Of a DNA stretch of 37,397 nucleotides, positions 1-37,397 are shown one piece after another. The notes beneath the pieces were generated by a model that did not search any database, had not been told where the DNA came from, and saw only the letters and a program-made list of their open reading frames with translations. The stretch's first letter is position 1, and the number at the start of each line of letters is the position of its first letter. Source of the DNA: Saprospiraceae bacterium (GTDB taxonomy: Bacteria > Bacteroidota > Bacteroidia > Chitinophagales > Saprospiraceae). Position numbers and translations under genes: made by a program. The stretch spans positions 1 through 37,397 of the forward strand of contig JAGNSQ010000018.1 of assembly GCA_017987975.1 (NCBI GenBank). The letters run 5' to 3'.

Positions 1-72
1 GTTTATGTAAAGAGCAGTGAAGGCTTGGGTAAATACAAAGAGTTAAAAGGATACATCAATATATTGAGATAA
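1..72 (+). CDS. 3' end of an unidentified CDS (partial)
   Basis: Frame 1 is open from the first base of the window and ends at a TAA at 70-72, giving the last 23 residues of a protein that ends in GYINILR. The stop overlaps the riboflavin synthase start as TAATG, the type of coupled junction used repeatedly in this genome, so this is probably the end of a real upstream gene in the same operon. The fragment is too short to assign to a family. Confidence 0.55.
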   Translation, partial: VYVKSSEGLGKYKELKGYINILR

Positions 73-680
73 TGTTTTCAGGCATCATAGAAAAAACAGC
101 CAGGGTTTTATCCATCGTTGAAGAAGGTAGTAACCATCATTTTACAATGGAAAACCCATTTGGGAATGAGGTGTATATCGACCAATCCATTGCCCACAAC
201 GGCGCCTGCCTCACGGTAGTTGACGTCGACCCTTTCTGGGCTTGGTACAAGGTATCAGCTGTCAAAGAAACCCTCGATAAGACCAATCTGGGTAGTTGGC
301 AGGCGGGTTCGTTGGTCAATCTGGAAAGATGCATAAAAGCAGACGCCCGCATGGATGGCCACTTTGTACAAGGCCATGTAGATTTGACAACTACCTGCTT
401 AGACATCAAAGACGAAAACGGTAGTTGGCGATTTACTTTTCAATTGCCCCTGCTTCAGCGGCACCTGGTGGTAGACAAAGGCAGCATCGCCATCAATGGC
501 ACCAGTTTAACGGTGATTCTAGTGCCTGGCAATGATTCCATTTTTCAGGTAGCCATCATCCCTTTTACCTATGAGTTTACCAATTTTCATACCTTGAAAG
601 TGGGTGACAAAATCAATCTTGAGTTCGACATATTGGGCAAGTACATAAGCCGATTTGTGGAAGTAAGAGAGAGTCGATAA
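72..680 (+). CDS. ribE: riboflavin synthase, alpha chain
   Basis: This 202-residue protein matches the trimeric riboflavin synthase that dismutates two 6,7-dimethyl-8-ribityllumazine molecules into riboflavin and a pyrimidinedione. It has the duplicated lumazine-binding barrel of the family. It begins with MFSGIIE (family consensus near MFTGIIE), and barrel 1 contains SIAHNGACLTVV and GHFVQGHVD near residues 39-104. The second copy contains KGSIAINGTSLTV near residues 136-148. The length is normal for the family. The start shares one base with the stop of the preceding gene, which suggests translational coupling. A strong terminator follows. The reaction is known for the family; the identification rests on the paired motifs. 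Confidence 0.93.
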   Translation: MFSGIIEKTARVLSIVEEGSNHHFTMENPFGNEVYIDQSIAHNGACLTVVDVDPFWAWYKVSAVKETLDKTNLGSWQAGSLVNLERCIKADARMDGHFVQGHVDLTTTCLDIKDENGSWRFTFQLPLLQRHLVVDKGSIAINGTSLTVILVPGNDSIFQVAIIPFTYEFTNFHTLKVGDKINLEFDILGKYISRFVEVRESR

Positions 681-702
681 TAACAAGCCCGATTACTTAA
701 AT

Positions 703-739
703 AAAAAAGAGGCAGTCTGTTGGGACCGCCTCTTTTTTT
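703..739. terminator. bidirectional rho-independent terminator between ribE and rpoC
   Basis: The stem AGAGGCAGTC / GGGACCGCCTCT has one mismatch and a loop of a few bases. It is flanked by A6 on the left and T7 on the right, so both strands end in a U-tract. It lies between two convergent genes and can serve both; it is 24 bases beyond the rpoC stop. Confidence 0.85.
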
Positions 740-763
740 ATGAATTCAAGAATGATTGGCTAT

Positions 764-3700
764 TTATTCAGCCACTTCGTTCTCTACTTCTTCGTCTACT
801 TCAGCTTCATTTACATTTCTAACGCCCATGTTTCTGAAGATCTTGGTACCGGTACCGGCAGGGATCAACTTACCTACAATGACGTTTTCTTTCAGACCAT
901 TGAGGTAATCTGTTTTACCGCTCATGGCAGCAGAACTTAATACCTTGGTGGTTTCCTGGAATGAGGCAGCCGAGATCCATGAGTAAGTACCCAATGAAGC
1001 CCTGGTAATACCCTGGAGCAATGGTCTCGATGTGGCAGCTAACGCATCTCTCACTTCGATGATCTTTTTATCGTTTCGTTTCAAGAATGAATTTTCTTCT
1101 CTCAACTGGCGGATAGAAATGATCTGCCCTACATGGTACCTTGAAGAATCGCCTGCTTCTGTAACTACTTTTTTATCAAAAATGTAGTCGTTTTGTTCAA
1201 GGAATTCGTGTCTTGTAACAGCTTCCCCTTCCAGGAAGGTGGTATCACCCGGTTCAACGATCTCAACGTCACGCATCATTTGACGAACTATAACCTCGAT
1301 GTGTTTGTCATTGATATTGATACCTTGTGAACGGTAAACTTCCTGTACACCATTCACCAGATAAGACTGTACTGCAAATGGTCCTTTGATATCCAGAATG
1401 TCCATCGGAGAAACAGCGCCATCCGTAATTGGATTACCCGCTCTTACGAAGTCACCTTCCTGAACCAGCATGTGTCTTGACAGACCTACCAGGTACTTCC
1501 TTCTTTGGCCGGTTTTTTCATCATCGATAAAGATCTCACGGTTACCCCTCTTGATCTTTCCGAAGGTGATGATACCATCGATCTCGGCAACGGTTGCCGG
1601 GTTGGATGGGTTTCTGGCTTCAAACAATTCAGTTACCCTTGGCAGACCCCCTGTGATATCCTGGATTTTACCCAAAGATCTTGGGATCTTTACCATCTTT
1701 TGACCAGCCTGAATCTCAGCCCCGTCTTCGATGGATATGTAGGCACCTACCGGCAATGAATATACTTTCAGTTCTTCACCCGCAGTTGAAATAATGCGGA
1801 TGATTGGAATCTTCTTCTTGTTTTTAGGCTCAATGATCACCTTGTCTGCATAACCTGTCTGATCATCACGCTCAACTCTGAACGTAACCCCTTCTTCGAT
1901 GCCTTCAAATTGTGCAATACCCTTGAATTCAGAAATGATAACGTTGTTGAATGGATCCCATTCACAAATTACATCTCCTTTGCCTACTTTTTGGTTGTTT
2001 TTCACCTTCAGGTCAGAACCATAAGGAATGTGGTGGGTATTGAAAACCTTACCTGTTTCTACATCCACAATTCTGATTTCCCCTGATCTGGATAAAACCA
2101 CAGTTGCAGCAGAACTATCTACACTTTCGGTAACTTTGATGTTGTCAAACTCAACTTTACCTTCAAATTTAGACACAATTTCTGATTCTGTCTTGGTCAC
2201 AGAGGCAATACCCCCCACGTGGAAGGTCCTCAGGGTAAGCTGGGTTCCAGGTTCACCGATCGACTGGGCTGCAATGATACCCACTGCATCTCCTGCTTCT
2301 GCGATCCTGCCATTGGCAAGGTTTTTACCATAACATTTAGCGCAAACTCCGCTCTTAGTTTCGCAGGTAAGTACCGATCTGATGGTTACACTTTCGATAC
2401 CTGATTCTTCGATTCTGTGTGCTATGGCATCGCTGATATACTCGCCTGCCTCCAGAATTATTTCATCAGTAACCGGATCAACGATGTTGTACAAAGTAAA
2501 CCTTCCTACAATTCTGGAAGAGAGGTTTTCGATCACACTTTCGTTGTCTTTAAGTGCTGAAGTTTCAATACCTCTTAAGGTGTCACAGTCGTTTTCAGTA
2601 ATGATCACATCCTGAGCAACGTCTACTAACCTACGGGTAAGGTAACCAGCATCCGCCGTTTTAAGGGCCGTATCCGCCAAACCTTTACGAGCACCGTGGG
2701 TAGATATAAAGTATTCCAAAACCGACAGACCTTCCAGGAAGTTGGAGAGGATTGGGTTTTCAATGATCGCACCTCCGGTGTCACCTGATTTTCTTGGTTT
2801 TGCCATCAAGCCCCTGAGTCCTGCCAACTGTTTGATCTGTTGTTTACTACCCCTGGCACCTGAATCCAACATCATAAACACAGAGTTGAATCCTCCCTTG
2901 TGCTGCGATAATTCACGCATAAGGTTTTCTGTGATCATGTTATCTGCAAATGTCCACTTATCGATTACCTGGTTGTAACGCTCATTTGGAGTGATCAATC
3001 CCATATTGTAATTATCCCACACCTCATCAACTTCTGCCTGTGCATCAAGCAAGGTTTGCTCTTTGATAGATGGTGTAATCAAATCTCCAATGTTGAACGA
3101 TAGTCCTCCTTTGAATGACCAGTAGAAACCCAATTCCTTGATCTCATCCAGGAATTGTGCAGTTTCGTAAAAGTCTGTTCTGATGATGATATCCGAGATT
3201 ACCTTTTTCAGGTTTTTCTTCGTCATCAGAATATTGATGAAAGGCACAGATTTGGGAACAGCTTCATTAAAGATAACCCTTCCTACAGTAGATTCTACCA
3301 AGCCGATGCCTATAGTACCATCTTCTTTCTGGACCCTTGATTTTACTTTAATCGGTGCATGCAAGTCTATCTTACCCTCATTGAAGGCAATTAGTACTTC
3401 TTCTGCCGAATAAAACTTCATACCAGCGCCCTTTACTTCTCCTTTTCTGGCCTTTGTCAGGTAGTACAGACCCAAAACCATATCTTGAGAAGGCAGGGTA
3501 ACCGGAGATCCATCCTGAGGGTTGAGCATGTTGTGTGATGACAACATCAATACCTGGGCCTCCAGGATAGCAGCGTGACTCAAAGGCACGTGAACAGCCA
3601 TCTGGTCACCGTCAAAGTCGGCGTTGAACGCACCGCACACCAACGGGTGCAATTGGATGGCTTTTCCTTCAACCAATCGCGGCTGGAAGGCCTGGATTGA

Positions 3701-5035
3701 CAATCTGTGAAGAGTCGGAGCCCTGTTGAGTAGAACCGGGTGTCCTTTGAGGATATTTTCGAGGATCTCCCAAATAATTGGATCCTTTTTGTCAACTAAT
3801 TTTTTAGCAGATTTTACCGTTTTAACCACTCCCCTTTCGATGAGTTTACGGATGATAAACGGCTTGAACAATTCTGCGGCCATTCCTTTGGGAATTCCAC
3901 ATTCGTGCAAGTGTAAAGTAGGACCTACCACGATCACCGAACGACCAGAGTAGTCAACCCTCTTACCCAAAAGGTTTTGACGGAAACGACCTTGTTTACC
4001 TTTCAGGATGTCGCTCAAAGATTTTAAAGCCCTGCCACCTTCTGCTTTTACGGCATTCGATTTTCTGGAGTTGTCAAACAATGAGTCAACTGCTTCCTGC
4101 AACATCCTCTTTTCATTTCGGAGGATAACTTCAGGCGCTTTAATTTCCAACAACCTCTTCAATCGGTTGTTTCTGATGATCACCCTTCTGTAAAGATCGT
4201 TCAAATCTGAACTCGCAAACCTTCCACCATCAAGAGGCACCAATGGTCTCAATTCAGGGGGTATTACCGGCAGGTACTGGATGATGGTCCATTCCGGACG
4301 GTTGGTATTTTTTTCAAATCCTTCTTTAAACGCTTCTACAACGCGAAGTCTTTTAAGTGCTTCTGATTTCCTTTGTTGAGATGTTTCAACTGATGCCTGG
4401 TGTCTAAGATCATAAGACAAGTTGGCAAGGTCGAGACGCATCAGCAGATCAAAGATCGCCTCAGCTCCCATTTTGGCAACGAACTTATTGGGATCACTGT
4501 CATCCAACATCTGATTTTCTTTTGGCAAAGAATCCAGAATAGCCAGGTAATCTTCTTCAGAAAGAAGCTCGAGGTATTTGACTTCACCCTCTTTGATTCC
4601 GGGCTGGATAACCACAAATTTCTCATAATAGATGATAGACTCGAGGTTTTTAGACGAGGTACCCAAAAGGTATCCAATCTTGTTGGGCAGTGATTTAAAA
4701 AACCAGATGTGAACTACAGGAACCACCAATTTGATGTGGCCCATTCTTTCTCTTCTGACTTTTTTCTCAGTCACTTCCACACCACAACGGTCACACACGA
4801 TTCCTTTGTATCGGATTCTTTTGTATTTACCGCAGTAACACTCGTAATCCTTTACCGGACCAAAAATACGCTCACAAAACAGACCGTCTCTTTCCGGTTT
4901 ATATGACCTGTAGTTGATAGTTTCCGGCTTCAGTACCTCACCCCTTGATCTCTCCAGAATTTCATCCGGAGAAGAGAGACTGATGGTTATTGAATCGAAT
5001 GCCTTACCAACCTTTGCAACTTTTTTTAATGCCAT
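764..5035 (-). CDS. rpoC: DNA-directed RNA polymerase subunit beta'
   Basis: This is the largest catalytic subunit of RNA polymerase, 1423 residues. The N-terminal zinc ribbon has Cys66, Cys68, Cys81 and Cys84. The invariant Mg-binding loop NADFDGD is at residues 471-477, with the three catalytic aspartates 473, 475 and 477. The second zinc site is visible as [11 protein letters not shown] in the C-terminal half, together with an upstream cysteine in ENDCDTL. The [13 protein letters not shown] segment of the trigger-loop region is intact. The C-terminus is an acidic tail rich in Glu and Val. The gene begins 20 bases after rpoB and is surely cotranscribed with it. No frameshift or missing catalytic residue was seen. 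Confidence 0.99.
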
Positions 5036-5055
5036 TTGCAGGTATAATTTTTAGA

Positions 5056-8000
5056 TTATTCAAATTTAATGTCAAGCGCCAAGCCTCTCAATTCGTGTAC
5101 AAGTACATTGAAGGACTCCGGAATATTGGGTTCCGGTAAGTTTTCTCCTTTAACAATGGCCTCGTAAGCTTTGGCACGACCAATGATGTCATCCGACTTG
5201 ATAGTAAGCAATTCCCTTAGGATATTGGCTGCTCCAAAAGCTTCCAATGCCCAAACCTCCATCTCACCAAAACGCTGACCACCAAACTGAGCCTTACCTC
5301 CAAGTGGTTGTTGGGTAATAAGTGAGTACGGACCGATAGAACGTGCGTGCATCTTATCATCAACCATGTGTGAAAGCTTCAACATGTAGATTACACCTAC
5401 TGTTGCCTGCTGGTGGAATTTATCACCGGTTTCACCATCGTACAGGAAGGTCTGTCCGAGTGAAGGCAGGTTGGCTTTTTTCACATAATCATCAATTTCG
5501 TGAACACTGGCACCGTCGAAGATAGGGGTGGCGAATCTCAACCCAAGGTTTTTACCAGCCCAGCCCAAAACCGTTTCAAAGATCTGACCCAGGTTCATCC
5601 TTGAAGGTACCCCAAGTGGGTTCAACACGATGTCAACCGGTGTACCATCCTCAAGGAATGGCATGTCTTCTTCCCTTACGATCCTGGACACGATTCCTTT
5701 GTTACCGTGTCTTCCGGCAAGCTTATCCCCAACTTTCAACTTACGTTTTTTAGCAAGGTAAACTTTTGCCAATTTTAATACACCTGCAGGTAATTCATCC
5801 CCGATAGAAATGTTGTATTTCTCCCTCTTGTACCTTCCCAATTCACCATTGAGTTTGATGTTGAAGTTGTGCAACAACCTCGCTACCATTTCATTGGTTT
5901 CCTTTTCTTTGGTCCAGTTGGAATAATCCACTGTGGTGTAATCAATCTCTTTCAATACTTTAGGAGAGAACTTGGTTCCTTTTGAGATCAGTTCTTCCTT
6001 ATAGATGCTATAAACTCCTTCTGATACTTTTGATCCCAACAAGGTCATCAGCTTATCGATCAATAGGGTTTTTAGCTTATTTACCTCAACTGCATGGTCA
6101 TCATCCAGTTTGGTCAACAGTTCTTTTTCCTGAACTTTCTGGAATTTATCCTTTTTAGCTCTGGCAAAAAGTTGTTTGTCGATAACCACACCCTGAATAG
6201 ATGGTGGTGTTTTCAAAGAGGCGTCCTTCACATCACCAGCTTTATCACCAAAGATGGCACGAAGCAGTTTTTCTTCTGGTGTTGGGTCAGTCTCCCCTTT
6301 TGGTGTAATCTTACCAATCAGAATATCACCTTCTGCTACCCAGGCACCCAAACGGATGATACCGTTTTCGTCGAGGTCTTTGGTAGCTTCCTCACTAACG
6401 TTTGGAATATCGCAGGTCAATTCTTCTTCACCCAGTTTTGTATCTCTGATATCCAGTTCAAAGCTTTCAATGTGAATAGAAGTAAACACATCTTCTTTAA
6501 CCACACGCTCAGAAAGCACGATGGCATCTTCGAAGTTGTACCCCTTCCATGGCATGAAGGCTACTTTTAGGTTTTGACCCAGGGCCAATTCTCCATTTTC
6601 GGTAGCATATCCTTCGCAAAGCAAACTGCCTTTCTTAACCCTGTCACCTTTTCTTACAATAGGTTTAAGGTTGATACAAGTACCCTGGTTGGTCCTTGTA
6701 AACTTGGTAAGGCTATAGGTAACCGCATCATCTTCAAAAGACACAAGCCTTTCAGCATCGTTTCTGTCGTATTTGATAATGATTTTGGTAGAGTCTACGT
6801 ATTCAACCACACCGTCGCCTTCTGAGTTGATCAACATGTTACTATCGGCTGCTACCTTGGCTTCAATACCCGTACCCACAATTGGAGCCTTAGGTCTGAT
6901 CAAAGGAACGGCCTGACGTTGCATGTTAGATCCCATCAGGGCACGGTTGGCATCATCATTTTCCAGGAACGGAATCAATGAAGCCGATACACCTACGATT
7001 TGGTTCGGAGCAATATCTATATAATCTACTTCTTCAGGGGTAAAGATGGGGAATTCACCTTGCTCTCTACCTTTGATTCTATCATTGACAAAAGCACCTG
7101 ATTCACTTACAGGGGCATTGGCCTGGGCAATTTTCATGTGGTCTTCACTCTCAGCAGACAGGTAATCTGCATGACCGCCGAGGTTTACTATCCCCTTGTC
7201 TACCTTTCGGTATGGTGTCTCAAGGAAACCCATTTTATTAACCTTGGCGTGAACACAAAGGGTAGAAATCAAACCAATGTTTGGACCTTCCGGAGTCTCA
7301 ATGGTACAAAGTCGACCATAGTGAGAATAGTGAACGTCCCTTACCTCAAAGCCTGCTCTCTCTCTGGAGAGACCGCCGGGTCCGAGGGCTGATATCCTAC
7401 GTTTGTGGGTAATTTCAGACAGTGGGTTGGTTTGATCCAGGAACTGTGACAACTGGCTGGTTCCAAAGAAGGAGTTGATCACAGAAGAAAGAGTTCTAGC
7501 ATTGATCAGATCAACCGGGGTAAATACCTCGTTGTCTCTTACGTTCATTCTTTCTCTGATGGTACGTGCCATCCTGGCAAGACCTACACCAAATTGAGCG
7601 TACAATTGCTCGCCTACGGTTCTGACCCTACGATTGCTCAAGTGGTCAATGTCGTCCAATTCTGCTTTTTGGTTGACTAGGGCCACCAGGAATTTAACGA
7701 TGGATATAATGTCTTCCTTGGTCAAAACCAGGGTTTCCATATCGATATCCAGCTTGAGTTTTTTGTTGATTTTATATCTGCCTACTTCACCCAGGTTATA
7801 CCTCTTATCAGAAAAGAACAACTTGTCGATGATGCCCCTTGCGGTTTCTTCATCGGGGGGATCGGTACCTCTAAGCTGGCGATAGATTTGAGTTACCGCT
7901 TCTACTTCCGAACTTGAAGGATCTTTTTGGAGTGTATTGTAAATGATGCTATAATCTACATCCAAATCTTCTTTTTGAAGAATGATGGTATCTGCATCAA

Positions 8001-8868
8001 TATCACTGATGAGGTTGATGTTTTCTTCATCGAGCACAACATCCCTTTCAAGGATGATTTCGTTACGCTCAATAGTAACCACCTCACCTGTATCTTCATC
8101 CACGAAGTCTTCTATCCATTTGCGGAGAACCCTTGCGGCCAGTTTACGACCAATGGCTTTTTTCAAAGACTTGTCAGTTACCTTGATTTCCTCAGCCAGA
8201 TCAAAGATATTGAGGATGTCTTTATCTGAGTCAAAGCCGATGGCTCTAAGCAAGGTAGTAACAGGGAATTTTTTCTTTCTGTCGATGTAAGCGTACATCA
8301 CCGAGTTGATATCGGTGGCAAATTCCATCCAGGCCCCTTTAAAAGGGATCACCCTTGCGGAGTAGATGGCTGTTCCATTGGGGTGGAAAGTCTGGCTGAA
8401 AAATACGCCTGGAGAACGGTGGAGTTGAGAAACCACAACACGTTCAGCACCGTTGATAACAAAAGTACCCTTTGGCGTCATATATGGAATATTGCCGAGG
8501 AATACATCTTGTACGATGGTTTGAAAATCTACGTGTTCTTCGTCATTACAAGAAAGTCGAAGTTTAGCTTTTAGCGGGACACTGTAGGTTAGACCTCTTT
8601 GTACACACTCATCGATGGTGTAACGAGGAGGGTCTATAAAATAATCCAGGAATTCGAGTACAAAAATATTTCGGGTATCCGTAATTGGGAAGTTTTCCTG
8701 AAACACCCGGTAAAGACCTTCGCTGTTCCTGTTTTCAGGGGTAGTTTCCAGTTGGAAAAACTCCTGAAAGGATTTGAGCTGGATCTCCAGAAGGTCGGGA
8801 TAGTACGAAGGTAATTTGATCTTACCGAAGTTTACTCTTTCTTTTGTTCCGTTGATTGTTGATGCCAT
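5056..8868 (-). CDS. rpoB: DNA-directed RNA polymerase subunit beta
   Basis: This is the second large RNA polymerase subunit, 1270 residues, which forms the active-site cleft with beta' and is the target of rifampicin. The rifampicin region reads [20 protein letters not shown] followed by [13 protein letters not shown]. The residues equivalent to E. coli Asp516, His526 and Ser531 are all the sensitive type, so no target-based resistance is predicted. The C-terminal part contains [15 protein letters not shown] and the [20 protein letters not shown] signature that contacts beta'. The gene lies 151 bases after rplL, and the gap holds a strong RNA structure (described separately). It is followed closely by rpoC. 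Confidence 0.99.
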
Positions 8869-8930
8869 CCTAAAATCTTTATTTTTTTAACACCGGAATT
8901 AGGCCGATGTTCTGAATTTTCCACAAAAGT

Positions 8931-9007
8931 ATAAATGGCAATGGGCTTAGTCCCCGTATTTGGGGACCAAGCCGAACCATTTATTTGTAAGACTTAGAGA
9001 CTAAGCC
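8931..9007 (-). promoter_or_regulatory. rplL-rpoB intergenic RNA structure with alternative pairing
   Basis: On the transcript strand a long hairpin forms between 8984 and 8931. Its outer stem is AUAAAUGG with CCAUUUAU and its inner stem is GGCUUGGUCCCC with GGGGACUAAGCC, closed by a 6-base loop. The single irregular inner pair is G-U on the RNA, which fits selection on this strand. Just 5' of it, at 9007-8999, lies GGCUUAGUC, which can pair perfectly with GACUAAGCC (8952-8944) inside the 3' arm. It can also form a small local hairpin, CUUAG-UCU-CUAAG. In E. coli the rplL-rpoB gap holds an attenuator and an RNase III site; a similar role here is inference. No U-tract follows the hairpin, so it is not a plain terminator. 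Confidence 0.65.
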
Positions 9008-9019
9008 TTTCATACAGAA

Positions 9020-9397
9020 TTACTTCAATTCTACAGTTGCACCTGCTTCGGTAAGAACAGTTTTGATTTGTTCTGCCTCTGCTTTAGGTACAGCGGTCTT
9101 CAAAGTAGAAGGAGCACCGTCAACCATGTCTTTTGCTTCTTTCAAGCCAAGGTTCAACAGGTTCTTCACCTCTTTAACAACCGCAAGTTTGTTTGCTCCA
9201 CCTGAAGCCAAAACTACATCGAATTCAGTTTTTTCAGCAGCAGCAACTTCTCCACCACCAGCTGCAGGAGCAGCGATAGCAACAGCAGCAGCAGCTGGTT
9301 CGATACCGTATTCGTCTTTCAAAATTTGAGCAAGTTCGTTAACTTCTTTAACGGTTAAGTTTACAAGTTGCTCTGCAAATGCTTTTAAATCAGCCAT
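9020..9397 (-). CDS. rplL: 50S ribosomal protein L7/L12
   Basis: This 125-residue protein is the flexible ribosomal stalk protein that recruits and activates translation GTPases. It has the standard three parts: an N-terminal dimerisation helix region (about residues 1-35), an Ala/Gly-rich hinge (about 37-55, with runs such as [15 protein letters not shown]), and the C-terminal globular domain. That domain starts at EKTEFDVVL and contains [24 protein letters not shown]. It lies downstream of rplJ, the anchor for L7/L12 dimers, as is nearly universal. The length is normal. Confidence 0.98.
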
Positions 9398-9463
9398 TTT
9401 TCTGAGTTTTAAATTTTTAACAATAATGAATTAATTATTATGGCGTTGTCTTGGAAGCCAAAA

Positions 9464-9991
9464 TTAGTTTGCTCTTTCTTCGAGCGCTTTAACCAAACCG
9501 GCGATGGTATTGCCACCCGACTTAAGGGCAGAAATAACATTTTTCGCAGGTGATTGCAACAAGCCAACAATTTCGCCGATAAGCTCATTTTTGGACTTGA
9601 GTGAAGCAAGTGCATCCAGTTGGTTGTCACCCATAAATACACCGCTGTCGATGTAAGCAGCTTTCAATACCGGTTTTTCATTGGTCTTTCTAAATTCTTT
9701 AATGACCTTTGCCGGAAGGTTAGCTGTTTCACAGAACAACAGGGTAGTTGGGCCATGTAGTGCATCATAGATGGCTACATAATTCTTTTCCTCTGCATTG
9801 GGCTCCATGGCCTTTTTTGCAAGGGTATTTTTCACCACATGAACTTCGATGCCTTTTTCATAACAAATTCTTCTGAACTTGTTGATGGCTTCTACGGTCA
9901 GGGCTGATGAGTCAGTAATGTAAAAAAATGGGTTGTTGGCAAATTTTTCCTTCAGCTCATCTATCATTAAGGCCTTGTCTCCTTTCTTCAT
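9464..9991 (-). CDS. rplJ: 50S ribosomal protein L10
   Basis: This 175-residue protein anchors the L7/L12 dimers to the ribosome. It has the KxxxIDELKEKFANNPFFYITDSS start, a VVKNTLAKKAM segment typical of L10 around residue 55, and a C-terminal helix that would bind L7/L12. It begins 20 bases after rplA. In many bacteria L10 with L7/L12 represses its own mRNA by binding a leader upstream of rplJ. The gap here is too short to hold the classical leader, so any such control would have to lie inside rplA or elsewhere. Confidence 0.97.
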   Translation of the reverse strand: MKKGDKALMIDELKEKFANNPFFYITDSSALTVEAINKFRRICYEKGIEVHVVKNTLAKKAMEPNAEEKNYVAIYDALHGPTTLLFCETANLPAKVIKEFRKTNEKPVLKAAYIDSGVFMGDNQLDALASLKSKNELIGEIVGLLQSPAKNVISALKSGGNTIAGLVKALEERAN

Positions 9992-10011
9992 TTTGAATAG
10001 ATTTTTGATGA

Positions 10012-10704
10012 TTAATGAATGGTTTTAGGATCAACTTTGATCCCCGGACTCATGGTAGAAGCCACACTGATGGATTTCATGTAAATACCTTTAGCGGTAC
10101 TTGGTTTCATTCTTTCCAGTGTTGACAACAATTCTTTCGCATTGTCGGCCAACTTTTCTTTAGAGAAAGAAACCCTTCCAATGGTTGTGTGGATGATACC
10201 ATACTTATCCACCCTGAATGAAATTTTACCTTTTTTCACGTCTTCTACTGCTGCAGCAACATCGAGTGTAACGGTTCCTGTCTTAGGGTTTGGCATCAGG
10301 TTTCTGGGACCCAGAATCCTACCCACCTGACCCACTTTTGCCATTACATCTGGTGTAGCAATGATAACGTCGATATCGGTCCAACCTCCTTTGATTTGAG
10401 TGATGTAATCATCCAAACCAACGTGATCAGCGCCGGCATTTTTGGCTTCCTGCTCCTTGTCTGGATTACAGAGAACCAAAACCTTTTTTGTTTTACCTGT
10501 ACCGTGTGGTAATGTAACGGTACCTCTGATCGCCTGGTCTGCTTTTCGAGGATCTACACCCAATCTGATGTGCAAGTCTACTGACGCATCAAATTTTGTA
10601 GTGTTTACTTCCTTAACCAAGGCTACAGAATCAGCAAGGGCATAAAGTTTGGTAGCATCTACCTTACCCTCTACTGCCTTTCTTTTTTTCGTAAGATTAG
10701 CCAT
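10012..10704 (-). CDS. rplA: 50S ribosomal protein L1
   Basis: This 230-residue protein of the mobile L1 stalk helps move deacylated tRNA out of the E site. It is recognised from [21 protein letters not shown] near residue 38, [14 protein letters not shown], and [18 protein letters not shown] near residue 130, which is the hallmark of the family. The length is normal. L1 often represses its own rplK-rplA mRNA. The 65-base gap before this gene contains a short GC-rich segment that might hold such a site, but I could not match it to a known L1 target. Confidence 0.98.
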
Positions 10705-10769
10705 TATGATAAGTTTTGAGGTAATATCGCCCCGTACTATTGACGAGACTCCCTACCGGTTAAAAAATA

Positions 10770-11219
10770 TTAATTTTCGTTGCTCCAGGGAGGTGTTCCT
10801 GAAACGGTAATACCCATAGATCTTGCGGTACCGGCAACCATGCTCATTGCAGACTCCAATGTAAATGCATTGAGGTCGGGCATCTTGTTTTCAGCAATAG
10901 CCTTGATCTGATCCCAGGTTACTGAACCTACCTTATTACGGTTAGATTGTGCTGAACCTGACTTCAGCTTGGTTGCTTCCAACAATTGAATGGCGGCTGC
11001 TGGTGTCTTAATTACAAAGTCAAATGACTTGTCTTTATACACCGTAATCAGCACTGGTACAAGCTTACCCGGAATTTCCTGAGTAGCAGCGTTGAACCTC
11101 TTGCAAAATTCCATGATATTGACACCTTTGGAACCTAGCGCAGGACCTACTGGAGGAGCCGGGTTGGCCGCACCACCTTTTACCTGCAACTTTACAAACG
11201 TTTCAATTTCTTTTGCCAT
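10770..11219 (-). CDS. rplK: 50S ribosomal protein L11
   Basis: This 149-residue ribosomal protein binds the GTPase-associated region of 23S rRNA and is needed for RelA-type stringent signalling. The N-terminal domain has [20 protein letters not shown] and [15 protein letters not shown]. The C-terminal rRNA-binding domain has [12 protein letters not shown] and a segment ending [11 protein letters not shown]. The proline pair of the N-terminal switch (PAPPVGP, residues 20-26) is intact. The gene sits between nusG and rplA, its usual place. Confidence 0.98.
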
Positions 11220-11295
11220 TTTAAAATTTTTGTATAAATCAAATTATATTAAGCCAATTTCCTTTCCGTGGAAGCATTTAAAGCCGGTTGAAGGA

Positions 11296-11847
11296 TTATG
11301 ACTGTTTTTCTACTTGTGCAAAATTGAGCTCTACTTCTGTACCCCTGCCAAAGATTTTCACAATGACCTTGAGTTTTTTCTTTTCTTCGTTTACTTCTTT
11401 TACATCACCAACAAAATCTTTGAACGGACCATCAATAATTTTAACGGTTTCGTTCACCAGGAATGGATCCAGCATTGCCTCGCCCCCCAGTTGTGATTCA
11501 TCAGCCTTACCCAACATTCTATTTGCCTCTTGCTGAGACATAGGAATCGGGTTGTTTTTACCCAGGAAATGGATTACATTGGTGAGGTTCGAAATGGCAT
11601 TGATCACCTCGCCCGAAAATTTTTCAGGGATGGCTTCTACCAGAATGTAGCCCGGAAGGATATTGCGCTCAATGGTCTGTTTCTTGCCATTGCGCATCTT
11701 ATACACCTTCTCAATTGGAACTATAACCTGTAGTACTACATCATTCCACTCGTTCCTGGAAATTTCAAGATCAATCTTTTCTTTGATCTTTTTCTCTTTT
11801 CCACTGATCACCCGCAGTGAGTACCACTTCGCTGTAGTTTCACTCAT
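11296..11847 (-). CDS. nusG: transcription termination/antitermination protein NusG
   Basis: This 183-residue protein binds RNA polymerase and links it to ribosomes or Rho. The N-terminal NGN domain starts with KWYSLRVISGKEKKI and contains the ERNILPGYILVE segment. The C-terminal KOW domain contains VNETVKIIDGPFKDFVGDV and ends with ELNFAQVEKQS. The start overlaps the secE stop by four bases (ATGA), so the two are translationally coupled. The length is typical for Bacteroidota. Confidence 0.97.
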   Translation of the reverse strand: MSETTAKWYSLRVISGKEKKIKEKIDLEISRNEWNDVVLQVIVPIEKVYKMRNGKKQTIERNILPGYILVEAIPEKFSGEVINAISNLTNVIHFLGKNNPIPMSQQEANRMLGKADESQLGGEAMLDPFLVNETVKIIDGPFKDFVGDVKEVNEEKKKLKVIVKIFGRGTEVELNFAQVEKQS

Positions 11848-12038
11848 GATCCTAATCCATATATTAGAGAAAGTGCTTTGTTGGCAACTGAATCCATAAG
11901 GAAGGTTACCAATGCAAAAATAGCTGTCGCAACCAGCACAATTCTGGTGTGAGAAATCAATTCTCCCCAGGTAGGCCAGGTTACGTTGTTCAACAACTCG
12001 TGAATACTTTCTTTAATGTACAATCTGATGTTATCCAT
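11844..12038 (-). CDS. secE: preprotein translocase subunit SecE
   Basis: This small 64-residue membrane protein stabilises SecY in the SecYEG export channel. It is the short single-span form. A cytoplasmic amphipathic region with the conserved NNVTWPTWGEL motif (residues 17-27) is followed by one membrane helix at about 33-55. It lies between tRNA-Trp and nusG, overlapping nusG by four bases, which is the expected context. Confidence 0.96.
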   Translation of the reverse strand: MDNIRLYIKESIHELLNNVTWPTWGELISHTRIVLVATAIFALVTFLMDSVANKALSLIYGLGS

Positions 12039-12067
12039 TGTAATGTATTTATCCCCTTAATCGGGTT

Positions 12068-12143
12068 TGGCAGGGAAGACAGGACTCGAACCTGCAACTT
12101 GCGGTTTTGGAGACCGCTGCTCTACCAATTGAACTACTTCCCT
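12068..12143 (-). tRNA. tRNA-Trp (CCA anticodon)
   Basis: A full cloverleaf is visible on the minus strand. The acceptor stem is AGGGAAG/CTTCCCT, the D-arm contains AGTTCAATTGGTAGAGC, the anticodon loop is CTCCAAA with anticodon CCA, and the T-arm contains GGTTCGAGTCC. The discriminator is G, and the terminal CCA is encoded at 12068-12070, unlike in the four other tRNAs here. It sits just upstream of secE and is probably cotranscribed with it. Confidence 0.95.
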
Positions 12144-12196
12144 AAATTATTTCTAAAAATGTAAACCAAAATGTTTACTTAACCTCTTCAATTCTA

Positions 12197-12204
12197 CAAA
12201 CTTA
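12197..12204 (-). promoter_or_regulatory. candidate promoter -7 element for tRNA-Trp-secE-nusG
   Basis: On the minus strand this reads TAAGTTTG, fitting the Bacteroidota -7 consensus TAnnTTTG. It is about 55 bases upstream of the tRNA-Trp 5' end and downstream of the tuf terminator, where a promoter is needed. No clear TTTG/TTG -33 element is seen at the expected distance, so confidence is limited. Confidence 0.35.
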
Positions 12205-12243
12205 TACTTTAATAAGTTGTTTAATGTGAAATTCGTATATACT

Positions 12244-12285
12244 AAAAAAGAGAATTAAGCACCTTGAGGTGCTTAAATCTCTTTT
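12244..12285 (-). terminator. rho-independent terminator after tuf
   Basis: An 18-base inverted repeat with one mismatch (AAAAGAGAATTAAGCACC and its partner) has a TTGA loop. On the minus strand it ends in a run of six T. It lies 20 bases after the tuf stop and separates the tRNA-tuf unit from tRNA-Trp-secE. Confidence 0.9.
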
Positions 12286-12304
12286 AAACATATTTACTGA
12301 ATGC

Positions 12305-13501
12305 TTATTCTATGATTTCAGTAACCTGACCGGCACCTACTGTTCTACCACCTTCGCGGATCGCAAAACGAAGACCTTTCTCCATCGCGATTGGGCTCAC
12401 CAACTGCACTTCGATTGAAATGTTATCACCTGGCATTACCATTTCCACGTTTTCTGGAAGTTTTACGTCACCGGTAACGTCTGTTGTTCTAAAATAGAAC
12501 TGTGGACGGTAACCGTTGAAGAATGGAGTGTGACGTCCACCTTCTTCTTTAGAAAGTACGTAAACCTCACACTTAAATTTCATGTGTGGTTTCACTGATC
12601 CTGGCTTACAAATAACCATACCTCTTCTGATCGCTTCTTTGTCAATACCACGAAGTAGGATACCTGCGTTGTCACCAGCTTCACCTCTGTCAAGAAGTTT
12701 TCTAAACATCTCAACTCCAGTTACTGTTGATGTTAATGGCTTCTCACCTGGTTTCATCATACCAATGATTTCAACACCATCACCAACGTTAATAACTCCT
12801 TTTTCAATTCTACCTGTGGCAACGGTACCCCTACCTGTGATAGAGAAAACGTCTTCTACTGGCATCAAGAAAGGCTTGTCAACTTCACGTGTTGGTTCTG
12901 GGATGTGTGAATCCACAGCTGCCATCAAATCTTCAATTGCTTTTTTACCTTCTGGAGTTCCCTCCAATGCTTTGATCGCTGAACCTTTGATGATGGGTGC
13001 ATCGTCGCCACCAAATCCGTACTGATCCAACAATTCTCTAACCTCCATTTCAACGAGTTCCAACATTTCTGGATCGTCAACGAGGTCAACTTTATTCATG
13101 AATACAACGATTTTTGGAACACCTACTTGTTTTGCCAAAAGGATGTGCTCCCTTGTCTGAGGCATTGGACCGTCAGTTGCAGCTACTACCAGGATAGCAC
13201 CGTCCATCTGAGCCGCTCCCGTAACCATGTTTTTTACATAGTCAGCGTGACCCGGACAGTCAACGTGCGCATAGTGCCTGTTTGCAGTCTGGTATTCTAC
13301 GTGCGCCGTGTTGATGGTGATACCCCTTTCTTTTTCTTCAGGAGCCGCATCGATAGAATCGTAATCTTTTTTCTCTGCAAGTCCAGACTCTGATAAAACG
13401 TATGTAATTGCAGCTGTAAGGGTCGTTTTTCCGTGGTCAACGTGACCAATGGTACCTATGTTTACGTGTGGTTTCGACCTGTCAAATGTTCCTTTAGCCA
13501 T
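12305..13501 (-). CDS. tuf: translation elongation factor Tu
   Basis: This 398-residue GTPase delivers aminoacyl-tRNA to the ribosome. All G motifs are intact: GHVDHGKTT (G1) near residues 19-27, RGITIN (G2), DCPGHADY (G3), NKVD (G4) and a GSA segment (G5). The beta-barrel domains 2 and 3 follow, with [11 protein letters not shown] and the C-terminal [18 protein letters not shown]. The gene follows tRNA-Thr, Tyr, Gly and Thr, the same grouping as the E. coli thrU-tyrU-glyT-thrT-tufB unit. It is probably read from the tRNA promoter near 14050 and ends at the hairpin after its stop. Confidence 0.99.
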
Positions 13502-13554
13502 TGCTTGAAATTTTTCAGTAATTTAAATATGTTAATGAATGTGTAATTCCATTG

Positions 13555-13626
<72 letters not shown>

Positions 13627-13658
13627 GATAAAGAAAGTGCCTACTTTCTTTCACTTTG

Positions 13659-13731
13659 AGCGGGAGACGAGACTCGAACTCGCGACCCTCAGCTTGGAAG
13701 GCTGATGCTCTACCAACTGAGCTACTCCCGC
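13659..13731 (-). tRNA. tRNA-Gly (TCC anticodon)
   Basis: On the minus strand the acceptor stem is GCGGGAG/CTCCCGC. The D-arm has AGCTCAGTTGGTAGAGC, the anticodon loop CTTCCAA gives anticodon TCC, and the T-arm contains GAGTTCGAGTCTC. The 3' CCA is not encoded. It is the third tRNA of the Thr-Tyr-Gly-Thr-tuf cluster. Confidence 0.94.
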
Positions 13732-13749
13732 CTTTTTTAGCTTTTTTCG

Positions 13750-13832
13750 TGGGGGTGGTGGGATTCGAACCTACTCAGTCAGAGACACCAGATTTACAGT
13801 CTGGCCCGGCTCTCCTACTCCGGCGCACCCCC
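13750..13832 (-). tRNA. tRNA-Tyr (GTA anticodon)
   Basis: On the minus strand the acceptor stem is GGGGGTG/CACCCCC. The anticodon stem CCAGA/TCTGG holds the loop CTGTAAA (anticodon GTA). A long variable arm is present, as expected for bacterial tRNA-Tyr, giving 83 bases. The T-arm contains GGTTCGAATCC. The discriminator is A; the CCA is not encoded. Confidence 0.94.
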
Positions 13833-13878
13833 TACTATAAAAGCTTCCGGATTACCATTGCACTTTTCAGTGCTTTCG

Positions 13879-13952
13879 AGCCAGTGGAGGGATTCGAACC
13901 CCCGACCAGCTGATTACAAATCAGCTGCTCTGGCCAACTGAGCTACACTGGC
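13879..13952 (-). tRNA. tRNA-Thr (TGT anticodon)
   Basis: On the minus strand the acceptor stem is GCCAGTG/CACTGGC. The anticodon stem AGCTGAT pairs with ATCAGCT around the anticodon TGT, and the T-arm contains GGGTTCGAATCCC. The CCA is not encoded. It is the first tRNA of the cluster, about 80 bases after the predicted promoter. Confidence 0.94.
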
Positions 13953-14395
13953 TTATGGCTTTAAATTACTATGGTAATTCCGGTTAATTTCTTAAATTCA
14001 AAATACACTTTTTACCTGCCGCAAAAAGCGATGCAAAAATAATACAATTTCAGTTACCACAAAATAGTTTTTTAAATATTTTTGATTTTCTTACTTTTTA
14101 CGTTGATTCTCTTTCAGTTAACGATTATTATTTGCAGCTATATAAGCAAATTTTATTCTGATATATTGCTGTAACTAATTTTTTAATACCTGATTTTTAG
14201 CCCCCTAAAACACTTTTGGCATTCTCTTTAGCCTTTTCTTTTGCCAAAGTTTATTTTTTCAGCACCCCGTTTTAACCACTTTTATCCTTCCTTTTTTTCG
14301 TATTTATTCTCAACAGGCTATCTATCCTAACTATCTTCCCATGTTTTAACCATAAAATGTTCTATTGGTCCTTTACGTATTTTGATCAGGGTCTA
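13953..14395. other. gene-free AT-rich stretch between the efflux operon and the tRNA-tuf operon
   Basis: Apart from the tRNA promoter at 14034-14063 I see no gene, tRNA or strong hairpin in this 443-base stretch. The plus strand is pyrimidine-rich from about 14200. A loose inverted repeat (TTTTGGC and GCCAAA near 14215-14250) has a long loop and no U-tract, so a terminator for the efflux operon is not convincing. Confidence 0.6.
14034..14063 (-). promoter_or_regulatory. promoter of the tRNA-Thr/Tyr/Gly/Thr-tuf operon
   Basis: Read on the minus strand there is TTTG at 14063-14060, an 18-base spacer, and TATTTTTG at 14041-14034. This fits the Bacteroidota housekeeping promoter (TTTG, about 19 bases, TAnnTTTG). 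It is about 80 bases upstream of the first tRNA, with no other gene between. Confidence 0.6.
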
Positions 14396-15514
14396 TTAAG
14401 ATCTTTTTCTATAACTCCATACTGCCAAACCATTGAGTATCAAACCTCCCACAGCTATGCTCTTAAAATGAGGCCAAATTTCACTCAAGCCTGCCCCTTT
14501 TAATAAGACCATTCTCATTACTTCAACCATGTAGGTGACCGGGTTCAACCAGGCAAGGGTCTGTGCCCAGTCTGGCATACTTTCTATTTGGGTGTAAAGT
14601 CCACTTAGCAGGATAAATATTAACATAAAAAAGAAGGCTACCATCATGGCCTGCTGCTGGGTGGAGGTGAAATTGGAAATCAACAACCCAAATCCAAGAA
14701 TGGCAAAAAGATAGATCGCAGAAAACAAATACAAAGCTCCTGCATTGGAGCCTGGAGTAATGCCATGAACCACATAACTGATGATCAGACCTATTGTAAG
14801 GATGACAAAGCCCAGCACCCAAAACGGAAAAAGTTTTCCCAAAACAAATTCATATTTTTTAATAGGAGAAACATTGATTTGCTCAATCGTGCCAATTTCC
14901 TTTTCCCGCACTATGTTTAAAGCTGATAAAAAACCTCCTACCATGGTAAGTAAAACCGCAAGAATGCCCGGCACCATGAAGGTTTGATAGTTGGCCAACT
15001 TATTATACCGATTCGAAGATGTCACTTTGATTAGTGGAAAAGGCGAAACCCTGGGTACCTGAATCCATTCTTGCCGGATTTCATCGTTATATTCATTCAG
15101 GATGCCAAGTGTATAGGCTGCTCCCAGATTGCCTTTGGTACCATTGACTGCATTTACAATCATGGCCATACTCGCCTTATCTTCTGCTACCCATTTGCGG
15201 GCAAAACCATTAGGAATTTCTACAAACAAATCTGCTTTGTCATCGGCCACCCATTGCATGGCTTCTTTGTGGGATGGAGCATGGCCAACCAAATGGAAAT
15301 AACCGGAATGCGCAAGCTTGTTGGCGAGCCTTGCAGACTCAGGAGACCGATCGTAATCTACAATGGCGATGTCGATATTTTTTACTTCGTAATCTGCAGC
15401 GAAGGGCAAGATTAGCAATTGTAGAGCAGGCATTATAAAAATCATGCGCAAAATGGCCGGATCTCTAAAGGTCTGCCTGAATTCTTTGATGACTAAAAAC
15501 CAAAAATTTCTCAT
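14396..15514 (-). CDS. ABC-2 type transporter permease (YbhR/YhhJ-like)
   Basis: This 372-residue inner-membrane permease has the ABC-2 (DrrB/YhhJ) layout. It begins with a cytoplasmic segment containing KEFRQTFRDPAILRMIF and one membrane helix at about 22-40. A large periplasmic domain to about residue 175 follows, then five helices between about 180 and 365. The family's coupling segment NIVREKEIGTIEQINVSPIKKYEFVLGK... is present between the first two C-terminal helices, and NPVTYMVEVMR marks the last part. It overlaps the next permease gene upstream by four bases. It should pair with that permease and the two ATPases. The exported substrate cannot be deduced. It is the last gene of the efflux operon. 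Confidence 0.93.
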   Translation of the reverse strand: MRNFWFLVIKEFRQTFRDPAILRMIFIMPALQLLILPFAADYEVKNIDIAIVDYDRSPESARLANKLAHSGYFHLVGHAPSHKEAMQWVADDKADLFVEIPNGFARKWVAEDKASMAMIVNAVNGTKGNLGAAYTLGILNEYNDEIRQEWIQVPRVSPFPLIKVTSSNRYNKLANYQTFMVPGILAVLLTMVGGFLSALNIVREKEIGTIEQINVSPIKKYEFVLGKLFPFWVLGFVILTIGLIISYVVHGITPGSNAGALYLFSAIYLFAILGFGLLISNFTSTQQQAMMVAFFFMLIFILLSGLYTQIESMPDWAQTLAWLNPVTYMVEVMRMVLLKGAGLSEIWPHFKSIAVGGLILNGLAVWSYRKRS

Positions 15515-16617
15515 CCCAGCCTCATATTAAATTTTTTGTAACTAATGGCCAAAAACAAAAGGGTAAACCCTGCCATAATGACTACTTCTGTATAAACTGC
15601 ACCAAAACCCTGTCCTTTGATCATTATGTCGTTGATGGCATAATAAAACCACTTTGCAGGAATGATATTGGAAATGACCTGCATTGGCAAAGGCATATTT
15701 TCTATCGGAAACATGAAGCCGCCAAACATGATGGTTGGCAGCATCATTCCCATTAGCGAAATCAACATCGCAACCTGTTGTGAATTGGTTATGGTGGATA
15801 TTACCATGCCCAATGACAAAGCGGTAATGATAAAGAGTGCTGAAACTCCATACAACAAAAACAAATTACCCCGTATTGGTATGCCCAATAAAAATCTGCT
15901 CATGAGCAAGATGATCGTTACCAAAACCAAACTTAGCAAAAAGTAAGGTATGGCCTTGGCCAGTATAATGGTATGAGGTCTGGTTGGAGAAACCAGCAGC
16001 AATTCCATATTGCCCAGTTCTTTTTCTTTAACGATAGACACCGATGTCATCATCACGCAAATGATCATAAGAACCATGGCAATCACTCCTGGCACAAAGG
16101 TATATTCTCCTTTAAGCTGAGGATTGTACAACATTCTGGGTTCTACATTCAGTGTCATTGGTAACTGAAGCTCACCCAAAGCCCGGTTTCTGAAATCCCT
16201 TACAATAATGCTAAGGTAAGAGTTAATGGTTGCAGCGAGGTTGGGATTTGATCCGTCTGTAAGTAATTGAAGAGTAACTTCTTTCTGATGTCTGAGTTGC
16301 TGTCCAAAGCCGGCTGGTATGACCATAACCAGTCTGGCCTTACCTGTTTTTAACAAATCGTCGGCACGATTGGAATGCGTAATTATGCCGGCTACATGAA
16401 AATATTTGCTGGCATCAATTTGAGCTATCAGGGAGGATGACATTTCATCACCCGCCATATTGACCACATAGATTTCAGTATTCTTGACCTCATTGGTAAG
16501 GGCAAACCCAAACAAAATGATTTGAACAACAGGCATTCCCAACAAAACAAGTAAGGTTTTGCGATCCCTTAAAATGTGCCAAAATTCTTTTAAAACAAAT
16601 GACTTAAAGGTTCCCAT
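15511..16617 (-). CDS. ABC-2 type transporter permease (YbhS-like)
   Basis: This 368-residue ABC-2 permease has the same layout as the following one: KEFWHILRDRKTLLVLLGMP at the N-terminus, a first helix, and a periplasmic domain to about residue 170. A helical block follows that includes VSIVKEKELGNMELLLVSPT, the cytoplasmic coupling segment. The two permeases are paralogues and probably form the heterodimeric membrane part of one exporter, as YbhS and YbhR do in E. coli. Its start shares one base with the stop of the second ATPase gene (TAATG) and its end overlaps the next gene by four bases. The substrate is unknown. Confidence 0.93.
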   Translation of the reverse strand: MGTFKSFVLKEFWHILRDRKTLLVLLGMPVVQIILFGFALTNEVKNTEIYVVNMAGDEMSSSLIAQIDASKYFHVAGIITHSNRADDLLKTGKARLVMVIPAGFGQQLRHQKEVTLQLLTDGSNPNLAATINSYLSIIVRDFRNRALGELQLPMTLNVEPRMLYNPQLKGEYTFVPGVIAMVLMIICVMMTSVSIVKEKELGNMELLLVSPTRPHTIILAKAIPYFLLSLVLVTIILLMSRFLLGIPIRGNLFLLYGVSALFIITALSLGMVISTITNSQQVAMLISLMGMMLPTIMFGGFMFPIENMPLPMQVISNIIPAKWFYYAINDIMIKGQGFGAVYTEVVIMAGFTLLFLAISYKKFNMRLG

Positions 16618-17363
16618 TACATATCGTTTCTTGATGCCTTTCTTGCCAGGCGGTAAAACATATCATCCATGCTGTCTGCCGCATGTTGCAACTTGAGTTC
16701 TGATGGACTCCCCATAGCCTCAATCTTGCCATCAACCATAATAGCAACGCGATTGCAATATTCTGCCTCGTCCATGTAGTGAGTAGTCACAAATATGGTG
16801 ATACCCCTTTCGGCGGCTTCATAGATCATGGTCCAAAACTGTCTTCTGGTTACTGGATCTACGCCTCCTGTAGGCTCGTCTAAAAATACAATGCCCGGTT
16901 TGTGCAGGATAGCCAGGGAAAAAGACAATTTTTGTTTCCACCCAAGCGGCAACTCGCTGACAAGGGTATTTTTTTCTCCTCCCATTCCCAGTTTAACCAG
17001 CATTTCATCCATGGCTGTTTTCATAACAGAGCCATAGACTCCATAAATTCCACCGTAAAAGGTAATGTTTTCTTTAACCGTCAAATCCTGGTAGAGGGAA
17101 AATTTCTGGCTCATGTAGCCTATGCTTTTTTTTATTTTTTCTGTTTCTGTATAAACATCATACCCAGCCACAAAAGCCTTGCCCGACGTTGGCAGGCTCA
17201 ACCCGGTAAACATCCTCATGGCTGTTGTTTTTCCGGCCCCATTGGCCCCCAGGAATCCAAATATTTCTCCACTTTTCACCTCAAGGCTGATAGCATCAAC
17301 CGCCGTGAAATCACCAAATGTTTTGGTCAACTTGTCTGCTATAATTGAATAACTTGAATTCAT
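16617..17363 (-). CDS. ABC transporter ATPase (corresponds to the C-half of YbhF)
   Basis: This 248-residue nucleotide-binding protein energises the ABC-2 exporter. Walker A GANGAGKT is at residues 39-46, Walker B VFLDE at 159-163, and the H-loop histidine is His195 in VTTHYMDEA. The signature motif is not the usual LSGGQ but LPLGW (138-142). In combination with the partner ATPase this predicts one competent and one degenerate ATP site (see findings). In E. coli YbhF the two ATPase units are fused; here they are separate genes joined by a four-base overlap. The assignment to this half is by the LPLGW-type signature as I recall it from that family. Confidence 0.94.
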   Translation of the reverse strand: MNSSYSIIADKLTKTFGDFTAVDAISLEVKSGEIFGFLGANGAGKTTAMRMFTGLSLPTSGKAFVAGYDVYTETEKIKKSIGYMSQKFSLYQDLTVKENITFYGGIYGVYGSVMKTAMDEMLVKLGMGGEKNTLVSELPLGWKQKLSFSLAILHKPGIVFLDEPTGGVDPVTRRQFWTMIYEAAERGITIFVTTHYMDEAEYCNRVAIMVDGKIEAMGSPSELKLQHAADSMDDMFYRLARKASRNDM

Positions 17364-18292
17364 GACTGACTCGTTTTATGGGTATCGGTCATCATCATTA
17401 GAAATGCATCTTCAATGCCAGGTTCAATGGCTTGCACTGTCACATCCGTCAAGCCGGCTCTTGTCAGCCAGGCTTCCACAAAAGTGGCATCCGCTCTGTC
17501 ATTTTCTAAAGTAATGTGTAAACTCTCACCAAATGGATAAACGCTCGCCACCCCGGCAAAGCCTTCCAGCAATTGGATCGCGGTATATATTTTCTTCACC
17601 TTGACCTCCCAAACCTCGGTTGTGATGCTATGAGCTATTTGGTGAGGGGGAGCTATACTTAATATTTTTCCTTCATGCAACAATGCAATGTTGTCACACA
17701 ATGCTGCCTCATCCATATAAGGTGTGGAAACCACAATGGTAATTCCTTCTTTTTTGAGGTCTCCCAGCATTTCCCAAAATTCTTTGCGCGAAACCACATC
17801 AACTCCGGTGGTGGGCTCATCCAAAAATAATACCCCAGGCTTATGTATGAGTGCACAACACAAGGCCAACTTCTGTTTCATACCACCCGATAATGCACCA
17901 GCTCTTCTGGTTTTGAAGGGTTCTATCTGCTTGTAAATGGGCTTGATTAAATGGTAATTCTCTTCAATGGTGGTGTTAAAGAGTGTAGCATAAAAACTTA
18001 AGTTTTCCTCTACCGACAAATCCTGATACAACGAAAACCTTCCTGGCATATACCCTACCCTGCTTCGAATTTCCGATAGCTGGGTTTTGACATCAAAGCC
18101 CAATACCCGGGCTTCACCGGCATCTGGTAAAACGAGGGTAGTCAGAATTCGAAACAATGTAGTTTTGCCTGCACCATCAGGGCCAATAATTCCAAAAAGG
18201 GAGCCTGGAGCTACTTCAAAACTTACATCCTTCAATGCCTTGATCTCTCCTTTTTTACCATAACTTTTTGATATGTGGCTGACGCTGATCAT
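17360..18292 (-). CDS. ABC transporter ATPase (corresponds to the N-half of YbhF)
   Basis: This 310-residue ABC ATPase has Walker A GPDGAGKT at residues 37-44, a canonical signature LSGGM at 134-138 and Walker B LFLDE at 155-159. The H-loop position carries Pro191 (VVSTPYMDEA) instead of histidine. About 80 extra residues after the ATPase core form a small C-terminal domain. It overlaps both neighbouring genes by four bases, between the HlyD-like adaptor and the second ATPase. Its lost histidine and its partner's altered signature fall in the same composite ATP site, suggesting that the two are obligate partners. Confidence 0.94.
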   Translation of the reverse strand: MISVSHISKSYGKKGEIKALKDVSFEVAPGSLFGIIGPDGAGKTTLFRILTTLVLPDAGEARVLGFDVKTQLSEIRSRVGYMPGRFSLYQDLSVEENLSFYATLFNTTIEENYHLIKPIYKQIEPFKTRRAGALSGGMKQKLALCCALIHKPGVLFLDEPTTGVDVVSRKEFWEMLGDLKKEGITIVVSTPYMDEAALCDNIALLHEGKILSIAPPHQIAHSITTEVWEVKVKKIYTAIQLLEGFAGVASVYPFGESLHITLENDRADATFVEAWLTRAGLTDVTVQAIEPGIEDAFLMMMTDTHKTSQS

Positions 18293-19323
18293 GATTTTGG
18301 GTCCAAATCTACTTCTCCGTACATGCCAATTTTAATCCATCCATCATTCTTTACTTTGATTTTAACGGCATATACAAGCTGTGTCCTCTCATCTCGGGTC
18401 TGGATGGTTTTGGGTGTAAACTCGGCTTTATCGGCTATCCATGACAAAGTGCCTGAATAGGTTTTTTCTTTTCCATCACCTGATTCAATAAATACACTCA
18501 CTTTTTGGCCCAGTTTTACTTTGGGCAATTGATCTCCTGAAATATATGCCCTAAGTGTCATCTCGTCGAGATTGGCGATTTTACAAACTGCTTTTCCCGG
18601 ACTCACCCATTCTCCTTCGCGTACATATTGAGTAAGTACAACGCCATTTGAGGGAGCAAGTATTCTGGTTCGCAAAAGCTGATCTTTCAGAATTTCACCT
18701 TTCTTTTCCAGTGGCTTTACCTCACTGAGCAATCCTCTGTTTTGAATTCTCACCGCTGCTGCTGTACTTTCATATTGGGCCTTCAAAACATCTATCTTGC
18801 TGTTGATGGTTGTCAGTTGTTTTTGCATTACTTCTGCTTTTCCGTCAATGTCATCTTTTTGTTGTTGGGTAGCAGCAGCACCTTGAAATAATTTATGGAT
18901 TCTAGCCTGCTCTTTAGCTAAGGTAGCCTGTTGGCTATAGGCGGCTTCCAACTCATTTTTGGCTGTAGTAATCTGTTTGCGTATCACCGCCAACTGAGGT
19001 TCTGCTTCATTTTGTTTTAACCTGACTGCTTCAACACTGGCCTGGATCTGGTCTTTTTGCAAAAGCAACTGAATGCTGTCGATCACACCCAATTGCTGAC
19101 CTTTTTTGACCTTTTCTCCTTCCTGTAAATCTAAAGTTACAACGGTTCCCATTGCTTCAGCAGCAATGATAATTTCATCTGCTTCAAAACTACCGCTAGC
19201 ATCATGTAGTAAGCCATCTCCTTTACAACCGTTCATTAATAATACTATTGCACTCAAAATTAAGGCAGAAAATAAATAAGCTTTATTGTTCATCATTTTT
19301 ACAATTATCTTTTTGATCCTCAT
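18289..19323 (-). CDS. HlyD/YbhG-family periplasmic adaptor, probable lipoprotein
   Basis: This membrane fusion protein should bridge the inner-membrane exporter and the TolC-like channel. I place the start at 19323 because this ATG overlaps the tolC-like stop as ATGA, like the other junctions of the operon; the frame is open from 19353, which would add ten residues. The product has 344 residues. An N-terminal hydrophobic segment ends in LLMNGC, a lipobox with Cys33, so it may be lipid-anchored. The biotinyl-lipoyl-like half motif AEAMGTVVTLDLQEGEKVKKGQQLG is followed by a coiled-coil hairpin rich in Gln and Lys. The second half motif (APSNGVVLTQYVREGEWVSPG) and a beta-barrel region come next. 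Confidence 0.92.
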   Translation of the reverse strand: MRIKKIIVKMMNNKAYLFSALILSAIVLLMNGCKGDGLLHDASGSFEADEIIIAAEAMGTVVTLDLQEGEKVKKGQQLGVIDSIQLLLQKDQIQASVEAVRLKQNEAEPQLAVIRKQITTAKNELEAAYSQQATLAKEQARIHKLFQGAAATQQQKDDIDGKAEVMQKQLTTINSKIDVLKAQYESTAAAVRIQNRGLLSEVKPLEKKGEILKDQLLRTRILAPSNGVVLTQYVREGEWVSPGKAVCKIANLDEMTLRAYISGDQLPKVKLGQKVSVFIESGDGKEKTYSGTLSWIADKAEFTPKTIQTRDERTQLVYAVKIKVKNDGWIKIGMYGEVDLDPKS

Positions 19324-20594
19324 AACCATCCCATGTTTATTTGCATTAACCAACTATTTTTATTCTTTTTTATTTCATTGAGTTCCTTGTTAATTCGGGC
19401 TTCTGCTACATCGTTTAGTTTGACGAGGTACTCAGCTGCAGTTATATTTCCATTGGCAAGCTGTACTTCAGCTGTCGACAATATTTTTTCTCTGAGAGCC
19501 ACCATTTCCTCATCTCTGGCAGTTGATTTTATTAATCGATCCCAGTCATTGTAAAGCTGCCTGTTTTTGATCATTTTCCGATTGCCAAGTTCTGTTTTCC
19601 TGGCTTCTGTTTTAGCCATTGACAATTGGGTTAGCTGTTGTTGATTGTGATAAGTATAAAAGGCCGATAATTGCCAGGACAATCTCATTCCGGCAATGTA
19701 AAAGGGTTCAAATTCATTCTTTAAAAAATTTAAGCCTGGTTTGCCGTAACCTGCCTGAGCAAAAAGTGTTAACTTAGGTAAAATGCTGGTGCTTTCCCAT
19801 TTGCCATTGGCTTGTGCCAAGGATTTCTGCAGATCAAATTGCAAAAGAAAAGGAGCTCTGCTGTTTAATGTTGTATCAGGTAATTGAGCCTCCTCAAGTT
19901 GCAGTTTTTCAACTTTTTTTCCTGTCAGAAGGGTTATTGCTTCATAGCCGGCTTTCACAGATACTCCGATCTCTTCATATAATGCGGTGAGTTTTAGCAG
20001 TTCTGCCCTGAGGTGATCGCCTTCTGATGCCAACATAACGCCGGCATCAATAGCTACCTTGGCTCTTTGAATACCCGCTTCCAAATCCTGGATAGTAAGT
20101 GCGGTTTGTTTCATCCTTTGTTCTGCTTCTGCTATGGCATAGTAAATCTGAATGGCTGTTTCCGCAATGGCATCAATTTCATTGGAGACAACATTTTTTT
20201 CCAAATCCGATTTCTGACTTTGAATTTTTCTTAGTGCCGAACTAGAGCCACCATCGTACAGCATTTGAGATATATCAGCCTGCATTTTATATTGGTCTTT
20301 TGAAAGCCTTGGAATGTTGATTCCCGGAAATGAAAGATCGATGCCTGATGTTTCAGATTGGTAACTGGCCTGTGCCTGGAACTGAAGCTGAGGCAGCCAT
20401 TTTTTGTTGATGTTCGAAATTCCGGCCTCATTTTCTTGCTGAATTATACCTTCCAGAGTCGACAAGGTAGTGTGTTGCCTGGCTTCTCTAATAACTTGTG
20501 GCAGGTTCATTGTGGTTTGGCACCACAGGCCAATGGGAAACAGCCCTACATTAAAAACAAATGCCAAACATCCGGTTTTAAATATTTTATTCAT
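19320..20594 (-). CDS. TolC-family outer membrane efflux protein
   Basis: This 424-residue outer membrane channel protein of the OEP family carries a signal peptide (about residues 1-26, ending GLWCQ). The mature part is built of long helices, with the repeated Gln/Glu/Ala-rich segments expected of the TolC tunnel, and beta strands such as LTLFAQAGYGKPGL and YIAGMRLSWQLSAF. It begins four bases after the TetR-like gene stops and overlaps the adaptor gene by four bases. It is expected to complete a tripartite exporter spanning both membranes. Sequence divergence in this family is high, but length and layout are typical. Confidence 0.9.
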   Translation of the reverse strand: MNKIFKTGCLAFVFNVGLFPIGLWCQTTMNLPQVIREARQHTTLSTLEGIIQQENEAGISNINKKWLPQLQFQAQASYQSETSGIDLSFPGINIPRLSKDQYKMQADISQMLYDGGSSSALRKIQSQKSDLEKNVVSNEIDAIAETAIQIYYAIAEAEQRMKQTALTIQDLEAGIQRAKVAIDAGVMLASEGDHLRAELLKLTALYEEIGVSVKAGYEAITLLTGKKVEKLQLEEAQLPDTTLNSRAPFLLQFDLQKSLAQANGKWESTSILPKLTLFAQAGYGKPGLNFLKNEFEPFYIAGMRLSWQLSAFYTYHNQQQLTQLSMAKTEARKTELGNRKMIKNRQLYNDWDRLIKSTARDEEMVALREKILSTAEVQLANGNITAAEYLVKLNDVAEARINKELNEIKKNKNSWLMQINMGWL

Positions 20595-20598
20595 TGCC

Positions 20599-21213
20599 TT
20601 AATTTATTATTTGATATTCTCTGATCATCCAATCGGCTATCATTATTTTTCTTTCGTGCATAAAACTAGTATATCTCTCGTCAGATAGATCTAAAATGAA
20701 CCTAAAGACGGGTGAAGCAATGATGGGATAAATACACAATGACACTGTGTTCACCAATAATTCTTCAGGTGTAGTCTTTCTCATATTCCCTCTGGCTGCT
20801 TCTTCTTCCAGCATTTTTTCAAAACTATTTTTAAGACTGGCTATTGGAAGGTGCCCCAGTTTCTGTGGTATCATCTCCGGGTTTTTTCTTGCTTCGGTCA
20901 ATACAAAAAGCGGCAAAACCGGAAAGGTGCTGATAATGTCAATCTCTGCATTTACAAACTGCCGTACTCTTACCGACAAGGGGAGCTCGGTTTGAAACCA
21001 AATTTGAAAAGCACCGAAGACTTCGAACAATTTTTCACTCAAAATCACATCAAACAAAGTCTCTTTGTTGCGAAAATAATAGTGCAACATCGCCTTGTTA
21101 ATGCCTGCTTCATCTGCTATTTCCTGCATCCTGGCTCCTTCCAGCCCTCTCAATAAAAAAAAATGTTCCGCAGCCCGCTTAATCTTCTCTTCTGTGCTTA
21201 CCCCTTCTTCCAA
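20599..21213 (-). CDS. TetR/AcrR-family transcriptional repressor of the efflux operon
   Basis: This 204-residue one-component regulator has the TetR helix-turn-helix at about residues 5-55. It is visible in TEEKIKRAAEHFFLLRGLEG and in MQEIADEAGINKAMLHYYFRNKETLFDVI, where the recognition helix lies near NKAMLHYYF. The rest is the helical ligand-binding and dimerisation domain with no recognisable ligand signature. It is the first gene of the efflux operon, four bases from the TolC-like gene. Just upstream lie a Bacteroidota promoter and two tandem palindromes, which are most likely its own operators. Autorepression relieved by an exported compound is the expected mode (inference). Confidence 0.93.
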   Translation of the reverse strand: MEEGVSTEEKIKRAAEHFFLLRGLEGARMQEIADEAGINKAMLHYYFRNKETLFDVILSEKLFEVFGAFQIWFQTELPLSVRVRQFVNAEIDIISTFPVLPLFVLTEARKNPEMIPQKLGHLPIASLKNSFEKMLEEEAARGNMRKTTPEELLVNTVSLCIYPIIASPVFRFILDLSDERYTSFMHERKIMIADWMIREYQIIN

Positions 21214-21244
21214 CTTACTGATTTACTATTAATTAAAACAAATT

Positions 21245-21269
21245 AACCATTTGGTTTAACCATTTGGTT
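21245..21269. promoter_or_regulatory. tandem operators for the TetR-like repressor
   Basis: The 12-base motif AACCATTTGGTT occurs twice, at 21245-21256 and 21258-21269, separated by one base. Each copy is an inverted repeat AACCA/TGGTT with a two-base centre. They lie immediately downstream of the predicted -7 element, at the start of the transcript, where a bound repressor would block initiation. Confidence 0.7.
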
Positions 21270-21271
21270 GT

Positions 21272-21302
21272 CAAATGTAGAATGATTTTTTCAGAAAAAC
21301 AA
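21272..21302 (-). promoter_or_regulatory. promoter of the tetR-like/efflux operon
   Basis: On the minus strand there is TTG (21302-21300), 20 bases, then TACATTTG (21279-21272), a good Bacteroidota promoter. It is about 60 bases upstream of the tetR-like start and abuts the tandem palindromes. Confidence 0.6.
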
Positions 21303-21405
21303 CATTGTAATTACTTTTTTTGAAAAATGATGAAAAATCCACCTTATCGATAGAAAATCTTGCATGCTCTTTTGACACACAAAATTCTAGTGCTTTTTGC
21401 CATTG

Positions 21406-22071
21406 CTACAGAACGGACAACACTTTCTCTTTTTTCTTTCGGAATAATTTTTGGTTCAGATAATGACAAAGATAGGCTGTGCTTCCACCCAAAACTGCTC
21501 CAGCTACTACATCGGTTGGATAATGAAGTCCCAGGTGCATTCTTGAATATGCCACACTCCCTGCCCAGGTATAGGCTGGAACAGCAACATACCATTTGGG
21601 CCAAATCAAGGTAGCAGAAGTTGCCAGGGCAAATGCAGAAGCAGTATGACCCGAAGGAAAAGATGGGTCTGCTGCAAGGTAAACAGGATCGATTTCCGGA
21701 TACTTTTCATAGGGCCTTTCTCGATTCAGCGTCCATTTGATGCCCTGCGACAATGCCACTGTACCAACAGTAACGGCAAACATTTCTAAACCCCTTTTTT
21801 TTGACCCAACTCCCTCTCCAGATGATTGTTCATATACGATTACCCCCAAAGGCAAACCTAGTGTTAAAGGAAGCACTGAATTAGAAATATGTCGATATAA
21901 AGGATCAAAGTCTTTATTTCGATGTAGGTTGATATCCCTCAACAATTGTACATCCCAATTTTGGGAAAAGCCTGAAACACAAATGCTGAACATTAGCAAA
22001 AGACTCAAAAGTGGCCTTGTTCTATATAAACTGGTAATATCATTTAATAATTGGCAAACTTTGAACATCAT
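21406..22071 (-). CDS. PAP2-superfamily phosphatase
   Basis: This 221-residue protein has all three signature motifs of the acid phosphatase/lipid phosphatase (PAP2) superfamily: KWTLNRERP, PSFPSGHTA and SRMHLGLHYPTD. The catalytic histidines and arginines are present. An N-terminal hydrophobic segment ending near CVSGFSQ (about residue 36) looks like a signal peptide or anchor, and further hydrophobic segments suggest a membrane protein with a periplasmic active site. Such enzymes dephosphorylate undecaprenyl diphosphate, phosphatidic acid or lipid A; the substrate cannot be chosen from sequence. It is not closely spaced with either neighbour, so it may stand alone. Confidence 0.92.
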   Translation of the reverse strand: MMFKVCQLLNDITSLYRTRPLLSLLLMFSICVSGFSQNWDVQLLRDINLHRNKDFDPLYRHISNSVLPLTLGLPLGVIVYEQSSGEGVGSKKRGLEMFAVTVGTVALSQGIKWTLNRERPYEKYPEIDPVYLAADPSFPSGHTASAFALATSATLIWPKWYVAVPAYTWAGSVAYSRMHLGLHYPTDVVAGAVLGGSTAYLCHYLNQKLFRKKKEKVLSVL

Positions 22072-22173
22072 TATTATTTGTGTAATGCCATTTTACAATT
22101 TCCATGCAAGCGTGAATTTAGCCACTTTTAAACAAATGGCTGGCTTATTCCCATTCATAATAATCAGTGAAGG

Positions 22174-22578
22174 TTATGATTTAGCCGACTTATGCTGATT
22201 TTTTGCAAGCCAGCGGAGGTGATTGTCTTCTACCCTCTGATTGACCAGCAAGGCGATTAGTTTTTCAGGCAACGGCTGTCCGGGGACAAAATGAACGGTT
22301 CCCCCTGAAGACTTAAATGGTTTTAGAATATCCTTGTGCTTTTTAACCAGAGCGGGATCCATCACATAGAGACTGCAAAATCCTTTGCCTCCTCCATAAC
22401 CCACCAACATGTATTCAGTTTTAAAACATGCTACACCATAACTTATTAATTCTGTACCATTAACTGCGTATTTAGCAATCAAATCTCTCAATTCCCATAG
22501 AGTAGTCTGACTGATTGGGTCAAACTGAGAAATAAAGTCACTGATTTCTGCTGGTTCTTGTTTCTTAGAAGCCTTCAT
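22174..22578 (-). CDS. DUF1801-family protein
   Basis: This 134-residue cytoplasmic protein resembles the DUF1801/YdhG family: an N-terminal helix region with ISDFISQFDPISQTTLWELR, then TELISYGVACFKTEYMLVGYGGGKGFCSLYVM and a basic C-terminus. The biochemical role of the family is not established. It lies 15 bases after the porin-like gene on the same strand and may be the last gene of the sulfur operon, or merely a passenger. Its stop is followed by about 100 bases with no strong terminator before the PAP2 gene. Confidence 0.8.
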   Translation of the reverse strand: MKASKKQEPAEISDFISQFDPISQTTLWELRDLIAKYAVNGTELISYGVACFKTEYMLVGYGGGKGFCSLYVMDPALVKKHKDILKPFKSSGGTVHFVPGQPLPEKLIALLVNQRVEDNHLRWLAKNQHKSAKS

Positions 22579-22593
22579 GGCATTAATTTTACC

Positions 22594-24033
22594 CTAAAAG
22601 TAAAAATTTAGCACTACATTTAAAAGAGACATATCAACTTTATTGTAAACAAATTTATCGTTACCATAATTTTCTCCTATTTTCCATTTCTGAACGTATA
22701 AAATTTGTCCTTCCAATCCTTTGAGCCAGCCAGGAAAACTATACCGAACATCAACGTTGGCCTGGGCATAAGAAGGCATGCCGTATTTATTCAGGGTCAC
22801 ATTTTTTACGTCCGGCAGGTCAAAATAACCTCCGGCAAGGCTGAGCTTACACCTTTGATCGACAAAGTTTTTTGCCCATTGAAGGGTAATGGCATGTACA
22901 TCTCCATACCCATCGTTTCTTTCTCTTGGCATAAATGTGAAAAAGGCATCTCTCCCCCATTCCCTGGGCATCAGATACCTGCCCATTGGGGTTATTCTAT
23001 TGTAGGCCAAAGCAATAGTTCCATTACCTTTCGTAAAGGATATTTTGGAACCAAAGGTCAGAGCCAGGGCTCCTTTGTCCATATATCTGGAAGCATCATC
23101 AGTTACACCTCCACTTCCGGTCTCTTGTTGATAAATCAATTGAGCCGCTGCATACAGTTTAGAATTTTCGGAGACTTTTTTAGTAAAATCCAATTGGTAA
23201 TAAGAAGAATAAAAAAGGTTTATCACCATCATCTGCCAGGTCTGCCATTTCCATTGCTTGCCTACCGGACCGTTCATTCCTCCATAAATTATGCCCGGTA
23301 CTTCCAGTTTACCTTTATAGGCTGAAGCTTGTCCGCTCGTGGTTACGCCACCTGGGTAGAGGCCAATTGAAGACCCTACATTAAAATATCTGGAAGTACT
23401 TCTGGGCGAAACTCCGTAAATAAATCCACCCTCTATCCCTATATTTTTTGTCAATTTGCCCGAAAGCCACAGTCCATCTACAGCTGTAGGTCTCATCCTG
23501 CCGTCCTGTAAGTTAATAAAGGGGGTATTAATGTGTTGTTTGCCCAGAGTAACCGTAAAATGACTCCTTTTCCAGCTAAGGTACAATTCCTCGAGTCTGC
23601 TAACATCCAATTCATTGTCTTTGGGGGCAAGATCAAACAATCCGATTTCGTATCGATTGGCTTGCCCGGTAGTAGGGTCTGGCTTTAATAAGTCAGTTGA
23701 GGCTACATCAAAAACATAGACGCCACTCAGTCCAAATTTGAAACCATGGTATTGGGCAGTCTCAAATTTAAGGCCACCTCCCATGGCCAGGGCCCTGTCA
23801 TCTTTTAATTCACCCTTGTTTTGGGTCTGCATTAAAAAACTTCGGAAATGACCACTTACCCTGCCATGTTTAAATATGTCAATGAGTTTTTGGGTATCTC
23901 TGCTCTCTCCCTCGTTCTTCCAGATCCCTGGTCGTTCATTGAGTTCCTGGTGCTGGGCTAAGGAGGTAAAATAAAAAGAGATGAAGCAGGACATCCATGC
24001 CCATTTCATCCAACCTGGTATTTGTTTGATCAT
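22594..24033 (-). CDS. outer membrane porin-like beta-barrel protein (OprD-like)
   Basis: This 479-residue protein has a signal peptide (about residues 1-26, ending TSLAQ). A long series of alternating aromatic and polar strands ends in the C-terminal YNKVDMSLLNVVLNFYF, with a terminal phenylalanine as in outer membrane barrels. The segments FKHGRVSGHFRSFLM near residue 50 and WKRSHFTVTLGKQHINTPF resemble OprD-type porins. It sits 12 bases after the soxB-like gene. In this place it may let small sulfur anions or organic substrates into the periplasm (inference). The family assignment is moderately sure; the barrel nature is more so. Confidence 0.78.
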   Translation of the reverse strand: MIKQIPGWMKWAWMSCFISFYFTSLAQHQELNERPGIWKNEGESRDTQKLIDIFKHGRVSGHFRSFLMQTQNKGELKDDRALAMGGGLKFETAQYHGFKFGLSGVYVFDVASTDLLKPDPTTGQANRYEIGLFDLAPKDNELDVSRLEELYLSWKRSHFTVTLGKQHINTPFINLQDGRMRPTAVDGLWLSGKLTKNIGIEGGFIYGVSPRSTSRYFNVGSSIGLYPGGVTTSGQASAYKGKLEVPGIIYGGMNGPVGKQWKWQTWQMMVINLFYSSYYQLDFTKKVSENSKLYAAAQLIYQQETGSGGVTDDASRYMDKGALALTFGSKISFTKGNGTIALAYNRITPMGRYLMPREWGRDAFFTFMPRERNDGYGDVHAITLQWAKNFVDQRCKLSLAGGYFDLPDVKNVTLNKYGMPSYAQANVDVRYSFPGWLKGLEGQILYVQKWKIGENYGNDKFVYNKVDMSLLNVVLNFYF

Positions 24034-24045
24034 ATTACTGAATCA

Positions 24046-25731
24046 TCAATGAAAATTATAGGCTACTCCGCTTACCTGAGTAAGCAGGGTTTCCGGAGCA
24101 TCAAGGGCAATGGCATTTCGCTGAGGCTTTGGGGTAACAGGTGAGGCTACCGCCAAATAACCAACCATCACCTGATGCAAAGTCTCTGCTTTATTTTTGG
24201 CTTCGGCTACTCCTTTGATTCTGCACAATACATCTGCAGGATCACCATCCCTTTCACAGGCCAAAACAGAGTACAAACCATCTGCATCAATGGATTTTCC
24301 CCTGATACTAACCTCCTGCACCCGTTTGCCGGCTTCTCCAAAGGCATAAAATTTTACTTGCATGCCTTTAAACTTCACTACCCAACCGCCAAAACGTTTA
24401 GATGCATCCTTGGCAAAAACATTGTTCAATTCTTTTTCTAACCAATCTAACAGTTGACTACCTTTCACTTTAGCAGTGCGAATAGAACTGTCAACTGGCA
24501 ACATGTCATAAATGTACCCATGTACAATAGGTATATTGCCGGTATGATCAGGAGTAGCTCTGGGAGGACAAAATCTAAAGCCGTTGGAAAGAACCACATC
24601 AACATCGGGGTACTTCCAACTTAAGGCATCAAGAACCATGGTATCTATTGTATTCTCAATTACAAAATACCGATATAGTGGTATGGTGCTGTAACCCACC
24701 ACTGTATTGATATCTTTTTTAAATACCGATTCAGCCTTTTCTATCAAAACCTCCATTCCTCTGTCAGGTTTGTGTTTTGAAGCATCCACTTCTACAAGTG
24801 AATAAGAGTCGTTAATAATTTTACCCCCGGAAATCGTAAGCTCCAATTTACCTATAAAAGAGCCAAAGGCCCCCGGTTCCACTACTTTTGAAAACTTGCA
24901 TTGTATGGGTTTGCGCACTCTTTCGTGGGTATCGCCACCAAAAATATAATCGATGCCTGCCGCGTCTTCGTTGTTGGCCAGGGCAATCTGCTGAGACAAA
25001 CCAAGATGGGCCACCATGATCACAAAGTCACATTGTTCCTGATTTTTAAGGATGTCAACATAATGTTTTAGATTTTCATCCGGCTTGGTGTATACTATGC
25101 CCTTGCTATAATTGGGACTCTGTCTTAATGGGACCAGGTGATCCGTATACCCAAGGAAACCAATTTTGATGCCTTCCACATACCAAATGTAATACGGTGG
25201 AAAAATCAATTCACCTTTTACACCTCCTCCCACATCATGGTACATATTGGCACAAACCTTAGGAGCATTGAGTGAACCAAGCAGGGTTTGCATTTTTTTC
25301 TTCCCATAAATGACCTCCCAATTGCCCGGCAAATATAGGTCATACCCCATGGTATTAAGTATCGGAACAAAGGCTTCCCCAGTGGTTTTAACACTCAACT
25401 CACTGCCTTGAAACATATCACCTGTATCTACTGCAAAACTGTGTTTGTATTTAGATCGCAATTGATTAAGCGTAGATCGCAGAGGGCCATAACCACCAGT
25501 CTTTCTGAATACCATTTCGTCATTTTCCCAAAACATTTCGTCATGGGCATGAATCTGACAATGGACATCAGTGGTTTGAAAAATTCCAATTTTAACCTCC
25601 TTGTTTTTATCCTCAGACTCAAGGTCTATTTTCTGTTTTCCCAGCGCCCATTGAACTGGAGCAGCTGTACTCACTGCTGCGCCTAAAACAGATAACTGCT
25701 GCAGAAATTTTCTTCTATTTGCGTTTTTCAT
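24046..25731 (-). CDS. SoxB-like Tat-exported metallohydrolase (5'-nucleotidase superfamily)
   Basis: This 561-residue periplasmic enzyme has a Tat signal (RRKFLQ at residues 6-11 followed by a hydrophobic stretch). The metallophosphatase domain shows TDVH (54-57), VDTGD (101-105), GNWE (136-139) where nucleotidases have GNHE, AHLG with His242, and GGDTHE (265-270). The 5'-nucleotidase C-terminal domain follows from about residue 350. SoxB is the dimanganese thiosulfohydrolase that releases sulfate from a cysteine-bound thiosulfonate on SoxYZ. I favour a SoxB-like role because of the altered GNHE motif, the Tat signal, and an operon with TsdA-, DsrE- and YeeE-type genes. A true nucleotidase remains possible. 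The start shares one base with the dsrE-like stop. Confidence 0.8.
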   Translation of the reverse strand: MKNANRRKFLQQLSVLGAAVSTAAPVQWALGKQKIDLESEDKNKEVKIGIFQTTDVHCQIHAHDEMFWENDEMVFRKTGGYGPLRSTLNQLRSKYKHSFAVDTGDMFQGSELSVKTTGEAFVPILNTMGYDLYLPGNWEVIYGKKKMQTLLGSLNAPKVCANMYHDVGGGVKGELIFPPYYIWYVEGIKIGFLGYTDHLVPLRQSPNYSKGIVYTKPDENLKHYVDILKNQEQCDFVIMVAHLGLSQQIALANNEDAAGIDYIFGGDTHERVRKPIQCKFSKVVEPGAFGSFIGKLELTISGGKIINDSYSLVEVDASKHKPDRGMEVLIEKAESVFKKDINTVVGYSTIPLYRYFVIENTIDTMVLDALSWKYPDVDVVLSNGFRFCPPRATPDHTGNIPIVHGYIYDMLPVDSSIRTAKVKGSQLLDWLEKELNNVFAKDASKRFGGWVVKFKGMQVKFYAFGEAGKRVQEVSIRGKSIDADGLYSVLACERDGDPADVLCRIKGVAEAKNKAETLHQVMVGYLAVASPVTPKPQRNAIALDAPETLLTQVSGVAYNFH

Positions 25732-26147
25732 TAAAATCCTCCTTTAATGTATGACCAACCTTGTTCCTGCTTTTCCACAATCTCAGCGATTCCTGCAGGT
25801 ACAATTTCTGCTTCTTCGATCAATTCACCTGCTTTGATATTTCGTTGATTCATGGTGTTTTGACAAACCACAAACCTAACTCCAGCTTTTTTAAGATCGG
25901 CTATGATGTCATGGTGCCTGGTTCTTTTGTTCATCATAAAATCGATACCCTGGTTGTAAGCAACCACTTCAATTTGAGCTTCAGGCCAATGTTTCCTCAG
26001 GTTCTTCAACTGATTGCTAAAGGCTTTTTGCTGCATGGAATCAGCAAGGGTAAATTGGAAGACTACTTTGTGGTTGGCACCTTGTGCATAAGCATCCTGA
26101 GTCATAACTGACAGAAATGCTATAATTAAAAAGGTCAAGATTTTCAT
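25731..26147 (-). CDS. secreted DsrE-like protein with a single cysteine
   Basis: This 138-residue protein has an N-terminal signal peptide (about 1-21, ending DAYAQ) and one DsrE/DsrF-fold domain. The only cysteine is Cys95 in RFVVCQNTM, which matches the conserved active-site position of the family, where a persulfide is carried. Most DsrE proteins are cytoplasmic; a predicted export signal places this one in the periplasm. Its stop and the soxB-like start share a base (TAATG), so the two proteins are made together. This suggests a carrier role for the SoxB-like enzyme (inference). No other sulfur-carrier gene (SoxYZ) was seen in the window. Confidence 0.85.
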   Translation of the reverse strand: MKILTFLIIAFLSVMTQDAYAQGANHKVVFQFTLADSMQQKAFSNQLKNLRKHWPEAQIEVVAYNQGIDFMMNKRTRHHDIIADLKKAGVRFVVCQNTMNQRNIKAGELIEEAEIVPAGIAEIVEKQEQGWSYIKGGF

Positions 26148-26170
26148 TGTTACTTGTTTAGAAGGTTAGG

Positions 26171-27250
26171 CTATTTGTTTGATTTTTTATAAAACTCTTT
26201 TATGGGCTTATAAGGGCCATATTTGTGTTGTGATTCGGAAAAAGAATCGGCGTAGGGTCCGAATGGGTGGTCAAATGGTTTCTCTTCCAACTTTGGCCAA
26301 TCAGCAGATATATCAACTGATGGTCTAGGTTGTGAATTGACAAAACCAGCCAGATTCCAGGCTTCTGTATCCGTGATTTGTGGATGAAGATAACTGGCGC
26401 CTTGTGGCATATTGTACCTAACATAACCTGCAAACCTACTCATACGATAGAGACCTGCTCCCTGGTTGTAAGAATGAGGACCCCATAAAGGCGGGTAAGT
26501 ATACACCATGCCATCTTCTGCTTTTACCCCCTGACCATTTTGCTGGTGACAGCTGGCACACTTTTCAAAATAGACGATCCGACCTGCTGTCGTATCCAAA
26601 GCTTTATCAGGTAGGGGCAATTCAAAAATACCACTACCGGGTGGTTTTTCTCCTTTGCTGACTTTGCTCGCTAAATAGGCAATGTAGGCCTTTATAGCGA
26701 TCATCTCTTTAGAATTTTCTTCAAGGGCTTTTCCATTGAGACTTCTCTCCATGCAGTCATTAACCCTCTTGGTAAGGTCTTCAACGGCACCACTCCTTGC
26801 ACGATACTTGGGATATGTTGATGCAACCGCACCGTAATTATTGCCCCACGGCTTACTGCCACCTTCCAAATGGCAATTCTGACAGTTCATACCATTGGTG
26901 ATGGCTTTGACCTTACCCTTAGGACCCAGGTAATAAGCTGTATTTACAATCAGTTCTTTTCCATACTTAACCACATCCCAATCAGCTTTTGAGACGGTTG
27001 TACTATCGAGATCAGGAGCCTTCCACAAGGCGTCATATGATTTTTTCAGTTCAGCTTCTTTTAGCATTGTAGCAGCAATTCTTTCCCTTTCTTTAAGCTG
27101 ATTTTTATAGGTTTCCCATTTCGGAATCAAATAAAAATAAAGGGGAACTAAAACCATAGCTGCCAATAGAAGCTGAATTAAAACCATTGCCCGTCTAATG
27201 GCCTTAAATCGGGCTTCAATACTATCTTTGTCTGGCTTATGATATTCCAT
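26171..27250 (-). CDS. membrane-anchored dihaem cytochrome c of the TsdA (thiosulfate dehydrogenase) type
   Basis: This 359-residue protein has one N-terminal membrane helix (about 20-43) and two haem c motifs, CQNCH (123-127) and CASCH (231-235). Between them, KRVNDCMERSLNG places Cys166 39 residues after the first haem histidine, where TsdA has its unusual cysteine haem ligand. PPLWGPHSYNQGAGLYRM and VRYNMP in the second domain also match that family, with Met270 a candidate second ligand. TsdA oxidises two thiosulfates to tetrathionate, and the related SoxA joins thiosulfate to a carrier cysteine. The membrane anchor suggests electron delivery to the respiratory chain. It lies five bases after the second YeeE-like gene. 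Confidence 0.86.
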   Translation of the reverse strand: MEYHKPDKDSIEARFKAIRRAMVLIQLLLAAMVLVPLYFYLIPKWETYKNQLKERERIAATMLKEAELKKSYDALWKAPDLDSTTVSKADWDVVKYGKELIVNTAYYLGPKGKVKAITNGMNCQNCHLEGGSKPWGNNYGAVASTYPKYRARSGAVEDLTKRVNDCMERSLNGKALEENSKEMIAIKAYIAYLASKVSKGEKPPGSGIFELPLPDKALDTTAGRIVYFEKCASCHQQNGQGVKAEDGMVYTYPPLWGPHSYNQGAGLYRMSRFAGYVRYNMPQGASYLHPQITDTEAWNLAGFVNSQPRPSVDISADWPKLEEKPFDHPFGPYADSFSESQHKYGPYKPIKEFYKKSNK

Positions 27251-27255
27251 GATGA

Positions 27256-27792
27256 TTAGTGAGGTAGTTTATCTCTATAAAATCCATACAACCATGTACC
27301 CGCCAATGCACTCAACAAGGTAACCACAATTACGGTTGCACCCGTGCCAATTTGTGCAAAAAGTGGTCCCGGGCATGCCCCTGTAATAGCCCAACCTAGC
27401 CCAAATAAAATCCCTCCGTAAATTTGACCTTTGTTAAACACCTTGTCATGAAATTCAATGGTCTCACCATGGATGGTTTTAATATTGAACTTTTTGATCA
27501 GCCACACCGAAACCATCCCTACCATAATGGCACTGCCAATGACGCCATACATGTGGAATGACTGAAACCTGAACATCTCCTGTATACGAAACCAACTAAT
27601 AATTTCAGCTTTTACGAATACAATTCCAAAAAGGATGCCCACGGCCAAATACTTAAAGTTGTAATACCACTTGTGGTGCAAATGACTTTCATTGACACAC
27701 ACAGCATCCGTAGACCTTAATGTATAATCCTGTAGTTCTGATATTTCCTGAACCTCGCTATTCTGACTTGTTATTTCTTTGCTCATTTCCAT
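27256..27792 (-). CDS. YeeE/YedE-family membrane protein, second half (DUF6691-like)
   Basis: This 178-residue membrane protein has about 40 soluble N-terminal residues and then four probable membrane helices. It carries GQIYGGILFGLGWAITGACPGPLFAQIG, the GxCPG motif with Cys140 that marks the YeeE/YedE (TsuA-type thiosulfate transporter) family. The family's full-length members have two such repeats; here the other repeat is the preceding gene, six bases upstream. The two probably form a heterodimeric transporter for thiosulfate or another sulfur species, in which cysteines relay the substrate. A second in-frame ATG two codons later is an equally good start. Confidence 0.87.
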   Translation of the reverse strand: MEMSKEITSQNSEVQEISELQDYTLRSTDAVCVNESHLHHKWYYNFKYLAVGILFGIVFVKAEIISWFRIQEMFRFQSFHMYGVIGSAIMVGMVSVWLIKKFNIKTIHGETIEFHDKVFNKGQIYGGILFGLGWAITGACPGPLFAQIGTGATVIVVTLLSALAGTWLYGFYRDKLPH

Positions 27793-27798
27793 TTTGAA

Positions 27799-28374
27799 TT
27801 AAAGTGACAAAATAAATGGTAAAATGACATTGGCCATTAAAAAACCGCCTGCCATAAAACAACAAGTAGCTACTAATGACGGCCACTGCAAATTGGAAAT
27901 GCCCATGATGGCATGACCGCTGGTACAGCCCCCTGCATATCGAGTGCCAAAACCCACTAAAAAACCTCCAACTACCATTAGAATAAATCCTTTAACAGAC
28001 ATGAGTTCACCCCAGCTAAAAAGCTGACTAGGTACCAGGCCATGAAAATCGTTTATTCCATAGGAGGCTAACTCAATGGCTAAATTGGGATGTATCAGGA
28101 TGGGAGATGGGTTTTTAAGCAAGCTGATAGCTACAATCCCTCCTATTGCAATGCCGGCAACAAAAAAAAGGTTCCATATTTCCTTTTTCCAATCATATTT
28201 AAAAAATGGAATATTGGCAGGCAGACACATGGCACAAACATGCCTTAATGACGAACTGATACCAAAGGTCTTATTGCCAAGGATCAACAAAGCCGGAACC
28301 GTTAAACCTATAATTGGGCCCGCCACGTACCAGGGCCACGGTTGTTTGATAAATTCGATTATACACATTACCAC
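27799..28374 (-). CDS. YeeE/YedE-family membrane protein, first half
   Basis: This 191-residue integral membrane protein has about five hydrophobic segments. Conserved cysteines are seen at CAMC (Cys47 and Cys50) and in GFGTRYAGGCTSGHAIMG (Cys150), the latter being the classic YeeE/YedE repeat motif. In TsuA (YeeE) conserved cysteines pass thiosulfate through the channel; the same is likely here with the second half gene. It is the first gene of the operon running to the porin-like gene. Upstream I see no perfect TAnnTTTG element, so it may depend partly on transcription from the CstB-like gene 123 bases before it. Confidence 0.87.
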   Translation of the reverse strand: MVMCIIEFIKQPWPWYVAGPIIGLTVPALLILGNKTFGISSSLRHVCAMCLPANIPFFKYDWKKEIWNLFFVAGIAIGGIVAISLLKNPSPILIHPNLAIELASYGINDFHGLVPSQLFSWGELMSVKGFILMVVGGFLVGFGTRYAGGCTSGHAIMGISNLQWPSLVATCCFMAGGFLMANVILPFILSL

Positions 28375-28413
28375 AATGTTTTAGTTATCAAATAATACAC
28401 GTATATACAAATT

Positions 28414-28458
28414 GTCCCGCCATCCCCGGTGCACTTCGCATCAGGGATTGACGGGAAC
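28414..28458. repeat. GC-rich long hairpin, REP-like element
   Basis: The sequence folds as GTCCCG - TCCC - GGTGC, loop ACTTC, GCATC - GGGA - CGGGAAC, with small internal mismatches. It stands out as GC-rich in AT-rich surroundings. It lies between the cstB-like and yeeE-like genes and has no T-run on either side, so it is not a standard terminator. It may be a dispersed palindromic repeat or an mRNA-stabilising hairpin. Confidence 0.6.
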
Positions 28459-28496
28459 TTCAAAACCTTCTAACAATTTTAATTCACTACAATATA

Positions 28497-29912
28497 TTAA
28501 CCCATGACTTTGCTCTGACAAACAAAGTCAGTCTTTGGTACTCCGGTTTTGGCAATGGCATTAAATCCACCTTCCACTTCTGTAAAGTTTCTATAACCTC
28601 GTGCCTGAAGAATGGAGGCGGCAATCATACTTCTGTAACCGCCGGCACAATGCAGGTAAAAATGTTCTTCAGGCTGCACGTCTTTTACCCATTCATTGAT
28701 GTAGGAAAGAGGTCTGTTATAAGCTTCGTCAATATGTTCTGCTGCATATTCAGATTCCTTTCTGATATCAATCACCTTACTCTCGCCTATAACCACTGCT
28801 TTAGCAAATTGATCAGCAGTTATTCTGACAACAGTGTCTATCTCTTTACCACTTGCACGCCAAGTTTCAAAACCGCCAGCCAGATGACCCAATACATTGT
28901 CAAAACCTACTCTACTTAATCTGGTCACTGCTTCTTCCTCTTTGCCGGGATCAGTTACCAGAAGAATTGGCTGTTTTACATCCGCAATCAAAGCTCCAAC
29001 CCATGGTGCGAAATCGCCGGTCAGCCCAATGTTTACACTCTGCGGAATGAAGCCTTTCCAAAACTCTCCATTGGCACGGGTATCTAATATCAAGGCACCG
29101 GTCTCTTCAGCCGCAACTTCAAATTCGGCTGCATTGAGGGATCTCAGCCCCTGATTCAATACGGTTTCAAAATTCTCATAACCCCCTTTATTCATGGCAA
29201 CATTGGCACCAAAATAAGCAGGAGGAGGTAATAGACCATCTGTTACTTCTTTGACAAACTCAACTTCCGTCATATTTGCCCTTAATGCGTAGTTATTCTT
29301 TTTTTGCTCACCAATAGTCGAAACCGTTTCTTTGCTCATATTTTTACCACAAGCACTTCCAGCTCCATGTGCCGGATAAACAATTACATCGTCTGCCAAA
29401 GTCATTACCTTATTTCTCAGTGAGTGAAATAATGTAGCTGCCAATTCTTCCTGGGTCATAGAAGCGGCTTTTTGAGCCAGGTCCGGCCTACCTACGTCTC
29501 CAATAAATAAAGTGTCGCCAGAAAATAATGCGTAATCTTTTCCATTTTCATCTTTCAACAGATAACAGGTACTTTCCATGGTGTGACCAGGTGTATGTAA
29601 CACTGTTATTGAAATTTTACCCACCTTAAAGGTTTGGCCATCTGCTGCCGATACAAAATTGAAACTGGGCTGGGCATTGGGACCATAAACTATCGGTGCT
29701 TTTGTTTTTTCACTAAGATCAAGGTGCCCGCTCACAAAATCAGCATGGAAGTGGGTTTCAAAAATATACTTGAGTTGTACCCCATCCTTTTCCAATCTTT
29801 CCAAATACGGCTTTACTTCTCTGAGTGGATCAATGATGGCAGCCTCTCCATCTGATGTAATGTAATAAGCGCCTTGCGCCAAACATCCTGTATAGATTTG
29901 TTCTATTTGCAT
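28497..29912 (-). CDS. CstB-like persulfide dioxygenase-rhodanese fusion, copy 1
   Basis: This 471-residue three-domain protein begins with a metallo-beta-lactamase-fold domain (1-230) containing HFHAD (His54, His56, Asp58), His110, Asp133 and His182. Phe59 stands where binuclear members have His, as expected for the mono-iron persulfide dioxygenases. GAGSACG holds Cys188, matching the extra cysteine of CstB. A first rhodanese domain (about 261-355) lacks a catalytic cysteine, and a second (about 363-460) has the active CAGGYRS loop with Cys422. This is the architecture of Staphylococcus aureus CstB, which turns persulfides into thiosulfate or sulfite. It is a paralogue of the gene at 32830-34245. 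Confidence 0.92.
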   Translation of the reverse strand: MQIEQIYTGCLAQGAYYITSDGEAAIIDPLREVKPYLERLEKDGVQLKYIFETHFHADFVSGHLDLSEKTKAPIVYGPNAQPSFNFVSAADGQTFKVGKISITVLHTPGHTMESTCYLLKDENGKDYALFSGDTLFIGDVGRPDLAQKAASMTQEELAATLFHSLRNKVMTLADDVIVYPAHGAGSACGKNMSKETVSTIGEQKKNNYALRANMTEVEFVKEVTDGLLPPPAYFGANVAMNKGGYENFETVLNQGLRSLNAAEFEVAAEETGALILDTRANGEFWKGFIPQSVNIGLTGDFAPWVGALIADVKQPILLVTDPGKEEEAVTRLSRVGFDNVLGHLAGGFETWRASGKEIDTVVRITADQFAKAVVIGESKVIDIRKESEYAAEHIDEAYNRPLSYINEWVKDVQPEEHFYLHCAGGYRSMIAASILQARGYRNFTEVEGGFNAIAKTGVPKTDFVCQSKVMG

Positions 29913-29959
29913 GTTGTTGTTTTAATAGTTGTTTATGTATTACTTTAAAAAATATGGGG

Positions 29960-29967
29960 CAAAAATA
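29960..29967 (-). promoter_or_regulatory. promoter -7 element for the cstB-like gene, copy 1
   Basis: The minus strand reads TATTTTTG, an exact match to TAnnTTTG and identical to the element of the tRNA-tuf promoter. It is about 48 bases upstream of the start codon. No -33 TTTG is seen at the usual distance; instead a palindrome is centred about 40 bases upstream of the likely transcription start. Confidence 0.5.
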
Positions 29968-29989
29968 ACAGCCCAAATCTATGTGCGGA

Positions 29990-30003
29990 GTAACCTTTGT
30001 TAC
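29990..30003. promoter_or_regulatory. palindrome GTAACCTTTGTTAC, candidate activator site
   Basis: This inverted repeat has 5-base arms (GTAAC/GTTAC) and a 4-base centre. Its centre is about 40 bases upstream of the start predicted from the TATTTTTG element, the place of a class II activator. A closely related palindrome lies upstream of the tauE-like gene at 32579-32593. Confidence 0.4.
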
Positions 30004-30128
30004 ACTAAAACTGCAAGTTTCGAAAGTTATGATTTTTTTAACTTTCACACCAATATTACCACTATATATAAAAATAGTTCCTTAAGTTTTTCAATATAGA
30101 AAACCCATTCTTAATTTAGCCGAAGACA

Positions 30129-30158
30129 TAAAAAAGAGATCATCTCCAATAATCTCTC
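30129..30158 (-). terminator. terminator after the SQR gene
   Basis: On the minus strand AGAGAT ... ATCTCT forms a short stem with an 11-base loop, followed by T6. It is about 95 bases after the SQR stop. The stem is short and AT-rich, so strength is uncertain. Confidence 0.55.
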
Positions 30159-30253
30159 TTCATGTTTTCATTTTAACCGATATAATTAATTTCTGATCTG
30201 AAGATACTATCAATCGTAAGCTATCAATAGCACTCATCATCTTTTAAATTAAT

Positions 30254-31453
30254 TTATGCAGTTCCTTTTAATATTTTGTTCCAATACAACCATGGAAGTC
30301 CATATTTTTTGAGGACCCACATTGACTTTTTAGGTTTGGTCTGGTCTATGGGAAAGCTCATTTTAGGTGTATTGCTGTAGTCAAATTCTGCCAACATCAG
30401 TTTGCCATATTGGGTTGGAATAGGACAGGCACTGTAGCCTTCATATCTGGCTATCAAGGGTTGGTTTTTCATAAAACTTATAACATTGGAGACTACCACG
30501 GGTGCTTGTTTTCTAATAGCGGCCCCGGTCTTACTGCAGGGTGCATTGGTACAATCTCCCAACGAAAAGACATTGGGAAAACGAATATGCTGCATGGTAT
30601 GTTTGTCGATTTCTACATACCCATAAGGGTTGTTAGCATCTTTGAGCTCACTGTGCTTGATGATGTCTGGTGCACTCATAGGAGGCACTGCGTGGCAAAA
30701 GTCAAAATCCAATGATTTAACGGTTAATTCTCCACTGGCAGATTTTTCTTCATAAAACACCTTTTTTGCCTGGCCATCTATACTCACAACATTGACTCCA
30801 AAGTGAGTATGTATGTCGCGTCTTTTGACAATTTTATTGAGTGTTTCTGCATACTCCTTAACGGCAAAAATAGCTCCTGCTCCTGAAAGGTAATGCACTT
30901 CATAAGGGATGCCCATCTTTTGCCAATAGTGAGTAGCTAAGTACATAATTTTGTGAGGAGCACCTCCACATTTTATGGGTGACACGGGATTGGTAAATAC
31001 CGCCTTTCCTCCTTTAAAGTTTTTAATCATTTCCCAGGTATAGGGTGCATGGCTGAATGAGTAGTTACAACTCACTTCGTTTTTACCCAGGGTTTCTTTC
31101 AATCCTTCGATTTTATCCCAGTCTATCTGGAGTCCGGGGCTTACCACCAAAATTTCATAACCAACAGATTCTCCGCTTGCCAGTGTAAGGCTATTGTCAT
31201 CAGGTTGAAATGAGACAACCGCATCTTTGATCCATTTAACTTTATCTGGCATGCAAGACTCTTGTGGTCTAACGGTTTTGTTGATATCAAATTCGCCAGC
31301 CCCAACCAGGGTCCAGGCGGGTTGATAAAAGTGTTTTTCTGAGGGCTCAACAATGGCTATGTCCAGATCTGCCTGACTGCGCAATAATTGGGCAGCCACT
31401 GAGATTCCGGCATTTCCTCCTCCTACAATTAAAATTTGGTGATAACGCGACAT
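30254..31453 (-). CDS. sqr: sulfide:quinone oxidoreductase, type II (human SQOR-like)
   Basis: This flavoprotein oxidises sulfide at the membrane, passes electrons to quinone and releases persulfide. I start at 31453 (MSRYHQILIVGGG), ten codons inside the longest frame, because the FAD-binding strand then begins normally; length 399. FAD motifs GGGNAG and GDCTNAP are clear. The redox cysteines match the two of human SQOR: Cys162 in IKCGGAPHKIMYL and Cys343 in YSACPIPT. The C-terminal segment AEFDYSNTPKMSFPIDQTKP and LPWLYWNKILKG, the membrane-associating part, also resembles the mitochondrial enzyme. It is flanked by cstB-like and tauE-like genes, which use or remove its products. Confidence 0.94.
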   Translation of the reverse strand: MSRYHQILIVGGGNAGISVAAQLLRSQADLDIAIVEPSEKHFYQPAWTLVGAGEFDINKTVRPQESCMPDKVKWIKDAVVSFQPDDNSLTLASGESVGYEILVVSPGLQIDWDKIEGLKETLGKNEVSCNYSFSHAPYTWEMIKNFKGGKAVFTNPVSPIKCGGAPHKIMYLATHYWQKMGIPYEVHYLSGAGAIFAVKEYAETLNKIVKRRDIHTHFGVNVVSIDGQAKKVFYEEKSASGELTVKSLDFDFCHAVPPMSAPDIIKHSELKDANNPYGYVEIDKHTMQHIRFPNVFSLGDCTNAPCSKTGAAIRKQAPVVVSNVISFMKNQPLIARYEGYSACPIPTQYGKLMLAEFDYSNTPKMSFPIDQTKPKKSMWVLKKYGLPWLYWNKILKGTA

Positions 31454-31638
31454 TTTGTTTGAATTTATCGCAATGATCAACAAAATTCAAATAATGTTAG
31501 GCAACAGTAGTCGCATTAAAACTAAACAACTAAATATCAATCACTTATATTGTTTTTCAAAAATGGAGCGAAATAATATTAGGTATAACCAACCTCAACC
31601 AGGCCAAATCCATATTATATTTGGTAGAGCATGTCATG

Positions 31639-31656
31639 TTGTGATAATGGTCACAA
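31639..31656. promoter_or_regulatory. CRP-type site TTGTGA-N6-TCACAA
   Basis: This perfect inverted repeat includes the core TGTGA-N6-TCACA recognised by CRP/Vfr-type regulators of the Crp/Fnr family. It lies in the 286-base gap upstream of the SQR start (about 190 bases away). It may control SQR, though the distance is long for a class I site. On the plus strand TATATTTG (31616-31623), a promoter-like element, lies beside it. Confidence 0.5.
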
Positions 31657-31739
31657 TCCGAAGATATTTATGAATAAAAATTTATTAGAATTATGCGTTA
31701 AAATATTGTCATTTTCAGCAAATCCTATGAAATTCCATT

Positions 31740-32537
31740 TTACACTCCAAAAAATTCCTTTCCCAAAATATAGATTCCCATCACTAGTACAAACCATCCG
31801 AAAGCTGGTTTAAGTTTATTGCCGTCTATGTTTTTTGCCATCCTGCTTCCTATAAAAATGCCCAATATCGCAAAAGCAGATACGATGGCAAGAAACTGCC
31901 AGTCAGTATGGGTTTCGCCTCCTTCTCCAAAAAAACCAATCAATGATTTGGCGGCTATAATAACCAGCGAGGTGCCAACCGCCATTTTCATGGGCAGTTT
32001 ACTGAGCACAACCAGAGCAGGTATAATTAAAAATCCTCCTCCGGCACCAACCAAACCTGTAAGAATGCCTACTACAGCTCCTTCAAGTAATATGACCGGA
32101 TAATTGTACACACGTGGTCCACTTTCTTCCTTGGGTGCAGTGCTTTTTTTAATCATACTATACGATGCTGCAATCATCAAAAGGGCAAATAAACCCATCA
32201 AAAGCAATCTTTTGGTGAGGATAAAGCTGCCAATGGTAATTACTTCTGCAGGAATAGCCGGAACAATCCAGGCTCTGGTGAGAAAAACGGCGATGATAGA
32301 AGGTATCCCAAAAATGACAGCCGTTTTTATATCCACCAACTTATTGGAAAAGTAATTGATTGAACCTACAGCACTTGTCAAACCTACTATAAACAATGAA
32401 TAGGCTGTGGCCAACACTGGCTCCACGCCAAACAAATAAACCAAAACCGGTACGGTAAGAATGCTACCACCTCCACCTATCAAACCCAGGGAAACCCCAA
32501 TAAGGATCGAAGCAGCAAAGCCAATGTATTCCATCAT
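31740..32537 (-). CDS. TauE/SafE-family sulfite or sulfonate exporter
   Basis: This integral membrane protein of 265 residues is counted from the ATG at 32537 (MMEYIGFAASILIG); the frame is open from 32564 but the extra nine residues are polar and unlike the family. About eight hydrophobic segments and the repeated glycine motifs SLGLIGGGGSILTVPVLVY and LVGAGGGFLIIPALV, one in each half, identify the TauE/SafE family. Members export sulfite, sulfoacetate or related anions; in the staphylococcal cst operon a TauE accompanies SQR and CstB. It shares a 292-base divergent region with the second cstB-like gene. A sulfite-exporting role is inference from context. Confidence 0.9.
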   Translation of the reverse strand: MMEYIGFAASILIGVSLGLIGGGGSILTVPVLVYLFGVEPVLATAYSLFIVGLTSAVGSINYFSNKLVDIKTAVIFGIPSIIAVFLTRAWIVPAIPAEVITIGSFILTKRLLLMGLFALLMIAASYSMIKKSTAPKEESGPRVYNYPVILLEGAVVGILTGLVGAGGGFLIIPALVVLSKLPMKMAVGTSLVIIAAKSLIGFFGEGGETHTDWQFLAIVSAFAILGIFIGSRMAKNIDGNKLKPAFGWFVLVMGIYILGKEFFGV

Positions 32538-32578
32538 TTTATTTTTTGCAAAGGTCGCTATCACCTGCCAATAACTAA

Positions 32579-32593
32579 GTAACCTAGGTTAAC
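32579..32593. promoter_or_regulatory. palindrome GTAACCTAGGTTAAC upstream of tauE-like gene
   Basis: The core TAACCTAGGTTA (32580-32591) is a perfect 12-base palindrome about 45 bases upstream of the tauE-like start. It shares GTAACCT..GTTA with the palindrome upstream of cstB-like copy 1. On the minus strand AACATTTG (32608-32601), one base from the -7 consensus, lies just upstream. Confidence 0.45.
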
Positions 32594-32722
32594 TAAGCAC
32601 CAAATGTTCTCACTTAATTCTCACTCGTCTACCCTATCATATTGAATATCAACCCAAAACACAAGCGCTATAGCCTTTAAAAAAAATAAAAATCTTTTCA
32701 AATGTCTGTAATCACTGATAAA

Positions 32723-32801
32723 AATGATGCCCATCATTGAACAATGTGACAAAGGTAGCGCTCTGATCCGTAGCGCTTTCACAACTTTGTGCCATCATTG
32801 A
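32723..32801. promoter_or_regulatory. cluster of palindromes and repeats upstream of cstB-like copy 2
   Basis: Three patterns overlap in the 107 bases before the cstB-like start. AATGATG-CC-CATCATT is a 16-base palindrome at 32723-32738. AGCGCT occurs twice (32757-32762 and 32772-32777) around CTGATCCGT, flanked by ACAAAG (32749-32754) and CTTTGT (32785-32790), giving a larger inverted repeat. CCATCATTGA occurs at 32731-32740 and again at 32792-32801. These look like operators of one or more regulators; the promoter itself is not clear (CAACTTTG at 32782-32789 is one base from consensus). Confidence 0.45.
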
Positions 32802-32829
32802 TTACCTCATTTTATAAAACAAAATCACA

Positions 32830-34245
32830 ATGAAGTTAGAGCAAATTTACACAGGTTGTATTGCCCACGCAGCCTATTATCTTGAGTCCAATGGAGAAGC
32901 TGCCATTTTTGATCCTTTAAGAGAAGTAGGCCCCTATTTGGAAAAAGCAGCAGTTGATCATGCAAAAATCAAATACGTTTTCGAAACCCACTTTCACGCT
33001 GATTTTGTAAGTGGTCATTTGGATTTACAACACAAAGCTGGGGCTGAGATCGTTTTTGGACCTACTGCAAAGCCAGGTTACACCGCTACCGTTGCTGCTG
33101 ACAATCAGATTTTCGAAGTAGGTGCCTGTAAAGTGAAAGTGATTCACACTCCTGGTCATACCATGGAATCAACTACTTACATGGTGATCGACGAAGAGGG
33201 AAAAGAACATGGACTGATCACCGGCGACACCCTCTTTATCGGTGACGTGGGTAGACCCGATCTGGCACAGCATGTAATTGCCGATCTTACTCAGGAAAAA
33301 CTGGCAGCCCACTTGTATGATTCTTTGAGAAACAAAATTATGCCTTTGAGCGATGACTTAATCGTTTATCCCAATCACGGTGCAGGAAGTGCCTGCGGTA
33401 AAAAAATGAGTAAGGAAACTACAGATACTCTCGGCAATCAGAAAAAAGTAAATTATGCCCTTGACCCCAGCTTGTCAAAAGAGGAGTTTATCAAAGTTCT
33501 CCTTGACGGTCTTACCACCCCTCCAGGCTATTTTCCACAAAATGTATTGTTGAATATAAAAGGATACGAGAGCCTTGATTCTGTGTTGGATAGAGCAAAA
33601 ACTCCTCTAAATGCTATAGAATTTGAGGTAGCCGCCAATGAAACACATGCGCTGATTCTTGATACACGTGATGGCAATGCTTTTTCCAAATCTTTCATTC
33701 CCAACTCAATCAATATTGGAATCGATGGCAATTTTGCCCAATGGGTAGGTGAAATGATTCCAGACGTCACCCAGGAAATCCTATTGATTGCTGAACCTGC
33801 AAGATTGGAGGAAAGTCTAATCCGTCTGTCTAGAGTTGGATATGACAATGTAATTGGGTACTTAAAAGATGGATACCAAACCTGGCTGGAGTCTGGCAAA
33901 GAGACCGATTCAATGGATCGCATCACGGCTCAGGAGTTTGAAAGCCTGTTCAAAAAAGGTGAAAACATCCTTTTTGATGTCAGAAAGAAGAGCGAGTACG
34001 ATGCTGAGCATGTGGTAGGAGCCATCAATGTACCTTTAAACCAAATCAACCAACACCTGGCAGAATTTCCAAAAGACAAACAATTTACAATTTATTGTGC
34101 CGGTGGATATAGAAGTATGATAGCTGGTTCTATCCTAAAACAGAGGGGCTGGAACAATTTTGTGGATGTCATAGGAGGTTTTGGAGCCATTTCTAAACAA
34201 GATGTTGCAAAGACCGAATACGTTTGTCCTACTACCATGCTGTAA
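32830..34245 (+). CDS. CstB-like persulfide dioxygenase-rhodanese fusion, copy 2
   Basis: This is a 471-residue paralogue of the protein encoded at 28497-29912, with the same length and domain order. The dioxygenase domain has HFHADF (His54, His56, Asp58, Phe59), His110, Asp133, His183 and Cys189 in GAGSACG. The first rhodanese domain has no catalytic cysteine and the second has CAGGYRS with Cys423. All catalytic residues are kept, so it should be active on persulfides. It is divergent from the tauE-like gene, has its own terminator, and its upstream palindromes differ from those of copy 1. The two copies may therefore be used under different conditions. Confidence 0.92.
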   Translation: MKLEQIYTGCIAHAAYYLESNGEAAIFDPLREVGPYLEKAAVDHAKIKYVFETHFHADFVSGHLDLQHKAGAEIVFGPTAKPGYTATVAADNQIFEVGACKVKVIHTPGHTMESTTYMVIDEEGKEHGLITGDTLFIGDVGRPDLAQHVIADLTQEKLAAHLYDSLRNKIMPLSDDLIVYPNHGAGSACGKKMSKETTDTLGNQKKVNYALDPSLSKEEFIKVLLDGLTTPPGYFPQNVLLNIKGYESLDSVLDRAKTPLNAIEFEVAANETHALILDTRDGNAFSKSFIPNSINIGIDGNFAQWVGEMIPDVTQEILLIAEPARLEESLIRLSRVGYDNVIGYLKDGYQTWLESGKETDSMDRITAQEFESLFKKGENILFDVRKKSEYDAEHVVGAINVPLNQINQHLAEFPKDKQFTIYCAGGYRSMIAGSILKQRGWNNFVDVIGGFGAISKQDVAKTEYVCPTTML

Positions 34246-34276
34246 TAGAAACGAATTATACCATTAACATCATTGA

Positions 34277-34308
34277 GGCCTCATTTCTCCGGAAGTGGGG
34301 TCTTTTTT
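34277..34308 (+). terminator. terminator after cstB-like copy 2
   Basis: The hairpin GGCCTCATTTC - TCCG - GAAGTGGGGTC has 11 pairs including G-U and is followed by T6. It begins 32 bases after the stop codon. Confidence 0.88.
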
Positions 34309-34395
34309 ATTGGAGAAGGTAGAGTTTAGCCATTCTTTTTTTTCTCACATCCATCTGTAACATAATCGTTTGGTTATTTCGTTGTACATTTTACT

Positions 34396-34403
34396 TATGT
34401 TTG
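34396..34403 (+). promoter_or_regulatory. promoter -7 element for the DUF547 operon
   Basis: TATGTTTG matches TAnnTTTG, with TTTG at 34369-34372 upstream (23-base spacer, longer than usual). It lies about 20 bases before the ATG at 34424 and inside the longer open frame, which supports the downstream start for the DUF547 gene. Confidence 0.4.
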
Positions 34404-34423
34404 TAGTCAACAGAAATTCCAGT

Positions 34424-35131
34424 ATGTACTCTTTTGCAAAAATGATCTTGATGACTTTTAGCATTATGGCCCTGCCTGGGTTATCTAATGCTCAAGACTA
34501 TAAGGAGTACGATAAACTTCTCAAAACTTATGTTGACCCCAAAGGTAAGGTCAATTACAAAATGCTGACGAAAGAAAAAACTACTATCAATCAAGTTTTG
34601 GTTCAATGGCAAAAAGTCAATGCACAAAAACTAAATGAAAAGGCAAGGCTGGCATTTTATATCAATTTATACAACCTCACAACTTTAAAATTAATTACCG
34701 ATAACTACCCGATTAAATCGATCAAAGACATCAATGGTGGTAAAATATGGGACACAGGTCTTTTACTTTTGAACGGAAAAACCTATTCCCTCAATGAGCT
34801 GGAAAATCAATTAATTAGAGGCCAGTACAAAAAACCAGGGATTCATTTTTTAATCAATTGCGGGGCAAAATCTTGTCCGCCTCTTCACACAGAGGCATTT
34901 ACAGAAAAAAACATCGATGTATTAATGGAAAATCGCACCCATCAATTCATTAATGATCCTCATTCCAATACCATCACTCCCAATCAGATAAAAATCAATA
35001 AAATTTTTGATTGGTACCAAGCTGATTTTGGAAACCTCATCTCGTTTATAAACAGGTATAGCAATACAAAGGTTATAACAAATGCCAAAATAACTTTTAT
35101 AGCGTACGATTGGGATTTGAACAAACAATGA
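34424..35131 (+). CDS. secreted DUF547-family protein
   Basis: This 235-residue protein starts at the ATG at 34424. The frame is open from 34370, but the shorter start gives a clean signal peptide (MYSFAKMILMTF... ending LSNAQ) and fits the TATGTTTG element upstream. DUF547 is recognised from LNEKARLAFYINLYNLTTLKLI, from PIKSIKDINGGKIWDTGLLL, and from the cysteine motif LINCGAKSCPPL with two conserved cysteines. The fold is related to papain-like/transglutaminase enzymes, but no activity is established for bacterial members. It overlaps the next gene as ATGA, so it is linked to a redox module. Confidence 0.88.
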   Translation: MYSFAKMILMTFSIMALPGLSNAQDYKEYDKLLKTYVDPKGKVNYKMLTKEKTTINQVLVQWQKVNAQKLNEKARLAFYINLYNLTTLKLITDNYPIKSIKDINGGKIWDTGLLLLNGKTYSLNELENQLIRGQYKKPGIHFLINCGAKSCPPLHTEAFTEKNIDVLMENRTHQFINDPHSNTITPNQIKINKIFDWYQADFGNLISFINRYSNTKVITNAKITFIAYDWDLNKQ

Positions 35132-36465
35132 TTCATAATCAAAATATCATCATTATAGGCAATGGCGTAGCAGGGGCAACGGCAGCTCTGGGTATCAGAA
35201 AACGTAGCCAGGCATCTATTACCATTATTTCTGATGAAACAGATTTTCCATACGCTAGAACTGCACTGATGTATATGTTTATGGGCCAGCTAACACTACC
35301 CCAAACCCATTTGTATCCTCCCCATCTATGGAAAGAAAAAAATATTAATCTTATTAAAGCCAGGGTAGTTGGTCTTGACCGGGGGGCAAAAACCATTGAT
35401 TTGGACCAGGGAAGTAAACTTAGCTATGACCAACTCATTCTGGCTACAGGTTCGAAACCCATAATCCCTAATTGTGCCGGCATTGATCTACCCGGAGTTT
35501 GTTCGCTGTATCATATTGACGATCTGAATAAAATTGAAAAACATCTTAATTCCCATATCAAAAACGCTGTAATCATTGGAGGGGGATTGATAGGTGTTGA
35601 ATTGGCGGAAATGTTATTTTCCAGAGGTATAAAGGTTGGTTTTGTAATCAGAGAAGCTTCGTATTGGGCCAACGTTCTTCCAAAAGAAGAATCAGAAATG
35701 GTGACCCGGCATCTAATAGAAAGGGGTGTAACCATACTCCCCAATGAAGAATTGTCTGCCATCACAGGAGATCAGCATACAACCGGAGTTATTTGCAAAT
35801 CGGGAAAAAATATTTCCTGTGATTTTGTAGGAATTACCATTGGTGTCTGTCCCAATGTGTCTATTTTTTCAAAAACCGGACTGAGCCTAAATCAGGGTAT
35901 TTTGACAGATTCATTTTTGAGAACCAACGATTCTAATATTTATGCCATCGGCGATTGTGCTGAACTGACCTCTCCTGCAGAAAACAGAAAGTCTATTGAA
36001 GCCGTTTGGTACACAGCCAGAAAGATGGGTGAGGTAGTGGCGGCTAATATTTGTGGAGAAAACAAAATTTATGAACAAGGTCATTGGTACAATTCTGCGA
36101 AGTTTTTTGACCTTGAATATCAGGTTTATGGCTATGTGCCCAAAATCGTTGAAACTCCCTATAAGTATCATTACCTCCAATTTACCAATTGTCAAAAATC
36201 CATTAGGATAGTGTATCATGAAGAAGGTCATGTGGTAGGATTCTTATCGATGGGAATTAGGCTAAGACAAAATATTTGTGAGTCCTGGATCAATGAAAAA
36301 ACACAGATAAAAGAGGTCTTACAAAATTTTGATAAAGCCAACTTTGATCCCGAATTTACTCCTGAGCCATACAAAAATTTGAATACACAGAGCCCTGGTT
36401 CAAATACCCGTAAAGGTCGAAGTCTGTTATCTTTTATCCTTTCATTTTTAAGAAATAGGTCATGA
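35128..36465 (+). CDS. FAD/NAD(P)-dependent pyridine nucleotide-disulfide-type oxidoreductase
   Basis: This 445-residue protein is counted from the ATG at 35128, which overlaps the DUF547 stop as ATGA and places the FAD motif IIIIGNGVAGATAAL near the N-terminus. Other class features are LILATGSKP, a second Rossmann motif for NAD(P)H (IIGGGLIGVELAEMLFSRG), and the FAD-closing IYAIGDCAE. It resembles NirB-type and rubredoxin-reductase-like flavoproteins, but no redox-active CxxC pair is visible. A C-terminal extension of about 120 residues follows. It overlaps the next gene, a membrane iron-sulfur protein, by four bases, suggesting electron exchange between the two. The substrate is unknown. 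Confidence 0.85.
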   Translation: MIHNQNIIIIGNGVAGATAALGIRKRSQASITIISDETDFPYARTALMYMFMGQLTLPQTHLYPPHLWKEKNINLIKARVVGLDRGAKTIDLDQGSKLSYDQLILATGSKPIIPNCAGIDLPGVCSLYHIDDLNKIEKHLNSHIKNAVIIGGGLIGVELAEMLFSRGIKVGFVIREASYWANVLPKEESEMVTRHLIERGVTILPNEELSAITGDQHTTGVICKSGKNISCDFVGITIGVCPNVSIFSKTGLSLNQGILTDSFLRTNDSNIYAIGDCAELTSPAENRKSIEAVWYTARKMGEVVAANICGENKIYEQGHWYNSAKFFDLEYQVYGYVPKIVETPYKYHYLQFTNCQKSIRIVYHEEGHVVGFLSMGIRLRQNICESWINEKTQIKEVLQNFDKANFDPEFTPEPYKNLNTQSPGSNTRKGRSLLSFILSFLRNRS

Positions 36466-37397
36466 ATCATAAAAGTATTTCACTTACTGACCAAGTCTAC
36501 CTAACATCCTATACCCGATTTCAATTGACATGGCTTATCCTTCTCTATTTTGGGTTGGCCATCCAATTTTTCTCCATCTTCGAACTTATCTTCCTTCCCA
36601 GTCAATGGGCCCTTGGCCTCTCATTTACACTCATAATCTCCGGCACCCTTGGGTCCACCTTGATGTATGAGAACAGAAAAAAAATAACAGGACAACCTCT
36701 TTATACCCTTTATGGAAACATCAGACAGAAAAAATGGAGTGCCTGGCTGCTCGCTCTATTATTGACTGCTTTTTATGTGTTATTATACCTCCAACCAGAG
36801 TTGCTTGGCCTTAAAAAAAACAGTGCTGCCAATTCTGGTCTGATCGGATTATACGATGGCCTAAGTTATTGGATAAAAGGAAAACCGGCTTCAGAGTGGT
36901 TTGTATATGGTATATTGTACACACTTGCCATAACCACCTTGGGTATAAGAGTATTGTTTAAATTCAAACACAACCACTATCAGGTATACAGAACCCTTAG
37001 CATCATTTTTTTTCAGTTGATTTTTGCCTTTCTATTACCGGAAATATTACAAGCTTTTAACAAACCCTATGTTGACCTTAAAAATTTCTGGCCTCTTAAT
37101 TACTACTTCTTTTTTGATTGGAACATCGATCAGTTGCTGGCTTCGGGCCAGTTCGGATTTTTTATACTTGGATGGGGAACCTTTGGGTTCCTTGTGTTAA
37201 CTCCACTCTTTACCTATTATTTTGGCAAACGTTGGTATTGTTCCTGGGTGTGTGGTTGTGGGGGACTCGCAGAAACTGTTGGTGATGAATTCCGCCATCT
37301 ATCCAACAAATCTAAGAAAGCATGGCAGCTTGAAAAATATTCAATTTATTCTATTCTTGTACTTGTGGTTGTTATGACCTTGTTGATTTTAATAAGT
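36462..37397 (+). CDS. NapH/CcoG-like membrane 4Fe-4S protein (partial, runs off the window)
   Basis: An open frame starts at the ATG at 36462, overlapping the oxidoreductase stop, and continues to the last base: 312 codons with no stop. The product begins MNHKSISLTDQVY and has about five hydrophobic segments. Near residue 260 it carries GKRWYCSWVCGCGGLAETVGDE, the cysteine motif found after a membrane helix in polyferredoxins such as NapH, NosR and CcoG. Ferredoxin-type CxxCxxCxxxCP motifs would be expected beyond the window. It likely moves electrons between quinone or a flavoprotein and a periplasmic or membrane partner; the specific role is unknown. Confidence 0.85.
   Translation, partial: MNHKSISLTDQVYLTSYTRFQLTWLILLYFGLAIQFFSIFELIFLPSQWALGLSFTLIISGTLGSTLMYENRKKITGQPLYTLYGNIRQKKWSAWLLALLLTAFYVLLYLQPELLGLKKNSAANSGLIGLYDGLSYWIKGKPASEWFVYGILYTLAITTLGIRVLFKFKHNHYQVYRTLSIIFFQLIFAFLLPEILQAFNKPYVDLKNFWPLNYYFFFDWNIDQLLASGQFGFFILGWGTFGFLVLTPLFTYYFGKRWYCSWVCGCGGLAETVGDEFRHLSNKSKKAWQLEKYSIYSILVLVVVMTLLILIS

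Follow-up and report, generated by a model that had tools for sequence, protein, structure and literature searches.

In textbook accounts, the carrier of periplasmic thiosulfate oxidation is SoxYZ, and sulfur carriers of the DsrE type have usually been studied inside cells. Oxidation by TsdA and SoxB is already in print, with Bacteroidetes listed among the bearers of tsdA and soxB (PMC7608252), and so is a sox-linked DUF1791 protein. In vitro, DsrE3A of Metallosphaera cuprina was found to bind thiosulfonate from tetrathionate as Cys-S-thiosulfonate, according to the part of the paper available (PMC4175335). No exported DsrE carrier was found in the literature searched. What is new in the locus described here is the setting of a predicted exported DsrE, namely a gene set with TsdA-type and SoxB-like partners in which SoxYZ was not found, and not export itself.

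The window, that is, the whole stretch of DNA analysed, comprises 37,397 nucleotides from a Saprospiraceae bacterium (GCA_017987975.1, contig JAGNSQ010000018.1), and the genes around dsrE are given in Table 1. The stop codon of dsrE and the ATG of the SoxB-like gene overlap in the sequence TAATG. An Rfam gathering search of the window gave four tRNA matches only.

Table 1. Features of the dsrE region, with positions in the window
Feature	Position	Strand	Basis
OprD-like outer-membrane porin	22594..24033	-	family search
SoxB-like hydrolase, 561 aa, predicted twin-arginine leader RRKFLQ, GNWE	24046..25731	-	family search, model
dsrE-type gene, ATG start, predicted exported single-cysteine putative carrier, 138 aa	25731..26147	-	ORF and translation, Pfam, cysteine, model
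Codon of C95, invariant cysteine, VCxNT motif	25863..25865	-	alignments
Predicted DsrE leader peptide, residues 1-21, site between AYA and QG	26085..26147	-	alignment, hydropathy
TsdA-type diheme cytochrome c, hydrophobic N-terminal stretch, NDCMERS	26171..27250	-	PF21342, Cytochrom_C
YeeE/YedE-type (Sulf_transp/DUF6691) half transporter	27256..27792	-	family search
YeeE/YedE-type (Sulf_transp) half transporter	27799..28374	-	family search
Metallo-beta-lactamase (MBL) + rhodanese domains, persulfide-dioxygenase-like	28497..29912	-	family search
Sulfide:quinone-reductase-like flavoprotein	30254..31483	-	under NCBIfam cut-off
TauE/SafE-type exporter	31740..32564	-	family search
Second MBL + rhodanese protein, divergent	32830..34245	+	

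The dsrE product matched the Pfam DsrE family (PF02635) with 42.6 bits, the gathering cut-off being 22.7. Its predicted model (pLDDT 91.1) gave a Z-score of 20.6 against 1l1s, with an rmsd of 1.1 over 111 residues, and of 19.5 against 2pd2; these were also the nearest natural solved structures in a sequence search (E 2e-15 and 4e-12, respectively). Judged by sequence and model, the protein is a DsrE of the MTH1491 type, and the Pfam score and the structural match bear out the DsrE-like protein of the initial annotation. Its sole cysteine, C95 in VVCQNT, falls in the same alignment column as the cysteine of CxN in 1l1s and 2pd2, which corresponds to the DsrE active-site position, and is placed by the model at a strand-helix junction. 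The C95 column was invariant in 35 of 35 aligned relatives (alignment A2), where M1 was the only other invariant column, and also in a separate alignment of 27 sequences (A4). It had been claimed that a single cysteine is conserved at the family position, loss of which in close relatives would speak against the claim; C95 was retained in those checked and the claim held. Having exactly one cysteine is not a family trait, since many relatives carry a further one. No DsrF or DsrH (TusC/TusB) partner genes were seen among the operon proteins scanned.

Residues 1-21 (MKILTFLIIAFLSVMTQDAYA, followed by QG) form a predicted leader of the Sec type, called from hydropathy, the A-x-A site ahead of Q and conservation. 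Peak hydropathy over 10 residues was 3.16 in the leader, compared with a maximum of 2.0 anywhere in residues 22-138, and in an alignment of 24 sequences (A1) Q22 was invariant and A21 at least 90% conserved. In two orthologues from the same genus, the leader was identical at 11/21 and 7/21 positions and the remainder at 112/117 and 107/117, so that the leader diverges while the rest barely does, as expected for a removed peptide. A mis-called start was rejected, because the folded domain of the model begins at about residue 25, M15 is the only later in-frame ATG ahead of it and the aligned homologues retain the full leader. The signal peptide noticed initially thus stands as a prediction on a start that does not look mis-called, and the window DsrE is predicted to be exported and not cytoplasmic.

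Such leaders are widespread among the relatives. The leader rule was passed by all 54 readable named Bacteroidota rows and by 32 of 34 Pseudomonadota ORFs from 31 regions, frequencies which serve as a rule of thumb because the choice of starts leaned towards a hydrophobic N-terminus. The view that a periplasmic DsrE fold would be unusual in itself has therefore to be given up for this branch, where leaders prevail. Of the 141 rows, 15 did not pass. In seven, a leader appears when a different in-frame Met is taken as the start (L009, L013, L041, L034, two L190 rows and L191), one is the Lautropia row (L187/L250), where a stop cuts off the leader, and the remaining seven are the second ORF of L230, L265, two haloarchaeal rows, a Deinococcus row and two PDB stretches entered without their N-termini. 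L187 was excluded from the named rows and L172 was dropped, its DsrE not having been extracted. On a tree of 118 columns and 119 rows (from 141 after removal of near copies), in which deep forks are weak, the exported and non-exported labels change 11 times, in some cases from wrongly picked starts, and leaderless archaeal and Deinococcus rows fall among exported ones. A single exported clade is thus unsupported, and the proposal of one clade of exported members, linked to SoxB-like and TsdA-like genes, failed in its strict form.

The SoxB-like protein scored 211 bits against SoxB TIGR04486, far under the cut-off of 550. Its model gave Z-scores of 38.6-39.4 with five SoxB entries as against at most 35.1 with nucleotidases, and Foldseek ranked a nucleotidase first by E-value. 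Of 87 matches, 68 had the motif GNWE, 17 had HW and 2 GNHD, and we take a Trp where nucleotidases have His (xHWE/GNWE versus GNHD) to be the mark of SoxB; the 68 matches do not amount to 68 genomes because some occur twice, under a G handle and as a named locus. Residue C388 of this protein was considered as a carrier cysteine and rejected as a general one, since it is absent from the 39-43% identical SoxB-like proteins of G160 and G325, where an exported DsrE still adjoins. The TsdA-type protein carries PF21342 and Cytochrom_C domains with two CxxCH hemes and matched 4wq7 (E 6e-39) with its cysteine aligned; this cysteine, presumably the heme ligand (NDCMERS), was retained in 69 of 69 matches covering the position. 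The SoxB-like and TsdA-like neighbours first assigned to dsrE are accordingly borne out by family, motif and structure matches, and putative export signals were seen on both DsrE and the SoxB-like protein (twin-arginine in the latter).

A SoxB-like match above 100 bits was present in 41 of 56 named loci, TsdA in 40, both in 36 and either in 45, a count that used flanks of up to 10 kb (some contigs being shorter) and includes a Lautropia locus with canonical SoxB. In 41 of the 56, the SoxB-like or TsdA match ends at most 400 bp from dsrE on the same strand, as measured between tblastn match ends and not gene ends. This linkage recurs across many families; the TsdA/SoxB-like setting is found mainly in Bacteroidota, where the gene set also brings the porin, YeeE-type importers (a match alongside dsrE in 42/56 loci), MBL-rhodanese and TauE, and the module is also present on two plasmids of Runella, one of 45 and one of 48 kb. 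Among 392 genomes of the phylum, the window's own included, a SoxB-like protein (E 1e-40) was found in 11 of 28 with DsrE and in 11 of 364 others (Fisher p 1.3e-8, uncorrected for relatedness).

A DsrE search at a laxer threshold covered eight chosen SoxB-like genomes, with no background set. Three SoxB-like genomes (G160, G325 and G423) had no DsrE match at 1e-5, yet a divergent exported DsrE directly adjoins. Three of one genus (G250, G133 and G168) have the SoxB-like gene without adjacent DsrE and outside a visible sulfur setting, and G246 has it in a full cluster without adjacent DsrE; in these four only weaker exported DsrE matches occur, elsewhere in the genome, and G417 showed none. Eleven of the 56 loci showed neither SoxB-like nor TsdA above 100 bits and nine of these have no window operon gene; L141 and L179 have YeeE and MBL matches, and L141 also a short one to TsdA. 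Since these 11 loci are partnerless and 17 of the 28 DsrE genomes of the phylum have no SoxB-like protein at 1e-40, exported DsrE also occurs elsewhere.

SoxY was found in none of the 37 genomes searched, of which 35 have a DsrE match and one is that of the window (90.85% complete), nor in any of the 22 SoxB-like genomes among the 392; it was over the cut-off in 41 of the 392, and these 41 include no SoxB-like and no DsrE genome. The search covered these 37 and 392 genomes, as distinct from the 56 named loci. SoxZ gave no match in the 37 genomes, and the controls of the same search gave none either. The window genome thus holds tsdA, a soxB-like gene and MBL-rhodanese with no SoxY found, the gene set of the Erythrobacter flavus type, and the recurrence of a thiosulfate gene set in which SoxYZ was not found suggests that the exported DsrE may serve as the carrier on the outer side of the cell membrane.

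The exported DsrE is likely to carry or shuttle sulfur in the periplasm during thiosulfate/tetrathionate oxidation. More specifically, it may bear the substrate of the SoxB-like enzyme in a thiosulfate module with no SoxYZ found, a tentative reading whose chance we put slightly short of even. The carrier reading is supported by the fold, the predicted leader, the invariant C95, the tight recurring linkage and the lack of a SoxY match in the genomes searched. The TsdA-type cytochrome, going by its family, would convert thiosulfate to tetrathionate, which would be attacked by C95 with retention of Cys-S-S-SO3, by analogy with DsrE3A in vitro (PMC4175335). The SoxB-like hydrolase would then strip sulfate, leaving a persulfide on C95, and the sulfane sulfur would pass to the YeeE-type importers for oxidation by MBL-rhodanese proteins in the cytoplasm, with sulfite leaving via TauE. 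Against this stand the place of C95 at the strand-helix junction of the model, which is no swinging arm like the C-terminal GGCGG of SoxY, and the fact that the explanation given for the TsdA and SoxB mutants of E. flavus involves no carrier (PMC7608252). The loci without either partner, the SoxB-like genes with no DsrE beside them, the company of SoxYZ in Pseudomonadota and the low score of the SoxB-like protein weigh on the same side. The wider proposition, in which the DsrE fold replaced SoxYZ as a second, unrelated covalent carrier, charged with tetrathionate made by TsdA and acted on by an adapted SoxB-type enzyme in a plasmid-mobile module, is unlikely.

A position further downstream has a chance well short of even. 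Here the SoxB-like enzyme would hydrolyse free tetrathionate, as was proposed for SoxB of E. flavus (PMC7608252), and DsrE would do no more than accept the sulfane sulfur set free, in persulfide form, and bring it to the YeeE-type importer. The E. flavus mutants support a TsdA-SoxB pathway without SoxYZ (PMC7608252), the frequent YeeE-type matches fit, and for sulfane-sulfur release to the YeeE-like importer SoxT1A of Hyphomicrobium a DsbA protein is no more than considered in the part of the paper available (PMC11582611). The overlap or adjacency of dsrE with the SoxB-like and TsdA genes, however, points to upstream steps, and in the sections at hand tetrathionate, but neither polysulfide nor glutathione persulfide, reacted with the archaeal DsrE3A (PMC4175335).

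The shuttle is a better fit than the substrate carrier where exported DsrE goes with SoxYZ-bearing sox clusters, as in the second phylum, taken as Pseudomonadota from the Lautropia MAG. SoxY was found there in 43 of 52 carriers of the gene compared with 63 of 276 others, and DsrE lies within 20 kb of SoxY in at least 19 genomes among the matches listed. Canonical sox genes accompany DsrE in 11 of the 31 regions read, which hold 34 of 85 listed DsrE matches, and of the 12 regions that have sox matches, 9 include one to SoxC or SoxD. Because it coexists with SoxYZ and, in these nine, with SoxC/SoxD, DsrE is not a SoxYZ substitute in Pseudomonadota; replacement of a missing SoxCD was rejected there on account of the same nine regions.

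Beside SoxC/SoxD-bearing systems, exported DsrE has no obvious chemical gap to fill, which would suit an accessory that anchors or assembles the enzymes of the periplasm, or offers sulfur to a sensor, and is not itself a stoichiometric intermediate. The DUF1791 protein of the Starkeya novella sox cluster is termed a putative membrane anchor in the part of the paper available (PMC3797975), and one DsrE match, from Spirosoma linguale, is annotated DUF1791; the window DsrE has no comparably hydrophobic stretch past its leader and an anchor does not need an invariant cysteine, and we regard this role as improbable. A general periplasmic thiol/persulfide buffer, linked to these genes by co-regulation with sulfur stress genes and without a dedicated thiosulfate role, is the least probable, for although nine of the 56 loci have none of the other operon genes in the stretch covered and the near neighbours of the three inspected (L162, L177, L182) look unrelated to sulfur, the tight linkage repeated over many families and on plasmids and the strong co-occurrence with SoxB-like and with SoxY argue against it.

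A small single-cysteine DsrE, predicted to be exported and tied to these genes, makes it testable how bacteria with TsdA and SoxB but without SoxYZ release sulfate, and by which route sulfane sulfur travels from the periplasm to YeeE-type importers. A carrier role would assign a function to the common annotation "DsrE family protein" in two large phyla and would suggest that Bacteroidota have a compact thiosulfate module, carried in some cases on plasmids.

Among described proteins, archaeal MTH1491 (1l1s) and ST0148 (2pd2) have the same DsrE fold and cysteine as the window DsrE; their solved chains (111 and 108 residues), whose titles give the function as unknown, have no leader, unlike the window protein. 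DsrE3A of M. cuprina is alike in fold and active-site cysteine but differs in its two cysteines, its TusA partner, its Hdr-like neighbours and its DsrE subgroup, and no export is described in the part of the paper available (PMC4175335). The Starkeya novella protein Orf1 (Snov_0966, DUF1791) is, by its description, probably of the same exported DsrE type; it belongs to a complete Sox cluster and is described only as a putative membrane anchor in the sections available (PMC3797975). With the Sox system (SoxYZ, SoxAX, SoxB) the window module would share periplasmic chemistry, a SoxB-type hydrolase and a SoxA/TsdA-type cytochrome domain, but no SoxY was found in it and its carrier, if any, would be of an unrelated fold. 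The TsdA-SoxB-SdoA/B pathway of E. flavus 21-3 works without SoxYZ and has TsdA, the SoxB-like enzyme and MBL-rhodanese in common with the window, for whose genome no SoxY was found (PMC7608252), and differs in that the main text, as available, mentions DsrE zero times. Two sphingomonad plasmids with SoxB-like, YeeE, MBL and TauE genes and no TsdA annotated encode a DsrE that, like that of the window, has a predicted leader followed by a mature part with one cysteine.

The dsrE-type ORF of the window scores 42.6 bits against the Pfam DsrE model (cut-off 22.7), and no NCBIfam model matches it at 0.001; among natural sequences with solved structures, the archaeal MTH1491 (1l1s, E 2e-15) and ST0148 (2pd2, E 4e-12) come closest. 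A structure model based on the window protein together with 26 natural relatives (mean pLDDT 91) superposes on 1l1s with Z 20.6 (rmsd 1.1, 111 residues), and further fold matches include YchN (Z 14.8) and the DsrE of DsrEFH (Z 13.5). The matched range spans residues 25-136, and the N-terminal helix (2-19) falls outside it. The N-terminus reads MKILTFLIIAFLSVMTQDAYA, followed after the predicted cleavage site by QG; in an alignment of 24 sequences Q22 never varies and A21 hardly does. Only 11/21 and 7/21 leader positions are shared with two same-genus orthologues, which beyond the cleavage site are identical to the window protein at 112/117 and 107/117 positions. The initial annotation had proposed an exported DsrE with a single conserved cysteine, and both parts hold up: export is predicted from a leader with a conserved site that drifts faster than the mature part, and C95, the only cysteine of the window protein, is invariant across all 35 sequences of a second alignment, a second divergent exported group among them. 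Many relatives carry one additional cysteine.

Coordinates of features in the window and at related loci
Feature	Location	Strand	Size
DsrE	window 25731-26147	-	138 residues
SoxB-like protein	window 24046-25731	-	
TsdA-type cytochrome	window 26171-27250	-	
YeeE-type half	window 27256-27792	-	
YeeE-type half	window 27799-28374	-	
MBL-rhodanese	window 28497-29912	-	
OprD-like porin	window 22594-24033	-	
SQR-like flavoprotein	window 30254-31483	-	
Second exported DsrE-fold protein, window's own genome (L004)	G000:C151, match 2622-2936	+	
FadL/OMPP1-type protein, Flavobacterium	L139:10947-12224		426 aa
Split operon	L129:10469-10861		
Split operon	L128:11448-13535		

It had also been suggested that a periplasmic carrier of this fold would be unusual in itself. 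That view is not sustained, because leaders prevail in both phyla sampled: all 54 readable named Bacteroidota rows pass a hydropathy rule of thumb with starts picked to favour a hydrophobic N-terminus, and a leader is found on 32 of 34 Pseudomonadota ORFs (31 regions). The exported form is thus common rather than rare, and hardly studied as far as the literature searched goes. DsrE matches (E 1e-5) occur in 28 of 392 genomes of the window's phylum and in 9 of 60 close relatives, the window's own genome being counted in both; scanning a collection with one genome per species yielded 56 loci, of which 55 belong to Bacteroidota by title. Leaderless rows are haloarchaeal, from Deinococcus and a few others. 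Exported rows did not form one clade, as had been asked, in a 119-row tree whose deep forks are weak. The second exported DsrE-fold protein of the window's own genome carries the leader MKSKNIFILLFVFCLTSVVMYAQ and, at its active site, a CGTC motif; a leaderless DsrE (L001) lies nearby. A Deinococcus psychrotolerans plasmid (L261) carries a DsrE from the same branch that has no leader; its neighbours are YeeE, DUF6691, TauE and rhodanese genes, an arrangement that may be the cytoplasmic counterpart of the exported setting.

In the window, the minus strand encodes, in order, MBL-rhodanese, two YeeE-type halves, the TsdA-type cytochrome, DsrE, the SoxB-like protein and the OprD-like porin, and the dsrE stop overlaps the soxB-like start in TAATG. 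The cytochrome matches Allochromatium TsdA (E 6e-39) with alignment of the cysteine that we take to be the heme ligand, which is retained in all 69 tblastn matches covering the position. The SoxB-like protein starts with a twin-arginine leader that does not vary across an alignment of 22 sequences, and it scores 211 bits, far under the SoxB cut-off of 550. Its model gives Z 38.6-39.4 to SoxB vs at most 35.1 to nucleotidases, and by E-value the top-ranked Foldseek match is a nucleotidase. Among 87 matches its motif is GNWE in 68, HW (as in canonical SoxB) in 17 and GNHD in two; in the printed alignment, Cys replaces the GNWE Trp in the SoxB chain of the SoxB-SoxYZ complex 4uwq. Five cysteines are invariant in the 22 sequences, including C388 in SNGFRFCPPR, and nearly all are missing from aligned canonical SoxB rows. 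The SQR-like flavoprotein matches a type III selenoprotein SQR model at 230 bits, under its cut-off of 525.

The module recurs in Bacteroidota. At the 56 named DsrE loci (flanks up to 10 kb, partner matches above 100 bits, a Lautropia locus with canonical SoxB included), SoxB-like matches were found at 41, TsdA at 40, both at 36, either at 45 and neither at 11, together with YeeE-type (42), porin (38) and TauE (26) matches; at 41 loci a SoxB-like or TsdA match ends within 400 bp of DsrE on the same strand. Two Runella plasmids (45 and 48 kb records) carry TauE, two MBL proteins, cytochrome c, DsrE, SoxB-like, OprD, YeeE and DUF6691. SoxB-like proteins (E 1e-40) occur in 11 of 28 DsrE genomes vs 11 of the 364 others in the phylum (Fisher p = 1.3e-8, relatedness ignored), and in three SoxB-like genomes with no DsrE match at 1e-5 (G160, G325, G423) a divergent exported DsrE adjoins the SoxB-like gene. 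Some Flavobacterium loci (L139, L142, L144) have dsrE and soxB-like separated by the gene of a 426-aa protein; at L139 this protein is of FadL/OMPP1 type (PF03349) and may give the module an additional channel through the outer membrane. In G395 and G125 the operon is split over two places, one with odd ORFs containing YeeE/TsdA.

SoxY was not found in 37 genomes searched, 35 with a DsrE match, a sample that overlaps only some of the genomes behind the 56 loci. The SoxY model exceeds its cut-off in 41 of the 392 phylum genomes, and these include neither SoxB-like nor DsrE genomes. SoxZ was likewise not found in the 37 genomes, in a search without positive control.

In Pseudomonadota, sampled as the phylum of a Lautropia MAG, 52 of 328 genomes have a DsrE profile match at 1e-10. 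SoxY is present in 43 of the 52 genomes with exported-type DsrE vs 63 of the 276 others (odds ratio 16, p 2.7e-16, relatedness ignored). At least 19 genomes have the two genes no more than 20 kb from each other; in 13 of them the distance is 3.6-4.3 kb, an interval holding soxZ, soxA and soxB in the regions read. Canonical SoxA, SoxB or SoxY matches occur in 11 of 31 DsrE regions; of the 12 regions with any sox match, 9 have SoxC or SoxD. Since SoxY and canonical sox genes accompany it there, the exported DsrE of Pseudomonadota is a Sox-pathway companion and not a SoxYZ replacement. Two sphingomonad plasmid clusters (SoxB-like, YeeE, TauE) encode a DsrE that has a leader and whose mature part contains one cysteine. 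In a Lautropia MAG (L187/L250), an exported-type DsrE lies directly downstream of soxB within a sox cluster, and in this record an in-frame stop separates leader from mature part.

According to published work, Erythrobacter flavus 21-3 oxidizes thiosulfate by TsdA, SoxB and dioxygenases without SoxYZ, with mutant support (PMC7608252), and the DsrE3A of Metallosphaera forms a cysteine thiosulfonate with tetrathionate and is described as unreactive with polysulfide, thiosulfate and sulfide (PMC4175335). From these two taken together we infer each chemical step of a scheme for the window: tetrathionate would be made by TsdA, its thiosulfonate taken up by C95, sulfate removed from the adduct by the SoxB-like enzyme, and the C95 persulfide passed to the YeeE importers. 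For the importer step, the published account of SoxT1A offers a precedent, with sulfur release from its carrier still open (PMC11582611).

The main rival is that the SoxB-like enzyme acts on free tetrathionate and DsrE is a shuttle only. It is favoured by the co-occurrence of DsrE with SoxYZ in Pseudomonadota, whereas the dsrE/soxB-like overlap and the adjacency of the partners favour a carrier. Against the carrier reading, C95 does not sit on a flexible arm as the cysteine of SoxY does, 9 of the 56 loci show no other operon gene (at the three of these that were inspected, the near neighbours look unrelated to sulfur), and G246 has a full cluster without adjacent DsrE. In three genomes of one genus (G250, G133, G168; loci L118, L119, L120), SoxB-like proteins that share 66-67% identity with that of the window adjoin a cytochrome c (327-338 aa), with no other sulfur genes visible, and their function may differ. 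These three genomes and G246 have exported DsrE matches elsewhere, only weaker; in the SoxB-like genome G417 no exported DsrE match was found.

Among the best-ranked full-text literature matches, with subscription papers mostly outside that scope, none described an exported DsrE acting as a carrier. Nearest is a DUF1791 protein in the Starkeya novella sox cluster, termed a putative membrane anchor (PMC3797975).
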